A stretch of 64,000 nucleotides of DNA from Candidatus Tumulicola sp. GTDB taxonomy: Bacteria; Vulcanimicrobiota; Vulcanimicrobiia; Vulcanimicrobiales; Vulcanimicrobiaceae. The translations under genes and the position numbers were made by a program. Location of the stretch: positions 124,001 to 188,000 of the forward strand of contig DASXDT010000002.1 in NCBI GenBank assembly GCA_036490475.1, given 5' to 3'. The notes under the pieces are model-generated. The model made no database searches, was not told where the DNA came from, and saw only the letters and a program-made list of their open reading frames with translations. Shown one piece after another: positions 1 through 64,000 of the stretch. Numbering within the stretch: position 1 is the stretch's first letter; each line of letters opens with the position of its first letter.

Positions 1-453
1 TTCCGAGACGCCGACGGCTTGAACTTTGAGGGCATTCAAACGCTGCAGACCACCGGCAGAAAGGATCAACGCCGCGCCGACGGCGATGACTCCAGCCGAA
101 AGCAGAACGTCGGAACTGAAGCCCAGCAAAGCGAGTATTCCGAGAACAATGATGCCGCCACCCGCGAGCATTTCGGCGGTCACACCGCCGCCGAGTTCGG
201 CCGCTCCGAGGCTGCCTCCGGTTAGCACAGAGAGCAGCTTCGAGTATTCGACGCCGATCGCGGCTCCTTGCACGAGTAATGCAGCCCCCAGAGCGATTGC
301 GGCGATGCCGCCAAAATATCCCGAACCAACGTGCGCTAGTCCGATAATTGCGAGAACCACGACGGCGATTCCAATCGCCCCCTCCATAACAGAACCCGTC
401 ATTTCGACTTCGAGAACCGTTTTATCGGTGTAGGGTGTAGTCGCTGTTACCAT
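1..453 (-). CDS. Partial multi-TM membrane protein (C-terminus outside window)
   Basis: An open frame of 151 codons runs without a stop from an ATG at 453 to the left edge, so the gene is truncated by the window. A strong ribosome binding site (GGAGGTTAAA) sits directly before the ATG. The product starts MVTATTPYTDKTVLEVEMTG and then has about four glycine/alanine-rich hydrophobic helices separated by short polar turns, so it is an integral inner-membrane protein. I do not recognise the family. Plus-strand ORFs in this interval are proline/serine-rich shadows of the hydrophobic codons. Confidence 0.7.
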   Translation of the reverse strand, partial: MVTATTPYTDKTVLEVEMTGSVMEGAIGIAVVVLAIIGLAHVGSGYFGGIAAIALGAALLVQGAAIGVEYSKLLSVLTGGSLGAAELGGGVTAEMLAGGGIIVLGILALLGFSSDVLLSAGVIAVGAALILSAGGLQRLNALKVQAVGVSE

Positions 454-1587
454 TTTAACCTCCACATTGAGCCTTCCCGAAAAACAGATAATGCTCGCCT
501 GCTGAAAGGCACTTTTCAGCTGCTGCCGATGGCAAATCTGATTCCAGCTCGGTCGCTTCCCTTTGCGAGGGTTCGGTGTTAAGCGAGGCACCAGTGGTCC
601 GTCTGCTTTTCGACGCGCCTTCTTATTTGCGAAAGGACGACGCGCGGCACAGCCTATCCGTGCAATCACTTTGGGACCGCCCGGCCCGAAACCTCGACCT
701 GTCGCGACCACTGCTGCTCCCTCAATGCCCGCTTTAGTCACATCGAGGTTTCAAGATTGGACCTTGAGGTTACAACCAGTTGGCTGGAGGTCGACCTCGC
801 AAGGAAGATAGACAGAATCAACGCTCGCTTGTTATATCCGTCCTGCGTATTGGTAATCCTTAAAATCGCCTACGATGCCGTTCTACTAGCATCGACCGTT
901 TGCGCAAACTTCTTGGTGCGCATCACCGCGTTCATTTCGTATTTCGAGATTCCGGGCAAACATCGGCAAATTGCCGATCGAAAGACGCACGTTTAGTGCT
1001 CGCCAGTTCACCGATGGTGCGGTATCTGCCGCTCCTCCGGCACCTGCGGAACTCCTTAGGGTCTAAGATCACCGCCAGCTTGTGGTTTTGTTCAATGGCC
1101 ACGCGAAGGCAGCGCCTTAGGAGCGTGCGGCGCCCATCGCTGTCGTAGGAGCGGCCACGAAAGAGCGAGTTGGCGAGCGTACGCCGCTTACCGGACCGCT
1201 GTAACTAGGTGCGGCTGGGTATAGATTATCCGTGATCTGCGAATCTCTGCGCCGCTTGACGGCTGATTTCCGAAAGCTACGTGTATGCCTGGAGCAGCGG
1301 CTCCGAACTGCAGTTGGCCGCACGCGAAGCGGCCTTACATTCTCAATGTCGGCGATTTCGACGAGCATACCGAGTATTAGGCTCTATTTCCCGGCTGCAG
1401 AAGCGCTCGGACTATATTCCGTTTTCTTACATCGAACGCTCCAGATGGCTCAACGATCTCGCCGACTGCCGCCGCATCCGCGGGCGCAGAGAATGCGAGC
1501 GGCATCGTATGGATATTCTGAAAAGTGGTACGGCATATTTATATGGTCCTCGACAAGCCACTAGCGTCTTCCTCACGACGGCGGAGA
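454..1587. other. Gene-poor stretch of 1.1 kb
   Basis: Only short, Arg/Ser-rich overlapping ORFs occur here on both strands and none has a recognisable domain or good start. A 7-bp inverted repeat (GCTGAAA/TTTCAGC, about 502-521) lies upstream of the gene ending at the left edge. The stretch may hold decayed genes; I see nothing firm. Confidence 0.5.
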
Positions 1588-2310
1588 ATGCACAGACGTA
1601 GCATCTATGTGATGGGCCCGATCGTTGGGGCACTCATCTCCACTGGGTCGTCGGTGGCATGCAATGGCGGCACATCACCGCTCACTGCCTTCGAGAGAGA
1701 TGACGCCCTACCGGCCTATAGCTTTAACGTTGACGTGGCAATGGCCATGCGACACTTCCCATGGCTGCACTTTCACGTGCAGGGCATCGGAAATTACCGG
1801 CCAGGCAAGTCTTATGTCATTCACATCGACAGATTGCCGTGGTTTGCCCCGCACCCCGCTCACGACATCGATCTTTCCATGCTTGATCCGGCGATGTGGC
1901 CTTCGCGCTTCCTCTACCAAGAGGTGGGTGAGGGCGCCGGAAACACCGTCTACGCGCTTCGCGCCATCGACGATCCCACGCTAACGAGCGCGACGGTCAC
2001 GCTCGGGCCGAGGTTCTGCACGCGGGAAGTCGATACGGTATATACCGGGGGCACCCGGATAAAATTGAACGTCACCTTCAGCCGGGTCGGTGCCTTTATG
2101 CTGCCGGCGAGGCTCACCGCCGACATTAAAGAAACGCATCTATTGCTTTCCGCCAATGCCCAGTTCAGCAACTACACCTTCGATTCAAGCTCGGTCGGTG
2201 ACTCATCGGAAGGTCCGCACGTAGACTCACACATTTTTTTTTGGAGCCCTCCATATGGACGTACGACCAATCTGGGGCATCAAGACGCAGTCATCCGACG
2301 CAGCCTTTAG
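1588..2310 (+). CDS. Secreted protein of unknown function, probably frameshifted near its 3' end
   Basis: The ATG at 1588 follows GGCGGAGA and gives MHRRSIYVMGPIVGALISTG, a basic start followed by a hydrophobic segment that fits a signal peptide; in-frame starts further upstream lack that layout. The mature part (about 200 residues) is rich in beta-forming residues and has no family I recognise. The gene contains a run of nine T at 2234-2242. After it the annotated frame ends in a short tail at 2310, whereas removing one T opens a natural-looking tail (MDVRPIWGIKTQSSDAAF...) that ends at a TAG at 2346-2348. The true C-terminus is therefore uncertain. Confidence 0.6.
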   Translation: MHRRSIYVMGPIVGALISTGSSVACNGGTSPLTAFERDDALPAYSFNVDVAMAMRHFPWLHFHVQGIGNYRPGKSYVIHIDRLPWFAPHPAHDIDLSMLDPAMWPSRFLYQEVGEGAGNTVYALRAIDDPTLTSATVTLGPRFCTREVDTVYTGGTRIKLNVTFSRVGAFMLPARLTADIKETHLLLSANAQFSNYTFDSSSVGDSSEGPHVDSHIFFWSPPYGRTTNLGHQDAVIRRSL

Positions 2311-2475
2311 ATCTGCATACCAGCCCGTGTTGGAGGATGTCGTCTAGGACATCTTAACGTTGTATCGCCCGGATTGGTCGCATGAGCTGGAAATTACCGC
2401 GTGTCAATTTGTCGTTTTCGTCGAATACTTCATCAAACAGTCTGCCGGATTCAGTCAGGAACCTAGAGCAGAACG

Positions 2476-3042
2476 TTACTCTTGGAGTTTATTCGCTTTC
2501 TTGAAGTCCGAACGCGCGTGCTCAATGGCTTTCAGGGCGGCTTTCCGCGAGCCGGTGCCCTTGAACTCTAGGTCGTTGCCCTCTGCGGTAGAATAGTCGA
2601 CGAGATACCGGCAGATACTTTGAATCATGTCTTCGGGTACGTCCGAAATGTCGTTGAACGGGTCGGACTTCTGCGTTAGGCCCTTTTGATTTAGCGGGCA
2701 TCCCAAGACCCGATCATTTTCTTTGCCATTTTTCTTCAGACGCACGACACCGATGATACGCGCACTTACCAAACAGCCAGTGAACGTCGGCTTTTCACCG
2801 AGATAGAGAACGTCGAGTGCATCGCCATCCGCCGCCAATGTTTGGGGAATGAAGCCATAGTCGTACGGCCACTGTAATCCCTCGGCGAGCAGCATAGACA
2901 GTCGGAAGAGACCCGTCTTTTCGTCGAACGCATACTTGTGGCGCTGATCACGTGGCGTCTCGATTACTGCGTTGACTGCATTCTTTTCGAGCTTGTTCCA
3001 AGTGGGAATTTCGTGCACAGCCGAAATCTGTCGCTTCGCCAT
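2476..3042 (-). CDS. ppa: Inorganic pyrophosphatase, family I
   Basis: Hydrolyses pyrophosphate to phosphate in the cytoplasm, pulling biosynthetic reactions forward. The 188-residue product carries the family I active-site signature DGDALDVLYLGE (Asp72, Asp74 and Asp77 for metal binding) and the nearby YDYGFIP motif (about residues 60-66). Length is close to the usual 170-220. I chose the ATG at 3042 because AAAAGGAGAAGA precedes it and the conserved domain begins soon after; an upstream in-frame start would lie inside the aquaporin gene. The start is one base beyond the aquaporin stop codon, so the two are almost certainly one transcription unit with coupled translation. Confidence 0.92.
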   Translation of the reverse strand: MAKRQISAVHEIPTWNKLEKNAVNAVIETPRDQRHKYAFDEKTGLFRLSMLLAEGLQWPYDYGFIPQTLAADGDALDVLYLGEKPTFTGCLVSARIIGVVRLKKNGKENDRVLGCPLNQKGLTQKSDPFNDISDVPEDMIQSICRYLVDYSTAEGNDLEFKGTGSRKAALKAIEHARSDFKKANKLQE

Positions 3043-3043
3043 C

Positions 3044-3760
3044 TTATTCTTCTCCTTTTGCAGCATGTACCTGGGATGAACTCGCCCGCCCGCATATGCC
3101 AGCATGAACAGCGACCGCCAGGCCAGCACCGGCGATCGGCCCGATGAGGTAAATCCAGATGTTCTGAAATTGGAAACTTAGTAATTGTGGCGCAATCGTT
3201 CGAGCCGGATTCATCGAGGCGCCGCTGAGAGGGCCGCCTACGAAGCCGCAGGCTGCCACCGCGAAGCCTGCGGCGAGCGCAGTATTGGGCCCAACGGCGG
3301 ATTTCTCTTCGGCAGTCATCAGAATTACCAGCATCAGGGCGAACGTCAAAACAAGTTCGGTCGCCGCGGCCAACGGCGCTGAAACGTGCGGACCCGGATG
3401 ACTCGCACCGAGGGCCAGCGTTTGCGGACCGAATACGGCTAAAAACATTGCCGCTGCAACGAGGGCGCCGACGAACTGCGCAGCAATATAGCCCGCGGCA
3501 ATTCGAATGGGGAAGACGCGCCGAAAGACAAATCCAAGCGTGACCGCTGGATCGACATGCGCTCCTGAGATCGCTGAAAATGCGTATATCACGGCTGCTA
3601 CGGATAGTCCGCGCGCGAGCCAACGCGACGAATAGTCGATATTTCCCTGCGTGTAGTAGAAGATATCGACTCCGATTGCGGTCGCCGTAACCAGAAACGT
3701 GCCAACTGCTTCGGCAGCCAGCTTTTGCCCAATCAATGTACTTCGGGTGTTTTTGGCCAT
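3044..3760 (-). CDS. Aquaporin / major intrinsic protein with DPA variant of the first NPA box
   Basis: A 238-residue MIP-family channel for water or small neutral solutes in the inner membrane. Six hydrophobic helices and two half-helix loops are visible. The second signature is canonical (SGASMNPART, Asn184-Pro-Ala with Arg187 of the selectivity filter). The first is GAHVDPAVTL, so the usual Asn of NPA is Asp70. Starts MAKNTRSTLIGQ at 3760. Transcribed first in a two-gene unit with pyrophosphatase, whose ribosome binding site lies in the end of this gene. Family is secure; the solute is unknown, and the Asp variant could alter selectivity. Confidence 0.9.
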   Translation of the reverse strand: MAKNTRSTLIGQKLAAEAVGTFLVTATAIGVDIFYYTQGNIDYSSRWLARGLSVAAVIYAFSAISGAHVDPAVTLGFVFRRVFPIRIAAGYIAAQFVGALVAAAMFLAVFGPQTLALGASHPGPHVSAPLAAATELVLTFALMLVILMTAEEKSAVGPNTALAAGFAVAACGFVGGPLSGASMNPARTIAPQLLSFQFQNIWIYLIGPIAGAGLAVAVHAGICGRASSSQVHAAKGEE

Positions 3761-4044
3761 GGCGCCTCAAGTGACTTCTACCTGGTAATCACATGCCTTA
3801 AACTCGTCTTACTGGAGCGCGAAATGCTTTAGCGTGCCTTCTACGGACAGACCAGCGCCGCAACGGGAACCTTCAAACCGGTGATTGCTCCCGATCGTAG
3901 TGCGCCGCATGGCTAGTTGCGACTCGACGCTAGCATTTCTCGGCGCCCGTGCAGCTCACCATGTCCAGGTCGATGTGGGATAGCCCTGAATCAGGAGCCG
4001 AGGATTATTGTGGTTTTCCGCTCGACCGAGCCTGCAAGGAGAAC

Positions 4045-4305
4045 CACCCATGCGTTTAAGGGCCGCTTTACCGAAGCGCAGATCGTCGCCATCGTCGATG
4101 AATATGTCGCGGAGCTTCGGTTGGCGACCTCGCTCGCAGACATGGCATGACCAGCACCATTCGGCTTTGGAAATCGAGCGCAACCGCATGGACGTTCCGA
4201 CCGTCGTCCATTTGAAAGAACTCGAAAGCGAAAAGACCCGTACACATCATCATCGCGAAACCAACGTCAAACTTGATACAATGGACGACCTTGTCCTAAA
4301 AAAAC
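4045..4305 (+). pseudogene. Degenerate IS3-type transposase OrfA relic
   Basis: Two reading frames carry pieces typical of IS3-family OrfA in the right order. First comes a KGRFTEAQIVAIVDEY segment (about 4060-4107), like the RFTEEQI N-terminus of OrfA. About 110 bases later and in another frame comes HLKELESEKTR...DLVLKKRL, like the C-terminal LKELExEN...LKDVLSKK leucine-zipper part. Frameshifts and the lack of a following OrfB show it is dead. Recognition is by motif memory only; an alignment would be needed to name the IS group. Confidence 0.5.
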
Positions 4306-4792
4306 GGCTGCGGCTCTCAATCGGCCGACGGCTGAGGCCTATCAAGTATCCGCGAAATCGAAGGCAGGCCAAAAATTTAGGGATGGCCGTTTAATTCGCG
4401 TGTTCGCGAGCAGCTGCCTGCGAATCGCTTTCGCACGATTGTAGCACGTGTCGTTGCGGGACGTTTTTCGCGCCAGAACGGTTCACCATCCGAATAGCTC
4501 GCTCAACGGATTAACTCCGAGGAGTCCTTCGCGGCCTATTAACCACGAAATCTACAAGGAATCTCGTGGCCGCGCGGCGCTGCCTATCTACCTATTAATT
4601 CCGGATGGTGGCCGCGCAGTTGAGCAGGTCAGTTACCGATTGAGGGGTACAGTATAAAATGATGCGGGCCGCTAACGCTCGCCAGTTCACTGCTGCCCCT
4701 TATCGATCGTGCTAGGCTCGATCTTGCTAACGCCGTCATGAAATTGCGCCGGGCATGGAACGACGGGAACATCCTGTGTTGGAGATCGCAGT
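4306..4792. other. Intergenic stretch without a supported gene
   Basis: Follows the transposase relic and precedes the 3' end of the LuxR gene on the other strand. It holds only a 69-codon ORF without features and a short inverted repeat (CCACGA/TCGTGG, near 4541-4567). I see no gene. Confidence 0.5.
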
Positions 4793-6652
4793 CTAGCCGA
4801 TTTCCCAGCGGCGAAAGACGTTTAGCCGGCGCATGATAGAAGCCACGTGTTGGTTTACCGTACGGACGCCGATGCCCAGCTGTGCAGCGATTTGGCGGTT
4901 CGTGCGGCCCGACCGCACCAGCTTAGCGACACTGCGCTCGCGTAACGTCAAAACCGTCCACTCATCGGCGACGACGTTCGAAATGCTGGGCAACGCGTCA
5001 GTAAATTCGCCATGATCGTCGTCGGTTTCATCGAAAGCCGGAGCGATCATCTGCCAAAGGTCGCTCGCGTTGTAGCGATATCGACGTTGCGCCGTCACCT
5101 CGAATGCGTGATTAAAGGCTTGGTAAAGTTGGAACGGCGTCGGATGCTGCGTCAGCAATTCGACGCTGGTGTGGGATTCGATGCGAGCCTGCGAAAGGTC
5201 GGCGATACAAACGGCCATGCGGCTCTTCCAAAGCGCCGCAAGACCCGCCGCCTGTCTCATATTGGCATTTGCAGCACATTTGCCGGTGCGATCGAGGATG
5301 GCAATGCCCTCCGCGAAGCGGTGCAGACCAGCCAGAATGCGCGCCCGCAGCAACGCGACAAAGACGTCGTCAATAACGACCGGCATCGCACCTGCCGCAA
5401 ATGCATCGAGCCGGTCGAGCGCACGCTCGTGCCGTCCCGAAACATACTCGACGCCGATTGCAGCCAGCATTGCTCGCGAGCGACACTCGAGATTGCCGGT
5501 CCGGGCAGAGCGATCAAGCAGGAGTCGCGCGAAACGGGCCGCCCGCACTGGTTTGCGCGCGATGAGGGCACTCGTGACGCATTGATATAAGGCTCGCGTC
5601 GCCAGCGCGTGAAATCCGCGAGCCTCGGCTATCTTGAACGTCTGCCATGCTTGAGCCGCCGCACCTGCAAAATACTGTGGACGGTCGACGCGAATCCCCA
5701 CGTCGACGACCGCGGCTTGCACCTCGAACTCCAGTATGGGCCGTAGCGTTCGAGAGGCAAAATTGCGTGCTCTCTCGAGGGCAGTTTGTGCCCCGTCACT
5801 GTCGCCCACGTCGACGCGCGTGAACGCTCGATCTATACTTGCTGCCGCCAGAAGACGTAACGCACACGGATCGCCTTCAGCGGCAGGGGCCGCAAGCTCC
5901 CGCTCGAGCAAGTCAAAGGTGCGGCCGTATCCGCGTGCGTCGCCTTGCTGGTGCGTGCGGCAAAGCTCTGCCCGTAAAAAGCCTCCAATTGCATTGGTTC
6001 GGTCGTCCAGAGGGACAGATGGCAATGCGTGCCGAGCCTCTGCGGCAACATGCTTCGACTCCGCTAGGCGACCCGGGTTCGCCAAGGCGACGATGGCGCG
6101 GCTCATTACGCCGAGCTGGCGGGTTGCCGAATCGGCGCCGGGCTGCAAAACGCGCAGTGCGTTAACAGCCGCATCCAATTGTTCGGCGTGCAGCAATTCG
6201 TCGATTCTCAGGAGTTCGGTTTCGAATGCCGGTCGTTCGGAGACTTCGAGGCGCAGCAATTGCACAGTTTCAATCATGCCTGCAATTCGGTTCAGCCCGG
6301 CCGAACGCTCCTTGTAAAATAAGCGCTCCGAAATGCGCAGGTCCCGACAGATTCGCTCGCGCGCTTCGCGTCGCCGATCGTAGCGATAGACGATCGTCCA
6401 ACGCCGCCAGCGGCGCGCTTCATCCACCTTGCGTTCCCCGGACGGGCGCAAGGACGAAACCGCGCGGTCGAGCCACTCGCGCACACCGGGCTCGTCGCCG
6501 CAACATCCCAGCAATGCTCGACCGGCAGACAGGGATTGCAGCACCTCGGCGCCGTCGCCGGAGCGAAGCAAGCGCGCGATCGCGAGCGCCGTCACACGTG
6601 CCCCTCCGCCTTCCTCGCGAATTGCACGATTTCGAGCTTTTAACTGCGTCAC
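4793..6652 (-). CDS. Large LuxR-family transcriptional regulator
   Basis: A 619-residue cytoplasmic regulator. The last 60 residues form a LuxR/GerE helix-turn-helix (LTLRERSVAKLVRSGRTNRQ, then IAAQLGIGVRTVNQHVASIM). The preceding ~550 residues are alanine/arginine/leucine-rich helical repeats resembling TPR-type sensor arms; I see no Walker A, so it is not a classical MalT/LAL ATPase. The start is GTG at 6652 (MTQLKARNRA); no ATG gives a longer frame. It is divergent from the propeller lipoprotein at 6715 with only 62 bases between, so it may control that gene; this is inference. No signal ligand can be deduced. Confidence 0.85.
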   Translation of the reverse strand: MTQLKARNRAIREEGGGARVTALAIARLLRSGDGAEVLQSLSAGRALLGCCGDEPGVREWLDRAVSSLRPSGERKVDEARRWRRWTIVYRYDRRREARERICRDLRISERLFYKERSAGLNRIAGMIETVQLLRLEVSERPAFETELLRIDELLHAEQLDAAVNALRVLQPGADSATRQLGVMSRAIVALANPGRLAESKHVAAEARHALPSVPLDDRTNAIGGFLRAELCRTHQQGDARGYGRTFDLLERELAAPAAEGDPCALRLLAAASIDRAFTRVDVGDSDGAQTALERARNFASRTLRPILEFEVQAAVVDVGIRVDRPQYFAGAAAQAWQTFKIAEARGFHALATRALYQCVTSALIARKPVRAARFARLLLDRSARTGNLECRSRAMLAAIGVEYVSGRHERALDRLDAFAAGAMPVVIDDVFVALLRARILAGLHRFAEGIAILDRTGKCAANANMRQAAGLAALWKSRMAVCIADLSQARIESHTSVELLTQHPTPFQLYQAFNHAFEVTAQRRYRYNASDLWQMIAPAFDETDDDHGEFTDALPSISNVVADEWTVLTLRERSVAKLVRSGRTNRQIAAQLGIGVRTVNQHVASIMRRLNVFRRWEIG

Positions 6653-6714
6653 TTACGGATGCGGAGCTGTGTCGGACACCGTACGATGGACACCCGTTTG
6701 ATAAGGAGACCATC

Positions 6715-7701
6715 ATGCGTGTTTCTGCGGCGTTGCGCCCGACGCTTTCCATGGCGAGTGCGCTCTGCATCTTCTCCGCTTGCTCAGGCAGCCAATCGTT
6801 ACCGAGCGGGGTGACCTTGGCGCCGATAAGTGTTCCGGCCGAAGGGCTGGCCCAAAAAAGCCGACCATTGGTGTTCGTGTCGATAATGTACTCTCAGATC
6901 GACGTCTACCAGCAAACCGGTATGAACAAACTGGCAAAAACGATCAAAGGCCAGGAGAACCCACAAGGCCTGGCCGTCGATAGCGCCGGCGATCTGTTTG
7001 TCGCGAATACATACGGCCCATACGTTTCCGAGTACGCCCCGCCATATAAAAAGGTGGCAGCAATAATACCTGCGGCGACTGGTCAGGAACCTGTCGGTGT
7101 CGCCGTGTCAAAGGACGGCATTTTAGCGGTGACGAGCTACAGCACCGCAAGTGGACTGGGCAACGTTACCTTTTACCCGAAAGGAAGTACGGCAGCGTGT
7201 GCGACGATCGCCAGCGACGATCTTCCTCGACCTGTATTCGACGGATTTGATCTCAAAGATAATCTCTATGTCGACGGTGGTCCGGGATTCGGCAGCGGCG
7301 TGGCTGTCGGCCGGATCAAGGGCGCTTGCAAGGCCAAGAAGCTCGAGTTGTTGATGACAGCCAACAGCCTCAGCGCGCCCGGAGGTATAAAGGTTGATAG
7401 AACTGGCGATATAGCGATCATGAATCAAGGCTCCAGCCCCGTAACGATTTATACCTATAATCCTCCAAAGAAGCACTCACTTGGCAAACCAGTATCGACG
7501 ACGCAACTAGATGGCCTCGAATATGGATTGAGTTTTGCATTCACCGCGTCCGGCGACCAGCTGTACGCAGCGGACAGCTATTTCGGCGTCGACATGATGC
7601 GAGAGTATGCCTACCCAGGCGGTGGGCAGGCGACGAACCAGTTTTCGATTCAAGGTGGCTATCCGGTCGATCAAGCCACCGCACCGGCCTTCTTTCCGTA
7701 A
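6715..7701 (+). CDS. Propeller-type lipoprotein (NHL/SMP-30-like)
   Basis: The ATG at 6715 is preceded by AAGGAG and starts a lipoprotein signal (MRVSAALRP... FSACSG, Cys in the lipobox). The 328-residue mature protein shows repeated blocks such as PQGLAVDSAGDLFVANTYG, EPVGVAVSKDGILAVTSY and GGIKVDRTGDIAIMN, which are NHL-like blades of a beta-propeller exposed outside the inner membrane. Function of such lipoproteins in this lineage is unknown; a binding or scaffold role is a guess. The much longer upstream frame overlaps the divergent LuxR gene and lacks the signal, so I rejected it. Confidence 0.85.
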   Translation: MRVSAALRPTLSMASALCIFSACSGSQSLPSGVTLAPISVPAEGLAQKSRPLVFVSIMYSQIDVYQQTGMNKLAKTIKGQENPQGLAVDSAGDLFVANTYGPYVSEYAPPYKKVAAIIPAATGQEPVGVAVSKDGILAVTSYSTASGLGNVTFYPKGSTAACATIASDDLPRPVFDGFDLKDNLYVDGGPGFGSGVAVGRIKGACKAKKLELLMTANSLSAPGGIKVDRTGDIAIMNQGSSPVTIYTYNPPKKHSLGKPVSTTQLDGLEYGLSFAFTASGDQLYAADSYFGVDMMREYAYPGGGQATNQFSIQGGYPVDQATAPAFFP

Positions 7702-7716
7702 TATCGTCATCAATGG

Positions 7717-7749
7717 GAAAGCATCGCGGCGATCGCGCCGGGTGCTTTC
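7717..7749 (+). terminator. Likely Rho-independent terminator
   Basis: A hairpin with the 7-bp stem GAAAGCA/TGCTTTC and an inner CGCG palindrome, followed by T-rich TTTG, lies 15 bases after the propeller lipoprotein stop. It probably ends that transcript. The trailing T-run is short. Confidence 0.5.
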
Positions 7750-8244
7750 TTTGCGTCGCTGGACTGCAATGCCAGATGGTTCTGCATTCGCATAACAGTC
7801 TCCTAAATAGAATCAGGTGCGCGCGAATGGCCGCGGGCCAATGACATCGCCCTCTGCCGGCCGGTAATCTCGGAAGAAGCCGACAGGATTTGTCGATTTA
7901 TTATTTTCTAAAAGCTTCCTGCAGACCAATCCCTTTGCATTGCTATTTCTCAATTCTCCGAGCGCCCGTCGTACACTTTACGTCGTCAGCAAGCCACATG
8001 ACTTCAAATGCTCCAACTGTCGAAAGACTGATGCTGGCTCGGTTTGGTCGACACTCTCGGCTTTGCCGAGAAGGGTCCATCCATTGCGAAAACATCTCCG
8101 TTCGTACCGGCATGAGTTCCGTGCCTTCGTGGCCCGTGTCCAACCTGCCGACGGGTAATGGAGCTGTCAGGATGACGCGCGATCATTGGAGGCACACGAA
8201 GACAATTGTCGGCGTAGACTCGCACAAAAAGGTACAGCGGATTT
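7750..8244. other. Gene-poor stretch
   Basis: Overlapping ORFs of 60-137 codons exist on both strands but lack domains, good starts or consistent composition. I see nothing I can support; it may contain decayed sequence. Confidence 0.45.
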
Positions 8245-8526
8245 TCATGTCAGTCGGGACGGTCGACGGTCTTGGCGAAACCGTGCTGCGAATCGGACGA
8301 TGACGGCACCAGCGGTGGCTTGCTTGCACCGAGAGCGTCGACTTAAGCCCCACGCTACGGAGATCTCGAGCTGAAGGTTCGCGCACGCCCAATTGCCCGA
8401 CTCTTTCGCGCGGGCCTTTTCTCGACAAACCACACAATGGCCATCCGCGACGTGCATCGACACGATGTGCGGGCATTTCTCGCATCGGGTTCGGTCGATG
8501 TGATCGGCGCGCTTCGTCGTGCTCAA
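8245..8526 (-). CDS. Possible small zinc-ribbon protein
   Basis: A 93-residue frame starting at a TTG (MSTTKRADHIDRTRCEKCPH) has two CxxC knuckles (RCEKCPH and HCVVCREK) ten residues apart, a zinc-ribbon-like arrangement. A preceding basic 36-residue ORF (ATG at 8633) stops at 8523-8525 and overlaps this TTG as TTGA, an overlap type also used between real genes of this window. The C-terminal third is Arg-rich and may be out of frame. Low confidence; it may be a chance ORF. Confidence 0.25.
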   Translation of the reverse strand: MSTTKRADHIDRTRCEKCPHIVSMHVADGHCVVCREKARAKESGNWACANLQLEISVAWGLSRRSRCKQATAGAVIVRFAARFRQDRRPSRLT

Positions 8527-8633
8527 CGTCGACCCGATCGCGTCGCCTTGCGCTGTCCCTTACGAATAGGACGGCGTTGCGTGGAGCGGGAGCCGGCGCT
8601 TCCGCCGCCGCCCGCTGCGAGTAGTGCGGTCAT
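8523..8633 (-). CDS. Possible 36-residue basic peptide
   Basis: ATG at 8633 opens a 37-codon frame with a glycine-rich N-terminus (MTALLAAGGGGSAGSR) and a very basic tail (RRPIRKGQRKATRSGRR). GCGGAACG before the start is a weak ribosome site. Its stop overlaps the TTG of the zinc-ribbon candidate. Composition resembles small nucleic-acid-binding peptides, but nothing else supports function. Confidence 0.2.
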   Translation of the reverse strand: MTALLAAGGGGSAGSRSTQRRPIRKGQRKATRSGRR

Positions 8634-8679
8634 GACGTTCCGCTCTTTCGTGCGTGCGCGTCGCTTGCCCGCGTCTTCG

Positions 8680-8746
8680 CACCCCCTCCTCACTCTACTT
8701 CGTATTCAGAATCTCGGAGATGGCCGAGGGGTGGGGGTGAGCGTTA
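8680..8746 (+). repeat. Dispersed intergenic repeat, copy A
   Basis: Contains CACCCCCTCCTCACTCTA, then a CTCGGAGATGGCC block and GAGGGGTGGGGGTGAGCG. The CACCCC and GGGGTG ends are complementary, so the unit can fold as a hairpin. Related copies lie near 15010, 24598 and 27820, all in the plus orientation and outside genes. Confidence 0.55.
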
Positions 8747-8754
8747 GGAAGTGC

Positions 8755-9798
8755 CTAGTAGTGGCTTTGCGTGCCTTGTGGGAAGACGGTCATCGCGACC
8801 GCCCAATGCTGCAATGCGGGCGCACTCAAGGTTGCAATCGGAGGAGCGTCACCGCCGGCACCCGGCGCGAAGACGAGCACTCGGCCTGCGTCATCGACGT
8901 ACAGATTACCGTGTCGGTCGAAACTGAGGGCGGTGGGGTATTGGATTGTCGTATCAGGTCCAGCAATCGTTCGTAGCGGTGCGATGTTGCCGTTGGTGCT
9001 GCCGGCCGGGTAGACGGTGATGGACGCGTGGGCGACCTGGGCGACATAGAGGTTACTGGTTTGGTCAAAGGCGAGGCCAGACGGACTGAATATCGCGGTC
9101 TTCGGGCCGGTGATAGTTCCAATCGGGCGTGCCGATCCATGCGTGCCGGCGCTAAAGACTTCGATCGCGCCGTTGCCGTGATAGCCGTTGCGGCTCGTAG
9201 AGAGATAGATTCGTCCGCTGGCATCGAGTGCGATGCCGTTTGCGAGACGCCGCCGCTCGAGTTGCCGGGTGCGCTGGTAGGTGCCGTTGACGTCGTGGTA
9301 GACCGCGTTGTTCCCCGCAAGGCTTCCGATGGCTTCACCGGCGGTGTAGATGTTTTCGTGTCGGTCGATGTAGAGTGCATTGACCGGTCCGACGTTGCCG
9401 ATCGTGCGGAGCGGCGCGACATCGCCGTATTGCTGTTTGGCATATTCGGTAATGGTGCACGTGTCGCACGAGCTGTCGCCAAAGCCATTGGCGACGAAGA
9501 TGTTGCCGTTCCGGTCGGGAGCGATTGCGTATGGCGTGGTGATTCCGGATGCCAGGCCGGCGATCGTTCCGAGCAATCGCGGTTTGTGACCGGTATATGC
9601 CTGCACGGCGCCGATCACGCTTGGGTCGACTTGATCGAGCTCGACGATATAGAGCGTACCATCGATGGAAAAGCCCGAATGCGACGCGTGACCGTTTGGA
9701 ATAGCCGTAGCGGATCTCGCAGCGACAACTGGGGTTGTTGCAGCACCACTGCAACCGCTCATAACAATGAAGAGTAGGCTGAAAGCACAAAGACGCAT
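8755..9798 (-). CDS. NHL-repeat lipoprotein
   Basis: A 347-residue lipoprotein (MRLCAFSLLFIVMSGCSG, lipobox Cys16) with a good ribosome site (GAGGAAC) before the ATG at 9798. The mature part has at least five blade-like repeats with the NHL pattern, for example PYAIAPDRNGNIFVANGFG, NGIALDASGRIYLSTSRNG, SGLAFDQTSNLYVAQVAH and TALSFDRHGNLYVDDAG. It should fold as a six-bladed propeller in the periplasm or at the surface. A similar lipoprotein is at 6715. A frameshifted LuxR gene lies just upstream on the same strand, mirroring the LuxR/lipoprotein pairing there. Confidence 0.87.
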   Translation of the reverse strand: MRLCAFSLLFIVMSGCSGAATTPVVAARSATAIPNGHASHSGFSIDGTLYIVELDQVDPSVIGAVQAYTGHKPRLLGTIAGLASGITTPYAIAPDRNGNIFVANGFGDSSCDTCTITEYAKQQYGDVAPLRTIGNVGPVNALYIDRHENIYTAGEAIGSLAGNNAVYHDVNGTYQRTRQLERRRLANGIALDASGRIYLSTSRNGYHGNGAIEVFSAGTHGSARPIGTITGPKTAIFSPSGLAFDQTSNLYVAQVAHASITVYPAGSTNGNIAPLRTIAGPDTTIQYPTALSFDRHGNLYVDDAGRVLVFAPGAGGDAPPIATLSAPALQHWAVAMTVFPQGTQSHY

Positions 9799-9969
9799 AG
9801 ACGTTCCTCTGTATAACGATACGACGATAGCGGTGCCTCGCTCTACGGAGGAACGTAGCGTTCGGCTAGGGCGGTCGAACCATACGCCTGAGACGATGGG
9901 CCTAGGGAGGGGTGCGCTGGGCGCGACGGTTGGCGATGCCGGCGCCGCCGGCGATGCAGCAGCCGAACG

Positions 9970-10484
9970 TTACTGGTGGTAGATCGCGGTCTTTGCAATC
10001 AGCTCTGCGCGGGATCGGACTTCGAATTTCTTAAAGAGCACTTTGACGTGATTGCGCACGGTGTGAATGCTGCGGTCGAGTTCTTCGGCGATCCGCGCGT
10101 CCGAAAAGCCTTGGTTCACAGCGAAGAGCACCTTGCGCTGCGCCGACGGTAAAGCGTCAATGGCGCGTCTAACGACCGGTCTTCGGACGCTGGATGGAGC
10201 AAGGGCGGGGACTCGTAGGCCTGATAGGCGTCGAGTGCAGCTTCGAGCCGCTTTCTCCGCGGTGAGTCTTGGGCGGTCGCATTGATTAATTGCTGCAGCA
10301 TCTGTTCGTCGTTTGGGCCGTGCAACGACTCGCGCACCTTGTCCGCGATCGGTTTGAGACCGTCATCGTCGAGTGCCTCGCATAAGCGCTGAACCTCCTT
10401 TCGCGTCGCATCGTTCGTATTCACAAGAGCGCAGCGCGCGAGCATCGGAAGAATGCTGAGGTGCTTCATCGATGATTCAGGCAT
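9970..10484 (-). pseudogene. LuxR-type regulator broken by a frameshift
   Basis: The first part (MPESSMKHLSILPMLARCAL, from 10484) is a helical domain of about 100 residues that runs out of frame after PPLLHPASED. One frame over, the sequence continues with a complete LuxR helix-turn-helix: ALPSAQRKVLFAVNQGFSDA, RIAEELDRSIHTVRNHVKVL, ending IAKTAIYHQ at a TAA (9970-9972). The frame switch must lie around 10150-10240. Either the gene is inactivated, or there is a sequencing indel, or the frames are joined by recoding. If intact it would be a ~170-residue DNA-binding regulator. Confidence 0.65.
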
Positions 10485-10753
10485 ACGCTACACTTTCCCA
10501 AACGATGAGCAACGTCCCGGGCTGCCGACTTGTTGGTCACGACATTCAGACGTGTTCCATTTGCGCGCGAAAGAGGGCTCGGCGTTCCGAGGAGACGTAC
10601 AGCCAAAGATGGGTTCTGTAACGGTTCGCATCGCGTCGCCCGGGGAGTGGGACATTGGCCGAAAGGTCGCCTTACAAGAAGCCCTAGCTCCGGCAGCGCT
10701 TGCCGATACGCCAGAAGCGATCGCGCTCACAAGAATATCTGGACATACGCGGA

Positions 10754-11143
10754 ATGGACCTTTACATGCTGAAAAACGGCTTTAGCACCTTTGCTTCCAG
10801 CGTTAATCGCTTCGTTTCATCGCCAGCGGCCACAGGCGCCGCTTTCCTTGTCATTATTGTCTGGGCCATATTCGGACCGGCGACGCACTATTCGAATAGC
10901 TGGCAACTTATTATCAACACTGGAACGACGATCGTTACCTTCCTCATGGTCTTCGTCCTGAATAATGCCCAGAGCCGCGATACTGCAGCGATGAATGTAA
11001 AGCTCGACGCGCTGATTATCGCAATCGCAAAAGCCGATAATCGGCTGATTGGGCTCGAGTCAAAACCGGCCACCCAAGTCGAGCAACTAACAGCGGAAAT
11101 ACGAGAGTCAATCGAAAGACAAAACTCGGTTAGTAATGAATAG
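10754..11143 (+). CDS. Low-affinity iron permease-like membrane protein
   Basis: About 129 residues with two hydrophobic helices and the block SWQLIINTGTTIVTFLMVFV followed by LNNAQSRDTAAMNVKLDALI, which is the hallmark of the low-affinity iron permease family (PF04120, related to yeast Fet4). Only the short single-domain bacterial form is present. Transport of iron has not been shown for most bacterial members. Two nearby ATGs (10754, 10766) are possible starts; neither has a strong ribosome site. The C-terminal helix is charged and probably cytoplasmic. Confidence 0.8.
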   Translation: MDLYMLKNGFSTFASSVNRFVSSPAATGAAFLVIIVWAIFGPATHYSNSWQLIINTGTTIVTFLMVFVLNNAQSRDTAAMNVKLDALIIAIAKADNRLIGLESKPATQVEQLTAEIRESIERQNSVSNE

Positions 11144-11179
11144 CAGCCACTGCCGCGTGGCCGCGAGCGGCCACCTGGC

Positions 11180-11584
11180 ATGATTGACCATCAAAACGAC
11201 ATCGTGGCAGCCTGTTTGTCCGGCGCCTCCGACAAATCGCTTTCCTTTCAGCAGATCGCCGCAACGCTGGAAGGCGAAGGCTTCGAAAGTCTGCTCGTGG
11301 ACTTCCGTCGGTCGGCAGCAACATTCTACCAGAGCGGCGACGGGGCGGCGGTTGTGGCCCGTCTCAAGCCAACCCAAGGTATGGTCGGTCATGTTTTTGC
11401 CGAAGCGGAAATTCGGTCGGCTATCAAGCGAACCAGCCGCGGTTCATATCAGTACGGTTGCCTTGAATGGTGGAATGATCTCGTCGAAGCCGGCTGCGCG
11501 GGCTTCATTGCCTCGTTTTCTGCGCACCGTGTTATTTACTTCGGGAGAAACGCCGAAGCGTTGATTATCCAGGAAGACGCGTAG
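11180..11584 (+). CDS. DUF1398 family protein
   Basis: A 134-residue soluble protein. The VDFRRSAATFY block, an IRSAIKRTSRGSYQY-like centre and the end AGCAGFIASFSAHRVIYFGR match the DUF1398 (E. coli YbcV-like) layout. The biochemical function of the family is unknown. It lies 36 bases after the iron-permease-like gene in the same direction, so the two may share a transcript. Confidence 0.75.
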   Translation: MIDHQNDIVAACLSGASDKSLSFQQIAATLEGEGFESLLVDFRRSAATFYQSGDGAAVVARLKPTQGMVGHVFAEAEIRSAIKRTSRGSYQYGCLEWWNDLVEAGCAGFIASFSAHRVIYFGRNAEALIIQEDA

Positions 11585-11622
11585 CCTCCAGTACCAGGCA
11601 CGACCTCGGAAGTGGCACCTTG

Positions 11623-12237
11623 TTATCGCTGTGCGTTCCAATCGACCGCGTCCACGAACGTCGAATAGGGTTCACCGGAGTTCGCGAGTTTGGCATACAC
11701 GCGCCTCGCAATCACGGCGTCCACGTCCTCATCGGAATGCAATGCTGTTTGCAATGCGTCAGCCAATCGTTTTTTCTCGCTTCGATCCCGGGTTGATAGC
11801 AGTTGCGATTCAAGGCTCGATATTTCTTGGTCCAGCTGTCGCGAGAAATTCGTTCGTTGCTTCGTCCATTCCGCCACTGCGGCTTGCGCCAGGGATGCTA
11901 ATAGATAAAACGGGATACGCTTGAGACTGGAGCTCGAAGGGGACTGGTTGGCTTTCAGTGTCTTTGGTGAAGCGGGAGGAAGCACCGGAGCGTCAGCGTT
12001 GGGAAAGACCTTGAAAATATATTTCGGGCGTCCGGTTGGAGGCTGTCGCCCGCGCAGAGGCGCTTGAAGAACGCTCGCTAACCGTTGCGCCCGCAGCCGG
12101 CCGACTAACGCGGAATCTTCAGTCGTTCGGAGGTCTGTTCCGGTCGACTTTGTCGTTCCGGCGATCCAATCTGAATCGATAGGTTCTTTCAACGCTAAGG
12201 CGATCGTTAAAAGATTAGTATGAGGGCGCGGTGACAT
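11623..12237 (-). CDS. Hypothetical protein, 204 residues
   Basis: Begins MSPRPHTNLLTIALALKEPI at an ATG at 12237. The first 80 residues look like a possible winged-helix fold (LVGRLRAQRLASVL..., GRPKYIFKVFP), followed by a Pro/Ser linker and a charged helix (FSRQLDQEISSLESQLLSTR). No family recognised. Convergent with the DUF1398 gene. It stands at the left edge of the accessory region and could be a DNA-binding accessory protein; this is a guess. Confidence 0.6.
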   Translation of the reverse strand: MSPRPHTNLLTIALALKEPIDSDWIAGTTKSTGTDLRTTEDSALVGRLRAQRLASVLQAPLRGRQPPTGRPKYIFKVFPNADAPVLPPASPKTLKANQSPSSSSLKRIPFYLLASLAQAAVAEWTKQRTNFSRQLDQEISSLESQLLSTRDRSEKKRLADALQTALHSDEDVDAVIARRVYAKLANSGEPYSTFVDAVDWNAQR

Positions 12238-12678
12238 AGAAAGCCGCTTATTGTATTAGGGAATGGATTCCTTTTTCCGGCTAATGCCGGCCGCTCGATA
12301 ATTACGATACTTGTCGTATGAGCATATCAAGGAATCACCAACTCAGGGCGTATTTACTTTGACGATTGAAGCGCCGGGTCTTAATCGATCACGTCGCTCG
12401 ACATTCGAGCAGCGAAAGACTGGTCGCCAAGAGCCCCGGTCCGGCTCGAGCCGGGTCGAGCCTGGCCCAGCCTACGCGACGGCCGACTGCGCGGCGGGTA
12501 GAGTGCCTTGCCCTGCCGTAGTGCCGAACCGCAGGCTGTCGACGCCGGTGCTCGTCACTTTGACGAGCGGGGATACGCTGCGGGAGGACCAGCATTCTAA
12601 AGGCTCCGACAGACATTACGGCCGCCAAGAAGCTCTACGACGCGGTCCTTGCAGCGAACCCCGCGTGGGGCGTTGGTC
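12238..12678. other. Upstream region of the methyltransferase gene
   Basis: No convincing gene. It contains a short palindromic element around 12301-12320 (TACGA/TCGTA) and a GC-rich inverted repeat near 12450 (GGCTCGAGCC and following CGAGCC copies). Promoters for the two divergent genes probably lie here. Confidence 0.4.
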
Positions 12679-14229
12679 ATGGCACGTAGCGCCGTGCCCA
12701 AGCGGGCTCGCGAGATAGGTACTCGCATCGTGTACTGCGGTGACTGCCTGGACCAACTTCAAAAGCTTCCCGATGATTGCGTCGATCTGGTCTATATCGA
12801 CCCCCCGTTCAACTCGAACCGGAACTACGAGATATTTTGGGGGGAGACGAAAGAGAAGCGCGCCTTCGAGGACCGGCACGCTTCGACAAAGGCGTATATC
12901 GAATTTATGCGACCCCGGTGCGTCGAACTCGGCCGCGTGTTAAAGCCATCGGGAAGCCTGTATTATCATTGTGATTGGCACGCCAGCCACTACGTCAAGA
13001 TCATGCTCGACCAAATCCTTGGCGAGAATCAGTTTCTCAACGAGATTATTTGGAAGCGCGCAGACACGCATAACGATGCCGTCAAACAGTTTCCTGTTGT
13101 TAGCGATTCCCTGTTCTTATATTCGGGAGGCTCTTCGAAATACACGTTCGTTCCCCAGCACACGACCTATCCTGAAAAGACCCTGCGAGACTGGTACCAA
13201 TGGCTTGAACTTCCCGATGGTAGCATACGACGCATGACGAAGGACGAGATTGCGCTGCAGTCAATCCCGCCAGGAGCTAGGCGCTTCAATACGGACAACC
13301 TCGCTAGCCCGAACCCGCGCCCTAATCTCATGTACAAATACAAAGGCTATCCTCACCCGTCGAAAGGCTGGCGGTGCGACGAGGAACGCATGAAAATGCT
13401 GGATAGCAAGGGGTTGTTGTTGTTTCCGGCAGACAAGACGGGCCGAATTATGTTCAAGCGTTATCTCGACGAACAAGAGGGTCCGATCCTTGGAAATGTG
13501 TGGACCGATATCAGCCAGCTTCGTGCGAATGACGCCGAGCGCATGGGCTATCCAACGCAGAAGCCCATCGCTCTGCTAGAGCGCGTCATAAATGCCAGCA
13601 GCGTCAAGGGCGATATTGTTCTCGATGCATTTTGCGGCTGCGGTACGGCCATCGTCGCCGCACAGCGGCTTGAAAGGCAATGGATCGGGATTGATATTTC
13701 CCCGACGGCGTGTCGCGTTATGGCGAAACGTCTGGTCCGCGACTGCCAAATGCAAGAGGGCGAAGACGCCTGGATGGCGGGCAATCGCGGCTTCGTTGTC
13801 CGCGATCTTCCCTGGAGCAAAGAAAAACTTCGCAAGATGCCGCCCTTCGAGTTTGAAAACTGGGCCGTCATCGCGATTGGCGGACTGCCGAACAAAGCGA
13901 AGGTTGGCGACATGGGCATTGACGGAAAAATCTACCCCGTTTCGGCCACCCCAGAACGTAGAGGGGCAAGCACGGGCGAGTTTGACTTTATGGACGCGTG
14001 GTATCCGATTCAAGTTAAACAAAAGGACAAGGTAGGTCGCCCCGACATAGATGCCTTCGAGGCGATGATGGTGCGCGAGGAGCGGACCAAAGGGTTCTTT
14101 GTTTCGTTCGACTACAGCTCGGACGCGTTGCGAGAGATCGACAGATTCTTCAAGTCGTCCGGCAAGGTGATAGTGCCCTTCACTGTGTCAGAGATTCTGG
14201 ACGAACATATCGCCCACAAGCTAGCGTAG
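12679..14229 (+). CDS. Beta-class DNA methyltransferase fused to Mrr-like nuclease domain
   Basis: A 516-residue two-domain protein. Residues 15-350 are an amino-methyltransferase: motif IV DPPF at 41-44 (N6-adenine/N4-cytosine type), then a target-recognition insert, then motif I DAFCGCGT at about 316-323 with TQKP before it, so the motif order is IV-I (beta class). Residues 395-516 resemble an Mrr/PD-(D/E)xK nuclease: GDMGIDGK (Asp415) followed about 30 residues on by IQVKQKD (Gln445, Lys447) and GRPDIDAFEAMM. The protein may both modify and cut the same sites, but the second domain's activity is inference. The start at 12679 (MARSAVPKRA) is preferred over 12649. Nine bases precede the HNH-like gene. 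Confidence 0.85.
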   Translation: MARSAVPKRAREIGTRIVYCGDCLDQLQKLPDDCVDLVYIDPPFNSNRNYEIFWGETKEKRAFEDRHASTKAYIEFMRPRCVELGRVLKPSGSLYYHCDWHASHYVKIMLDQILGENQFLNEIIWKRADTHNDAVKQFPVVSDSLFLYSGGSSKYTFVPQHTTYPEKTLRDWYQWLELPDGSIRRMTKDEIALQSIPPGARRFNTDNLASPNPRPNLMYKYKGYPHPSKGWRCDEERMKMLDSKGLLLFPADKTGRIMFKRYLDEQEGPILGNVWTDISQLRANDAERMGYPTQKPIALLERVINASSVKGDIVLDAFCGCGTAIVAAQRLERQWIGIDISPTACRVMAKRLVRDCQMQEGEDAWMAGNRGFVVRDLPWSKEKLRKMPPFEFENWAVIAIGGLPNKAKVGDMGIDGKIYPVSATPERRGASTGEFDFMDAWYPIQVKQKDKVGRPDIDAFEAMMVREERTKGFFVSFDYSSDALREIDRFFKSSGKVIVPFTVSEILDEHIAHKLA

Positions 14230-14238
14230 GGCGCAATC

Positions 14239-14988
14239 ATGGCAAGCACCTGTGTTTTTTGCGGGAAGGGTGGCGTTACCAAAGAACACCTCTTTGCTAA
14301 GTGGGTGCGAGATACGTTTTATGACCCGTCGCTTCCCTCGCCCGTATTTGACCTGCAACGCGACGCCGTTCCGGTTTGGTCGTACAGCGGCGACCATTCG
14401 CTGGAACACACCGTTAAAGCGTTCTGCGCTGCCTGCAATAACGGTTGGATGAGCCGTCTCGAAGTTCAGGTCGCAAAGATATTGCAGCCGATGCTTAAGG
14501 CGGAACGCGTCGGGATAAAGCTAGGATACACGGCACAATTAACGGTCGCTTCATGGGCGACGAAGACCGCACTTGTATTGCACCAACTTCACCCAGCCGC
14601 GCAAAGCATTCCAAGTTCGTACTATTCTAACTTCTATCAAAAAGCACAGCCGTCGAGCGATACCTTCGTCTTGATCGGAGCGCGACATAACGTGGGCAAC
14701 GCTAAGGGTAGTAATATCTTCGAAAACAAGGACGGGGGACGCAACTTCGGGTCCGGCTGCAGTATAGTCCAGCTGCACTACGCTATCGGCGCACTCTATC
14801 TCGCGGTCATCTTATTCATCGGGCGGTCGCGCCGTTACCCGCGAGCAATCAACGGGGACGCCGCTGGCAGGGCAATGGCTGTCTGGCCCATCCAACACCG
14901 CGATGTTGTCTGGCCATCCCCTTCCATAAGCGATGCTGGAGGTATTGACGGGATGTTCGATGCCTTTACCGGGGCGTTCTGGGGATAG
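14239..14988 (+). CDS. HNH-like treble-clef protein
   Basis: A 249-residue protein beginning MASTCVFCGKGGVTKEHLFA. The CxxC (5, 8), the EH pair (16-17), and a second CxxC in FCAACNNGW (63, 66) form the zinc-bound treble clef seen in HNH-type endonuclease families. The rest has two hydrophobic stretches and no motif I recognise. It follows the methyltransferase-nuclease fusion by nine bases and is probably co-transcribed, so a role in the same restriction or defence activity is likely but unproven. Confidence 0.7.
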   Translation: MASTCVFCGKGGVTKEHLFAKWVRDTFYDPSLPSPVFDLQRDAVPVWSYSGDHSLEHTVKAFCAACNNGWMSRLEVQVAKILQPMLKAERVGIKLGYTAQLTVASWATKTALVLHQLHPAAQSIPSSYYSNFYQKAQPSSDTFVLIGARHNVGNAKGSNIFENKDGGRNFGSGCSIVQLHYAIGALYLAVILFIGRSRRYPRAINGDAAGRAMAVWPIQHRDVVWPSPSISDAGGIDGMFDAFTGAFWG

Positions 14989-15009
14989 GCGTTCTTCGGC
15001 TTCTCCGGG

Positions 15010-15145
15010 TCCAGCTTACCCCTCCTCACTCTATTTCGTGTTCGTTCCTCGACGCTGAGGCGGTTAACGTCAAGGACGTCGCCTCGCCAAAGCAGCGTAG
15101 TGGCGCGCTGCGTGGCGTGTGCTGGCGCGAAAGCACGCGACCTAT
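15010..15145 (+). repeat. Dispersed intergenic repeat, copy D
   Basis: The 5' part (TTACCCCTCCTCACTCTATTTCG) matches copy A, and a downstream part (GTAGTGGCGCGCTGCG then TGTGCTG) matches the region after copy C near 27928. The middle is diverged and lacks the GGGGTGGGGGT half. Confidence 0.45.
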
Positions 15146-15311
15146 GAAATACCCACCGTTTTCGATTCCGTACGCTGCAGGCTGTTTCTCGGCCATTTCC
15201 GGCCACCGTAACGCACGGCGACGCGACTTATCGACCCGCCGGATCCGCGTTTGAATCGGTTAGCCGCGGCGAAAGGAAACTGAGACGTCGAGCCGGCCGC
15301 CTTGCATCGTC

Positions 15312-15338
15312 CTTGATGTCTGGAAATCAGACATCAAG
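15312..15338. repeat. Perfect 11-bp hairpin
   Basis: CTTGATGTCTG and its exact complement CAGACATCAAG are separated by GAAAT. There is no T-run on either side, so it is not a typical terminator. It lies between the HNH gene and the recombinase region and might be a protein-binding or recombination site. Confidence 0.6.
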
Positions 15339-15445
15339 AGCGTTCGGACTCCGGGAATCGCATTGGCCACGTTTCGGGCTTGTGCTCGGGCGTGTGCGAC
15401 GCAGCCGCGACTCACCCGTTTATTCCGTTGCCGCCACAGCCGATT

Positions 15446-15835
15446 CTAGGTCGGTTTCGATGGGGGTTTACGGCTGCGTTCGGCGGCAAGGTCGGCGGCT
15501 CGCAAAATATGCGACGTTGGCCCCAGACGGCGTCGGCGTTTACCCGGGCTCTTAGGCACCGGCGGCAAGACAATTTTGACGACGCCAGCGATGGCGCCGA
15601 CGCTGGCCCAATACGACTGGCAGAACAGTTCCATGTCGTCAGCAGTTTGGATGTGCAATCGCGATGCGACGATGGCCGCGATGCGCCGTTGCTCTTCCTC
15701 GAGCTTCGGCGTTTCGCGCAGCGCACGATCGATAAGTCGACGAGCCCGTGCGAGATCGCCCGTGGGCTGATTGATCACGCCCGCCAGGAGGGCGCGAGCT
15801 TCCGCAAGCGGGCCTTCCTTTTTCGTTGACGCCAT
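15446..15835 (-). CDS. Hypothetical protein, 129 residues
   Basis: Starts MASTKKEGPLAEARALLAGV at 15835. The first 90 residues form amphipathic helices with many charged residues (ARRLIDRALRETPKLEEEQR), then a hydrophobic stretch and a basic tail (SPGKRRRRLG). No family recognised. It is divergent from the serine recombinase with about 50 bases between starts, so the two may share a regulatory region. Plus-strand ORFs here are less convincing. Confidence 0.5.
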   Translation of the reverse strand: MASTKKEGPLAEARALLAGVINQPTGDLARARRLIDRALRETPKLEEEQRRIAAIVASRLHIQTADDMELFCQSYWASVGAIAGVVKIVLPPVPKSPGKRRRRLGPTSHILRAADLAAERSRKPPSKPT

Positions 15836-15884
15836 TTTTTATTGCGCCGTGCAGTGCGGGTCGGCACTGTACAGAAAGGTCGTC

Positions 15885-16604
15885 ATGCGTCAGCGGAAAC
15901 TGCCTAGGAAATCGGTCGGCTTAACGGTCGGCTACATCCGTGTGTCGTCTGACGACCAAGCCGAAAACGGTGCGTCGTTGGACTGCCAAGAAGCCCGCGT
16001 TCGTGCGTATGCCGAAGCGATGGACCTGCCGTTACACGAGGTGATAGCCGACGCCGGTGTTAGTGCGAAGACGTTGCAACGTCCCGGTATGACCCGTATC
16101 CTTGCCGGTGTACGAGATGGCTCTATCGTTCGCGTGATTGCCCTAAAGCTCGACCGATACACTCGCTCGATACGCGACCTCGACTCCATCCTCGAACTAT
16201 TCAAAGAGCATAAGGCGTCGTTGGTATCCGTTTCGGACCAACTTGACACTAAGACGGCTTCAGGACGGCTCATAGTAAACATGCTCGGCAGTGTGGCGCA
16301 ATGGGAACGCGAAATTATTGCGGAACGCACGTCCGACGTGTTGGCTGACAAACGTCAAAAAGGTCAAGTCTACGGCTCTACACCATTTGGCTATCGTCGC
16401 GACGGCAAGCAACTTCTGCCCGACGAGTTCGAGCAGAACGCACTGCAGGAAGCACTTCGCATGGACCGTGCTGAAAGCAGTTTCCGCGAGATAGGCCGGA
16501 TGCTCACCGAACGTGGCGCTCGACCCAAACGCGCAGCCGTATGGCATGCTTCATCGGTACGCGCAATGCTCCGTTCGCGCATCGTTACCGAAGCATCGGC
16601 ATGA
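15885..16604 (+). CDS. Serine recombinase (resolvase/invertase type)
   Basis: A 239-residue site-specific recombinase. The N-terminal catalytic domain shows VGYIRVSSDDQ (nucleophile Ser21), IALKLDRYTRS and the SGRLIVNMLGSVAQWEREII helix. A short C-terminal region (TPFGYRRDG..., with helix-turn-helix-like FREIGRMLTERGARPKR) replaces the long recombinase and zinc-ribbon domains of large serine integrases. The ATG at 15885 follows AAAGGT. Likely mediates excision, inversion or integration of the accessory region; partner sites may be the repeated motifs directly downstream. Confidence 0.88.
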   Translation: MRQRKLPRKSVGLTVGYIRVSSDDQAENGASLDCQEARVRAYAEAMDLPLHEVIADAGVSAKTLQRPGMTRILAGVRDGSIVRVIALKLDRYTRSIRDLDSILELFKEHKASLVSVSDQLDTKTASGRLIVNMLGSVAQWEREIIAERTSDVLADKRQKGQVYGSTPFGYRRDGKQLLPDEFEQNALQEALRMDRAESSFREIGRMLTERGARPKRAAVWHASSVRAMLRSRIVTEASA

Positions 16605-17149
16605 TGGAATTCTAGCCCCGTGGCTGCATTTTGCCGGCTGGTGACACCATAACACTACCAGCCGTCGTAACGTGCGTCTAGCGGCTAGGAACGGCACGTA
16701 TGGACCAGTTACGACTGCTCTGCTACTGCCAGAAATGCGCGGGAATTATGGCGCAAGCGAGAGTTCATCTCGTTGCAAGGCAATGGCTACCTCATGGGAC
16801 TCAATGAGGGGTCTTGTACCCTCTTCTCGTGCTTGATTTTATGGAAACGATTGCAAAATAGCGATATTCTGCAAGATATTTGATGGTCACGGACCCGGCA
16901 TTTGAGGGGTCAATGGGGTACCCTTTATGCCAGCTATAGCCGTAAGTGGAACCGTCGCGACGTTACGCAACGGTCACCTCAAAGCTAGCTTTTCCGTTTC
17001 CGTTATCGTCCGGATACGGGAACAAGCCTTCGGCAGTTTTCGCAGTCCAAAACAGTTCATATGTACCGGGCACACTACTTTGCTTGAGTCTACGCACATT
17101 TCGATTTCAAGGTGACCGTTCTGCCATCACACAGCTCCGATGGGGTTTC
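16605..17149. other. Intergenic stretch with paired motifs downstream of the recombinase
   Basis: No convincing gene. Two related elements, TGAGGGGTC...GTACCCT at 16805-16822 and again at 16903-16924, are separated by an AT-rich segment. They are candidates for recombinase sites or an operator pair. Two overlapping ORFs starting near 16927 lack features. Confidence 0.45.
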
Positions 17150-17893
17150 TCACGCTTCTTCAACTGGGATATTCATGAAACCCGGAATGCCCGATTCGTC
17201 CGCACCTCTCGACGCTACAGTAAAGCGCTCATTCGGCTCTGGCGTCCTATAGTCGAGAATCGTAAAGCCGCCCTCAGCCCAAACCAACCACACGCCCAGG
17301 GTTTGCCCGCGGAACATGTTTTGAGCAGCGACGGTGACCTTGAATGCAGCGTTTTCTCTGATTGGAAATGAGTCAAAGCTGTGGGCCCGCTTTTTCCCTG
17401 GACCTAACGAGTACGCCATTCCATCGAGAACCAATGCACCGACCTCTTCGAGCCCTTCCATAGCAATAGCCGTTGCGATAACGGTTAGTGCTGGTCCGGC
17501 ACCGATATTCCTGACTATAAGATTTATACCGTAGCGAGTTTCGCCTCCTGGGCTAGATGTTTTTACGCACTCAGCCTTCTCGATAACGCACACAGGAGAT
17601 AGGCTTTCTTGGTGGTGTTGGTCCGCAAGCTTCGACCCTTCTACCGTATCTTTCGCAAGCTCTTTCGTAGCGTCGTGAAGCTGCCACGTTTTCCAAGCGA
17701 GTACGCTCGTGGCTATAAAGAGCAGTATCGAGCCAACGAATAGCCCAATCGTAAAATTGTCGACTACCCTGTCGTTTGGCGGGCTTGGCGGATTTACCGT
17801 GACGATTGTACCAGGCGCGACGTGAACAGTACCGGTCGATAGAGCGGCGTGATGAGGCATAATTTGCAGGGCGTGAGGTTGAGGCGTCGGCAT
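17150..17893 (-). CDS. Membrane-anchored coiled-coil/beta-domain protein
   Basis: A 247-residue protein: hydrophilic N-terminus (1-45), one TM helix (about 47-67, FTIGLFVGSILLFIATSVLA), a short helical stalk (68-95) and a beta-rich domain with YGINLIVRNIGAGPALTV. No named family recognised. Its architecture and the phrase IRNIG/VRNIG match the protein at 18774, so the two look like distant paralogues flanking the Ymh gene. Transcribed after the Ymh gene on the minus strand. Role unknown. Confidence 0.7.
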   Translation of the reverse strand: MPTPQPHALQIMPHHAALSTGTVHVAPGTIVTVNPPSPPNDRVVDNFTIGLFVGSILLFIATSVLAWKTWQLHDATKELAKDTVEGSKLADQHHQESLSPVCVIEKAECVKTSSPGGETRYGINLIVRNIGAGPALTVIATAIAMEGLEEVGALVLDGMAYSLGPGKKRAHSFDSFPIRENAAFKVTVAAQNMFRGQTLGVWLVWAEGGFTILDYRTPEPNERFTVASRGADESGIPGFMNIPVEEA

Positions 17894-17951
17894 TAGCTTT
17901 CCCCTCGCTTAGAAACTACGACGTGCGAGCGCTGGCTAGAAGCAAAGCGTT

Positions 17952-18758
17952 TCATTGGTTGCCCATTTCCTCGTCAAATCTTTTGAGGAATTGCGCCAGC
18001 TCAAGCCCGAGAGCTTTCTTGGCGTTCGCGGCCAGACTGTACATAAGGTCGTTAGCTAGCAAAATTCTCGATGCCGCAATGCGGGCGTCGTCAATGTCGA
18101 GTTCACGATGGCTTAGCGGATTTTTGATATAGCCAATAGCCCCGGCGAATAAGTTCATCAGAGACACACGTTCTGACGGTTCCATGTCGGGGTCGCTGAG
18201 AGGTCCTAATTCGGTCCCTTCTTTGTTACTACCGAATGCGCATTGCATCATTTTGACGCCATATTGGTCATAACCGTAACCTGCAGCTTTCCGAACCGCA
18301 GACTCTACTCTGGTGAACGCACTTCGAACTGCTTCGTCATAGCGCCCAGCCAAAAACGGGGACAGTGCGACTTCTGCGATTTCTTCTCGGAGCACTTCGT
18401 CAGGCAAATACGAACGTTTAGCGTAGGATGCGAAATCTGAGCGTCCACGGATTGCTAACCCGCGACGAGTAACCCGATAGGTCTCTGCATTATGGCTCGA
18501 GTGGTCTCTGGCAATAAGTCCTGTATTCTCAAGCCGCGAGAACGCTTCAGACACGATTGCCATAGCCGGGTCTAAGTCGTTTCCTGGAGGGCGAGACGTA
18601 GTCGGATAGCTCGCCCTGTCACCTATCTCGCAAACCATGCTGACGGCACTAAAATTGCGCCCCCTTGTCTTTGCCTGCTCTAGAACGACGAAGGCAACGT
18701 CGTCAATGGCTGCCTCATGCAAAATGTTGAGACTCGGAAACGCGGTTTGTAGCCACAT
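17952..18758 (-). CDS. TIGR02391 / Ymh (HEPN-like) family protein
   Basis: A 268-residue cytoplasmic protein. The first half reads as a winged-helix region (AFSRLENTGLIARDHSSHNA, YRVTRRGLAI). The C-terminal half has the Ymh pattern: FLAGRYDEAVRSAFTRVESA, then KMMQCAF and GAIGYIKNPLSHRELD. The R-x4-H-like NPLSHR neighbourhood is what links this family to HEPN proteins, many of which are RNases in toxin or abortive-infection systems; that link is family knowledge, not shown here. It lies between two similar membrane proteins, all on the minus strand. Confidence 0.75.
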   Translation of the reverse strand: MWLQTAFPSLNILHEAAIDDVAFVVLEQAKTRGRNFSAVSMVCEIGDRASYPTTSRPPGNDLDPAMAIVSEAFSRLENTGLIARDHSSHNAETYRVTRRGLAIRGRSDFASYAKRSYLPDEVLREEIAEVALSPFLAGRYDEAVRSAFTRVESAVRKAAGYGYDQYGVKMMQCAFGSNKEGTELGPLSDPDMEPSERVSLMNLFAGAIGYIKNPLSHRELDIDDARIAASRILLANDLMYSLAANAKKALGLELAQFLKRFDEEMGNQ

Positions 18759-18773
18759 TACTCTACTAGCCCC

Positions 18774-19538
18774 TTATGCTATGAAAGACCTAAACTCGTA
18801 GTGTTGCTCGCCGTACCTCTCGGATGGGAAGGCGTAATCGTCCTCCCATACGCGCCATAGAATTGTTACATCCGTGACGGACTTATCGAATTCCATACGG
18901 TAAACCTTAGAAAACTCTTCGTCCTGGTGTAGCCTCTTCAACGATAGGGCTTCGAACGCGACATACTCAACGCCCGCGATGACCCTTGCACGATACGTTC
19001 GCTGAATTAATACTTCTGCACACAACGCCGCCTTCGGAACGTAACAATGCATCTCCACGCCTCTGGAAACTCGCGTACCAATATTGCGTATGTATATATT
19101 TACGGCAAACTCTCGATAGGCACTATACGGGTCGGTCGCGTTGACAAGCTGCCTCGTTTCGGACCCGCCGATAAACTCTACTTCCAAGTTGGGTGCGCGC
19201 TTAATCATTGCGAATTGCTCTTGCGCTAACTTGAACTGTTCCTGCGACAACTTAAAGTCAGCCTTAACCGCCGACAGTTCTTGGTTGGCGACCTCAAGCT
19301 GCTCTTTCGCAAGTTTGATTTGTGCCAGGACTTTGTTCAATGTGATTAGCGCCACGACAATCGCGATGAGCGCAAGAATCGCCGGCCCCCAGAATGTGAG
19401 GCGCGGGTCCAGTTCACCTTTGATATGGTCGATGACAACGGAGGGCGAACCCTTGATGACAACCGCAGGCATACTCTTGACAGCTTCTGGCGGCATGCTT
19501 TGAACAACAACGTGCTGCACGACCGGGGTACTAGCCAT
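18774..19538 (-). CDS. Membrane-anchored coiled-coil/beta-domain protein (paralogue-like)
   Basis: Begins MASTPVVQHVVVQSMPPEAV at the ATG at 19538; a TTG four codons earlier is also possible. Layout: valine-rich N-terminus, one TM helix (about 49-68), a clear coiled coil (69-113, with repeats such as KLAKEQL and KLAQEQF), then a beta-rich domain containing YIRNIGTRVS. No family recognised. It lies 15 bases upstream of the Ymh gene and resembles the protein at 17150 in organisation. Confidence 0.7.
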   Translation of the reverse strand: MASTPVVQHVVVQSMPPEAVKSMPAVVIKGSPSVVIDHIKGELDPRLTFWGPAILALIAIVVALITLNKVLAQIKLAKEQLEVANQELSAVKADFKLSQEQFKLAQEQFAMIKRAPNLEVEFIGGSETRQLVNATDPYSAYREFAVNIYIRNIGTRVSRGVEMHCYVPKAALCAEVLIQRTYRARVIAGVEYVAFEALSLKRLHQDEEFSKVYRMEFDKSVTDVTILWRVWEDDYAFPSERYGEQHYEFRSFIA

Positions 19539-19574
19539 TATGACGTTCAACGAGGTGTCTCCATAGTCAAGGCG

Positions 19575-19793
19575 CTAGAACACCGCCTCAGGGTCGCGAA
19601 CTGGTTCACCATCCCTCAACTTGCTGACGATGAAGCCGCCGACCTCCAAACGCGCTTGCTCAAAGATTCCAGCTAGAACCGCATTGAACTCTGTCCGCCG
19701 GGCCTTGCTAATTCGACCTTCACGGATGAGTCGGTTGGTCAACATACGCGCAAGCGAAATCCGATTAGTGCGCAGTTCTTCCGCTCGAATCAC
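19575..19793 (-). CDS. Small hypothetical protein, coupled to HTH gene
   Basis: A 72-residue helical protein (MIRAEELRTNRISLARMLTN). The GTG start at 19793 overlaps the stop of the upstream HTH gene as GTGA, which indicates translational coupling and supports both genes. Charge pattern suggests a small binding partner of the upstream protein. No family recognised. Confidence 0.6.
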   Translation of the reverse strand: MIRAEELRTNRISLARMLTNRLIREGRISKARRTEFNAVLAGIFEQARLEVGGFIVSKLRDGEPVRDPEAVF

Positions 19794-20149
19794 CTCGGGG
19801 ATTTTCTCTTGTTCGCCTCCAGCGATTCCATAAATGTTTTCATAACTTGCGCTAACTCTGGAGAATGGATTCGTAACAACTCATCGAGCAGTGGTTGCTC
19901 ACTCTCATTCTCGCCCAGGAATTCAGTGAACCCCATAGCTACTGCGTTAACGTGCGAGTCACGAACAGTAAAGTCCGTCTGGAGCCAACGATAGAGAGTT
20001 CTGGGGTCTATGTCCATCTGTTCCGCCAGGGATTCGATTGTGAGCGGAAGCTCACGCATGAGTCGCCTTGTGGCAACTCTAAAGCGCCTGGAGTCTCGTA
20101 GCGTTAAAGGCCAGCCTTTGCTTTTAGCTGTTCGAATTTGGCCTGACAT
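19790..20149 (-). CDS. Small helix-turn-helix protein
   Basis: A 119-residue protein. Residues 35-65 (LPLTIESLAEQMDIDPRTLY, then RWLQ) form a helix-turn-helix of the Xre-like kind, so DNA binding is likely. The C-terminal half is helical and charged. First gene of a minus-strand run that continues with the 72-residue partner and the TM/coiled-coil and Ymh genes; it may regulate that run. Confidence 0.65.
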   Translation of the reverse strand: MSGQIRTAKSKGWPLTLRDSRRFRVATRRLMRELPLTIESLAEQMDIDPRTLYRWLQTDFTVRDSHVNAVAMGFTEFLGENESEQPLLDELLRIHSPELAQVMKTFMESLEANKRKSPR

Positions 20150-20334
20150 TCGCTTCCAATTCTGTTAGGCGTTGTCATTGTCCGCTCTCACGTTTCGGCC
20201 TACGCTCGAAGCATGAAGGTTATTCGAAATCGCGGACCTCCACAAGCTGCCAAAGGCGCGTCCGAAGTCCAGGTCACGTCTACACATCGGCCGAAACCGT
20301 TCCAAATGGCAGCCTCCTATGGCTTTCTAGTTTG

Positions 20335-21171
20335 ATGCTTTCGAACGAAGCGGCGGCGCTGGGCGGGCGAGCTTCTGCCCTCCTCGCAGAGAATGTGACG
20401 AAGTTGCGAACCGTTACCTGCACGGACTCGGTCGAGCAGTGCCTCATAGACTGGGCCGTTGTCCTGGGAACGCTCGCTAAAGACGTGTTAGATTCCACTC
20501 TACTTTTGTTAAACGCAGGGCAGCTCCGTGGCGCGAACATGCTCAGCCGAGCTTTAGTAGATTACGACGTACGGTTGCGCTTCTACGTCGTCCAGTGCAA
20601 ACACGTTCGAGCGAAGCTAAAGAAAAGACCCCATATCGACCCCTCAGAGCGCGTCGAGGCGGTCCTTGATTGGAATAACCATAACTACAAAATGGGCTCG
20701 GTCCTCAGCCTCTACGACCCGTCCGTCTGGCCCCAAGAAACGCGTGATGCTCTAGACAGACTTATGGAGACAGAGGAAACCGAGAGAACGCTCGACCTGA
20801 CAAGAATGATTTGTTTTCTTGAGGAACACGAGGCTAAAGTGCTTGGCCTAATCCTGCATTACATCGACGAGTCCAAACAACGGAAGCGAAGCGTGAAACC
20901 GAATTGGAGATTGCAGAGCGGCTTTCTGCATGGCGACCAAATGATAGTCAGCGACGTCATTGAATTCGATGAAGACGGCCAGAAGACGGGTCGCTTAATT
21001 GAGACGCCTCCTGTTCGCCCTAACACCATTTTGTTCACCGCAATAATTCATGTCCAGCAGTTGCTATCGACCTTCGAGCTACTTCATGGGAATGCGTCGG
21101 GTGCAGCAGCATTAGATGACCAATGTGGCCGCGTTTGGCGCAGTGAACGTAAGCGGTTAAGTGCGGACTAA
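20335..21171 (+). CDS. DUF5677-like protein
   Basis: A 278-residue, mostly helical cytoplasmic protein. The block LNAGQLRGANMLSRALVDYD followed by VRLRFYVV resembles the core of DUF5677-type proteins (RSLxE...LxYL), and a later FLHGD resembles the second conserved His-containing site. I chose the ATG at 20335 over a TTG at 20332. Its 3' end overlaps the convergent DUF4760-like gene by four bases. Only plus-strand gene between the two minus-strand runs. Confidence 0.55.
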   Translation: MLSNEAAALGGRASALLAENVTKLRTVTCTDSVEQCLIDWAVVLGTLAKDVLDSTLLLLNAGQLRGANMLSRALVDYDVRLRFYVVQCKHVRAKLKKRPHIDPSERVEAVLDWNNHNYKMGSVLSLYDPSVWPQETRDALDRLMETEETERTLDLTRMICFLEEHEAKVLGLILHYIDESKQRKRSVKPNWRLQSGFLHGDQMIVSDVIEFDEDGQKTGRLIETPPVRPNTILFTAIIHVQQLLSTFELLHGNASGAAALDDQCGRVWRSERKRLSAD

Positions 21172-21884
21172 CCTGTAGTCGGGTACGATATTTTCGGCTT
21201 AGGCTCCGAAGTATATGCCTCACTTGCCTCTCGGACGAATGAATAAAAACTTGGTAATTTATATATTGTTACGGCTTCTCTGCTCGCGTCCGAAAACGCT
21301 TCTGCAAATTCCCAGACGGTAACGACCTGTATAGCGTAAAAGTCCAAAAAGAGCCGGCCGTCAATCAAACCCTCTGCTGCGAGGCCAGCAGTACTGGAAA
21401 AGAAATTCGCCGCCATCACAAATTTGTCCCGAAGAGCTAGGTATTCTCTCATTTCTTCTGGTGCATCGACAGCAGTTATTTCTGTTCGCATATACTCCCA
21501 TCGACACGCTAACTCGTGCATCCGCCTACGGGTTGGCCAGTTCTTGAGCGTGGTATCTAGGTCACCGACCGCCATGGCTACGTTCACAGGTTGGCTAAAT
21601 GATACCGGCTGCATATCTTGGGTAGTTTTGTTCATGTACTGCAGCGTGTTTTTAGCACGCGCATTTTCGTTAAACCTGCGTAGCTGAGTCCATGCAACCC
21701 AAGCTGCGATAAACGCGCCAGCGGCGGTTAGCCATTCAGCAAGCGAACCCCATGCTACGGCATGATTGCCCAGAAGGTAGGCCATCGTTACCCCGCAAGC
21801 AATACCTGCGACCAACGCTAGCAAAACCGTCTGAGCAACGTCCGAACGCAGTACCTTCAACCCAACGACGGCCAAGCTCTTCAT
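21168..21884 (-). CDS. DUF4760-like membrane protein
   Basis: A 238-residue protein with two TM helices (about 18-38 and 46-66), the short WVAWTQLRRFNENARAKN connector, and a cytoplasmic helical domain with YLALRDKFVMAANFFSSTAG then LAAEGLIDGRLF, the pattern of DUF4760 proteins. Such proteins recur in phage-defence neighbourhoods, but no biochemical role is established. The ATG at 21884 is supported by the hydrophobic N-terminus. Confidence 0.65.
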   Translation of the reverse strand: MKSLAVVGLKVLRSDVAQTVLLALVAGIACGVTMAYLLGNHAVAWGSLAEWLTAAGAFIAAWVAWTQLRRFNENARAKNTLQYMNKTTQDMQPVSFSQPVNVAMAVGDLDTTLKNWPTRRRMHELACRWEYMRTEITAVDAPEEMREYLALRDKFVMAANFFSSTAGLAAEGLIDGRLFLDFYAIQVVTVWEFAEAFSDASREAVTIYKLPSFYSFVREASEAYTSEPKPKISYPTTG

Positions 21885-21945
21885 TCGTTTATAATTCGTC
21901 CTAAAGTTTCACGAAACGTTTGGTTCGAATGCGTTGCGGAGATGC

Positions 21946-22212
21946 TTATGCGTTTCGCTCAAGCCAACCTAATCCAACCATGAGCGCGACGGCGTTTGCC
22001 TCACCTTCTGTCCCGTAAGTCTTTCGTTCTTTCTCTTGATGACGTTGAACGAGAGAGTCTAAGCCCCGATTGTCCCAGACCTCGACCTCTGCTATCCAGT
22101 CTCCCGACGTTAAGTCGTCGTTCCGAAGCTGGCGTGAATCCGCGTGCAAGTCCCAGCCCTTTTTCAGAAACGGTTCCAGACGCTCTACGAACTTTTGTTT
22201 GGCGTCGTCCAT
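21946..22212 (-). CDS. Small hypothetical protein, 88 residues
   Basis: Starts MDDAKQKFVERLEPFLKKGW at an ATG at 22212. Highly charged, soluble, ends LMVGLGWLERNA. No family recognised. Lies between the DUF4760-like and the multi-TM gene on the same strand (50-60 base gaps), so it is probably part of that unit. Confidence 0.6.
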   Translation of the reverse strand: MDDAKQKFVERLEPFLKKGWDLHADSRQLRNDDLTSGDWIAEVEVWDNRGLDSLVQRHQEKERKTYGTEGEANAVALMVGLGWLERNA

Positions 22213-22262
22213 CGTGTTGAGTCCCTTCCTCTCAAGAATCTATCCAGTCCAGTAAAACGGGC

Positions 22263-23636
22263 TCAGTCCTTATGGTTATCCTTGTTAAGGAAGGCTGTCA
22301 GAAGCGTGACGACCGCTCCTTGCTGGTTTTGCGATGAACTAGATGCGTCTTGAACCACCTCAAATATTGCAAGAATTCCTTGGTACGCCAAAAAAGTGTA
22401 CACGGTAGCCGTCCACGAAATGACGGTCGTTGTCGGCCAGAAGAACACGATGGGATACGTAGTGAGGGGCAGCACGCCCACCCACGCGTGAAGCCTTTGA
22501 TTGCGAAAAATACCTCGCCATTGGTCATCCCGGTAGCCAGCAAGATTAGGATGCTTAGCGGTTTCTCTCGCTTTATTGCGAGCAAAATTACGGTTTCGAA
22601 ACCTAACAATAGTTAACAGCGCGAGTCCCACATACAAGATAAAGAACGAAAGTGTAATGTAGCGAAGCACGACGGGCGTTACGAACAACGCAAAGAGCGC
22701 CGCCATGAAAGCGGTGGATGCGAAGCCAAGGGTTGCGGCCCGCCATAGAGTCCAGGGTTTTAACTGATAGAGTATTAACCCGCTTGCCCAGATTAGTGCG
22801 GAAACACTGGCGATAGCAATCAGCGCCGTGTCATTCTGATTCGAACGGGGCTCGTCCCCGCGATTATAGGATGCCCAAGCACTCCCGACTGGCATTCTAA
22901 CGAAAACCCCAAACAACTTGCCAGTCACTCGTCCTCGTTCGTCGACTTCTTCTCCGGCGGCGCTATTTGGAGCGCTTTTAGCATCATGACCCTCTGTGAC
23001 TTGGGAGTTGGCGGTTTCAGCCTGGCGGCCGGTTTCGATTCGTCCGTCTTTGAGTTCTGTTCCTGTTCCCGCTTTTGTGGCGAATCGTTGGCTTGTTCCG
23101 ATGGCTTCGGGTCCCGAGATTCGGGCATTGATTTTCTCCCAAGGGATGGCATTCGATGCAAACTTTGCTACGATGAGTATAAAAATTACCGTCAGAATGG
23201 CGATTAAGCCTTTGTTCATATGAGAAGCCTTCGCATCAATCTTACCGGCATTTTCTCGTATACAGTCAGCTAACGCAAGAGCGGCTGATGCGAACGTTGT
23301 TTGAGGATATGCAGCGAATTTTTCAGCAAGTTCATCGGCACTAGGCGCGTCGTCTAGCCATATCGCCTTTATCGCGTTGTACAATTGATACAGTGGCCAG
23401 AAAAAAATTAGAAGTACGACCGCGTCGACCGGGCTGCTCACATGTTCGAAAGAGAAACCCAAGACGGCAATCGTGCCCGCGAATAAGGCTACAGCCTTAG
23501 TTTCTATGCGGTCAGTTCTGTCTCGTTCATCTTGCAGTTTTTGGCGAAGGAGTGAATATTGCTGCTTGTAGTCTGCAGCTGCATTGGCAGCCGTAGGCTC
23601 ACCGGTTATGCGGTCTTGATATGGGAAGTGCTCCAT
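22263..23636 (-). CDS. SLATT-like multi-TM protein, possible two-gene fusion
   Basis: One open frame of 457 codons. Residues 20-160 are like SLATT-type effector membranes: a charged helix (LRQKLQDERDRTDRIETKAV) leading into TM1 (49-64), TM2 (70-88), a long polar helix, and TM3 (143-158). Residues 160-236 are polar and low-complexity. Residues 237-457 hold five or six more TM helices. In the polar segment another frame (22925-23161) carries a PPTP motif shared with the neighbouring small gene, and its stop overlaps an in-frame GTG at 22928 as GTGA. So this may be two coupled genes, or one gene with an overlapping alternative frame. Confidence 0.6.
   Translation of the reverse strand: MEHFPYQDRITGEPTAANAAADYKQQYSLLRQKLQDERDRTDRIETKAVALFAGTIAVLGFSFEHVSSPVDAVVLLIFFWPLYQLYNAIKAIWLDDAPSADELAEKFAAYPQTTFASAALALADCIRENAGKIDAKASHMNKGLIAILTVIFILIVAKFASNAIPWEKINARISGPEAIGTSQRFATKAGTGTELKDGRIETGRQAETANSQVTEGHDAKSAPNSAAGEEVDERGRVTGKLFGVFVRMPVGSAWASYNRGDEPRSNQNDTALIAIASVSALIWASGLILYQLKPWTLWRAATLGFASTAFMAALFALFVTPVVLRYITLSFFILYVGLALLTIVRFRNRNFARNKARETAKHPNLAGYRDDQWRGIFRNQRLHAWVGVLPLTTYPIVFFWPTTTVISWTATVYTFLAYQGILAIFEVVQDASSSSQNQQGAVVTLLTAFLNKDNHKD
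22925..23161 (-). CDS. Alternative-frame tail with PPTP motif
   Basis: Lies inside the 457-codon ORF in the +1 frame and opens right after TM3 of that protein. It encodes a polar tail with ARLKPPTPKSQRVMMLKALQ, which matches two motifs of the small gene at 23643 (PRLAPPTPTSQMRRSL and EKLDPPTPQSMRVRL). This similarity and the GTGA overlap with the next start suggest the frame is translated, perhaps after a frameshift from the TM1-TM3 part. The mechanism is unknown and a chance ORF is not excluded. Confidence 0.35.
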   Translation of the reverse strand: MHRMPSLGRKSMPESRDPKPSEQANDSPQKREQEQNSKTDESKPAARLKPPTPKSQRVMMLKALQIAPPEKKSTNEDE

Positions 23637-23642
23637 TAATGC

Positions 23643-23858
23643 CTAACGGTCATCCGCGCCTTCGTCTCCTCCGCTGTTAGACTCTCGCAGACGAACGCGC
23701 ATACTTTGAGGAGTCGGAGGGTCCAACTTCTCTGGATGACTTAGCGAACGTCTCATTTGGGACGTCGGCGTGGGCGGAGCCAGCCGGGGAGCATCTGATG
23801 CTGCCTGTGGCCGGTCTCCGTGGTCTATCGGGGCGGCTTCGTTTTTTTTATCGGGCAT
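23643..23858 (-). CDS. Small proline-rich protein with duplicated PPTP motif
   Basis: A 71-residue, polar, probably disordered protein starting MPDKKNEAAPIDHGDRPQAA. It has two copies of a motif, RLAPPTPTSQMRRSL and KLDPPTPQSMRVRL. A third copy occurs in an alternative frame of the next gene. It ends six bases before the start of that gene, so the two form an operon. The repeated motif looks like a short linear binding element. No family recognised. Confidence 0.55.
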   Translation of the reverse strand: MPDKKNEAAPIDHGDRPQAASDAPRLAPPTPTSQMRRSLSHPEKLDPPTPQSMRVRLRESNSGGDEGADDR

Positions 23859-24596
23859 TCAGCAGAGTATAGCAGATTTGCGCTCGATTGAGCTTTCACC
23901 GCCGCACGCCGAGTGGGCCGACGACGACCTTATGCCGACTTCAACAGCTACCAAAAGTAAGCGTCCGGCCCCTCTCGTGCATCACAAATGCATCAGACTC
24001 GTCCGAAAAGGGCCGTTTTAGCCAGAATCGGTCAGGAACCAAGAGCCAAGAAAACCCTTATAGTATCGGACTTTTTAGTAGCCAGGCGGAACAGCCAGGA
24101 CCGTTAGGAGGGACTTCGAATCCCGCTGGGGCTACCATTTCCACACGCAAAACTCTTATTTTATGGGCGTTGTACGCTTGCACGTATTCTAGCCAAGACA
24201 GCCAACTGTGCAGCCAAATGTACCTTGGTTGCATCTGAGAGTCTAGCAATGCCGTAAGCGCACAGAGGCGCAACATTCGGGGACCACTTTGACATCAGTG
24301 TTCGTTCTAACATTGGATCGGGGGCGCAATGCGTACGGCGAGATCGGACGGCAGTCATCGCTCGACGGAATACCGAGATGCGTCACTTCTTCTTCGATTC
24401 GTTGCGAACCGGCCGACAGCCATCAAGGCGGTCAGACGACCGAAAGGGCCTATTACGCTATAGCCCGTTACGCTCTTCGCGCCACTGTATGCCATTGCGG
24501 CCGGCGGCCGCAACATCGATGGCATAACACCGAGGTCTTAGATGTTCTGCAAATCGTGCTCAAACGGGAACTGCAAGCGCGTGCCAATTCACAACG
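23859..24596. other. Gene-poor right edge of the accessory region
   Basis: No convincing gene. Contains the tRNA-3'-end-like stretch near 24103. The 124-codon ORF at 24289 has no domain and unusual composition, so I do not call it. Confidence 0.45.
24103..24138 (+). other. tRNA 3'-end-like remnant (candidate att site)
   Basis: GGGACTTCGAATCCCGC followed by TGGGGCTACCA resembles a T-arm plus acceptor end with CCA of a tRNA gene, but the T-stem has a two-base disruption and no 5' half or anticodon arm is found upstream. Such 3' fragments are typical of integration junctions at tRNA genes. It sits at the right end of the accessory region. No second copy was found in the window. Confidence 0.4.
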
Positions 24597-24597
24597 A

Positions 24598-24680
24598 CGC
24601 CGGCCTGACCGCGATCCACTCACCCCTCCTCACTCGGCAGTGTCCGAGATGACCAAGGGGTAAGCGTAGGAGCGTCGCCG
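24598..24680 (+). repeat. Dispersed intergenic repeat, copy B
   Basis: CGCCGGCCTGACCGCGATCC, then CACCCCTCCTCACTC, TGTCCGAGATGACCAAGGGG and TAAGCG. It matches copy C over roughly 80 bases, including the flank before the CACCCCT box. The CACCCCT and AAGGGGT ends can pair. Confidence 0.6.
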
Positions 24681-24793
24681 GCGCTGACAGTGTACGAGCG
24701 ACTCCCTCGAGATGCTGATCCATATCTGGGGGGCGCCACGTTTTTGGGCCCAGATCGCGCAGAGCCAGGAAGCGTCACTGCACTGGTGCCGAT

Positions 24794-24827
24794 CGGCTTG
24801 GCGGCCCACGTGTCTCGTCTTTGAGCG
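24794..24827 (+). repeat. Direct repeat left of HAD gene
   Basis: CGGCTTGGCGG, then GTGTCTCGTCTTTGAGCG (18 bases identical to the copy at 25671-25688). The two copies bracket the HAD hydrolase gene in the same orientation, about 860 bases apart. Confidence 0.6.
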
Positions 24828-24856
24828 TCTAGCCATAACCATCAAGCAACTATTAA

Positions 24857-25513
24857 TTAAGGTGGTGGGCCATCCAGTAGTTCCAACAGGTTGGACATAT
24901 CATCGAATGTTTCTTGGGCGCCCGCCGCGATTAATGAACTGGTCGACCTGCGGTTCTGAGCGAAGCCGAAAACAGTCATTCCAGCGGCAACTGCTGCTGT
25001 AACGCCAACCGGGGAATCTTCAACAACGGCGCATCTAGAAGGCGTTGCGCGATGTCTCTCTGCCGCGAGGAGATAGACATCCGGGAACGGCTTGCCACGC
25101 GAAACCTCGGTCGCACTAACTAGCCTTCCTTCGAACAAGTCCCAGAGACCCGTGATACCGAGCGTAGTCTTCATTTTGGTATGATCACCGCTGGAAGCGA
25201 CGCAATAAGGAGTCCGTAAGGAGACGATTAGTTTTTTGATACCGTTAACTGGCAGCAGTTTCTCTTGGAGGGCCTTCAACGTACGAGAATTATATCGTTC
25301 CAAAAAGTCCGCCGGGATTGGTCTCCCCAAAAGTCGCGTAACATCAGAGAGGCACGCATCCATTGAACGTCCCATAAATCTTGCATACATTTCTTGGAGC
25401 GTGACCTTCAGCCCGAGTTCGTTGAGAAGTTCGGCAAACACGGCATTGGTAATCGGTTCACTGTCAACGAGCACGCCATCGCAGTCAAAGATTATAAGGT
25501 CGTACGCGGACAT
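24857..25513 (-). CDS. HAD-family phosphatase, beta-phosphoglucomutase-like
   Basis: A 218-residue HAD hydrolase. Motif I is IIFDCDGVLVDSEP (nucleophile Asp near residue 10), motif II is VASSGD, and motif III/IV is RGKPFPDVYLLAAERH...CAVVEDSPVGVTAAVAAGM. The cap between residues 20 and 80 fits the beta-phosphoglucomutase/phosphoglycolate phosphatase subfamily. Substrate probably a small sugar phosphate. The ATG at 25513 is chosen because motif I begins directly after it. The gene lies alone between two direct repeats, hinting that it moved as a unit. Confidence 0.87.
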   Translation of the reverse strand: MSAYDLIIFDCDGVLVDSEPITNAVFAELLNELGLKVTLQEMYARFMGRSMDACLSDVTRLLGRPIPADFLERYNSRTLKALQEKLLPVNGIKKLIVSLRTPYCVASSGDHTKMKTTLGITGLWDLFEGRLVSATEVSRGKPFPDVYLLAAERHRATPSRCAVVEDSPVGVTAAVAAGMTVFGFAQNRRSTSSLIAAGAQETFDDMSNLLELLDGPPP

Positions 25514-26025
25514 AACTCGGATAGTAAACCGATAAGCCGGAGAACGCAATGTGTAGTCCAGTACACCGTTGTCTTGGCCGTCCACGCCCGCCTCGCCGGC
25601 CGATCGGCGAAGCAAGCCGCGCTAACCGAGCCGTCCGGATCGCCTTGCCGCTGCGCGGCTTGGCGGGTAGGTGTCTCGTCTTTGAGCGCGTGGCTCCTAT
25701 CCCGGAGACATCACGCTGGGATAGATACAGTATTGCGCATGAAGCAAAATTCGCATCAAAAACGCCGGACCGAAGAATGCCGTAGGCGGAATGCGCGACT
25801 CCGCAATACCCTAAGCCGTCTCGCTCCGTCGTGCCATACAGAGCGCCCTTGACGTCGATCAGACCTGCGACGGGCATGGTTCCGTCGTTTCGATCGGCCC
25901 AGCCACGAGCGATCGAGGCCGGGGCTTTGCTGGGAAGGCCTATCGGCGGCTATGTTACGATGCGGGCGCGCACGCGATGCCCGCTAAACAAACACGGCCC
26001 CGCCATTCGCGAAGCCGCATTTTGA
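25514..26025. other. Intergenic stretch with direct repeat
   Basis: Contains the right copy of the repeat that brackets the HAD gene and several short GC-rich inverted repeats. No supported gene. Confidence 0.5.
25656..25688 (+). repeat. Direct repeat right of HAD gene
   Basis: CGGCTTGGCGGGTAG followed by GTGTCTCGTCTTTGAGCG. Pairs with 24794-24827. Confidence 0.6.
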
Positions 26026-27471
26026 TTAGTAGGTGTCTCCCGGCGTATTATCCGAGTGTGTCAGGAAGTACCGGGCGTCTTCACTTGACTGAATAGGCAC
26101 GAACGGGATCGGCTGCTGTGTAAAATCGAACATATCGTCGAATCCATCGGCCCGTTGGTCCGCGTACTTATGTCGCGAGCCGATGAATGGTAAGCCAAAC
26201 GTTTCTTCGATAAACCGCGCCGTGCTTGCGATCTCGTGTTGCTGGTGTGAAACGTATCCCGCCTTTGCGTACGGCGATACGACGATAACTGGGACGCGAT
26301 AGCCGAGACCTTCATACGCCCTGGTCTCGGGATCCTCGTATTGTTTCGGACGAACCGGATCGAACCAACCGCCCCACTCATCCCACATGATAATGATCGC
26401 GGTGCTGTTCCAATACTGGCTCTCACCGACGGCGTTGACGATCGATGCAACCCAAGACGGACCTAAGTTACCCGGCACCTCCCCCGGGTGATCGGACTTA
26501 TGCCCGCTGGGTGTGACCCACGACACATTGGCTAAATTACCGCTTGCAATATCCTTGAGCACCACCGTGTCGGGCGAAATGATGTTCGCTCGATCGGGCC
26601 CAGTCCAGATCGGGTTATTGGCTTCGAATGGATCCAGGTTGCTCCCCGAGTCTGCCTTCTGCGCGTAGTATCGCCATGTAACGCCGGCGGCGTCGAGATT
26701 GCCGGCGATCGTTGCATACGTGAAGCACGGAAACGGTCCGGGAATCTCGTAACCGGTCAACTTTGAAAAAACGGGCGGCGTCGCTTGGCCGTAAGCAAGC
26801 AAATTGACGGTTGTCGACTTGTCGTGAGCGTTGCAGCCCCACTGCGCCCCCCCGGGCACCTCGGTTGCGTGGCCGGATTGACCGGCGACCATGTACTGAT
26901 GGGAAGGAAACGTCGGGCCGTTATTGGAGGCAAACGTTCTGTCGCCAAGCGCGTATTCTTCGGCCATTGTCCAGTACGGTTGAATGTCGGAGCGCTGCAC
27001 ATACGAGAATGCCATCTGTTTGAACTTTTCGTTCTTCGAGATCACCCAGCATTGCGGTTCGTTGTATGCGTTGACCTTGGTGCATACCGAACCAGAGTCT
27101 TTGTTGTAGACGATGTAGCCATCGAAACCGTCGCTCTTACCCTGATCGTAGTCTTCGAGAAACTCGGCGTGTGAATGGGTCATTTCATACGGCCAGGTAA
27201 GCGGTGTCTCTTGAAGCTTATACCGCTTACCGTGGCCCATGCCACTTCCGGCCGTTTCCGCGCCCGGAAAACCGTAGAATAAATTATTGAAGCTGCGGTT
27301 CTCCTGCATGATGATGATGACGTGTTGAATCGGCGTGGAACCGCCTAAATGGTTGCCGAAGCGTCCGACGGAGTAACCAGGCGCGTTTGGCGTCGAGGAA
27401 AGCGGCGAACTACAGCCCGCAGCAAGTGCGCCAGCGACAACGAGGATCGCGACGACAAATTTTCGGTCCAT
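26026..27471 (-). CDS. Phosphoesterase lipoprotein (phospholipase C / acid phosphatase type)
   Basis: A 481-residue lipoprotein (MDRKFVVAILVVAGALAAGC, Cys20) of the PF04185 phosphoesterase family that hydrolyses phosphate esters outside the inner membrane. Family marks: HVIIIMQENRSFNNLFYGFP near residue 45, SDHPGEVPGN, and IIIMWDEWGGWFDPV with VPVIVVSPYAKAGYVSHQQHE near the C-terminus. The ATG at 27471 starts the signal and has GAGGTG upstream; the longer frame from 27588 has no signal. A second, Tat-type member lies at 61280. Confidence 0.88.
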   Translation of the reverse strand: MDRKFVVAILVVAGALAAGCSSPLSSTPNAPGYSVGRFGNHLGGSTPIQHVIIIMQENRSFNNLFYGFPGAETAGSGMGHGKRYKLQETPLTWPYEMTHSHAEFLEDYDQGKSDGFDGYIVYNKDSGSVCTKVNAYNEPQCWVISKNEKFKQMAFSYVQRSDIQPYWTMAEEYALGDRTFASNNGPTFPSHQYMVAGQSGHATEVPGGAQWGCNAHDKSTTVNLLAYGQATPPVFSKLTGYEIPGPFPCFTYATIAGNLDAAGVTWRYYAQKADSGSNLDPFEANNPIWTGPDRANIISPDTVVLKDIASGNLANVSWVTPSGHKSDHPGEVPGNLGPSWVASIVNAVGESQYWNSTAIIIMWDEWGGWFDPVRPKQYEDPETRAYEGLGYRVPVIVVSPYAKAGYVSHQQHEIASTARFIEETFGLPFIGSRHKYADQRADGFDDMFDFTQQPIPFVPIQSSEDARYFLTHSDNTPGDTY

Positions 27472-28271
27472 GAGACGCACCTCTAAAACGAACGGAAGAG
27501 AAAAATTTAACGAAGCCTGGCAAGGCCAGCGAGTTTGCCTTACCGTTCGTAGTTCACTACCATCCGCGGCGACGTGAGGCCTGTTCATGCGGGATTCTAG
27601 GCCTGTCTTGACCCAACGCTCAAGCGTGAACCTGGAAGAGCTTCCGATCGCGACGACGCCGACCAGGGATCTTCAGCTCAGTCGGCAGTGCGAATCGAAC
27701 GATGATGGCTCAGCAGAGCTGGAGTCACGCTAGCCTGACCGCTATATACCTATACACCTATAGCGTAGCGCTACAGCGCTACACACGTAGCCTCCGACGG
27801 CCCGCAGGCGGCTTGCTTCACGCCGGCCCGACCCCGATCCAGCTCACCCTCTCCTCACTCTGCAGTTTCCGAGATGATCAAGGGGTGGGGGTAAGCGCTA
27901 CGAGCGTTCATCGACAAGGCGTGCTAGTGGCGCGTTGCCGGGCTTGTGCTGCAGTTTCTGCGCGCGAGCCGACCAAATGCCGATCGATTTTTCAAGCGCT
28001 ACGAAGCATTTCTAACTCGCTTTTCCGGCAATTTGCAACGTACCGCGCGCGCGAGTAGCCCGAGCTACTCCTCAACATGACTCCTAGAATACCAATGTCC
28101 CAATCGCACCGGAAAGGTCACCAGGCTGTGAGCTAGGCCGCGTCCTCCGTAACAGGGTATTCCAGCCAGCGGCGGCTGGGATAGGCCCTGAAACGGGAGC
28201 CAGGGGTTCCTGTGGATCTCCGCCCAACCGCGCATGCATCAAACTTCCGACAAGGGAAAGAATTGTGAACG
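27472..28271. other. Gene-poor stretch with repeats
   Basis: Holds an 8-bp inverted repeat (GTAGCGCT/AGCGCTAC, 27765-27782) and copy C of the dispersed repeat. A 118-codon ORF at 27702 has no domain and looks spurious. Confidence 0.5.
27820..27950 (+). repeat. Dispersed intergenic repeat, copy C
   Basis: The fullest copy: CGCCGGCCCGACCCCGATCC, then CACCCTCTCCTCACTCTGCAG, TTTCCGAGATGATCAAGGGG and TGGGGGTAAGCG, followed by GTGCTAGTGGCGCGTTGCCG, which aligns with copy D. It can fold through the CACCC/GGGTG ends. Confidence 0.6.
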
Positions 28272-28421
28272 ATGGCGATTCTCGACGAGCGCGAAATCGA
28301 ACTGAAGAAGATTGCGGCGCAACTGACGGCCTCGATGCTGGACAACCACAACGGCGACTGGGACGAAACGGCCACGGCCAATGCGTTCAAGACGATCTAC
28401 GAAGCGGTGAAGTCGGCATGA
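28272..28421 (+). CDS. Small acidic helical protein, 49 residues
   Basis: ATG at 28272 preceded by AAGGGAAAGAATTG. The peptide MAILDEREIELKKIAAQLTA continues SMLDNHNGDWDETATANAFK and ends TIYEAVKSA at a TGA. Balanced charged/aliphatic spacing suggests a real two-helix protein rather than a chance ORF. It is 36 bases before the next lipoprotein gene in the same direction. No family recognised. Confidence 0.6.
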   Translation: MAILDEREIELKKIAAQLTASMLDNHNGDWDETATANAFKTIYEAVKSA

Positions 28422-28457
28422 ACGCGTTCGAATCTTCGAACCTGAGGCCTCGGTGAA

Positions 28458-29570
28458 GTGAAGTCGTCTATCTCGCTGCGTGTCTTCGTGACGTCTGTTG
28501 CCGCTGCGCTCGTTTGTGTCTCGTGCGTCGCATCTCGCTCGGTCGGATCTGGCCAATCGCTGGGACCGCACTATCGCCGGATCCCGCAATCTGTCGCGAT
28601 GGATCTTCGTGAGCACGACGGCGTCCTGGCCCTTCATGCGTACAGCTTCGGCGCGGCCTACACGATCGATCAGAGGAAGCTCTCGTTCACGGCGCGACCT
28701 TACGACGATGCGCAGGCGGCCGAGGTGCCGCTCGACGTGACGCTCGGTCCGCCGATCTACGTTTCTCCCGTCGGCGCCGGATCGGCGCCCGAACAGCGGC
28801 TTAAGGAATACGCGATGACCGCGACGTTTCATCGGCCTCCGGGACCGCCGGGCATGTACGATGTCGTCCTCCACGCCGCACCGGACTTTGCTAAGACGGA
28901 GAGTGGAACGGACCTTCCGTTCGGCGACGTTAGCCGGCCGAAAGAGACGTGGCACATCGCGATGTGGTGGCCGGACACTCGTAACGGCGATTCGAGTCTC
29001 CGCGAAGCGCAGAGTCGCTTTGCCGGGCGCGACGTTTATGGATACGGCGGTATCCTGATCGGCTGTCCGAACTGGTTCGACACCTATCCAGCGGATACGC
29101 CGATCCGAGTCCGGGAGATCGTGCGCGATGTCGCCCAGATCGAAGAACTCTGGACGGGATCCACCGTCAGTGACGGCGACGACATGGCGCCGCATTTCTT
29201 CGCCGTCGAGCCGCTGCGGCTTCTCGTCGAAAAGCCGGCCGCGAAACCGCTCTCTAGCGGCGGGTCGTCAGGCCAATCGGTCGAGCGCTGTCCGGCGCTC
29301 GTCCGCGCAGACTGGCAGCTCGGCGTCACGATCTCGACAGTTGCGCCGCCGCGTCTCACTCCGCTTGCCGGTCTATATCCGCAGTTCCGAGTCGGCATGA
29401 CGAAGGACGAAGTCGCCTGGCGATTCGGTTATCCGCGCAGCTTCGCGAACCTCGCGACGATCCGAAGCGCTGCCACCTGGAACTACAATGGCAGTCCCTT
29501 CAACACGTTCTCCGTGACGTTCCGGAGCGATCGCGTGTCGTCGTTCACGCCGGCGCGCGAAATGCCATAG
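28458..29570 (+). CDS. Lipoprotein with BamE/SmpA-like C-terminal domain
   Basis: A 370-residue protein from a GTG start (MKSSISLRVFVTSVAAALVC, then VSC at the lipobox). The central 250 residues are beta-rich without a recognised fold. The last 65 residues (PQFRVGMTKDEVAWRFGYPR, then ATWNYNGSPFNTFSVTFRSD) match the small SmpA/OmlA (BamE)-type domain, which binds partner proteins in the outer-membrane assembly machinery and elsewhere. Its own role is unknown. Confidence 0.72.
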   Translation: MKSSISLRVFVTSVAAALVCVSCVASRSVGSGQSLGPHYRRIPQSVAMDLREHDGVLALHAYSFGAAYTIDQRKLSFTARPYDDAQAAEVPLDVTLGPPIYVSPVGAGSAPEQRLKEYAMTATFHRPPGPPGMYDVVLHAAPDFAKTESGTDLPFGDVSRPKETWHIAMWWPDTRNGDSSLREAQSRFAGRDVYGYGGILIGCPNWFDTYPADTPIRVREIVRDVAQIEELWTGSTVSDGDDMAPHFFAVEPLRLLVEKPAAKPLSSGGSSGQSVERCPALVRADWQLGVTISTVAPPRLTPLAGLYPQFRVGMTKDEVAWRFGYPRSFANLATIRSAATWNYNGSPFNTFSVTFRSDRVSSFTPAREMP

Positions 29571-29723
29571 AGCGAAGCGAAAGCATCGACGTGGACTTCG
29601 GAAGGACAACCGACAAAAAGACGGCGTGAGCTGCAATGGGTTCTGTCGCCGCGTTGCGCGCTTGCGCGAATCCTGAACGCGCAACCTCCTTGAGGTTCGG
29701 AGTTTGGTTGTTGCAGTTGTCGC

Positions 29724-30263
29724 GTGAATCTTTCGAGAACGCACGCTGGCATCATGACATTAGCGGCGGCATTTTCGCTCCTGCGCTACGGTCCGCAGGC
29801 GTTATTAGAGCTCATTCACGCACAAGTCCACGAATTCACGCTGCCAAAGCGTCATCTTGCGGCATTGGGTGCGCGCAGTTATCTGAATAAACGTGTCTCG
29901 TTGCGCAGCCCGGAGAATATTTCGATCGGAAGTGACGCAAGTATCGGTCCGGATAGTCGGCTGTGGGCGTCGCCCGGTGCAAAGTTATGTATAGGGGACA
30001 AAGCGCTTTTCGGCCCCAACGTTTTAATTCTCACCTCCAACCATGGTGTATCCGAGCGCGACGTCGCGATGATCGACCAACCGTGGATTGAGCGCGAGGT
30101 ACATATCGGAGCGGACGTTTGGATCGGCGCGAACGCCGTCGTTCTGCCGGGCGTCACGATCGGCGACCATAGCATCATTGCAGCCGGCGCTATCGTCACC
30201 AAAGATGTTGCGCCGTATTCGGTGGTCGGCGGAGTTCCGGCGAGAGTGATCATGTCGCGCTAG
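29724..30263 (+). CDS. Hexapeptide-repeat acyltransferase
   Basis: A 179-residue left-handed beta-helix acyltransferase (WbbJ/LbH type) that likely O- or N-acetylates a sugar using acetyl-CoA. Imperfect hexapeptide repeats run from about residue 65 (ISIGSDASIGPDSRL) to 170 (VHIGADVWIGANAVVLPGVT, IGDHSIIAAGAIVTKDV), with the catalytic-type His in LTSNHG and the usual end YSVVGGVPARV. Start could be GTG 29724 or ATG 29754. It lies about 270 bases before the cyclitol operon and may act on its product; this is inference. Confidence 0.8.
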   Translation: MNLSRTHAGIMTLAAAFSLLRYGPQALLELIHAQVHEFTLPKRHLAALGARSYLNKRVSLRSPENISIGSDASIGPDSRLWASPGAKLCIGDKALFGPNVLILTSNHGVSERDVAMIDQPWIEREVHIGADVWIGANAVVLPGVTIGDHSIIAAGAIVTKDVAPYSVVGGVPARVIMSR

Positions 30264-30555
30264 GTGCTCGGGCACGCAAACCTCGCGACGGGTCGTCGTT
30301 GGATCGTTTTGTAGATCTTTCCCGCCCGCTTTGTGCGCGGCTGACTGTGACGGAACGCCCGGCTTCGAAGCGGCTCAGGGCCGAATGTCCCACACGGTTG
30401 AGACCGAGGATAGATTCCTCTGCGCCCTGGCTAGTATAGACTAACCGCGTGCCAGATTGTCTTAGCTGCCTGCCGCGACCATGGCGCTTACCGGCGCGGT
30501 TTATTCCCGCATTCCCTAAGCCGATGTCACTCAGTTGGGGGCTAACCCTATACAA

Positions 30556-31779
30556 ATGACGAGCCTCGATTATAATCCGCACCACTTTGACGACGAGACT
30601 CCCGCGATCGCCGACGAAGGTCAGATTTCAACCAGCATCCCGATGTCGTCGACGACCTCGGCCCTCGACATTGGCGATGATGGCGTTATCCGTGTCTCCA
30701 TACAGAGGCGGCTATCGTATGCGGTAGTGAGCGCGCGCTCTCCGGTCTTTTCGCCGCAATCGCGGCTCCTGCAAAACGTGCTTGATGGCCGGCCGGTGTT
30801 TTTCGTGATCGACGCTGCCGTCGATGCAAGATATGGGATCGAATTACGATCGTACGCCGCAACGTATCTTGAGTGTGCCGGCAATATTGCGATCAGCCCC
30901 CGTGAAGGCCATAAAACGCTAGCGACCGTCGAACAAATCTGCAGCGCTGCCGGTGAGGCCGGTCTTCCACGGGATGGAGTGATCTTCGGAGTAGGCGGCG
31001 GCGTAACGCTCGATCAAGCCGGACTCGCGGCGTCCCTTTATCGTCGCGGTATTCTCTTTGGTCGACTTCCCACGACGCTTGTTGGCATGGTGGACGTCGC
31101 CGTTGGAATCAAGCAAAGCGTCAATCACAATCGGCACAAGAATCTCCTTGGGGCATTCTATCCGGCGTTCACGAACATCATTGATGTTGGGTTTTTAACC
31201 TCGCTTGCGGCGCGGGACATCGCGAGCGGTATCGCGGAGATCGCCAAGATGGCGATCATCTGCGATCCACGCTTGTTTGAGTTGCTCGAACGTCATGGAC
31301 TCTGGCTCGTCCGAAGCAAATTTCAATCTCGAGCGTTGGGCGAAGAAGTAATTCGTCGCGCGCAACTGACGATGATGGGCGAGTTGTGCGGCAACCTCTA
31401 TGAGGAGGAGCGCGCCCGAAAGGTCGACCTCGGGCATACGTTCAGTCCGCTTCTTGAACGACGGAGCGACTTTTCACTTTCGCACGGCCAGGCCGTGGCC
31501 GTAGACGTCAGTTTTTCTGCGGCGATAGCATGCGAGCTCGGCTTCTGCGACTCAGTTCTCGTCACACGCATCGTGGAACTGTTTCAGTCCGTTGGGCTTC
31601 CCATTATTCACGATGCGCTCGATTTAGAACTCGCGCTTGATGCAATCGCAATGGCACGCAAGCACCGAGGAAATCTCAATCTCGTAGTACCACGCGATAT
31701 TGGTTCCGTGATGTTTCTGCAAGACGTTGGGACGCCAATTCTGCGAGACGCACTGTTGCGCTTGAAAGCGCGCGTTTGA
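30556..31779 (+). CDS. Sugar-phosphate cyclase, sedoheptulose-7-phosphate cyclase-like
   Basis: About 407 residues of the dehydroquinate-synthase superfamily. NAD-binding GVGGGVTLDQAGLAASLYRR, PTTLVGMVDVAVGIKQSVNH, and the zinc ligands in GIAEIAKMA (Glu), VDLGHTFSP (His) and LSHGQAVAVD (His) are present. HKNLLGAFYP in place of the GKN of true AroB, LERHG, and GHTFSP point to the cyclases that turn sedoheptulose 7-phosphate into valiolone-type C7 cyclitols (AcbC/ValA relatives). Whether the product is 2-epi-5-epi-valiolone, an epimer, or deoxygadusol cannot be told. ATG at 30556 preferred over an upstream TTG. First gene of an overlapping six-gene operon. Confidence 0.82.
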   Translation: MTSLDYNPHHFDDETPAIADEGQISTSIPMSSTTSALDIGDDGVIRVSIQRRLSYAVVSARSPVFSPQSRLLQNVLDGRPVFFVIDAAVDARYGIELRSYAATYLECAGNIAISPREGHKTLATVEQICSAAGEAGLPRDGVIFGVGGGVTLDQAGLAASLYRRGILFGRLPTTLVGMVDVAVGIKQSVNHNRHKNLLGAFYPAFTNIIDVGFLTSLAARDIASGIAEIAKMAIICDPRLFELLERHGLWLVRSKFQSRALGEEVIRRAQLTMMGELCGNLYEEERARKVDLGHTFSPLLERRSDFSLSHGQAVAVDVSFSAAIACELGFCDSVLVTRIVELFQSVGLPIIHDALDLELALDAIAMARKHRGNLNLVVPRDIGSVMFLQDVGTPILRDALLRLKARV

Positions 31780-32744
31780 GCGCGCTCGCCGTCGATCTCG
31801 GGGGCACATTCTTACGGACGGCCGTACTCCGCGACGACGGCGCGTTCGAGTCAATTAGCCGACGTCGCCTGAGTACGGTATTTGACGGTCGTTCTGCTGC
31901 GAACGTCTGGGCGGAAGTTATCGACGGCGTGACCGAAGCCGCTCACAGCTCGCTTGGGCGCGGCGCCCGACATATCGCGATTTCGTTTCCGGGGCCCGTT
32001 AGCGGCGCGGCACCACTGAGTGCGCCGACATTAACTGGTTCCGAGCCGGTGCCTTTGGACTTCGCCACGCAAATCGAACAACGCACCGGCAAACGGGTGC
32101 GGATCGTCAATGACGTGGCCGCTGCTGCCGCGTATATCGCAGCTACTACGAACGATAGCGCGTTTTTTGTTGTTACGGTTAGTAGTGGCATCGGCAGTCG
32201 CGTGTACCATCGAAATGCTCGTCAAACGCAAGTCGCGTACGATGGTGAAATCGGCCATTTGGTTGTGGACACCGGCCCGAATGCGCCGATCTGCGACTGC
32301 GGTGGTCGAGGTCACCTCGGGGCCATTGCATCGGGACGCGGCTTTGAACGTCTGGCTCGCGCCGCGGCCGAACGGCAGGCGACGGAATTCGCCGCCTCGA
32401 TGTGCGGTCGCGCGGGTATTGCGCCCGAGGCCCTAACCAACGAGCGTGACTTAGTACCGGCCCTCCGAGCCGGCGACCCATGGGCTACAGCTCTATTGCG
32501 AGACTCGATTAGCCCGCTTTCACGGCTAGCGTTTCAGATAGTTGTGGCCTCGGGGCTTGAAAGAATTTATGTAGTTGGCGGATTTGCGTCGGCCCTTGGA
32601 TCGTGTTATGTCGAGGCTTTTAACGCGGCGCTCGAATCATACGTTGACTCAGGCGCACTAAGAATAAAGGTGCGTGAACTGACGCGTCTACTTCAACCTG
32701 GCGCTGAGGCGGCGCTTCGCGGTGCCGCGCTAGCTCGTGACTGA
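31776..32744 (+). CDS. ROK-family kinase with altered zinc motif
   Basis: A 322-residue kinase. LAVDLGGTFLRTAVL binds ATP phosphate, VNDVAAAAA supplies the catalytic Asp, and GEIGHLVVD precedes the zinc site. The usual CxCGxxGCxE is CDCGGRGHLG here, so the third Cys is His and the Glu is Gly. TTG start at 31776 overlaps the cyclase stop as TTGA. In acarbose-type pathways a kinase phosphorylates the C7 of the cyclitol; by position this enzyme probably does a similar step. ROK members also act on glucose, ManNAc and fructose, so substrate is inferred from context only. Confidence 0.82.
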   Translation: MSALAVDLGGTFLRTAVLRDDGAFESISRRRLSTVFDGRSAANVWAEVIDGVTEAAHSSLGRGARHIAISFPGPVSGAAPLSAPTLTGSEPVPLDFATQIEQRTGKRVRIVNDVAAAAAYIAATTNDSAFFVVTVSSGIGSRVYHRNARQTQVAYDGEIGHLVVDTGPNAPICDCGGRGHLGAIASGRGFERLARAAAERQATEFAASMCGRAGIAPEALTNERDLVPALRAGDPWATALLRDSISPLSRLAFQIVVASGLERIYVVGGFASALGSCYVEAFNAALESYVDSGALRIKVRELTRLLQPGAEAALRGAALARD

Positions 32745-33468
32745 GCTCGCTCTCGTGATGGCGGGGGGCCGGTCGACGCGTATGCGCGCTACGGCGGGTC
32801 CTGCGCACAAAGCCATGATCGAGATCGGAGAGATCTCACTGATTGAGCGTAACGTGCGTCAATTGCTCGGCTTCGGATTCCGAAAGTTGGGCGTTGTGGT
32901 TTCCAGCGCGGAAAAGGAACTGCACGAGTTCGTCGTCGAGCGCATTGCGCCGATCGCAGCCGAGTCGTCGGCGCAGTTATCGGTGTTCGTTGAGGCTGCG
33001 CCGCTCGGCAATATCGGATTTGCAGGGACGATCAAAGACGTCGACGACGTTCTCGTAACCTACGTCGACAACCTTACTGGGATCGATGCTAAAGCGCTTC
33101 TTGCGCACCACCGTCAGATGGCCTACGACCTAACCATTGCGGCTCACGTCGAATCTGTGCCGTTGTCTTACGGGGTGCTCCAGATTAGCCACGGTTTAAT
33201 CGTCGAATATAATGAGAAGCCCGTGACCGACTTCGTGATATCTAGCGGCACATGCGTTGTTGGTCGACGTGCGCGCGATCTGATGCCCCAGGGAGTACGC
33301 GTCGATGCGCGCGAGCTCTTTCGCGTGTGTTCGAACGCCGGGGTTCGCATCGGCGCGTATTTGCATACCGCATTGTGGGTCGATGTGAACGATGCCGGCG
33401 CCACGCAACGTGCGTCGGACTTGATGAAGCTGCATCCGGAGTTCATGCGACCGGAGGCCGACTCTTGA
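32737..33468 (+). CDS. Sugar/cyclitol-1-phosphate nucleotidyltransferase
   Basis: A 243-residue NTP-transferase fold enzyme: LALVMAGGRSTRMRATAG with the AHKAM lysine region, and LVTYVDNLTGID in the metal-binding position. It joins NTP and a sugar (or cyclitol) phosphate to make an activated donor. GTG start at 32737 overlaps the kinase gene by eight bases. Short compared with RmlA/GlmU (no hexapeptide domain). In the operon order it follows the kinase and precedes the glycosyltransferase, so it likely provides the donor for transfer. Confidence 0.8.
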   Translation: MTELALVMAGGRSTRMRATAGPAHKAMIEIGEISLIERNVRQLLGFGFRKLGVVVSSAEKELHEFVVERIAPIAAESSAQLSVFVEAAPLGNIGFAGTIKDVDDVLVTYVDNLTGIDAKALLAHHRQMAYDLTIAAHVESVPLSYGVLQISHGLIVEYNEKPVTDFVISSGTCVVGRRARDLMPQGVRVDARELFRVCSNAGVRIGAYLHTALWVDVNDAGATQRASDLMKLHPEFMRPEADS

Positions 33469-34682
33469 AGCGGCGAATTCGCATCCTCTCAGTCGTTAAC
33501 GGTGTTGCGTACGGCGGTGACGAACACCGGATGCTGTCGTTTGCCACGCACATCGACCGACGGCGCTTCGACCATTGTATCGCAGTAATTAAGTCGCCTG
33601 ATGCCCGCATCGATGCATTGTACGGGTCACTTCGTCAAGAATATGACTCGGCACGGATTCCGCTCATCGATCTGGGTGTTAAGCGCCTCGGGAATGGAGT
33701 GAGCCGCAATATTCTCCGCCACTTACCGCGGAGCGCTATCGGATTCGCGACGGCCATTCATCGGCTTACTCGGCTCGTGCGCGAGCGCGACGTCGATATA
33801 GTGGACGGTCATATAGGGACCGGCAATCAGGCTGCGGTGGCCGTGGGGAGATTGACCGGCCGACCGGCATCGATAACCACCTATCATGGCGAGTTTTTTT
33901 CGCCGCAGGCGTTGTGGCATCTCGTACAACAGAGCACGCTCCGAGGCGCCAACGTTATCATCACCGACTCGGAGCAGCGAGCCGAGGCAATGCGGACGTT
34001 CCTGCGCCGTCAGCGGCAGCCGATAACAATTATTCCGAACGGTATCCCAGCCGAGCCGCCTCGGCGACCTGCTCGCGACGTCGCGGCGGAACTGGGGATA
34101 CCCAATGACCCCGGATGCGTGGTCATAGGTCAAATAGCCGGGATGATTCCAGTAAAGGGATGGGCTACGCTGGTGGAGGCTGCGACGCTCGTGCTCGCCC
34201 GCGAACCGAAGGCCTTCTTCGTGTGCGTTGGTTACAGTCGTTCCGATCCAACCTTTAGCACGGCTTTGCGCGAGAGCGCCGAACGTCGAGGCGTCGCAAA
34301 CCGGATGCGAATTCTTTCATACCCCGGGCACAACGCGGACGTTTGGCAATTATTCGATATCCACGTCCACGCCTCACATTTCGATTCGCTTCCGAATGCA
34401 ATAATCGAAGGAATGGCGTACGGGAAACCGGCGGTCGTCACCGACGTGGGTGACTGTGCCCGAACGGTCATCGACGGGGTCTCCGGTTTTGTGGTTCCGC
34501 CACGCAATGCCCGTGCACTGGCGGACGCATTGCTCCGGTTGCTGTCGGACCCCGCTCTTCGCGACCGCTTCGGCCGTGAAGCACGAAACCGGTACGTTGC
34601 TCGCCATCGCCCCGAGCTCATGACTGAGGCGCTGGAAGCGCTCTTCGAGCGAATGGCGCATAGGCGCATGGCACATACATGA
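33465..34682 (+). CDS. GT4-family glycosyltransferase
   Basis: About 405 residues with GT-B fold. N-domain starts RIRILSVVNGVAYGGDEHRM; C-domain has IGQIAGMIPVKGWATLVEAA and SHFDSLPNAIIEGMAYGKPA, the family 4 E-x7-E type donor site. The TTG start at 33465 overlaps the previous stop as TTGA, and the ORF end overlaps the next ATG by four bases. It likely transfers the activated sugar or cyclitol made by its neighbours to an unknown acceptor. Confidence 0.85.
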   Translation: MKRRIRILSVVNGVAYGGDEHRMLSFATHIDRRRFDHCIAVIKSPDARIDALYGSLRQEYDSARIPLIDLGVKRLGNGVSRNILRHLPRSAIGFATAIHRLTRLVRERDVDIVDGHIGTGNQAAVAVGRLTGRPASITTYHGEFFSPQALWHLVQQSTLRGANVIITDSEQRAEAMRTFLRRQRQPITIIPNGIPAEPPRRPARDVAAELGIPNDPGCVVIGQIAGMIPVKGWATLVEAATLVLAREPKAFFVCVGYSRSDPTFSTALRESAERRGVANRMRILSYPGHNADVWQLFDIHVHASHFDSLPNAIIEGMAYGKPAVVTDVGDCARTVIDGVSGFVVPPRNARALADALLRLLSDPALRDRFGREARNRYVARHRPELMTEALEALFERMAHRRMAHT

Positions 34683-35590
34683 AAATTTTTGTCACCGGGG
34701 CGGGTGGTTTTATCGGGCGCGCGACCGTACGCATCCTCGCGCGAAGCGGCCACGAAGTTACCGCGCACGTAGCCCCTACCGAGGGCGAAATGCCGGCGCC
34801 TTCCGAGGCCACGGCGTGCGTTCATTTCGCGATCGAGAATGCGGCCGAGTTCGCAAATCGAATGGCGGCATGCGAGGTCGTCGTCCATTTGGCTGGCCCG
34901 GCAGCTGTCGCCGCGTCGTTCGGGGATCCGGAGGAGTATATGAGATCGCATGCCGTTGGTACGTGTGCGGTGATCTCCGCGATGCGCAGAGCCGGCGTAC
35001 GGCGGCTCGTATATGTTTCTTCGGCCGAGATATACGGCCGCCGCGACGAGCCTCGAGTTCGGGAGGACATGACGCCAAGTCCGCGGTCGCCGTATGCAGC
35101 AGCGAAGGTGGGCGCCGAGGCGATCGTCGCTGCTGCTGCGCGAGGCGGACTGCTGCGTGCGGTCGTGCTCCGACCGTTTTCGGTCTACGGTCCGGGGCAG
35201 CGACACGCCTCGCTTCTCGCACGAATTATTGATCAGGCGCAGTCAGGCACCGATATCCAACTCCGCGATCTTACTCCGACGCGCGATTATTGCTTCGTCG
35301 ACGACGTTGCGAACGCGATACGGAGTGCTTGCCATCACGCGGCCAGCGAAATCGCGATTTTCAACGTCGGCACCGGAATTGGGACCAGCGTCGGACAACT
35401 GGCGGCGATCGCTACTGAAGTTATGGGTACCTCTGCTCCGGTTATCGAGCTTGGCGCCGATCGAGGGGCGAGCGAAATCTTCCGCCTAATCGCAGACCCA
35501 TCGCATGCACGTCTTGAGCTTGGATGGCAGGCGAGCGTTGACGTACGTACTGGGATCGCTAGAACGCTCGAGGCAGGCGCATTGGCATGA
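34679..35590 (+). CDS. NAD-dependent epimerase/dehydratase (first)
   Basis: A 303-residue extended SDR enzyme: NAD-binding MKIFVTGAGGFIGRATVRIL, catalytic SSAEIYG and YAAAK, then VLRPFSVYGPGQRHASLLAR and the TRDYCFVDDVANAI region. It would oxidise, epimerise or dehydrate a nucleotide-sugar or cyclitol. Overlaps both neighbours by four bases (ATGA). Exact reaction unknown. Confidence 0.85.
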   Translation: MKIFVTGAGGFIGRATVRILARSGHEVTAHVAPTEGEMPAPSEATACVHFAIENAAEFANRMAACEVVVHLAGPAAVAASFGDPEEYMRSHAVGTCAVISAMRRAGVRRLVYVSSAEIYGRRDEPRVREDMTPSPRSPYAAAKVGAEAIVAAAARGGLLRAVVLRPFSVYGPGQRHASLLARIIDQAQSGTDIQLRDLTPTRDYCFVDDVANAIRSACHHAASEIAIFNVGTGIGTSVGQLAAIATEVMGTSAPVIELGADRGASEIFRLIADPSHARLELGWQASVDVRTGIARTLEAGALA

Positions 35591-36666
35591 CACAGACGTT
35601 GCTCGTCACGGGTGCGCAAGGATTCGTAGGACGATGGTTCATCGCAGAGGCGTTGCGCCGATGGCCGACATATCGAATCGTCGGCATAGGGCGCTCGGCG
35701 CGGCGTCCAACGGCCTTTACGCATGAGATTACGCTCGGGACGCATCGCGTCACAGCACCTCTTCCATCGGCGCTGAGTGGCGATTCCGATCGCTTTACCT
35801 ATTGCATCGCCGATATTCGGAAGATCGAAACGCTGATACCTATTCTGCGAGAAACCTGCCCCACATACGTTGTTCACCTCGCCTCCGCGCTCCGCGACGA
35901 TCCGCCACATATGCTGTTCCCCATCAACGTTGAAGGAACGATCTCGCTCCTGACTGCGATTGGGCAGGCTGACGTGACCCCACAGGCGATTGTCATCGGA
36001 TCGAGCGGTTCAGTTTACGGTTCTGCGGCATCATTGCCGATCGGTGAAACCGATTGCTGCGCCCCGAACGATCTGTACGCAATCAGTAAGTACTGCGCTG
36101 AAATGGCGGCGACGTTGTTCGCTAGACAAACTGGACTGCCGATCATCTTGGCCCGGCTATTCAACATTGTGGGGCCCGGTCTCGATGAACGGCACGCCTG
36201 CGCGCGTTTCGCATCGCAATTCGCCGCAATCTCTGCCGGATTGGCTGAGCGATGCATTGCGATTGGCGATCTTTCAAACACGCGCGATTTTATCGATGTT
36301 CGCGACGTCGCGATAGCGATCGCGATCCTTTTGGAGCGCGGCGTGTCCGGTAGTACTTACAACGTAGCGAGTGGAAGGGAAACTGCGATGCAAACCATCT
36401 TTAGGACGCTTGAGGAACAAGCAAACCTCGAGGGAGAGGTTAGGATCAAGCAAAGCTATAGACGTTTCAGCGATTGCCCGCGAGCATATGCCGACATCAG
36501 CCGGCTGCTCGCCCTGGACTTTTACCCACGATGGACCCTCACGGAATCCTTACGTTCGCTCTATGCCTATTACGTCGGTTCGATTGCCGAGGTCGCCGGT
36601 CAAACGGTAGCTACAACCCCGGCGACAAGCGCCGCCGCCGTCGACGGGTGCCCCACCCATGGGTGA
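35587..36666 (+). CDS. NAD-dependent epimerase/dehydratase (second)
   Basis: A 359-residue extended SDR enzyme: LLVTGAQGFVGRWFIAEALR, IGSSGSVYGSAASLP, YAISKYCAEMAATLFAR (Tyr/Lys pair), ILARLFNIVGPGLDER and SNTRDFIDVRDVAIAIAILL. It resembles GDP-mannose dehydratase/reductase-type enzymes more than the first. The C-terminal 22 residues are low-complexity and overlap the convergent GH4-like gene by 67 bases. Last gene of the operon. Confidence 0.85.
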   Translation: MTQTLLVTGAQGFVGRWFIAEALRRWPTYRIVGIGRSARRPTAFTHEITLGTHRVTAPLPSALSGDSDRFTYCIADIRKIETLIPILRETCPTYVVHLASALRDDPPHMLFPINVEGTISLLTAIGQADVTPQAIVIGSSGSVYGSAASLPIGETDCCAPNDLYAISKYCAEMAATLFARQTGLPIILARLFNIVGPGLDERHACARFASQFAAISAGLAERCIAIGDLSNTRDFIDVRDVAIAIAILLERGVSGSTYNVASGRETAMQTIFRTLEEQANLEGEVRIKQSYRRFSDCPRAYADISRLLALDFYPRWTLTESLRSLYAYYVGSIAEVAGQTVATTPATSAAAVDGCPTHG

Positions 36667-37847
36667 GCCGAGAGGGTGTTAGCGAGTCGATGGACGTCTC
36701 GAGTTCCGACGACATTTGCTGCGACGGTCTCATATGTTATGAACGCTTGGAGCGTTTCGGCGATGGCTTTAGGAACGCGCGTTGGCGACGGTGTCGCGTA
36801 AAATTGTCCGTCGTGCATGCGATGGGGGATTTCCAAGACGGCGTTTGCGTCGATGTTTGGTAGGTAATGAGCGTTGCGGCTTGTGAGGAAGAACGTCGCG
36901 CTGGAGGCGCCCAAACGGTTGGCGTCAATCCATGGTGCGACAGCGTGCTGGTACCATGGCGCGTGCCGTAGAGCGAGCGCGCGACGCACTGCCTCGCGAT
37001 TTCCAGCGGAATACGCCTGCAGAGCAGCTACAGCCATTGAGGCGACGGTACGCCCACGCGGAGGCGAAGCACGCTGTTCTTCAAGAACGTCGGCGCGCGT
37101 TTCGTGTAGGCGTACATACGGTAATGGCACGGCCGACAAGCGGCGAATAAGCGAGGCGGTCGGAAAAACGTTTTCGGTGCGCGTTGTCGCATAGACATCC
37201 AACATGTCACTGCCGTCCAGTGCCTGAAGGCGCGTGAACCAACCAAGGTGGTTCACGCCGACGTAATCATACCGAAGGTGCGGTTCGTTTACGGCTTCGG
37301 AGATCTGCCGCAATACGACGGCCGGCAATTCGCAGAGCCCGGCGACTTTCAAGTTGGGGTACGTATCTTGCGCGCACCGCGCAAGTATTCCCAAAGGCGC
37401 CGTGAGGAGCCCGATCCTCGAAAGGGGACATCGGACTGCGATTTTTGCCAAGATCTCGCGCAATATGGGCCAGGTGCGCCAAGCGGCGGCGAGTCCTCCA
37501 GGACCAAGCCCTTCATCGCCCGGCACTCCAGCGGTTAACGGGAACGACTCATCATGGATTCGCGCCGCGAATCCGCCAACACGAATCTGGATGACTACGA
37601 GCGCAGCACCTTCCAGCGCAGCGTCGAGATCCGTCGTCGTCTCAATTGCGCCGCCAAGAGACGGCGCAAGCAGCACAGCAGCTCGCCGAACCGCCTGGAG
37701 ACGATCGGTGTTGCGGCCGAACAAGACGAACCGTACGCCGGAATCAGCACCGAACCGCGAGTCGATGAGGAGATTGGGAGTACTCGGCGCACTGCCGCCA
37801 ATGATGACCACTCTGGTCCGATCGCGAACGCCGTCGCTTCCCGTCAT
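36600..37847 (-). CDS. GH4-like NAD-dependent glycosidase
   Basis: A 415-residue enzyme of the glycoside hydrolase 4 type, which uses NAD and Mn to open glycosidic bonds by oxidation-elimination. VVIIGGSAPSTPNLLID binds NAD; VVIQIRVGGFAARIHDES, GLGPGGLAAAWRTWPIL, AGLCELPAVV (metal Cys) and GVNHLGWF (metal His) follow in order. The usual TNPSGI motif is TAPLGI, so the Asn is Ala. It converges with the cyclitol operon and may remodel or release its product; that is inference. Substrate unknown. Confidence 0.8.
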   Translation of the reverse strand: MTGSDGVRDRTRVVIIGGSAPSTPNLLIDSRFGADSGVRFVLFGRNTDRLQAVRRAAVLLAPSLGGAIETTTDLDAALEGAALVVIQIRVGGFAARIHDESFPLTAGVPGDEGLGPGGLAAAWRTWPILREILAKIAVRCPLSRIGLLTAPLGILARCAQDTYPNLKVAGLCELPAVVLRQISEAVNEPHLRYDYVGVNHLGWFTRLQALDGSDMLDVYATTRTENVFPTASLIRRLSAVPLPYVRLHETRADVLEEQRASPPRGRTVASMAVAALQAYSAGNREAVRRALALRHAPWYQHAVAPWIDANRLGASSATFFLTSRNAHYLPNIDANAVLEIPHRMHDGQFYATPSPTRVPKAIAETLQAFITYETVAANVVGTRDVHRLANTLSAHPWVGHPSTAAALVAGVVATV

Positions 37848-38186
37848 TTCTTACGAGTCAGGCGCAGCGAGGCAGCTTCCCTTTTTCGGCCCGGTGCGGG
37901 TACGCGCTGCTCGGCCGTAGCTCTGCATTCCAACGCTGTAGCGCTTCAACAGCGTGAATGTAGGTGTTAGCCGTTCTTGAAATTGTGGAATGCCCTAACG
38001 CCGTAGATATTTGTTGCGTTTTCTCCGACTATCAAACGCGACAACCGCGTTTCGTAATGAAGGTCGACAGGGAGTGGAAAGGTTTTTCATAATTTCTGCG
38101 CAACCGACTTAGAGTGCGTGGATGACGCCGTCCTAGCATCGCCTGGTTGTCTTGCCGGCATTGTATTTTCGACTTGGAGTTTAAAG
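37848..38186. other. Intergenic stretch
   Basis: Between divergent GH4-like and TIGR03803-type genes. Contains a 7-bp inverted repeat (ACGCTGT/ACAGCGT near 37933-37955). Promoters of both genes probably lie here; no gene seen. Confidence 0.45.
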
Positions 38187-39461
38187 ATGCGCTCAACGCT
38201 CATGATAATCGTAGGCTGCGGCTCACTATTGGTTGGCTGTGGTAACCCTGGTCCAAATATGAGCACAGGAAGCGTTGCTGTTGCGCAACGATCAGCTATG
38301 GACGGTGCACAACGCAGCCAACCGATGTACAAATTACTCTACGCTTTTCCTAACCATACGGTCGGCTATCTGCCATACGGTTCGCTGATTGGGTTGCGCG
38401 GCTCCTTATACGGGACGACGTCAGACGGCGGATCGGAGTGCGGAAAGCTCGGTTGCGGAACGGTGTTTTCTTTATCACTCAAGCCGTCCGTCAAGGAGAC
38501 GGTACTTCACTCTTTCGCAAACAGCCCAGACGGATGGACACCGTATTCGGGCGTCACGGCTCTGGGCGACACGATTTACGGGACTACCGTCAGAGGGGGG
38601 GACTACAATGGAGTCGTTTACAGCGTCGATCTGAAGTCCGGCCAAGAAACGGTACTACATCCGTTTCAAAGATCCCGTGATGGCCGTGGTCCGATCGGTG
38701 GCATGGCGGCAATCGGTAAGACCCTCTATGGAACGACGGGCGCAGGTTATGCCATACATGGAGCGGTGTTTTCTATAGACACCAGCGGTCATGAAGCTAT
38801 AGTTTATCGTTTCAGAGGAAGACCGGACGGCGCAGTTCCGAACGGCGACCTCCTTGCAATCGGCAACGTGTTGTATGGAACAACCCGATTCGGCGGTTCT
38901 AACCCTGGAAAAATTTGCACGCAAAGCTCTAACAACATGGAGATCGGCTGCGGAACAGTCTTTTCGATTAGGCTGGGACCGTCAGGACCTCAGGAAAGAG
39001 TTTTATATAGGTTCCAAGCGGGCGCAAATGACGGAACAAACCCGCAGGGCGGACTGATCTCCGTGAACGGCCTCCTCTATGGAGTCACTCCGGGCGGGGG
39101 CGATAGCCGCTGCGGGAACGTGTTTTCTCTCAACCCCTCTACGGGACAAGAGATCGTGTTGTACAAATTTCAGGGTGGAAACGACGCTTGCGGTCCCGTT
39201 GGTAATCTTGCGCACTTTAACGGAGTGTTGTACGGCGCATCGCCGTTCGGTGGTCTTTATTTTTATGGCACCGTTTTTGCGTTGAAGCTCGACGGCTCTG
39301 GAGAGACTATCGTGCACAGCTTTTCGGCTGGCCGAAAGGACGGCGGTATCCCGGAGGCCGGCGTCGTGCTATCGAACGGGATTCTCTACGGCACAACCGG
39401 CTTCGGCGGCAATGGAACCTGCCTGAATGGCTGTGGCACGATCTACTCCGTCACCCCCTGA
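38187..39461 (+). CDS. Lipoprotein with TIGR03803-type repeats
   Basis: A 424-residue lipoprotein (MRSTLMIIVGCGSLLVGCGN) preceded by TTGGAG. The mature protein is built of about eight repeats of the form LYGTTxxGG...GTVFSL...ETVLHSF...DG, e.g. RGSLYGTTSDGG, NVLYGTTRFGG and NGILYGTTGFGG, matching the Gloeo/Verruco repeat TIGR03803. Likely a beta-propeller at the cell surface; function not known. A remnant of the same repeat occurs at 40955. Confidence 0.87.
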   Translation: MRSTLMIIVGCGSLLVGCGNPGPNMSTGSVAVAQRSAMDGAQRSQPMYKLLYAFPNHTVGYLPYGSLIGLRGSLYGTTSDGGSECGKLGCGTVFSLSLKPSVKETVLHSFANSPDGWTPYSGVTALGDTIYGTTVRGGDYNGVVYSVDLKSGQETVLHPFQRSRDGRGPIGGMAAIGKTLYGTTGAGYAIHGAVFSIDTSGHEAIVYRFRGRPDGAVPNGDLLAIGNVLYGTTRFGGSNPGKICTQSSNNMEIGCGTVFSIRLGPSGPQERVLYRFQAGANDGTNPQGGLISVNGLLYGVTPGGGDSRCGNVFSLNPSTGQEIVLYKFQGGNDACGPVGNLAHFNGVLYGASPFGGLYFYGTVFALKLDGSGETIVHSFSAGRKDGGIPEAGVVLSNGILYGTTGFGGNGTCLNGCGTIYSVTP

Positions 39462-39578
39462 GTCTACCCCCAATTCGGCGCTGACGTTCCCGCGGTACTC
39501 GATGCGGCCGGACTATACCTCGAGATCGCCGGTACGCGGGTACATCACGAAACAGACGAAACGGTAGATATTACAAAC

Positions 39579-40766
39579 ATGAAACGCGCTTCGTTCCTTA
39601 CGTCTGGACTTACGCTCGGGCTGGCGCCTGTATCTTCACTCGCACAAACCGCCAGTCCGGCGGCGAGTGCGAGCCCCGCTCCTCAGCCAAAACTGCGTCT
39701 TTATTCAGCCGATGACGTAAAGCGTGTGATCGCCGCGAACCGGAAGATCGTCTCGCCGTCGGGCGTGGAAGAACTGTTAGAGATCGACGTAAACGGCTGT
39801 GCGCAGTGGCTTTCAATCCGCGGACGAGACCGTCACAACCCAGTACTACTCTATCTCCACGGCGGTCCAGGCTCGCCGACGATGCTGGAAGCCTGGACGT
39901 TCCAAAGCCCGTGGGAAGACTACTTCACCGTCGTGCAGTGGGACCAACGGGGCGCGGGAAAAACGTATGCTTCGAACGACCCCGCGTCGATCTCTCCAAC
40001 GATGACGGGGCAGCAGATGATTGCGGACACAGAGTACGTCGTTCGCTATTTGCTGGAGCGCCTCGGGAAAAAGAAACTGCTCGCGTTAGGGCATTCCTGG
40101 GGCTCGTATCTCGGCCTCGAGCTGGTCCGCCGCCACCCCGAGTTATTGCATGCGTATATTGGAACCGGTCAGATGATCAATTCGCAGCGCAGCGAGAAAG
40201 ACGGGTACGATTTTGCGCTGCGCGAGTCAGCGCGCCACGACAACGGACCGGCGGTCGCGGCATTAGAGAAACTCGCTCCGTATCCGGGGCCAATCGGTAG
40301 CCTAACGGTGGATCGCATTAGTGCACAGCGTCAATGGGTAGTGTACTACGGCGGCCTCACGGGCGGCCGTTCGAGCTTCGACTACGACGCCGATGCATGG
40401 CGCTTCTCTCCGGAGTACACCGCCCGAGACATCGCGCTAACCGACGAAGGCGGCTTGTTTTCGCTCAACCATCTCGTTGGTGAGATCGAGCGGACGAATT
40501 TTGACACGCTCGTAGGCGTCGGCTGTCCCATCTTCATCTTTCAGGGGCGGCACGACTACGAGACATCTTACGCCGTCGCACGTCAATGGTTCGAGCAAGT
40601 ACGCTCGCCAAGTAAGAAATTCGTCACTTTCGAAAATTCTTCGCACATGGCGCCGCTGGAACAGCCAGGTCAATATTTGCAATATTTAGTAGAGCTCGCA
40701 CGGCCGCTGGCCGTGTCCGACGGAGATCGACCATTACACGGGTCGGCCGTGCTTTCGGCTGATTAG
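39579..40766 (+). CDS. Secreted alpha/beta hydrolase, proline iminopeptidase-like
   Basis: A 395-residue hydrolase with an N-terminal signal (MKRASFLTSGLTLGLAPVSS). The S33-type features are HGGPGSP (oxyanion hole), WDQRGAGKT, the nucleophile elbow GHSWGSYLG, the acid region FQGRHDYET, and the catalytic His in NSSHMAP. It cleaves a small peptide, ester or amide outside the cytoplasm; substrate unknown. Start chosen at the ATG giving the signal peptide. Confidence 0.85.
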   Translation: MKRASFLTSGLTLGLAPVSSLAQTASPAASASPAPQPKLRLYSADDVKRVIAANRKIVSPSGVEELLEIDVNGCAQWLSIRGRDRHNPVLLYLHGGPGSPTMLEAWTFQSPWEDYFTVVQWDQRGAGKTYASNDPASISPTMTGQQMIADTEYVVRYLLERLGKKKLLALGHSWGSYLGLELVRRHPELLHAYIGTGQMINSQRSEKDGYDFALRESARHDNGPAVAALEKLAPYPGPIGSLTVDRISAQRQWVVYYGGLTGGRSSFDYDADAWRFSPEYTARDIALTDEGGLFSLNHLVGEIERTNFDTLVGVGCPIFIFQGRHDYETSYAVARQWFEQVRSPSKKFVTFENSSHMAPLEQPGQYLQYLVELARPLAVSDGDRPLHGSAVLSAD

Positions 40767-40954
40767 CTACAGCGGCGGGATACGCCAAGCGGTCATCGCA
40801 TGTAGTTGCGAAACCGAGTCCCCCGGCGAGTTAGCGCTCAGAACGAAACGGTAGCGTTGAGCGCTTCTAAGGTGGTTGCCGTCAAGGGGTGGCTTGGCCC
40901 GAGTGCCTTCTCTCGAATTTGCAGCTCAAAGCCCGACGGCCCGTCCGCCCTAGG

Positions 40955-41043
40955 CGCACGCTCTACGGAAATACATTTGACGGTGGCAGCCCTGGGAAGC
41001 AGCGCGGCAGCGGTACGGTCTACGCGTTCCATCCGTCGAAGCT
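40955..41043 (+). pseudogene. Remnant of a TIGR03803-type repeat protein
   Basis: In one frame the sequence encodes LYGNTFDGGSPGKQRGSGTV, then YAFHP, a single clear copy of the repeat found in the lipoprotein at 38187. There is no signal, no start and no further repeat, so this is a gene fragment overlapping the 3' end of the reverse-strand gene. Confidence 0.5.
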
Positions 41044-41073
41044 TTGTTGTATTGCGCTCTCGGCTTGCGCCGA

Positions 41074-41490
41074 TTACCGCCAGCGGTCTCCGATCGCGGT
41101 GACGTACTGCTTCCAGACGTAACCCCAAGGAAGCACGAGCGGCACGACCACGACGCCGAGGGATATCCCTAAAAAGTTGTCCGCAAGGTCGGCATCGACG
41201 GAGTGTGCGAGGTACGCCGGCAGGTACGCTGCAAGTACCCAGATGAGCTTCCATAAGAACTCGAAGATCATCAGCGGCAACATGCGTACCGGATAACGAA
41301 TGCCCAGCAGCGCGAGCAGAGTCAGCGCTCCGAAGAAGCTCATGCCGACGCCGTGCCAAAAATCCCAGGGATGCGTATGGTGCAGGATTGCTGGCCAGGT
41401 CTTCAACCCTTGCGCGATGCCTATTAATGCGTAGGCCGCTCGCAGTAGATAAAGCCGGTACAGCGGCAGCTCCAGCCGTGCAACGATCAT
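41074..41490 (-). CDS. Small four-TM membrane protein
   Basis: A 138-residue protein with four hydrophobic helices (about 10-25, 50-65, 70-90, 105-125). Begins MIVARLELPLYRLYLLRAAY. No conserved motif recognised. Divergent from the large lipoprotein at 41650. Confidence 0.65.
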   Translation of the reverse strand: MIVARLELPLYRLYLLRAAYALIGIAQGLKTWPAILHHTHPWDFWHGVGMSFFGALTLLALLGIRYPVRMLPLMIFEFLWKLIWVLAAYLPAYLAHSVDADLADNFLGISLGVVVVPLVLPWGYVWKQYVTAIGDRWR

Positions 41491-41649
41491 ATGAACGTTT
41501 TCGAGCCGCGGCGCGCGGTTCCGGCTATTCCTCTTCGTTTAAATATTAGGCCCCGACGTGTCAAAACCGGATTGGAGCTTCAACGTCCGTCTTATTAACT
41601 AGGACCGTGTTGAACTGCGACGAAAGCGGCATCGACGGAGGACGTTGCT

Positions 41650-44403
41650 ATGAAAATTCGCCCGGAGTTACCACTGCGCTCATTTGCTGTTTGCGCAACT
41701 CTGGCTATGCTCGCGGGCTGCGGGGGATCACAAACGAATTCCATCGTGCCGAATGCGGGGCTTGCGCGACCTAGCAGCGAGTCATCGCCGAACGCGGCGG
41801 CGGCAAGAACGCAGGACCTCCTGTATGTCTCGCATCACGACGATGGCAGCGTCGACATCTACTCGTATCCGGACGGCATCTATCGCGGGCAGCTCAAGGG
41901 CGTACGGGCCTCCGGCTTATGCTCGGACAACGACGGCAACGTCTTCATCCCCGCCGGAACTTCCGTACTCGAATATGCACACGGCGAATCGCGGCCGATC
42001 GCGGTCTTGCGTGGCTCTCTGGGAGGCGCCGTCCAATCCTGCGCGGTCGACCCGACGACTGGGAACCTTGCCGTTTCCGGCGGCGACAACTCCAGGTCGG
42101 GTGTTGCAGTATATTCCCACGCGCAAGGCATTCCGAAAGTCTACAGCCTTCGCAGCCCTAACGGCGCCTATCTCTCCAGCGCGTACGACGATCAGGGCGA
42201 TCTCTTCGTGGAGAGCGCTGCACGCGACGCAGTGAATGTCGTCGCTCTTCCCAAGGACGCCGAGCGCTTCACAAGCGTCGCGTGGACCGGAACGCAGCCG
42301 GCGGGTCTGGGCTCAGTTCAATGGGACGGCAAACATCTTGCATTTGTAGGCTCCGTCATGGGCTCGACGACGGTGTTCCGTTATAGCGTCCAGGAAGCTC
42401 GCGCTACGTTTGCCGACAAAGCTCTTCTTAAAGGACCAGACAGCGCCATCCAGTCTTGGATTCAAGGTGGCAGTATTGTGGTGCCAGGTTCGGCCGGCGT
42501 GAAAATCTACGATTACCCGGGCGGCGGCGTTCCGTCAGCGATCATCAAGGATGAGCGCGGCCTAGAAGCTGCCACGGTCAGCGTCGCTTTAAAAGCTGGT
42601 ATCGACGTAACCACGTACCACTACGACAATCTTCGTACCGGTTGGGACAACGCCGAATCTCACTTGAAGTACAAAAACGTTGGCGGCGGATCGTTCGGCC
42701 TGCTGCAAAGCGTGGCGCTCGACGATCAAGTCGATGCGCAACCGTTAGTCGTTCGTAACCAAAAGGCGGCCAACGGCAAGTCTAAAGGTAAGCACGATAC
42801 CGTATATGTAGCGACCGAAAGCAATACAGTCTACGCCATCGACGCAACGACCGGAGCAGTTCTGTATTCTACGAACTTAGGAACTCCGGTGCAAACGCCA
42901 CTGGGTTGCAACAACAACGGACCAAACGTTGGAATCGACTCAACGCCGGTTATCGACCTTGCCGCCAACGCGATGTACGTCATAGCTTATACGAAGGTGG
43001 GATCCGCGCCGACCTATACGATTCACGAACTCGACTTATCGAACCTCACCGACATCGTGCCCCCCGTCGTAATTGCCGCCACCCACAAACTGAGCGACGG
43101 TAGCACGTACTCTTTCAACGCGACGTACGAACGGCAGCGACCCGCGCTGCTCGAATCCAACGGCAACATCTATGCCGGCTTCGGCAGTTTCTGTGACTTT
43201 GGCGCAAGTATTTCGCGCGGTTGGCTCCTCGGTTGGCAGGCTGGATCGCTCACGCCGCTCGCAGCGAATCGACTGAACGACTCCCTAGCTGGCCCCAACT
43301 TTCTACTATCGGCGATTTGGATGTCGGGATACGGCATGGCCGCGGATCCGACGGGAAACATCTACTTCGTAACCGGCAATTCGCAATCTGGGACATATGA
43401 TGGCGCGAACGACGTTCAGGAGAGCGTCGTCAAAGTGAGCTCCGATCTGACGCAACTACTGAGCATTTTTACGCCGTCGGACGTCAATCGGCTCGACCAG
43501 GACGATACCGATTTTGGAGCCGGCGGTGTGCTTTTGTTGCCCACGCAAAACACATCGGCAACGCCGCTCGCCGCCGCAGCCGGTAAAGCGGGAACGATGT
43601 TTGTGATGAATCAGAACAGCTTGGGCGGATTCAGTACAAATTACAATAACGTTCTGGCACAGCAATCCGTCGGTGGATGCTGGTGCGGTTTCTCGTACTT
43701 CGGCGCGGGCAGCGACTCGCTGCCTCGCATCGTTGCAAGCGGCGGCAACGCCGTGACGGTCTGGAAAGTCAAAGGGTCGCAATCGGTAAAGCTGAGTGCT
43801 GCGGGAAGTTCGTCTGGCCTACCCAACGGGCAGGATCCCGGTTTCTTCACGGCCGTTTCTTCGAATGGAAGCCATTCGGGCGCGATCATCTGGGCCGTTA
43901 CAAGGCCGACTCAAGTTCCCGGTTCCCTCGACCTCTTTGCGTTTAAGTCCGAACCTCAGGGCGGCCAGTTGCAAACACTCTACCAAGGAACCGCCGGGTA
44001 TTGGGATTCCACGGGCGGTAACGCAAACATCGCCCCCGTCGTTGCCAACGGCAAAGTGTATGTCGCGAGCTACGAGCAGCTCGACATATTCGGAGTGGGC
44101 GGTAATAAAGGCACGCCGAAACGGCCACCAGGCCTCGGATCTCACAGAGCGATATCGGTACCGAACCAAATCACGGGAATGTTGCTTGAAGTCGGCGCTT
44201 CATTCTTGACGCTGCAATCGCGTACCGGTTCGTTCATCAAGGTCGACTACACGCCCGCGGTTCGACGCGAGCGAAGTGTCGATTTAGTTTCGGGACATCC
44301 GTTCACCGTCCGAGGGAAATTCGATGCTGCCGGCGTTCTGCATGCTATCGCAATCCTACGCGCAAAGCCCTCGGAGGCTACGTGGCCTTCGGACAAGCGT
44401 TAA
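41650..44403 (+). CDS. Large lipoprotein with PQQ-dehydrogenase-like propeller
   Basis: A 917-residue lipoprotein (GGAGG before the ATG; MKIRPELPLRSFAVCATLAM, then LAGC). Residues 55-320 form a first propeller with short NHL-like strands. Residues about 345-790 resemble a PQQ-type propeller: YHYDNLRTGWDNAESHLKY, DTVYVATESNTVYAIDATTG and VGIDSTPVIDLAANAMYVI. A short C-terminal domain follows. A CWC pair occurs at GGCWCGF. It converges on the pqq operon with 10 bases between, so PQQ binding is possible, but I do not see the full catalytic set and enzymatic activity is not shown. Confidence 0.8.
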   Translation: MKIRPELPLRSFAVCATLAMLAGCGGSQTNSIVPNAGLARPSSESSPNAAAARTQDLLYVSHHDDGSVDIYSYPDGIYRGQLKGVRASGLCSDNDGNVFIPAGTSVLEYAHGESRPIAVLRGSLGGAVQSCAVDPTTGNLAVSGGDNSRSGVAVYSHAQGIPKVYSLRSPNGAYLSSAYDDQGDLFVESAARDAVNVVALPKDAERFTSVAWTGTQPAGLGSVQWDGKHLAFVGSVMGSTTVFRYSVQEARATFADKALLKGPDSAIQSWIQGGSIVVPGSAGVKIYDYPGGGVPSAIIKDERGLEAATVSVALKAGIDVTTYHYDNLRTGWDNAESHLKYKNVGGGSFGLLQSVALDDQVDAQPLVVRNQKAANGKSKGKHDTVYVATESNTVYAIDATTGAVLYSTNLGTPVQTPLGCNNNGPNVGIDSTPVIDLAANAMYVIAYTKVGSAPTYTIHELDLSNLTDIVPPVVIAATHKLSDGSTYSFNATYERQRPALLESNGNIYAGFGSFCDFGASISRGWLLGWQAGSLTPLAANRLNDSLAGPNFLLSAIWMSGYGMAADPTGNIYFVTGNSQSGTYDGANDVQESVVKVSSDLTQLLSIFTPSDVNRLDQDDTDFGAGGVLLLPTQNTSATPLAAAAGKAGTMFVMNQNSLGGFSTNYNNVLAQQSVGGCWCGFSYFGAGSDSLPRIVASGGNAVTVWKVKGSQSVKLSAAGSSSGLPNGQDPGFFTAVSSNGSHSGAIIWAVTRPTQVPGSLDLFAFKSEPQGGQLQTLYQGTAGYWDSTGGNANIAPVVANGKVYVASYEQLDIFGVGGNKGTPKRPPGLGSHRAISVPNQITGMLLEVGASFLTLQSRTGSFIKVDYTPAVRRERSVDLVSGHPFTVRGKFDAAGVLHAIAILRAKPSEATWPSDKR

Positions 44404-44413
44404 TCGGACCGTG

Positions 44414-45325
44414 TTAGAGTAAAACCTCGAGGCCGTCGTGTGCGATCTCGAAGCCGCGCTCGCGAACGCGTCGCGCGGCTTCCGAGGTCGGGTCGAGCAT
44501 CGGATTCGAGTTGTTGAGATGCGTGAATATCACCCGAGTGCGAACCCCCTGGAGCCGATCCAAGGTGCCGTCCGAATCCCCCACGGGTAGATGTCCGAGA
44601 TCTCGCGCGCTCTTGTCCATTAGGCCGGCTGCACGCATCTCGTCATCCGCGTAAAAAGAACCATCGAGTAGGGCCACGTCGGCTTGCGCGATGGCCGTGA
44701 AGAGGGCGTCGTCGATTGCTTCGTAGACCGGAGCGAAGAGCACCCGTCCGCCGCTACGCCGATCGCGAATATCATACGCTAGAACCGCGCCCTCGACCCG
44801 GGCGCGACCCGCGTAGCCGGGCATAAGGCCGGGTACCGAAAACGCGCGAACGTCGTAGAGGTCCCCGACTGGATCTTCCTCATTAACGGGCGCGCAACGC
44901 CTGTCGCACAACCACCGATGCGGCGGTGCTGCGAATGGTGCGAACGCGGGTTGAACGATTGCGAGGGCGCGCACGCTCTCGCTGGAGCGCAACGTAAAAC
45001 TATGCGAACCACCTTGTCGCAACACGGCTAAACCGCCGATATGATCGACGTTTGCGTCGGTGAGAAGAGCACCCGCGATCGGCGTGTCGCGCTGTCCCTC
45101 GCCTCGATGGCGCGGTTGCAACCGCGCGAACTCCTCAATCTGCTGCGCGATGTCCGGCGAACAGTTGAGCAACGTCCACGCGCTACCGTCTTCGGAACCG
45201 ATTGCGGCGCACGACTGCGTACGCCGCGGAGCACGTCCCTCTCGAACGGCGGTGCAATTGCGGCATGCACAATTCCACTGAGGAACGCCGCCACCGGCTG
45301 CCGATCCAAGGACGCGCAAAATCAT
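44414..45325 (-). CDS. pqqB: PqqB, metallo-beta-lactamase-fold PQQ biosynthesis protein
   Basis: A 303-residue protein: MILRVLGSAAGGGVPQWNCA with the CRNC pair, LTDANVDHIGGLAVLRQG, LGHLPVGDS and the end VIFTHLNNSNPMLDPTSEAA, all hallmarks of PqqB. It acts in pyrroloquinoline quinone formation (a hydroxylase role on the PQQ precursor has been proposed). ATG at 45325 overlaps the pqqE stop (ATGA). Last gene of the pqq operon here, whereas pqqB is often second. Confidence 0.92.
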   Translation of the reverse strand: MILRVLGSAAGGGVPQWNCACRNCTAVREGRAPRRTQSCAAIGSEDGSAWTLLNCSPDIAQQIEEFARLQPRHRGEGQRDTPIAGALLTDANVDHIGGLAVLRQGGSHSFTLRSSESVRALAIVQPAFAPFAAPPHRWLCDRRCAPVNEEDPVGDLYDVRAFSVPGLMPGYAGRARVEGAVLAYDIRDRRSGGRVLFAPVYEAIDDALFTAIAQADVALLDGSFYADDEMRAAGLMDKSARDLGHLPVGDSDGTLDRLQGVRTRVIFTHLNNSNPMLDPTSEAARRVRERGFEIAHDGLEVLL

Positions 45326-46386
45326 CGGCGCGCTACGAGTGGTTCGTCTTTGGGTTCGCGGGCTTCGACTATGAGCGCGTGGTCGAGGCTTAAACGGCAA
45401 GCCGGATCCGTTGCAGCGGCGTCACCGGTTAATAAGAATGCTTGGCAACGGCATCCGCCCCAATCGCGTTCGCGCCGCTCGCACGAGCGGCAAGGTTCCG
45501 CCATCCACGCGGTGCCGCGATACGCGTTAAACGCTGCGGAGTCCGTCCAAATTAAGGATAACGGTCGTTCTCGCACGTTCTCAAACGAGAGCGTACGAAT
45601 GGCCGTCGCCGCCGGGCACGGAAGCACCGTTCCGTTCGGGGTCACCGTAAGAAATTCGCGTCCCCAGCCATTCATACACGGTTTGGGATATTCACCGAAG
45701 TGATCTGCCGCGACGTAGGCAATCTCCATCTGCCCGCGCAGCCGCTCTCTTGCGGCGGCTACGATCTCGCTCCCGCGCAGCACCTGTTCGCGCGTCGGCA
45801 TGAGCGCGGCTCTGTTTCGGTACGCCCAACCATAAAACTGAACGTTCGCAAGCTCCAACCGAGCGATTCCAAGGCGCTCGGCCAGTGCGATCGTCTCTGC
45901 TAACTGGTCGTGGTTGCGGCGGTGCAGAACGCAGTTCAGCGTAAGTGCAACGTCTCGGCTAGCGATTCGCTCCAAAGCGTCGAGCTTACGGGCGTGTACG
46001 TTCGTTCCGGCTATCTCGTCGGCCAACTCTTCGCTCGGCGCCTGCACGCTGATTTGGATGTGGTCGAGGCCGGCTGCCAGCAGATGGTCGAGCCGCTTCT
46101 CGTCGAGGAACGTCCCTTGCGTGATGAGATTCGTATACAAACCCGCACGCACCGCGTGCGTTACGATCTCGGCAAGGTCGCGTCGCAACGTTGGCTCACC
46201 ACCGGAGAAGTGCGCTTGCACGACTCCAAGCGCTGCAGCCTCATCGAGGACGCGCTTCCAGTCATCGGTGTGCAGCTCGTCGCGATAACGGGCTAACTCG
46301 ATCGGATTCGAACAGTACGGACAGGCTAGATTGCAGCGATAAGTCAGTTCACAAAGGATCGAAAGCGGGCGAGGTGATTCCGGCAT
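45322..46386 (-). CDS. pqqE: PqqE, radical SAM PqqA cross-linking enzyme
   Basis: A 354-residue radical SAM/SPASM protein that forms the Glu-Tyr carbon bond in PqqA. The [4Fe-4S] motif is C18-x3-C22-x2-C25 (YRCNLACPYC), followed by AHFSGGEPTLRRD. The C-terminal SPASM cysteines are in KPCMNGWG, CPAATA and AEPCRSCERRERDWGGCRCQ. Starts one base into the pqqD stop (TGATG). Confidence 0.94.
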   Translation of the reverse strand: MPESPRPLSILCELTYRCNLACPYCSNPIELARYRDELHTDDWKRVLDEAAALGVVQAHFSGGEPTLRRDLAEIVTHAVRAGLYTNLITQGTFLDEKRLDHLLAAGLDHIQISVQAPSEELADEIAGTNVHARKLDALERIASRDVALTLNCVLHRRNHDQLAETIALAERLGIARLELANVQFYGWAYRNRAALMPTREQVLRGSEIVAAARERLRGQMEIAYVAADHFGEYPKPCMNGWGREFLTVTPNGTVLPCPAATAIRTLSFENVRERPLSLIWTDSAAFNAYRGTAWMAEPCRSCERRERDWGGCRCQAFLLTGDAAATDPACRLSLDHALIVEAREPKDEPLVARR

Positions 46387-46655
46387 CAGAGAGACCGTAA
46401 CGATTGCCGCTGGACGAGACGGTCGAACAACGATCCGACGTCGGCGCGCGCATCATCCTCTCCAATTTCAAACGCTTGAACCAAACACGCGATGATGTCC
46501 GCAACGGTGCGCCGGCCGTCGATGAGGTCGAGCGCCGCCGCAGCGGTGGGATTCAAAAGCAGCGCACCTTCGGGAACCAGGAGCATGGCCGTACCGTCGG
46601 GCTCGTGACGCAGCCGTACACCCTTGCCGAATGTCGGGCGAGCATCAAGCTTCAC
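46386..46655 (-). CDS. pqqD: PqqD, PqqA-binding chaperone
   Basis: An 89-residue protein that presents PqqA to PqqE. VKLDARPTFGKGVRLRHEPD, LLVPEGALLLNPTAAAALDL and DGRRTVADIIACL fit PqqD. I chose GTG at 46655 because GGAG lies at good spacing; an ATG at 46685 would add ten residues and overlap pqqC by 41 bases. Confidence 0.9.
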   Translation of the reverse strand: MKLDARPTFGKGVRLRHEPDGTAMLLVPEGALLLNPTAAAALDLIDGRRTVADIIACLVQAFEIGEDDARADVGSLFDRLVQRQSLRSL

Positions 46656-47301
46656 GAAAGACTCCGCTTGCGATCGCCGTTGCATCGAGGATGCTCCACA
46701 ACACGTCGCATTTGAAGCGCAGCGCGTCGACGCACGCGTCTTGAATCTGCGGTGTCGTCGCTTCGGCCATCACCCAGGCGAGTGCCGTTTCCGAGTCGCG
46801 TTTAGCGAGTGGGATTCTCTGCTCGAAATACACCAACCCCGAATGATCTATCCACGGATAGTTCGCCACGATCGCATCGATGCGATGCCGCATAGCTGAG
46901 GGCGCAAACATCTCGGTAAGTGAGGAAGCAACGCCTTCGATCCAAGGGCGCGACCGCGCGAAGTTTACGTACGCGTCGACCGCGAATCGGGTTCCGGGCG
47001 CTATCATGCGCTCGGATCGGACGTCTTCTTCGTCGAGTCCGACGGCGCGAGCCAGCGCCAGCCAGAGTCGCGTGCCGCCCTCTTCCCCCTCGCGCCCATC
47101 GTGATCCGTAATGCGAGAAATCCACAAACGCCGGTGTTGAGCGCTCGGCAGATTTGCGAGCAAGAGGGCGTCCTTGATCGGAATCGCCTTTTGATACGCG
47201 TAGCGATTGGCGACCCACGATCGCACCTGGTCGCGAGTCAACCCACCCGCAACCAGACGTTCGTGAAAGGGATGCTTGTCGTGATAGCGATCCTCGCCCA
47301 C
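46645..47301 (-). CDS. pqqC: PqqC, pyrroloquinoline-quinone synthase
   Basis: A cofactor-free oxidase that closes the final ring of PQQ. HPFHERL, WVANRYAYQKAIPIKDALLL, RITDHDGREGEEGG, RFAVDAYVNFARSRPWIEG and ASSLTEMFAP are all typical. The GTG at 47301 is the first normal start, but in-frame codons upstream still encode the expected first helix (DLARRFKAVGEDRYH), so the true start may be a rarer codon near 47340. Confidence 0.92.
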   Translation of the reverse strand: MGEDRYHDKHPFHERLVAGGLTRDQVRSWVANRYAYQKAIPIKDALLLANLPSAQHRRLWISRITDHDGREGEEGGTRLWLALARAVGLDEEDVRSERMIAPGTRFAVDAYVNFARSRPWIEGVASSLTEMFAPSAMRHRIDAIVANYPWIDHSGLVYFEQRIPLAKRDSETALAWVMAEATTPQIQDACVDALRFKCDVLWSILDATAIASGVFREA

Positions 47302-47353
47302 GGCTTTGAAACGCCTGGCAAGATCGCCGGTCGCTACGGAGTCTGGGGCCGTT

Positions 47354-47455
47354 CTAAATTTCCGGTCCCGGGGCAGTTACGTATGCCGTTACCTCGGCGC
47401 CGAGAGGACGCTCTTCGAAGTCGGGACGTTCCCAACGTTGACGCGGCTGTTTCAT
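47354..47455 (-). CDS. pqqA: PqqA, PQQ precursor peptide
   Basis: A 33-residue peptide beginning MKQPRQRWERPDFEERPLGA and containing EVTAY, the Glu-x3-Tyr cross-link site from which PQQ is made. AGGAGAG precedes the ATG. It has the position expected for PqqA, first in the operon. The tail TAPGPEI is longer than in many PqqA peptides. Too short for standard ORF lists. Confidence 0.9.
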   Translation of the reverse strand: MKQPRQRWERPDFEERPLGAEVTAYVTAPGPEI

Positions 47456-47542
47456 GCTCTCTCCTGTCCTTGGTGGTGGGTGTCTTTTGGACGCATGGGT
47501 GGTTGATCCCCGTCTTATTCCTCTCGAAAAGCTGCCAGCGGT

Positions 47543-49132
47543 TTACTTGCCTTTGTGCGAGGCTTGCGCTCGCTCTTCTTTGATCTCGTGCATCGCTTCC
47601 GACATCAGCGTCGCGGGAACGAAGCTCGGCGGAAACGAGCGCGGCGGGAATTCCTGGAATGTCGCGATGAACTTGCCAACCTCGTCCATCGCTCCGTACA
47701 CGCTGCCGACGTGGTTGAGCTGCCAATCCCAGAACGTGTTGCTCGTGATATCGGCCCGCTCGTACGGATCCTGAAGGAGATTGAATATCTTCTGCAGGCG
47801 CAGCTGCGTAAACGGCTCGGCCCAAACTCCGAGCGTACCCTGCAATCGCTGCTCGGCGTAAACGTACTTGTAATCGCCTTGACGCACGGCCACCAGCAAC
47901 CCGTCGTCGTCCGAATAGAAGAACGTGTTGCGAGCGCTCTTTACCGAGTCGTTTGAAACGCCGCCCTTAACGGTTTGCAGGAACTCCGACTGATCGTGTC
48001 CGTCGAGATGCACCTTGTAACTCTTACCGTTGGCTTTATAACCCTTTTTGAGCTTATCGATGATCTCCGGCTCGCCGGCGATCGAGACCAGCGTGGGGAG
48101 CCAGTCGTTGTGGCTCATCAGCTCGCACGTCACAGTGCCCGGCGCGATATGTCCCGGCCAGCGCACCACACACGGGACGCGGAACGCGCCTTCCCAGTTG
48201 GTGTTCTTTTCGGAACGGAAGTGCGTCATCGCACCGTCGGGCCAGCTATTCATGTGGGGGCCGTTGTCGCTGGTGTAGACGACTATCGTGTTATCGGCGA
48301 TTTTCATCTCGTCTAGCGCTCGTAGCAGCGTGCCGATCGTATCGTCGTGCTCCATCATGCCGTCGATGTATTCGCTATCGCCGTGTTTGTAGCGACCGCG
48401 ATGCTCGGGACGCACGTGCGTGCGCAGGTGCATGCGTGTCGAGTTGTACCACACGAAGAATGGTTTCTCGTCGGCGTGTTGGCGCTTCATGAAATCGATG
48501 GCGGCCGTCGAAGTCTCGTCGTCGATCGTCTCCATGCGCTTCTTGGTCAACGCGCCGGTATCTTTAATCGTCTGTTTGCCGATCTTTCCGAACCGCGGAT
48601 CGATGGTTGAATCGTCCGTGTCGCTGGCCTTGCAATGAAGGACACCGCGCGGCCCGAACTTAGCGAAGTACGCCGGATCCTTCGGGTAATCCGGAAGCTC
48701 CGGTTCTTCTTCGGCGTTGAGGTGATACAGATTGCCGAGGAACTCGTCGAAGCCGTTTACCGTGGGCAGCGACTCGTTAAGATCCCCCACATGATTCTTT
48801 CCGAACTGACCGGTCGCGTAGCCGAGATTTTTCAACAGACCGCCGATCGAAGGATCGAGCTGGCTCATGCCCATTGGCGCGCCCGGATAGCCGACCTTCG
48901 TGAGTCCGCTGCGAATGCCGTGCTGGCCGGTTAAGAACGCGGCACGCCCCGCCGTGCAGCTCTGCTCTGCATAGTAGTGGAGAAATCGAATGCCTTCTTT
49001 TCCGATCCGGTCGATGTTGGGCGTTTCGTAGCCCATCAGACCGTCGGAGTACGCACTGATGTTGGTCACGCCGATATCGTCACCAAAGATGACGAGGATA
49101 TTGGGTTGCTCGGGCTTGCCGCTCTTTGCCAT
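47543..49132 (-). CDS. Arylsulfatase-type sulfatase
   Basis: A 529-residue type I sulfatase that hydrolyses sulfate esters. The formylglycine site is SCTAGRAAFLTG (Cys59 to be oxidised, Arg63). Metal ligands are in VIFGDDIGV near the start and TSDNGPHMNSWPD further on; FGKNHVGD replaces the usual GKWHLG. No signal peptide was seen from the ATG at 49132 (MAKSGKPEQP), so it may be cytoplasmic. It lies upstream of pqqA on the same strand with an 87-base gap. Confidence 0.9.
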   Translation of the reverse strand: MAKSGKPEQPNILVIFGDDIGVTNISAYSDGLMGYETPNIDRIGKEGIRFLHYYAEQSCTAGRAAFLTGQHGIRSGLTKVGYPGAPMGMSQLDPSIGGLLKNLGYATGQFGKNHVGDLNESLPTVNGFDEFLGNLYHLNAEEEPELPDYPKDPAYFAKFGPRGVLHCKASDTDDSTIDPRFGKIGKQTIKDTGALTKKRMETIDDETSTAAIDFMKRQHADEKPFFVWYNSTRMHLRTHVRPEHRGRYKHGDSEYIDGMMEHDDTIGTLLRALDEMKIADNTIVVYTSDNGPHMNSWPDGAMTHFRSEKNTNWEGAFRVPCVVRWPGHIAPGTVTCELMSHNDWLPTLVSIAGEPEIIDKLKKGYKANGKSYKVHLDGHDQSEFLQTVKGGVSNDSVKSARNTFFYSDDDGLLVAVRQGDYKYVYAEQRLQGTLGVWAEPFTQLRLQKIFNLLQDPYERADITSNTFWDWQLNHVGSVYGAMDEVGKFIATFQEFPPRSFPPSFVPATLMSEAMHEIKEERAQASHKGK

Positions 49133-49292
49133 GGACTTTGCCTTCCTGCCTAACGAGGTGGGCGAGTTCGTAACGGCTCCGCGACTTCTGGAGCGGGTGG
49201 TCTTTTCATCTCGAATCCCGCTCAGGAATATCACATGATTGCTCGCCTGCTTGGGATCGTAGATGGCGTTAACGCATCAAATCCCCCAATTG

Positions 49293-49748
49293 CTATTCAG
49301 AGGCACAGAATATCGCTTGGGTTTGATTGACTTCTGCCAGCATATAGCGATTGTCAAATAACAGGAGGCTGCGGCCCTCGTCACTCTGCGCGAGCTGCCG
49401 GGCTACATCAAGCGGCACATTCGTACCAAAGCTATTGTTCGCTCGGAGCGTCCTCAGAAGGTCTTCGTCCGAGACGAAGCGGTCCTTTCGGGTCGCCACT
49501 ATCAGACTTGTCAGCGCTCGAGCGGATTTGGCGTGCTGCCCCCCGCACGGCGCGTAGGCTCTGCTGATTCGACTCGATCTCGCTGACGATGCTCGCCATC
49601 GTCGTCTAAATAGCGCTCGCTCGGTGTTCTGTGGCTGCCAGGCGTTGACCGCGAACGCGCACACGACGCCGAGAAATACGGCCACTACCTGTACCAGAGC
49701 GTCGCCGAAATCGAGCCGCAAGGGGCGGATGCGCATTTTGGTCCTCAT
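49293..49748 (-). pseudogene. Membrane-anchored protein gene with two frameshifts
   Basis: Frame 1 gives a start (MRTKMRIRPLRLDFGDALVQ) with a TM helix and NAWQPQNTERALF, then turns Arg/Ser-rich nonsense, then becomes sensible again (TSLIVATRKDRFVSDEDLLR). The middle is sensible in another frame (MASIVSEIESNQQSLRAVRG). So two compensating indels, near 49600 and near 49520, seem to have broken a protein with one N-terminal TM and a helical domain, a layout common in DUF6090-like proteins. Sequencing errors are an alternative. Confidence 0.5.
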
Positions 49749-49954
49749 AGGAGCGAACCTAGCATTACACTTCTACATTTCGCGCAATTGGATACCCGTC
49801 ATTCGGTACTAAACGAGTCTCCATGGCAGGGGCAGGTTCTACTCGAGCAGGGATAGGATGTGGGGGCGCGGGATTCTGAGCCTGCCTAAGCGCGCATCCA
49901 CTACACATAGTCCACCGGTAGGCACCGGCGGTTTGCCACAGGAAGAACTTATAC

Positions 49955-51415
49955 GTGAAAACGCTGTTCCTTAGTCCCCCCTCTTTTGACGGCTTCGACG
50001 GCGGTGCCGGAGCGAGATATCAGGCAAAGCGCGAGGTGACCTCGTACTGGTATCCGACGTGGCTGGCTCAGCCGGCTGCCCTCGTCCCGGGGAGCACCCT
50101 AGTGGACGCGGCTCCGCACGAGCAGACTATCGATGACGTGCTGAAGATCGCCAAGGACCACGATCTCGTCATCATGCACACCAGCACGCCGTCGCTTCCC
50201 AACGACGTCGAGTGCGCCCGCCGGCTCAAGGAACAGAACCCCAACGTCAAAGTTGGCTTCATCGGTGCCCACGTCGCCGTACTCCCCGAGCAGACGTTGC
50301 GCGATCACGAGCTCATCGATTTCGTCTGTCGCAACGAGTTCGACTACACGTGTAAGGAACTCGCGGAGGGCCGCCCCTGGAACGAGATCCTCGGACTCTC
50401 GTATCGCGACGCCAACCGCGAACTTCAGCGCACCGAGGAGCGGCCTCAGATATCCGACTGGGACGCAATGCCGAGCGTGCTACCCATTTACGCAAAATTT
50501 CTCGACGTTAACAAGTATTACAACGGGTATCTTCTGCACCCGTACGTTTCGTGGTACACCGGTCGAGGCTGTACGGCAAAATGCACGTTCTGTCTTTGGC
50601 CGCAAACCATTGGCGGTCACGTCTTCCGGCACAAGAGTGCCGAAGCAGTTGGTCGCGACCTCGAGGAAGCCAAGTCGATCTTCGGCTCGACGGTCAAAGA
50701 GTACATGTTCGACGACGACACGCTGACAAACGAAAAAGACTATGCGATCGCGCTCAGCAAGCACATGAAGCGCTTGAACCTGAGCTGGGCTTGCAACGCT
50801 CGCGCACACGTCGACTACGATACGCTCAAGACGCTGCGCGATAACGGCTTACGCGTGCTGCTCGTCGGCTTTGAATCAGGTAACCAAGAGATTCTTTACC
50901 GGATTAAAAAAGGTCTCAAGTTAGAGATGGCGCGCGAGTTCATGAAGAATTGTCATAAGCTCGGAATCAAAGTGCACGGCACGTTCATCATCGGGCTGCC
51001 GGTCGACACGCCGGAGACGGTTCGCGAAACGATCGAGTTCGCCAAAGAACTCGACCCGCATACCATTCAGGTTTCGATCGCGTCGCCGTACCCGGGAACC
51101 GAACTCTACAGCCAGGCGATGGCAAATGGTTGGTTTGCGCGCGACGACTTAGTCTCCGGAAAAGGCATCCAGACGTCGACGTTGCGCTACGACACCCTCT
51201 CGACCGCGGAAATCGAAGACTCCGTGGAGCGGATGTATCGTGAGTTTTATTTCCGGCCGAAGAAAATTGCCAAGATCGTCGCAGAGATGGTTACGAGCCG
51301 GCACATGATGGTCCGCCGACTCCGCGAAGGCGGCGAATTTTTCAGCTATTTGCGAGCCAGACACGTACAAGTCGGCGAACGCCGGCTAGAAACGGCCGCA
51401 TCGGAAGCCCACTAG
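49955..51415 (+). CDS. hpnJ: HpnJ, hopanoid-modifying radical SAM protein
   Basis: A 486-residue B12-binding-type radical SAM enzyme. MKTLFLSPPSFDGFDGGAGA, SYWYPTWLAQPAALVPG, GFIGAHVAVLPE, the cluster motif C206TAKC210TFC213, LWPQTIGGHVFRHKS, and HTIQVSIASPYPGTELY match HpnJ closely. HpnJ is required for the cyclitol-ether form of bacteriohopanetetrol, acting after HpnI and HpnK. It converges with the acyltransferase gene. Confidence 0.92.
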   Translation: MKTLFLSPPSFDGFDGGAGARYQAKREVTSYWYPTWLAQPAALVPGSTLVDAAPHEQTIDDVLKIAKDHDLVIMHTSTPSLPNDVECARRLKEQNPNVKVGFIGAHVAVLPEQTLRDHELIDFVCRNEFDYTCKELAEGRPWNEILGLSYRDANRELQRTEERPQISDWDAMPSVLPIYAKFLDVNKYYNGYLLHPYVSWYTGRGCTAKCTFCLWPQTIGGHVFRHKSAEAVGRDLEEAKSIFGSTVKEYMFDDDTLTNEKDYAIALSKHMKRLNLSWACNARAHVDYDTLKTLRDNGLRVLLVGFESGNQEILYRIKKGLKLEMAREFMKNCHKLGIKVHGTFIIGLPVDTPETVRETIEFAKELDPHTIQVSIASPYPGTELYSQAMANGWFARDDLVSGKGIQTSTLRYDTLSTAEIEDSVERMYREFYFRPKKIAKIVAEMVTSRHMMVRRLREGGEFFSYLRARHVQVGERRLETAASEAH

Positions 51416-51422
51416 CGTAGCG

Positions 51423-52586
51423 TTACGCCGGCCGCTCGAGCTGCTGGGCCGAAGCGAGCGTTTCGTCCAGCATATTGCGCTGGAAGGCGATCATGTCCGG
51501 TACGTGGGGAAACTTTGGATCGCTCCGGTGTGCGGTTAGGCGGTAGCGTCCGCCCTCGAGGGTCAGCGTTCCGGATTTCACCAATGCAGTAAGCGCGTTC
51601 GCGACGATCCCGTCCGGCGCGCCAATCACTTCAGGATCGACGAAGACATTGCCGGGCAGGGCATTGAGTTGCGCGCGCACCGCCCGGATAGCGTCTTCGG
51701 CTCCGAACGTTTCGGGCGCATCACATAAAAACGTGGCCAGCAATGCCGAGTTGGTAATCGGCCGCGCCGCGGCAACCGACACACCGAGATCTGCGATGCC
51801 GTCGTGGCGAATCGTGCGATAGAGCATCGAGAGCCGGCCGGTTCGAAATGGATCGTATGCGACGGCGCATATCCAGAGATCGGCGAAGGGCGCGAGCGCG
51901 CCCACGATCCCATTGCGCATAGAGTGCAGGCGACCGTCGCGGCTAAAGTCGCCCTCCGGCGTAATGTAGAATGTCGCGCCGCCCCGTACGCGCTCGACGA
52001 TCGCCGCAATATCGCGTTCATTAACGGCCCGTAGATTCACGAGCACTTCGTGCCGGTACGGCGGTTTGAGTCTCGCGATCTTCATCCACGCCTGCGCCTT
52101 CGAAAAATTCTCAAGCTTCCACAAACCGCTCAGCGTCACGCCGTGCAAACCTAACTCTGCGACTGTTTCGGCCGGCAAGATCTCGTCGATCGTCAGATCG
52201 CCATGCGCGGCCTGCAATTCTTCCGCTAGGCTGATGAGCGGTCGCGAGAATAGGTGGTTTTCGACCGGCAGGACGCTCAAGCAATCCCACAACCAGCTGA
52301 GATTCATTCCTCGCGTGAAGCGGGCAGTAAACGGAAGCCGGGCTGCGATGAATCCCGTCTCGAACGTACGGCGAGAATTGCACATAACCAACGGTTTCCA
52401 GGGGTGCAAGAGAAACGTGCGGGCCGTGATCATTTCGCCTTCGTCCATGTGCTGGTGGTTCGTTATCAACACCGTTGCGCCGCGATCTGCAGGCAACCGG
52501 CCCCATTGGCGAACGCGAATTTTGAACTTCAGATACGTCTGGCGGATGACATACGTGGTCGCCAGCAAGGTCCAGTTCGGCTTCAT
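51423..52586 (-). CDS. PlsC-like acyltransferase
   Basis: A 387-residue protein starting MKPNWTLLATTYVIRQTYLK. VLITNHQHMDEGEM resembles the HX4D motif of 1-acylglycerol-3-phosphate acyltransferases, with three rather than four residues between His and Asp if the first His is used, and TFYITPEGDFSRDG resembles the FPEGTRS motif. Likely a lipid acyltransferase. Its start overlaps the stop of the transporter gene (ATGA), so the two are coupled. Between hpnI and hpnJ, so a role in hopanoid lipid handling is possible. Confidence 0.7.
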   Translation of the reverse strand: MKPNWTLLATTYVIRQTYLKFKIRVRQWGRLPADRGATVLITNHQHMDEGEMITARTFLLHPWKPLVMCNSRRTFETGFIAARLPFTARFTRGMNLSWLWDCLSVLPVENHLFSRPLISLAEELQAAHGDLTIDEILPAETVAELGLHGVTLSGLWKLENFSKAQAWMKIARLKPPYRHEVLVNLRAVNERDIAAIVERVRGGATFYITPEGDFSRDGRLHSMRNGIVGALAPFADLWICAVAYDPFRTGRLSMLYRTIRHDGIADLGVSVAAARPITNSALLATFLCDAPETFGAEDAIRAVRAQLNALPGNVFVDPEVIGAPDGIVANALTALVKSGTLTLEGGRYRLTAHRSDPKFPHVPDMIAFQRNMLDETLASAQQLERPA

Positions 52587-53815
52587 GGTTTCACAGCGTT
52601 GACTTTGCGTACCGCGAGCACGGTGAGCGACCCCAGAAGAAAGCATGCACCCGCACTCGCGAACAGCCAGCGATAGCCTTCGCTCGGGTTTGCGCCGTGC
52701 GCAATGATGATCGCGCCGATCGCCGGAGCGATCACCATCGGTAGATTTGAGAGCGTGCCCCAAATGCCAAGGTCGCGAGCGACATCACCCAATTCAGGAA
52801 CGGAGTCGAGCGCGAGCGCCCAACCAACCGCGAATACTCCTCCGTACCCGAGACCGAACAAGAGCGCGTACACGAACACGAATCGCAAATCGGGTGCTAG
52901 CGCGAAACCGAATGCCGCTGCCGTCATTGGCAATCCCGACAGACAAACGACCCAACGGCGATCGAACTTGTCGGAAACCACTCCGGCCACGATGCTCGAC
53001 GCAACCGCGCCGACCATTGCAGCGGCGGCGATGAGGCCGGTGCTCACCGAGGCATTACGGACGCCAAGCACGTCGTGAAAGAAGTAGAGTACATAGGTGT
53101 TGAGGAGCGTCATTCCCATTACGATCCAGGCCCGCGCGACCAGCGTCACAAGCAGATCGTGCAAGTCGCGCACGCGTGCGATTTCGCGCCGCATGGTCGC
53201 GGCGAACGCGGGTGACGCCGGGACGACCAGCAACGTCAACCCGCTGACGATGACCCCGGCGGCGGCGGCTAATAAAGCTTCGCGCGGCGGCAAGAGGGCG
53301 GCCAGCAGAAGCCCCACGATCGTTCCAAGCAACGTCATTGCCCCGCGGTACCCCGCAGCCGTTCCCCAATGCCCTCGCGGAACGATCTCCGGCACGAGGA
53401 CCTGATACACAACCGACCCACTCATCAAAGCCACGGTGGCGATGACGGTAGCGGCGCCGAAGTCGACAATCGTCGAGGCGTATGCCATCGCGAGGAGTGC
53501 GACGGCGTCGATTGCGAGCACGAGCGCCGTCTGACGGCGACGGTCGCCGCCACGCCGGCGAAGGCGGTCGGAAAATACCCCGGCGAGCGGCGGCACGATG
53601 GCGGTAGCAATTGCAACGACCGTCGACAGTACGGCTAGGACGTAGGTGTGGTTGGCGGGCGCCAACACAAGCAAAAACGCCGGCACGATGATCGACATCA
53701 GTGCAGCGTCCTGAAAGTGTACCCCAACCCACAGTGCGTTGATCGCTACGTGGTCGCGCCGTCGAAATCGTTCTACCGCCAAATCGGTGCGAGCCTTCTT
53801 CGTAAAAGCAAGCAA
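52583..53815 (-). CDS. MFS transporter
   Basis: A 410-residue, twelve-TM major facilitator protein. GVFSDRLRRRGGDRR in loop 2-3 is the family signature; GVVSDKFDRRWVV is its repeat in loop 8-9. Starts at a TTG at 53815, 33 bases from the divergent hpnI start. Coupled to the acyltransferase, as in lipid flippase/acyltransferase pairs, so a lipid substrate is possible but unproven. Confidence 0.85.
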   Translation of the reverse strand: MLAFTKKARTDLAVERFRRRDHVAINALWVGVHFQDAALMSIIVPAFLLVLAPANHTYVLAVLSTVVAIATAIVPPLAGVFSDRLRRRGGDRRRQTALVLAIDAVALLAMAYASTIVDFGAATVIATVALMSGSVVYQVLVPEIVPRGHWGTAAGYRGAMTLLGTIVGLLLAALLPPREALLAAAAGVIVSGLTLLVVPASPAFAATMRREIARVRDLHDLLVTLVARAWIVMGMTLLNTYVLYFFHDVLGVRNASVSTGLIAAAAMVGAVASSIVAGVVSDKFDRRWVVCLSGLPMTAAAFGFALAPDLRFVFVYALLFGLGYGGVFAVGWALALDSVPELGDVARDLGIWGTLSNLPMVIAPAIGAIIIAHGANPSEGYRWLFASAGACFLLGSLTVLAVRKVNAVKP

Positions 53816-53848
53816 GGCCCGCTTCTCGCGGTCGACGAATCGAAACGC

Positions 53849-54988
53849 ATGCCGCTGGAACGGCTGCTCGCCGCAGCTTTTGCGTTCGTCACAATTGCGG
53901 CAATCGCGTATACGCTCATCGCCATCGTTTGCATCGCGCGTTTCGGGCGAGAACCCCAGGCGCGAGAATCCGATCCGGCCCCGCCCGTCAGCTTGCTCGT
54001 TCCGCTATACGGTGCGGAATTCGATCTCGAAGCGAATCTGCACGCATTCGCTCAGCAGAACTATCCAGAGTTTCAACTCGTTCTCGGCGTCGCGCGATCC
54101 GACGATTCGGCGCTTGCGGTCGCGCGTCGCGTTGCGGCGGCGCTTCCCGATCGGAATATCGAAATCGACATCGGCGAAGCGGCCGGTGCTCGCAACCCAA
54201 AAATCGCAAACGTCATCTCGATGATGCGACTCGTTCGCCATCAAGTGCTGATTCTGGCCGACAGCGATACCCGCGTAACGCCCGACTACATCGGCTCCGT
54301 CACGGCACCGTTGCGAGATCCAGGGGTCGGCGTCGTGACGTGCCCGTTCGCAGGGGTTCCCGACCGCACGCTGTCTTCGAAGCTCGGCGCAATGTTCATG
54401 AACGAACAATTTATTCCATCCGTGCTCGTCAACCGGCTGTTCGGGCTGCCGCAACACTGCTTGGGTCCGACCAACGCGTTTCGCTCCGAGGTTCTCGCCA
54501 AAATCGGCGGCTTCGAAGCGTTGGCACCGCATCTAGCCGACGACTATATGCTCGGGAATTTCGTGGCAGCCGCAGGCTTGCGGGTCGTGATTTCGCGCCA
54601 CGTCATACGCACGATCGTGTCGGATTCGACACTTGCGGTGTTATGGGATCACGAGTTGCGCTGGCATCGGACGATTCGCGGAGTACAGCCCGTTGGATAC
54701 GCGGGAATGTTTCTCACCTATCCCTTGCCGCTAGCACTGATCGCCTTCCTACTCGCCCCGCAATGGGAAAGCGCAATCGTCGTAGCGACCGCCGCGCTGG
54801 CGCGAATCGCGTTACAGCGTGTGTCCGCGCGTGCACTCGGCATAGCGCCCGCTTCGCCGTGGCTCATTCTTCCGCGCGATCTCTTCGGGTTCGGCATATG
54901 GGCCTCGGGGCTCGTCGGGCGCGCGGTTCGCTGGCGTGGCGCCGAACTGCACATCGAATCGGGCGACGTGCTCGCCGAGCGATCGTAG
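53849..54988 (+). CDS. hpnI: HpnI, hopanoid glycosyltransferase
   Basis: A 379-residue GT2/GT21 (ceramide-glucosyltransferase-like) membrane enzyme that adds N-acetylglucosamine to bacteriohopanetetrol. N-terminal TM (LLAAAFAFVTIAAIAYTLIA), PVSLLVPLYGAE, LILADSDTRVTPDY (DxD-type), LGPTNAFRSEVLAKIGGF, ADDYMLGNFV and the HELRWHRTIRG box, then two or three C-terminal TM helices. ATG at 53849 starts the TM; the longer frame overlaps the transporter. Confidence 0.88.
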   Translation: MPLERLLAAAFAFVTIAAIAYTLIAIVCIARFGREPQARESDPAPPVSLLVPLYGAEFDLEANLHAFAQQNYPEFQLVLGVARSDDSALAVARRVAAALPDRNIEIDIGEAAGARNPKIANVISMMRLVRHQVLILADSDTRVTPDYIGSVTAPLRDPGVGVVTCPFAGVPDRTLSSKLGAMFMNEQFIPSVLVNRLFGLPQHCLGPTNAFRSEVLAKIGGFEALAPHLADDYMLGNFVAAAGLRVVISRHVIRTIVSDSTLAVLWDHELRWHRTIRGVQPVGYAGMFLTYPLPLALIAFLLAPQWESAIVVATAALARIALQRVSARALGIAPASPWLILPRDLFGFGIWASGLVGRAVRWRGAELHIESGDVLAERS

Positions 54989-54992
54989 GACA

Positions 54993-55018
54993 GAGAGGCG
55001 GAACGCACGCCGCCTCTC
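54993..55018. terminator. Bidirectional terminator hairpin
   Basis: GAGAGGCGG and CCGCCTCTC pair over nine bases around an 8-base loop, followed by CTTGTCTTTG. It sits between the convergent hpnI and SDR genes and can end both transcripts. Confidence 0.65.
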
Positions 55019-55030
55019 CTTGTCTTTGAT

Positions 55031-55999
55031 TTAGAAGCGCTCGCCGACGAGCTCTTCGCTCTTTTTCCAGAGTGCCTCGGCAGCTTCCGGGTCGAGTGCA
55101 TAGGCGCGAACGCCTTCGCTCAAGGGGCTGATTATCGCATCATCCGAAACGATCTCGCCGACGTGGGAATTTTCGCAATACCGCCCGCCGATCTCGTCTG
55201 CGGGGCCGACAGTTGCGGCCCAAACCGACGTTGCCGCGCCCTGCGGTATCGTCTTGAATTCGAACGGCGCCTTACCTTCGGCCGCCAGTTGTTGATTGAT
55301 CTGATCGATCATCGCCGGCAACGCCGTCGCGTCTAAGTGACGGCCAAGCTCGGTCTGGATACCTCCGGGATGGACGGCTGCGGAACGAACTCCGCGTCCG
55401 TGGTGGCGTGCGTCAAATGCGACCGAAAAGAGTACGTTCGCTGTCTTCGATCGTCCATATGCGACGAACGGGTCGTACGGGGTTCGCTCGAAGTGGGGAT
55501 CGTCCAAATCGACGTTCGCGAATCGGTGACCCGAAGAAGCGAGATTGATGAGCCGACCGCCCGCCCGAATAAGCGGAGCGATACGGTTTACGAACACAAA
55601 GTGACCGAGGTGGTTGGTGCCAAACTGTGTTTCGAAGCCGTCCGCGGTGTGGCCGAAGGGTGTGGCCATCACGCCCGCGTTTGCGATGACTACGTCGAAG
55701 GGATCGCCCTTAGCGAGCAGACGATCGGCGGCTGCGCGGACGCTCTTGAGGTTGGCAAGGTCGAGCTCTATGAGCTCGAAGCTGCCGCCATTCGCGGCTG
55801 CGTCGCTACGAACGATGGCCGTGGCTGCTTGGGCCTTGGCCAGATCCCGAGCCGCGCCGACCACCTGCGCTCCGCGAGCAGCCAGAGCTCGCGCCGTCTC
55901 GACGCCGAGTCCGGCCGAGACACCAGTGATCAGGACCCTTTGCCCGGAAAGGTCCGTGCCGGAGAGTACCTCATCCGTCGTTGAGGTGTAACCAAACAT
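55031..55999 (-). CDS. Short-chain dehydrogenase (retinol-dehydrogenase-like)
   Basis: A 322-residue SDR: LITGVSAGLGVETARALAAR binds NAD(P), VVIANAGVMATPFG, LINLASSGHR (catalytic Ser) and VAYGRSKTAN (Tyr-x3-Lys), then AAVHPGGIQTELGR. Resembles WW-domain oxidoreductase/retinol dehydrogenase types; substrate unknown. Divergent from a TetR gene with two palindromes between them, so it is very likely the regulator's target. Confidence 0.88.
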   Translation of the reverse strand: MFGYTSTTDEVLSGTDLSGQRVLITGVSAGLGVETARALAARGAQVVGAARDLAKAQAATAIVRSDAAANGGSFELIELDLANLKSVRAAADRLLAKGDPFDVVIANAGVMATPFGHTADGFETQFGTNHLGHFVFVNRIAPLIRAGGRLINLASSGHRFANVDLDDPHFERTPYDPFVAYGRSKTANVLFSVAFDARHHGRGVRSAAVHPGGIQTELGRHLDATALPAMIDQINQQLAAEGKAPFEFKTIPQGAATSVWAATVGPADEIGGRYCENSHVGEIVSDDAIISPLSEGVRAYALDPEAAEALWKKSEELVGERF

Positions 56000-56028
56000 A
56001 TCGTGCTCCTCGTCGTTATCAGTGTAAG

Positions 56029-56043
56029 CGGAGACAGTCTCCG
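56029..56043. promoter_or_regulatory. TetR operator palindrome 1
   Basis: CGGAGACAGTCTCCG is a perfect palindrome of 7+1+7 bases, 30 bases upstream of the SDR start. Shares CGGAGA/TCTCCG with the second site. Confidence 0.75.
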
Positions 56044-56056
56044 GTACATAAGAAAA

Positions 56057-56073
56057 CCGGAGAGTCTCTCCGG
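56057..56073. promoter_or_regulatory. TetR operator palindrome 2
   Basis: CCGGAGAGTCTCTCCGG is a perfect palindrome of 8+1+8 bases, 19 bases upstream of the TetR start. Centres of the two sites are 29 bases apart, roughly three helical turns. Confidence 0.75.
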
Positions 56074-56091
56074 TTGCACAAAGAGCGAAAA

Positions 56092-56691
56092 ATGACCACC
56101 AAACGATCGAAGGCCAACGCCGTTGCGGAGCCGGCGCGTAAGCCCCGAGCCGACGCCCAGCGTAACCGCCAGCGACTCCTCGCGGCCGCTAAGGAAGCCT
56201 TCACACGGTATGGCGCCGACGTCAGTCTCGACGACGTTGCAAAGCAGGCGGGTACGGGGCCGGGGACGTTGTACCGCCACTTTCCGACGCGCGATGCTCT
56301 TCTTTCGGAAGTCTATCGCGCCGAGGTCGAAAAACTGGCAAGCGCCGAGCGCGAATTCGCCGCGTCGATGCCGGCGATAGCGGCCTTGCGGGCATGGATG
56401 CTGCTCTTCGTCGACTACATTGCCACCAAGCAGCTGATCGCGCCGGCGTTGAACTCCCTGATTTCGGATACGTCGAAGCTGTACGAGTCTTCAGGCCCGA
56501 AGATCGTCGGCGCGTTGAACGCGTTGGTGGAACGCGCAATCCTTAGCGGAGACATCCGCGAGGACCTCGATCCGATGGATCTGCTCCGCGCATTGGTTGG
56601 CGTTTCGAACGTCGCGAGCGCGCCGGATTGGCCGCAGAGTGCTAAGAGACTCGTGGATATCTTAATCATCGGTTCGCGACCACAGACGTAA
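56092..56691 (+). CDS. TetR-family repressor
   Basis: A 199-residue regulator. The N-terminal helix-turn-helix is RQRLLAAAKEAFTRYGADVS, LDDVAKQAGTGPGTLYRHFP; the rest is a helical ligand-binding domain (AWMLLFVDYIATKQLIAPAL). ATG at 56092 lies after a second palindrome, so the protein probably represses itself and the divergent SDR. Ligand unknown, perhaps the SDR substrate. Confidence 0.9.
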   Translation: MTTKRSKANAVAEPARKPRADAQRNRQRLLAAAKEAFTRYGADVSLDDVAKQAGTGPGTLYRHFPTRDALLSEVYRAEVEKLASAEREFAASMPAIAALRAWMLLFVDYIATKQLIAPALNSLISDTSKLYESSGPKIVGALNALVERAILSGDIREDLDPMDLLRALVGVSNVASAPDWPQSAKRLVDILIIGSRPQT

Positions 56692-56711
56692 GATGGCTAT
56701 TTGAAAACCTT

Positions 56712-57341
56712 CTAGCTGCCCGTCGATTGCGGCAGAATGTTGATTGCGCGTGCGGCGACGATCGCAATAACGAGCAACGAAATGATCGATTCGATCATAA
56801 CGAACATTCTTGCACGCGTCGTTAGCGGTGACGTATCGGTCGGGCTAAATGCCGTGGCCGTCGTGAACGAGAGAAAGATGTAATCGAGGAAGTTCATCGG
56901 TTGGTCCGTCAGTTGCCGGTCGGAACGTGGAAAGTTGAACTCTCGCTCGCCGAGCACGTGATAGATGATCGCGAACACGACGATGTTTCCGACCCAAATC
57001 ACCACCGCGGTTTCGATCAACCGGATCGGATCGATGGTCGAAGCTTGATAGACCACGAGATACACGACCTTGGCCAACGATGTCCCGACGCCGCCAGCCA
57101 AAACGAGCGCGCTCACCGCCATCACCGTTCGGGTCGCCTTTCGCTCGCCTCGAATCGTCCAGAAAAGCGAGGCCAGGAAGACGGCAAGGATGAGGAACCC
57201 GAACGACCACGTTACCTCCGGCGGCCCGAGCGTGTACCGGTTTCGCAAACTCAAGAAGAGAATGACGCACAACAACAACGTGCCGCTTTCGCCCCAGTCT
57301 CGCCGCGCCGCATGCGCTGCGGGCGGTAGTTCCGGCGTCAT
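56712..57341 (-). CDS. Channel-like membrane protein
   Basis: A 209-residue protein with about five TM helices. The last two bracket LDYIFLSFTTATAFSPTDTS, then PLTTRARMFVMIESIISLLV, which looks like the pore loop and last helix of two-TM ion channels, but the selectivity motif GYGD of K channels is replaced by FSPTD. Function unknown. Confidence 0.65.
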   Translation of the reverse strand: MTPELPPAAHAARRDWGESGTLLLCVILFLSLRNRYTLGPPEVTWSFGFLILAVFLASLFWTIRGERKATRTVMAVSALVLAGGVGTSLAKVVYLVVYQASTIDPIRLIETAVVIWVGNIVVFAIIYHVLGEREFNFPRSDRQLTDQPMNFLDYIFLSFTTATAFSPTDTSPLTTRARMFVMIESIISLLVIAIVAARAINILPQSTGS

Positions 57342-57443
57342 CGCTTGATGTCGTTTTCGAAAGCAAACACATGTGTTGAGTTGCTCACCGGCCGGAAAAC
57401 GTCCTCGCCGCGCCGCCGGCGGTGGACTAAGAGCGGCAACGCA

Positions 57444-57800
57444 TCAGAGCTGCGAGGCACATCGAACATAGCGACCACTATAAGAGCGAGAAAATTCAAT
57501 CACCTTACCACATTCTTCGGGCACGCGGTCGATCATCGCCGCTCGAACCGCCAAGAGCCAAAACTTCGTCCGTTTCTCATATGTCTCCGTCGAGCGTACA
57601 TCGAAGCCATTTGCGAGAAACACGCGCTCCGCCGCCTGCCGATTACGCTCGTCGTAGAAAAACATCTGATGCTCCAGACGAGCGAATTGCGCGCCCTCCG
57701 GTAAGCGCAAGCGAAGGCTTGCGATCAGCTCATCGCGCTGCCGAACGTTCTCCCGTTCCAGGCGCCGCCGTTCGCTCGCGCTGGCTACGTAACGCAGCAC
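57444..57800 (-). CDS. RraB-like domain protein
   Basis: A 118-residue frame from a GTG. The core RLEHQMFFYDERNRQAAERV followed by FLANGFDVRSTETYE resembles RraB (RNase E inhibitor) domains. In-frame sequence upstream of the GTG encodes a hydrophobic helix (FFGAAAAYAAFYVLRYVAS) without a standard start codon, so the real protein may be longer and membrane-anchored. Confidence 0.5.
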   Translation of the reverse strand: MLRYVASASERRRLERENVRQRDELIASLRLRLPEGAQFARLEHQMFFYDERNRQAAERVFLANGFDVRSTETYEKRTKFWLLAVRAAMIDRVPEECGKVIEFSRSYSGRYVRCASQL

Positions 57801-57859
57801 GTAGAATGCGGCATACGCCGCCGCGGCCCCAAAGAACGGGAGGACGTCGTTAAATGCGC

Positions 57860-59878
57860 TTACTGCGTTACATTTCCGTGGATCTTGTTGTGGACGCTTC
57901 CCGGCTTCACAACGATCGGCTTGCCCGAGTTCGGTAGGCTGCCACCACCGCGGTTGAGGCCAATCCAGTTATCGATCAGCGACGTATAACTGCTCCCATT
58001 ACCAAGCTGAACGCCGTTGCCGTTGTTGCCGCTGATGATGTTCTTCCGCGGCTTCTTTGAATCGGTGGTCGGTCCGCCAAAATAATTATGGCTCGCGTAT
58101 TTTCCAACGAAGATTCCGCCCTTGCGATTGCCCAGTGCGACCGTCGCAAGAACGTTTGCACCGATAACGCCATTGAAAATCTCGTTATCGTGCGCGCCCT
58201 GGAAAATATCGATGCCGTACCCGAGGTTCCCCGAAAACGTATTCTGAGGAATAACCGAATGGTAGTAGTCGCCGATCGTATTGCCGTGCGCCGTTCCATC
58301 GAGACGCAGTCCATCGCCGCCGTTCGGAAGCAGCGATTGTCCGTTCGTGCTCAAGCCCATAATGTTTGGGCCGACCAATACGCCTGACGCGTCGCCGCCG
58401 ATTTCCAGACCGTTCTTCATGTTGCCCGACAGGACGTTTGTCCGTACCGTTTGGCCGCCGCCGGTCGAGGTGATCAAGACGCCGTCGTTGCCGTTGGGAG
58501 CCGCGCCCTTAAAGGCCAGCAGCCCACCGAACGTGTTGAACGTGATGAAGCCGGCGGCCGTATCGGCGACCTCTATGCCGTTCTTGATGTTGCCGGCCGA
58601 TACGTTACCGAGGGGAATCACTCCGCCGACTTGCGTGTTTTGAGACGACCCGTCGATTAGAATGCCGTCGCCGCCGTTGGCGATGATGGTCGTATTATTC
58701 GCACCAACGCCAAAAAAGTCGCCTTGTACGGTGACATCGTCGGAGCTGCTAATCCGAACGCCGTTCCCGCGATTACCGCTCACGACGTTATAAAAGACGA
58801 ACGGATTCGTCACGAACTTGCAGCCGATTAACGAGTTCTTGGAGGCGTCATCGATTCGCACTCCGTCGCCGCCGTTGGCGATGGTGCCGTCGCCGTTCTC
58901 GGTCGTGCCGACAAAGTTGCCGTTCAAGACGTTGCTTTCAGAGTGGCTGTCGATGAGGATGCCGTCGGCAACGTTTCCGGAGACCAAGTTCCCGTCCGGA
59001 GGCACGACGAACACGGCCGGGTCTTTGCCCTTGTTCCCGGTCGGATTGTTTACATCGCCGGTCGCGCTGTCGGTGAAGCGGCGTCCGCCGATCTCGTTGT
59101 CGTTCGAACCGCCGGTTAGCCAAATCCCATTGGCACCGTTCGCGATGGCGCTCTTGCCCTTGTCATTGGTACCGATCCAATTGTCGGCAACCGTGTTGCT
59201 CGACGATCCGTGAAGGCTTACGCCGTTGCCGGTGTTGCCTGAAATAATATTGCCGACCGCACCGGATGCTCCCGAAACGTTTCGCCCAATGCGATCGCTT
59301 GAGGATTGGGATGTGACATAAATACCGTCGCCAGCATTGCCTTCCGCCGCGCCTTTCAAGTCTAACCCGACGTAGTCGAAGTTCACTTCGATCGAGCTCG
59401 CCTCAAGCGTAATGCCGTTCCCGCCAGCACCGGTGACCGCTAGCGCCAGCAGTTTCGAATTGTCCGACCCGGCTGCGAAGTCGAACCCGGCGTGGCCGTT
59501 GGCAGAGACCTCTACGACCGGATGCCCGGCATAATTTGGCGCAGTCGTTCCGTCGAACGTAACGCGCGTGAGAATCTTTGGAAGGTCGCTCGCGAGTCGT
59601 ATGATGCCTCGCACCGAGAACGAGATTTGTACGTTGCGAGCTTGATGAGAATTGGCGCGCTCGATTGCATCGCGCAACGAACCCGGACCCGAGTCGTGAA
59701 GGTTTTTTACGATGATGATGCCGTGGACGGCCGGGCTGTCGGCAGGGGCGGCAAGCGCGCTCGGTACGAGTCCGGCATTCGAGCCGTGCGAACCGCACGA
59801 CGCCAGCATAACGGCGCTGGACGTCGCGAAAACTGCCGCCATACAAACGCGACGAAACTGTCCACTATTGCCGAACAT
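57860..59878 (-). CDS. Lipoprotein with parallel beta-helix repeats
   Basis: A 672-residue lipoprotein (MFGNSGQFRRVCMAAVFATS, lipobox ASC) with GAGGGAG before the ATG at 59878. The N-terminal HDSGPGSLRDAIERAN is the usual opening of right-handed beta-helix proteins; over 20 turns follow with the pattern SGNxGNGVxLxGSSxNTV and ANGGDGIxIDGSSxNT. Probably a surface protein that binds or degrades polysaccharide; no catalytic residues were identified. Confidence 0.85.
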   Translation of the reverse strand: MFGNSGQFRRVCMAAVFATSSAVMLASCGSHGSNAGLVPSALAAPADSPAVHGIIIVKNLHDSGPGSLRDAIERANSHQARNVQISFSVRGIIRLASDLPKILTRVTFDGTTAPNYAGHPVVEVSANGHAGFDFAAGSDNSKLLALAVTGAGGNGITLEASSIEVNFDYVGLDLKGAAEGNAGDGIYVTSQSSSDRIGRNVSGASGAVGNIISGNTGNGVSLHGSSSNTVADNWIGTNDKGKSAIANGANGIWLTGGSNDNEIGGRRFTDSATGDVNNPTGNKGKDPAVFVVPPDGNLVSGNVADGILIDSHSESNVLNGNFVGTTENGDGTIANGGDGVRIDDASKNSLIGCKFVTNPFVFYNVVSGNRGNGVRISSSDDVTVQGDFFGVGANNTTIIANGGDGILIDGSSQNTQVGGVIPLGNVSAGNIKNGIEVADTAAGFITFNTFGGLLAFKGAAPNGNDGVLITSTGGGQTVRTNVLSGNMKNGLEIGGDASGVLVGPNIMGLSTNGQSLLPNGGDGLRLDGTAHGNTIGDYYHSVIPQNTFSGNLGYGIDIFQGAHDNEIFNGVIGANVLATVALGNRKGGIFVGKYASHNYFGGPTTDSKKPRKNIISGNNGNGVQLGNGSSYTSLIDNWIGLNRGGGSLPNSGKPIVVKPGSVHNKIHGNVTQ

Positions 59879-60005
59879 CGTTTCTCCCTCAAACGCAGTG
59901 CAAGAACGCACGATAGACAGCTACGTCTGATCGAACGAACGTGACGCTTGCCTCGGCTCTCGAGGACGGTAGCGCCTGCTCCTCGCGGAGTTTAGCTCGG
60001 AGGGT

Positions 60006-61145
60006 TCACTTATATGCCGGTGTGGTACGTACTGCGGCGAAGCGAGCGGCTACCCACGGCGCGACGTCGCCGATCGACTGCAACAGCACCGACCCGTGAT
60101 CGGCGCCCGGATAACTCAACGTCGAGACGCTCGTGCCGCGTGCGCGATACAGGTTCTGCACTTCCATCGTGCTCGCCGCGGAAATTTGGTTGTCGTCGCC
60201 ACCCTGCACCAGCAAGGCCGGCACGGATATGCGCAAGTTCGCCGCATCGTTGGCGACCAGATCTTCGTGCAGTGCGGCGAAGTCGCTATCGGCGGAAAAG
60301 CGTGCGGCCGCGCGCGGGACGATCGCGTTCCACTCGGCGTCGTGCGCGAGTTCGGAAAAGCAACGACTTTCGAGTTGCGGCAACAGACGGGCGGCTTGCG
60401 GTTCGAACATCCGGCTGGGAACGATGCGCGAATCGATAGTCGCGAACCCTTCGACCATCAACGCCAGCACCATGAATCCATAGTTTGGATCCTCGTTGAA
60501 TTGCTCGCCGGTTTGCACGTCTTGCGGAAACGCGAACGGCGCGTACGACACGACGCCTACCAGCCGTTGCGCGGGCACCAAGCGCTGCCCCAGCGCGGCC
60601 GCGGCAAGCGCCATCGCGCCGCCTTCGGAGTGCCCCATCGCTATCCAGTCGACCCCGATCTGCGGTTCGAGATTCCGCGCCGCCAGCACCATGTCGGCGA
60701 CGTCGCGCGCCAACGACGGCGCTACCATGTACGGATGCACCCCCGGCGTGCCGTTGCCGCGATAGTCGGTTTGCGCGACCGCGTAGCCTCGTGACACGAA
60801 TGCATCGAGCATACGCTGCTCGATGTTCGGCACTTCGGTTCGCGATGGCGCGCACTGCGGGCCGTTTCCGGTGGTTCCATGCGCCCAACTGATGAGCGGC
60901 CAACCACCAACCGGCGGCAATCCTTGCGGGATTGCGACCGTGCCTGACACTGCGAGCATGCTGCCGTCAGGCGCCGACACCTCGTACAGCACGCGCTCGT
61001 TGCGAGCGGCGGACGGCAGTGCCGATCCACCGGAAAACGCCTCCGACCGTATCACCGTTCCCGGGCCGCCAGGCGGCAGCTGCGCCGGCGGCGTGTAAAA
61101 TGCCGTCAGCGATACGGACGCCGCGAGAACCGCGCCTAACAACAC
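60006..61145 (-). CDS. Secretory lipase family protein
   Basis: A 379-residue alpha/beta hydrolase of the LIP type (PF03583). N-terminal signal (MLLGAVLAASVSLTAFYTPP from a GTG), ISWAHGTTGNGPQCAPS, DYRGNGTPGVHPYM, the nucleophile elbow MGHSEGGAMAL, VQGGDDNQISA (acid) and GADHGSVL (His). Acts on lipids or acyl esters outside the cytoplasm. Confidence 0.85.
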   Translation of the reverse strand: MLLGAVLAASVSLTAFYTPPAQLPPGGPGTVIRSEAFSGGSALPSAARNERVLYEVSAPDGSMLAVSGTVAIPQGLPPVGGWPLISWAHGTTGNGPQCAPSRTEVPNIEQRMLDAFVSRGYAVAQTDYRGNGTPGVHPYMVAPSLARDVADMVLAARNLEPQIGVDWIAMGHSEGGAMALAAAALGQRLVPAQRLVGVVSYAPFAFPQDVQTGEQFNEDPNYGFMVLALMVEGFATIDSRIVPSRMFEPQAARLLPQLESRCFSELAHDAEWNAIVPRAAARFSADSDFAALHEDLVANDAANLRISVPALLVQGGDDNQISAASTMEVQNLYRARGTSVSTLSYPGADHGSVLLQSIGDVAPWVAARFAAVRTTPAYK

Positions 61146-61279
61146 AATCGCCGTTCCCTCACAGCGTCAAAAACGTGCATCGATGGGCCGGCGTGACGAC
61201 GCGCGCCTCGGTGCCGAGGTGGACGATCGGCCTTAAGCTTGAGCAGGCTCCGGCTGCGCCACTTTGAGAACACGTACCC

Positions 61280-62701
61280 ATGAGCCCGTTGTCGAGACGC
61301 CACTTCCTTTCGACCGCAGCCGCGGTGGCGGTCGCATCCCGGGTTGACTGGGTGCGTCCGGCGCTCGCGCGGACCACGGCCTCGAAGCTCACCGATATCG
61401 ACCATGTCGTTATCCTGATGCAAGAAAACCGTTCGTTCGATCATTATTTCGGAACGATGTCCGGCGTTCGCGGTTACGACGACGCCGCGGCCACGATACT
61501 CCCGACGGGACGCCCCGTATTCTACCAACCGGATGCGCTCAACACCGACGGTTACGTGTTGCCGTTTCACCTCGATACGAAAACTACGAGCGCGCAACGC
61601 TTGCACGATCTCAGTCATGCGTGGACGACGTTGCACCATTCTTGGAACGATGGAAAGTTCGACGGATGGGTGAGCTCGCACCGTGCGAGCGACGGAAAAA
61701 GTGGCCCCTTAACCATGGGGTATCACCGGCGTCAAGACATTCCGTTCTACTATGCGCTGGCCGACGCGTTCACAATTTGTGACGGCTATCACGCATCGGT
61801 GATGGGCCCGACCGATCCGAACCGTTACTATTGGATGACCGCATCGATCGATGCGAACGGCGAACACGGCGGTCCCGTTACGAACAACCGTGAGAAACGG
61901 TACACGTGGGAGACGTACGCGCAACGGCTCGAGAACGCCGGAATCAGTTGGCGCATCTATCGGCCTGAAAGCACGCTGGAGTTTCCTGTAGGACTCGACG
62001 TCATCATGAACTTTCCGGCGTTCGCGGATGCGACGCCGACCTCGCCGTATTACGAAAACGCCGTCAAACTGCGCGGCGTGGATGCCCTCCTCTCGGACAT
62101 TCGAACTGCCAACTTGCCCCAAGTGACGTGGATCGTGCCGCCCTACGAGCTGTGCGAACATCCCGATATGCTGCCGGCTGCCGGTGAGAACTACGTCCGT
62201 CAAATCTTGGAAGCGTTTTGGTCGAATCCACGGTTGTGGTCGCGCACCGCATTCGTTATGGTGTACGACGAGAATGACGGGCTATTCGATCACGTCGTCC
62301 CGCCGACGCCGCCGCCTGGAACGGCCGGCGAATACGTGCACGGCGCGCCGATCGGGCTCGGTTTTCGCGTGCCCTGCCTGGTGATCTCACCGTTTTCGCG
62401 CGGCGGGTTCGCGTATGGCGGAACGCTCGATCACACATCCTGCCTCCGTCTCATCGAAGCGCGCTTCGGTGTCGAAGTTCCCAACCTCAGCCGCTGGCGC
62501 CGAGAAACGACCGGCGACCTCACGAAGGCATTCGGATTTGGGACGCCTTCGGACGTCTCGGTTCCCAATCTCCCGGCGACAGCTGCGGCGTTGGCCACCG
62601 TCGAGCGGCAAGTCGCGCTGTTGCCTCGCCCGGCCGTTCCGAAGGTGCAGACGATGCCCCGCCAGGAAACGGCGGCATTCTTCCGTCGCCGTCGCGCCTA
62701 G
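61280..62701 (+). CDS. Tat-exported phosphoesterase (phospholipase C type)
   Basis: A 473-residue PF04185 enzyme. N-terminal twin-arginine signal (SRRHFLSTAAAVAVASRV). DHVVILMQENRSFDHYFGTM, GYHASVMGPTDPNRYYWMTA, FVMVYDENDGLFDHVVPP and CLVISPFSRGG are the family blocks. Releases phosphate or head groups from lipids or phosphate esters in the periplasm. Only part of the family resembles the lipoprotein at 26026. Confidence 0.9.
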   Translation: MSPLSRRHFLSTAAAVAVASRVDWVRPALARTTASKLTDIDHVVILMQENRSFDHYFGTMSGVRGYDDAAATILPTGRPVFYQPDALNTDGYVLPFHLDTKTTSAQRLHDLSHAWTTLHHSWNDGKFDGWVSSHRASDGKSGPLTMGYHRRQDIPFYYALADAFTICDGYHASVMGPTDPNRYYWMTASIDANGEHGGPVTNNREKRYTWETYAQRLENAGISWRIYRPESTLEFPVGLDVIMNFPAFADATPTSPYYENAVKLRGVDALLSDIRTANLPQVTWIVPPYELCEHPDMLPAAGENYVRQILEAFWSNPRLWSRTAFVMVYDENDGLFDHVVPPTPPPGTAGEYVHGAPIGLGFRVPCLVISPFSRGGFAYGGTLDHTSCLRLIEARFGVEVPNLSRWRRETTGDLTKAFGFGTPSDVSVPNLPATAAALATVERQVALLPRPAVPKVQTMPRQETAAFFRRRRA

Positions 62702-62740
62702 TCCCAGGACAATCGTCGTAGCCGCGCGCAACGCACCACG

Positions 62741-62869
62741 ATGGAAAGCGATCTTCCCACGCAGTTTCCCGATACTCCCGACGAGATCGACGAGAACGGT
62801 GACGACCGCGACGCGCTCGATGACGAAGGCGACGACGGCGATCCAGTCTCGGACGAACGCATCCACTAA
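62741..62869 (+). CDS. Possible acidic peptide, 42 residues
   Basis: An ATG at 62741 opens MESDLPTQFPDTPDEIDENG, then DDRDALDDEGDDGDPVSDER and a TAA. Nearly half the residues are Asp or Glu. Weak ribosome site. Lies between the phosphoesterase and the DGPF gene. It may be a real small acidic protein or a chance frame of GAC/GAT-rich DNA. Confidence 0.35.
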   Translation: MESDLPTQFPDTPDEIDENGDDRDALDDEGDDGDPVSDERIH

Positions 62870-62944
62870 CATTTTCACCGCTTGTCCGTTTCGCTCGTAC
62901 TCGAACGTCTCTTAGGTATCTCAACCAAATGGAGGCTCTACAAC

Positions 62945-63286
62945 ATGAGCGAATATCTGTTCCTATATCGCGGCGGTAGACAACCCGAGGATCCCGCCGA
63001 AGGTCAAAAAGTGATGCAAGCCTGGGTTGCCTGGATGAAGTCCCTGACGGACGCAGGCAAGCTCAAGGATCCCGGACAGCCGCTCGAGCCGCAAGGCAAA
63101 GTCGTTCGGAACGCATCCGGTACCGTGACCGACGGACCGTACGCCGAAGCCAAGGATCTGGTGGGCGGCTTCACGCTGGTCGACGCACAAAGCCTCGACG
63201 AAGCGTGCAAATTAGCATCCGGCTGTCCGATCTTCGACGCGGGCGGCACGATCGAAGTTCGCCCGATTCTCAACATGGGCATGTGA
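62945..63286 (+). CDS. DGPF/YCII-domain protein
   Basis: A 113-residue protein: MSEYLFLYRGGRQPEDPAEG, VTDGPYAEAKDLVGGFTLVD and GGTIEVRPI. The DGP(F/Y)AEAK motif defines the DGPF/YCII group that is regularly encoded next to ECF42-type sigma factors. The sigma-factor gene starts one base after its stop codon. Function of DGPF proteins is unknown. Confidence 0.87.
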   Translation: MSEYLFLYRGGRQPEDPAEGQKVMQAWVAWMKSLTDAGKLKDPGQPLEPQGKVVRNASGTVTDGPYAEAKDLVGGFTLVDAQSLDEACKLASGCPIFDAGGTIEVRPILNMGM

Positions 63287-63287
63287 C

Positions 63288-64000
63288 GTGAACTCCGGCG
63301 ACCTAACGTACCGCAACGAAGCGGGACGCATGGTCGCCGCTCTCACGCGCGTGTTCGGAATACACAATCTCGAGTTGGCAGAAGACGTCGTGCAAGACGC
63401 CTTCTGCCGCGCGCTCGAAACGTGGAAGTATCGCGGGGTCCCAAACGATCCCGCGGCCTGGCTCATGCGCGTCGCGCGCAACCGCGCGCTCGACGTCGTA
63501 CGCCGCGAACGCACCGCACGAACGTTTGCGCCCGATCTCGGCCGTTTGCTCGCGACCGAGTGGACGGTCTCCGGCGTGGTCGCCGAACTGTTCGACGAAA
63601 CCGCGATCGCCGACGATCAACTGCGCATGATGTTCTCGTGTTGTCATCCGAAACTACCGCAATCGACGCAGGCGATGCTCGTCTTGCAGTTGCTCTGCGG
63701 GTTCGGAGCGCGCGAGATTGCAGCCGGCTTCGTCACCGAACGTTCCGCAGTCGAACGACGGCTGTCGCGTGCCAAGCGAACCCTCACGAACGGCGGCCCC
63801 CTATTCGATATTGCCGATCGCAACGATTTCGAGCGGCGGCTTCCCGCCGTGCTCGATGCCATCTACCTGTTGTTCAACGAAGGTTATCACGGATCGTCGC
63901 AACACGCCGTTCGCAGTGAATTGTGCGCCGAAGCACTGCGGCTAGCGCGCCTCATCGCGCAACATCCGATAGGAAGTTCGCCCACGACGCACGCCTTTTG
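63288..64000 (+). CDS. ECF sigma factor (ECF42-like), partial
   Basis: Open to the right edge. Region 2: RVFGIHNLELAEDVVQDAFC and AWLMRVARNRALDVVRRE. Region 4: QAMLVLQLLCGFGAREIAAG, FVTERSAVERRLSRAK. Then a SnoaL-free helical extension with AIYLLFNEGYHGSS, which is typical of the DGPF-associated ECF42 group. GTG start at 63288 directly follows the DGPF gene, so co-expression is certain. Confidence 0.9.
   Translation, partial: MNSGDLTYRNEAGRMVAALTRVFGIHNLELAEDVVQDAFCRALETWKYRGVPNDPAAWLMRVARNRALDVVRRERTARTFAPDLGRLLATEWTVSGVVAELFDETAIADDQLRMMFSCCHPKLPQSTQAMLVLQLLCGFGAREIAAGFVTERSAVERRLSRAKRTLTNGGPLFDIADRNDFERRLPAVLDAIYLLFNEGYHGSSQHAVRSELCAEALRLARLIAQHPIGSSPTTHAF

Follow-up and report, generated by a model that had tools for sequence, protein, structure and literature searches.

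A candidate C7-cyclitol biosynthetic locus with a GH4-like enzyme in Candidatus Tumulicola

In a 64,000-nucleotide window (the whole stretch of DNA that was analysed) from Candidatus Tumulicola sp., we found a group of genes that probably encodes a biosynthetic pathway for a C7-cyclitol, or carbocyclic pseudo-sugar, including a redox step of the GH4 type. The genes are laid out as an operon that starts with a non-AroB cyclase, they belong to a gene set conserved in other genomes, and a GH4-like gene is linked to this set. Both acarbose, a drug, and validamycin, a crop protectant, belong to the C7-cyclitols, for which the known pathways come, to our knowledge, nearly all from actinomycetes. The conserved gene set is apparently undescribed, although we put this forward tentatively because our literature search was incomplete. 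A conserved pathway of different build, in soil phyla that are still uncultured, suggests that there are pseudo-sugars yet to be discovered. We identified the genes from a list of open reading frames and by inspection of the sequence, and assigned families with Pfam at curated cut-offs (Table 1).

Table 1. Genes of the candidate C7-cyclitol locus, with positions in the window.
Gene	Position	Strand	Basis and predicted role
Hexapeptide-repeat O-acyltransferase	29724..30263	+	Pfam Hexapep; perhaps a tailoring gene, but doubtful as a member of the locus
Sedoheptulose-7-phosphate-type cyclase (DHQ synthase superfamily, not AroB)	30556..31779	+	Pfam DHQ_synthase + DHQS_C; fingerprint; tree
ROK-family kinase, signature CDCGGRGHLGAIASGRG	31776..32744	+	Pfam ROK; TTG start; predicted C7-cyclitol 7-kinase
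Nucleotidyltransferase	32737..33468	+	Pfam NTP_transf_3/NTP_transferase; predicted activation of cyclitol or sugar 1-phosphate
GT4 glycosyltransferase	33465..34682	+	Pfam Glycos_transf_1 / Glyco_transf_4; TTG start
Extended SDR 1 (nucleotide-sugar epimerase/dehydratase-like)	34679..35590	+	Pfam Epimerase; YxxxK + GxxGxxG
Extended SDR 2 (GDP-6-deoxy-mannose reductase-like)	35587..36666	+	Pfam Epimerase; YxxxK
GH4-like NAD-dependent enzyme	36600..37847	-	Pfam Glyco_hydro_4 + Glyco_hydro_4C; core pathway member

The six genes from the cyclase to SDR2 overlap successively by 4, 8, 4, 4 and 4 bases, and the open reading frames, the sequence and the Pfam families bear out the overlapping set proposed in the initial annotation. 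The GH4-like gene is convergent with SDR2, overlapping its 3' end by 67 bases. The acyltransferase noted upstream is also present, but we found a homologue (45% identical) near the cluster of one relative only (L036). The mechanically called open reading frame of the GT4 gene begins earlier than its TTG start, within the nucleotidyltransferase gene.

The cyclase contains both of the marks by which it was originally assigned to the sedoheptulose-7-phosphate (S7P) cyclase type, HKN (in VNHNRHKN) and GHTFSP. Its best solved relatives are ValA (4p53; 222 bits, 37% identity), DDGS (5tpr; 169 bits) and AroB (129 bits). Residues E228, H294 and H310 (the metal Glu/His/His) and the catalytic lysines K186, K195 and K231 align with ValA, DDGS and AroB alike. 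The motif GHTFSP corresponds to GHSFSP in ValA, GHTWSP in DDGS, and GHTxGH or GHTxAH in the AroB proteins. On the tree, the AroB group needs only one change. The top-scoring family models for the cyclase are those of DHQ synthase, as would be expected of a second 3-dehydroquinate synthase in an ordinary nucleotide-sugar or heptose cluster. However, its score of 200 bits is below the aroB equivalog cut-off of 305, and GHTFSP replaces GHTFGH. In the phylogeny, named beforehand as a refuting test, it does not group with AroB but is split from it with support of 100/100 (the tree references were AroB, ValA and DDGS, with DOIS and EVS outside the set). The genome also encodes a separate AroB elsewhere. 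The tree, the motif and this separate gene rule out an AroB paralogue, and we regard a second 3-dehydroquinate synthase as highly improbable. We therefore class the protein as a non-AroB cyclase of the S7P type, with predicted activity on S7P.

Within this type, the fingerprint D291/S297/P298/H370 matches ValA; two of these residues, D291 and H370, are in the ValA state at positions that discriminate EEVS from DDGS, which has Ala and Thr there. The full fingerprint, as Kean is said to have defined it in 2014, has 14 residues. Because the cyclase lies outside the clade of ValA and DDGS (support 100/97), we infer EEVS from residues only and call the enzyme EEVS-like, and for the same reason its product may not be EEV. 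We know of no characterised member of its own clade. The clade position and the identity of only 37% to ValA would fit an enzyme that makes another S7P product, such as 2-epi-valiolone, desmethyl-4-deoxygadusol or a new isomer, but we consider this unlikely, given that the discriminating residues are those of ValA.

The ROK kinase has an unusual signature, CxCGxxGHLGA. Other cyclase-linked ROKs share it, among them that of L079, a Streptomyces locus of validamycin-like type with a cyclase 86% identical to ValA. The cyclitol kinases AcbM and ValC belong to the ROK family (PMC9200736), and the ROK domain, the linkage to a cyclase and the L079-type signature fit a predicted kinase of the ValC/AcbM type. 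The nucleotidyltransferase is weakly similar to mannose-1-phosphate guanylyltransferase and glucose-1-phosphate cytidylyltransferase, with all of the best models below cut-off, and BLASTP gave no match above the reporting limit between it and the GlgC-like open reading frame of L079. By sequence we place it not with the GlgC-like ValB/AcbR type but in another branch of the same superfamily. The GT4 protein has a 65% identical homologue in L033, and the nearest solved structures of SDR1 and SDR2 are MoeE5 and 6x3b, respectively. Thus the logic of the acarbose and validamycin pathways, which had been invoked for this operon, is supported for the first steps (the cyclase by its fingerprint, the ROK by its likeness to cyclase-linked ROKs) but not for the later half, where the nucleotidyltransferase and GT4 differ.

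By an alignment-based scan of genome contigs we obtained 80 loci; a single-sequence scan of genome contigs gave no match. The gene set recurs in six genomes of the class and in Acidobacteriota, Pseudomonadota and Planctomycetota, and its distribution comprises uncultured soil bacteria of the Eremiobacterota and scattered members of at least five other phyla. A lack of conservation in related genomes had been named as evidence against the pathway; instead the set is conserved, which rules out a chance grouping of carbohydrate genes. Matches in three genomes, G061 (L039), G075 (L040) and G015 (L041), were discarded as other cyclase types or AroB-like by their motifs and tree positions. The cluster is missing from the nearest genome within the genus. 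A gene that flanks the cluster has numerous paralogues, and no syntenic partner for it stood out.

In its distribution the GH4-like gene goes with the cyclase. We found GH4 in exactly 6 of the 109 class genomes searched, the same six that have the cyclase clade, and it always adjoins the cyclase (naive P = 5e-10). All linked GH4s fall in a single clade (100/99) in which the motif CE[LV]P is invariant, and those of the clusters divide into two groups that mirror the split of their cyclases. The initial annotation noted that the gene converges on the operon but missed that, by linkage and clade, it is a core member and not a bystander. The protein has N- and C-terminal GH4 domains and, like the 6-phospho-glycosidases BglT (1up6) and GlvA (1u8x), retains the GH4 fold, the NAD site, the metal Cys/His and the Tyr base. 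Its fold matches BglT (1up4) with Z 46.0 and rmsd 2.2 over 391 aligned positions, and C172 and H200 (metal), N199 and Y244 are invariant in 14 homologues. Y244 was equated with the BglT base by alignment. Where these glycosidases have CN[VI]P or CDxP it has CE[LV]P, and it also differs from them in its separate clade and in its linkage to cyclitol genes.

The redox mechanism of GH4 enzymes is odd and has long set them apart among glycosidases. Because of the CE[LV]P motif and the separate clade, a reaction other than glycoside hydrolysis is possible for the GH4-like enzyme. We put at about even the chances that its whole clade gave up glycoside hydrolysis and took on a biosynthetic role, as an NAD-dependent epimerase/dehydratase acting on C7-cyclitol 7-phosphates; this would define a second type of C7-cyclitol pathway, present in six or more bacterial phyla and for the most part in uncultured bacteria. 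It would then be a directly testable example of a GH4 enzyme reused in biosynthesis. We found no paper joining GH4 with valienol or valiolone in a search with subscription journals mostly outside its reach. Alternatively, the cyclitol pathway may be real while the enzyme works as an ordinary 6-phospho-glycosidase in the removal or recycling of a cyclitol glycoside (in catabolism, self-protection or trimming). Its intact catalytic residues and fold fit this reading, as does its convergent position outside the forward operon in the window. Against this, L034, L035, L036 and L037 have GH4 on the same strand in the order cyc-ROK-GH4, L048, L061 and L113 likewise have it on the same strand next to ROK and cyclase, and this distinct clade has an altered metal-site motif and is tied to the cyclase rather than to sugar-uptake genes. 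We doubt the glycosidase role for these reasons.

In the biosynthetic pathway that we propose, the cyclase would convert sedoheptulose 7-phosphate to 2-epi-5-epi-valiolone or a close isomer, as its active-site residues and family suggest, and the ROK kinase, by analogy with ValC and AcbM, would phosphorylate the C7 hydroxyl. The GH4-like enzyme, with its NAD site, metal ligands and general base, would act on the resulting cyclitol 7-phosphate as a mimic of a hexose 6-phosphate: transient oxidation, alpha-deprotonation and re-reduction would epimerise or dehydrate the ring with no glycosidic cleavage, making it the counterpart of AcbO/AcbL in acarbose synthesis. The nucleotidyltransferase would turn a 1-phosphate into an NDP-cyclitol, the two SDRs would alter either this or a partner NDP-sugar, and GT4 would join the two. 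With no aminotransferase linked to the locus in this genome, a non-amino cyclitol glycoside, perhaps with an acyl group, is the probable product; we infer this product indirectly, since the locus has no gene for a 1-kinase/mutase, a phosphatase or a classical cyclitol (C1-ketone) reductase. These gaps, among them the missing means of shifting phosphate to C1, count against the pathway as a whole, as does the weak likeness of the nucleotidyltransferase to any characterised enzyme.

The validamycin system of Streptomyces hygroscopicus (ValA, ValB, ValC, ValL) shares with the window an S7P cyclase with the same two discriminating residues, a cyclase-linked ROK with the same signature (CxCGGRGHLGAIASGRG, as in L079), and a nucleotidyltransferase and glycosyltransferase in the set. 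It differs in the clade of its cyclase, in its GlgC-like ValB and in its GT20-like pseudo-glycosyltransferase in place of GT4, and the window has the GH4-like enzyme and two extended SDRs but no linked aminotransferase. The acarbose pathway (AcbC, AcbM, AcbO, AcbL, AcbN, AcbU, AcbJ, AcbR, AcbS) has the same order of cyclisation, 7-phosphorylation, modification, activation and transfer, but the window locus has no recognisable AcbL/AcbU/AcbJ, GT5-type AcbS/AcbI or AcbV aminotransferase, and the GH4-like gene stands where ring-modifying enzymes would. Pseudo-oligosaccharide clusters without an aminotransferase are known, defined by AcbS/AcbI homologues of GT5/GT1-like type; they too combine a cyclase, a nucleotidyltransferase and a glycosyltransferase, but that paper includes no GH4-like enzyme (PMC9200736). 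The predicted non-amino C7 cyclitol glycoside resembles the products of Ca. Burkholderia kirkii, which depends on an EEVS for streptol, a C7 cyclitol without an amino group, and for streptol glucoside (PMC8599487).

Instead of yielding a secreted small metabolite, the activated cyclitol may be built into a glycan of the cell surface, either polysaccharide or glycolipid, which we hold to be a serious possibility, if short of probable. Loci for surface glycans typically contain genes such as GT4, the two extended SDRs and a nucleotidyltransferase of the sugar type, and the homologous clusters L049, L050, L113 and L119 adjoin further glycosyltransferases, but the window has only one glycosyltransferase, and we saw no flippase, polymerase or chain-transfer gene nearby.

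The lack of an aminotransferase, remarked on initially, holds for the window locus and four relatives (L033-L036) but not for sister clusters, which have a linked DegT aminotransferase and MocA oxidoreductase, a pair that would add an amine and that is missing from the window locus. One close cluster, L049, consists of DegT, MocA, cupin, cyclase, ROK, nucleotidyltransferase and SDR genes without GH4, so that the GH4 step is dispensable in some cases. Two full-length DegT proteins are encoded elsewhere in the genome from which the window comes, unlinked to the locus and with 40-46% identity to the DegT of the clusters.

All six forward genes reported in the initial annotation, and the GH4-like gene that converges on them, are present as described, on checking of ORFs and sequence, and the Pfam assignment of every gene exceeds the curated cut-off. 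Successive forward genes overlap by 4, 8, 4, 4 and 4 bases, and because their start and stop codons overlap, the layout suggests that the six form a single transcription unit.

Coordinates of the genes in the window and of features in homologous loci (L numbers) of other genomes or contigs
Feature	Location	Position	Strand
Cyclase	window	30556-31779	+
ROK kinase	window	31776-32744	+
Nucleotidyltransferase	window	32737-33468	+
GT4 glycosyltransferase	window	33465-34682	+
SDR1	window	34679-35590	+
SDR2	window	35587-36666	+
GH4-like enzyme	window	36600-37847	-
DDGS-like cyclase	L041 (genome G015)	about 9090-11558	
Another S7P-type cyclase	L039 (genome G061)	1755-2903	-
N-terminal region of cyclase	L036	about 10402-11242	-

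On its sequence, and as first proposed, the cyclase is not a 3-dehydroquinate synthase (AroB). Sedoheptulose 7-phosphate (S7P) cyclases split from AroB in a maximum-likelihood tree (100/100), the window cyclase scores under the cut-off of the aroB equivalog model, and the 3.3-Mb genome, which matching named relatives suggest belongs to Eremiobacterota, has a second DHQ-synthase-family gene on contig C5 whose product falls among the AroBs of related genomes. The nearest solved proteins are, in order, the validamycin cyclase ValA (an EEVS), the mycosporine cyclase DDGS, and AroB. In an alignment of 116 cyclases, the window protein has the motif GHTFSP and shares Asp291 and His370 with ValA, where DDGS has Ala and Thr; in AroB the first position is Asn and the second varies. 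From this alignment and work on ValA, we take these two sites to discriminate EEVS from DDGS; that such sites exist was reported in the gadusol study (eLife 2015, PMC4426668). The window cyclase falls in a 12-row clade (100/99) external to the clade containing both ValA and DDGS (100/97), so we label it EEVS-like and claim no product.

The GH4-like gene is a core member of the cluster. In a PF02056 search of 148 genomes, exactly six of the class Vulcanimicrobiia had GH4, the same six that have the cyclase clade, and the remaining 103 of the class had none (naive P = 5 x 10−10, indicative only, given relatedness and genome incompleteness). Every GH4 copy in the class sits in a cluster, and one genome (G107) has two such cyclases and two GH4s. 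The cluster GH4s form one clade in a small tree (100/99), separate from the solved enzymes and the canonical GH4s of relatives, and all contain CE[LV]P, versus CN[VI]P or CDxP in most of a small canonical sample. Their two sub-groups correspond to the two cyclase groups, the pattern expected of genes that travel together. The NAD motif, metal ligands Cys172 and His200, Asn199 and Tyr244 are invariant among 14 homologues, and the predicted fold (pLDDT 94.4) aligns with the 6-phospho-glycosidase BglT (Z 46.0 and rmsd 2.2 across 391 residues).

The cyclase clade is patchy in the class, spanning five genera and two families; it occurs in 4 of 99 genomes of the window's own family, and the nearest same-genus genome lacks it. 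The expected conservation of the gene set in relatives was borne out, with rearrangements: L033 is collinear with the window, L034 and L035 have nucleotidyltransferase-GT4-(SDR1)-SDR2 convergent with a GH4-ROK-cyclase operon, and L036 and L037 are rearranged further. Beyond the phylum, the set also occurs in L048 and L050 of Acidobacteriota, L061 of Chromatiaceae and L101 of Planctomycetota; a third Acidobacteriota locus, L049, has it without GH4. A cyclase with GH4, mostly also with ROK, occurs in Methylobacterium and in Latescibacterota, Geminicoccaceae and Myxococcota MAGs; GH4 is absent from the examined flanks of validamycin-like and other Streptomyces and Paenibacillus loci. Two of the contigs, L046 and L047, appear near-identical (equal match positions and scores) and have been assigned to a Syntrophaceae MAG and an Ignavibacteriales MAG, either or both of which may be contaminated.

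Known GH4 enzymes oxidize C3 with NAD+, remove the C2 proton, expel the C1 group and reverse these steps, and most require a 6-phosphate. Most S7P-cyclase-linked ROK kinases among the loci compared carry C[DE]CGxxGHLGAxxSGRG, in which His replaces the third Cys of solved N-acetylmannosamine kinases. One of these kinases is that of L079, a locus whose cyclase shares 86% identity with ValA and in which a GlgC-like gene lies between cyclase and ROK, the order expected of valA-valB-valC. The C7-cyclitol kinases AcbM and ValC are ROK proteins, and a cyclitol 7-phosphate mimics a hexose 6-phosphate (PMC9200736); in the acarbose pathway, AcbO (2-epimerization) and AcbL (dehydration) both act on cyclitol 7-phosphates (PMC7081202). 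The gene order in most loci, cyclase-ROK-GH4, fits cyclization, 7-phosphorylation and then a GH4 step on the 7-phosphate. From this order, GH4 chemistry, the phosphate mimicry and the AcbO and AcbL substrates, we infer that the GH4-like enzyme most likely epimerizes or dehydrates a cyclitol 7-phosphate. The nucleotidyltransferase (weakly similar to guanylyl- and cytidylyltransferases), the SDRs (SDR2 being nearest to GDP-6-deoxy-mannose reductases) and GT4 would most likely act next, either producing an NDP-cyclitol and transferring it or decorating the cyclitol. The locus has no genes for shifting the phosphate to C1 or for dephosphorylation, steps that would have to come from housekeeping genes. 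Chemistry of this kind is already known; the cyclase clade, GH4-like partner, GT4/SDR set and host phyla appear undescribed in the literature searched.

The locus has no aminotransferase, as initially noted. DegT aminotransferases (57-71% identical to one another) are linked in L037, L038, L048, L049, L050, L064 and L101, with a more distant one in L061, and several of these sister clusters also have a MocA-type oxidoreductase, a NUDIX protein and a cupin. Because DegT is missing from the window and from L033-L036, and the genome's two full-length DegT proteins (40-46% identical to the cluster type) are unlinked, our best guess is that the product in the window's lineage is non-amino. Clusters without an aminotransferase are already known (PMC9200736).

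Several other cyclases differ from that of the window. The L041 protein, from another Eremiobacterota genome, has GHTWSP, Ala at the Asp site and Lys at the His/Thr site, and clusters with DDGS 5tpr (100/98), possibly representing a mycosporine/gadusol-type gene in Eremiobacterota. The L039 cyclase has GHTFSY (Tyr for Pro), is 41% identical to ValA and groups with Desulforadius L094, in a cluster of different type. The cyclases of L052-L057 and other Streptomyces loci, with a linked cyclitol-type ROK, form a separate clade in which Arg replaces His370 and Asn replaces Pro172, probably with a different product specificity; in Streptomyces alfalfae XY25 the same cyclase-ROK locus is on three contigs (L052, L053, L054), either as repeated copies or as an assembly artefact. 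Cyclases of L034, L036, L037, L038, L046, L049 and L051 have an N-terminal extension of roughly 140-300 residues with no Pfam match. A low-confidence model of the L036 extension (pLDDT 64) is similar to the ASKHA/ROK sugar-kinase fold (best match N-acetylmannosamine kinase 5nck, with Z 9.7 and rmsd 3.8 over 205 aligned residues), and the extension may be a degenerate kinase that became fused to the cyclase.
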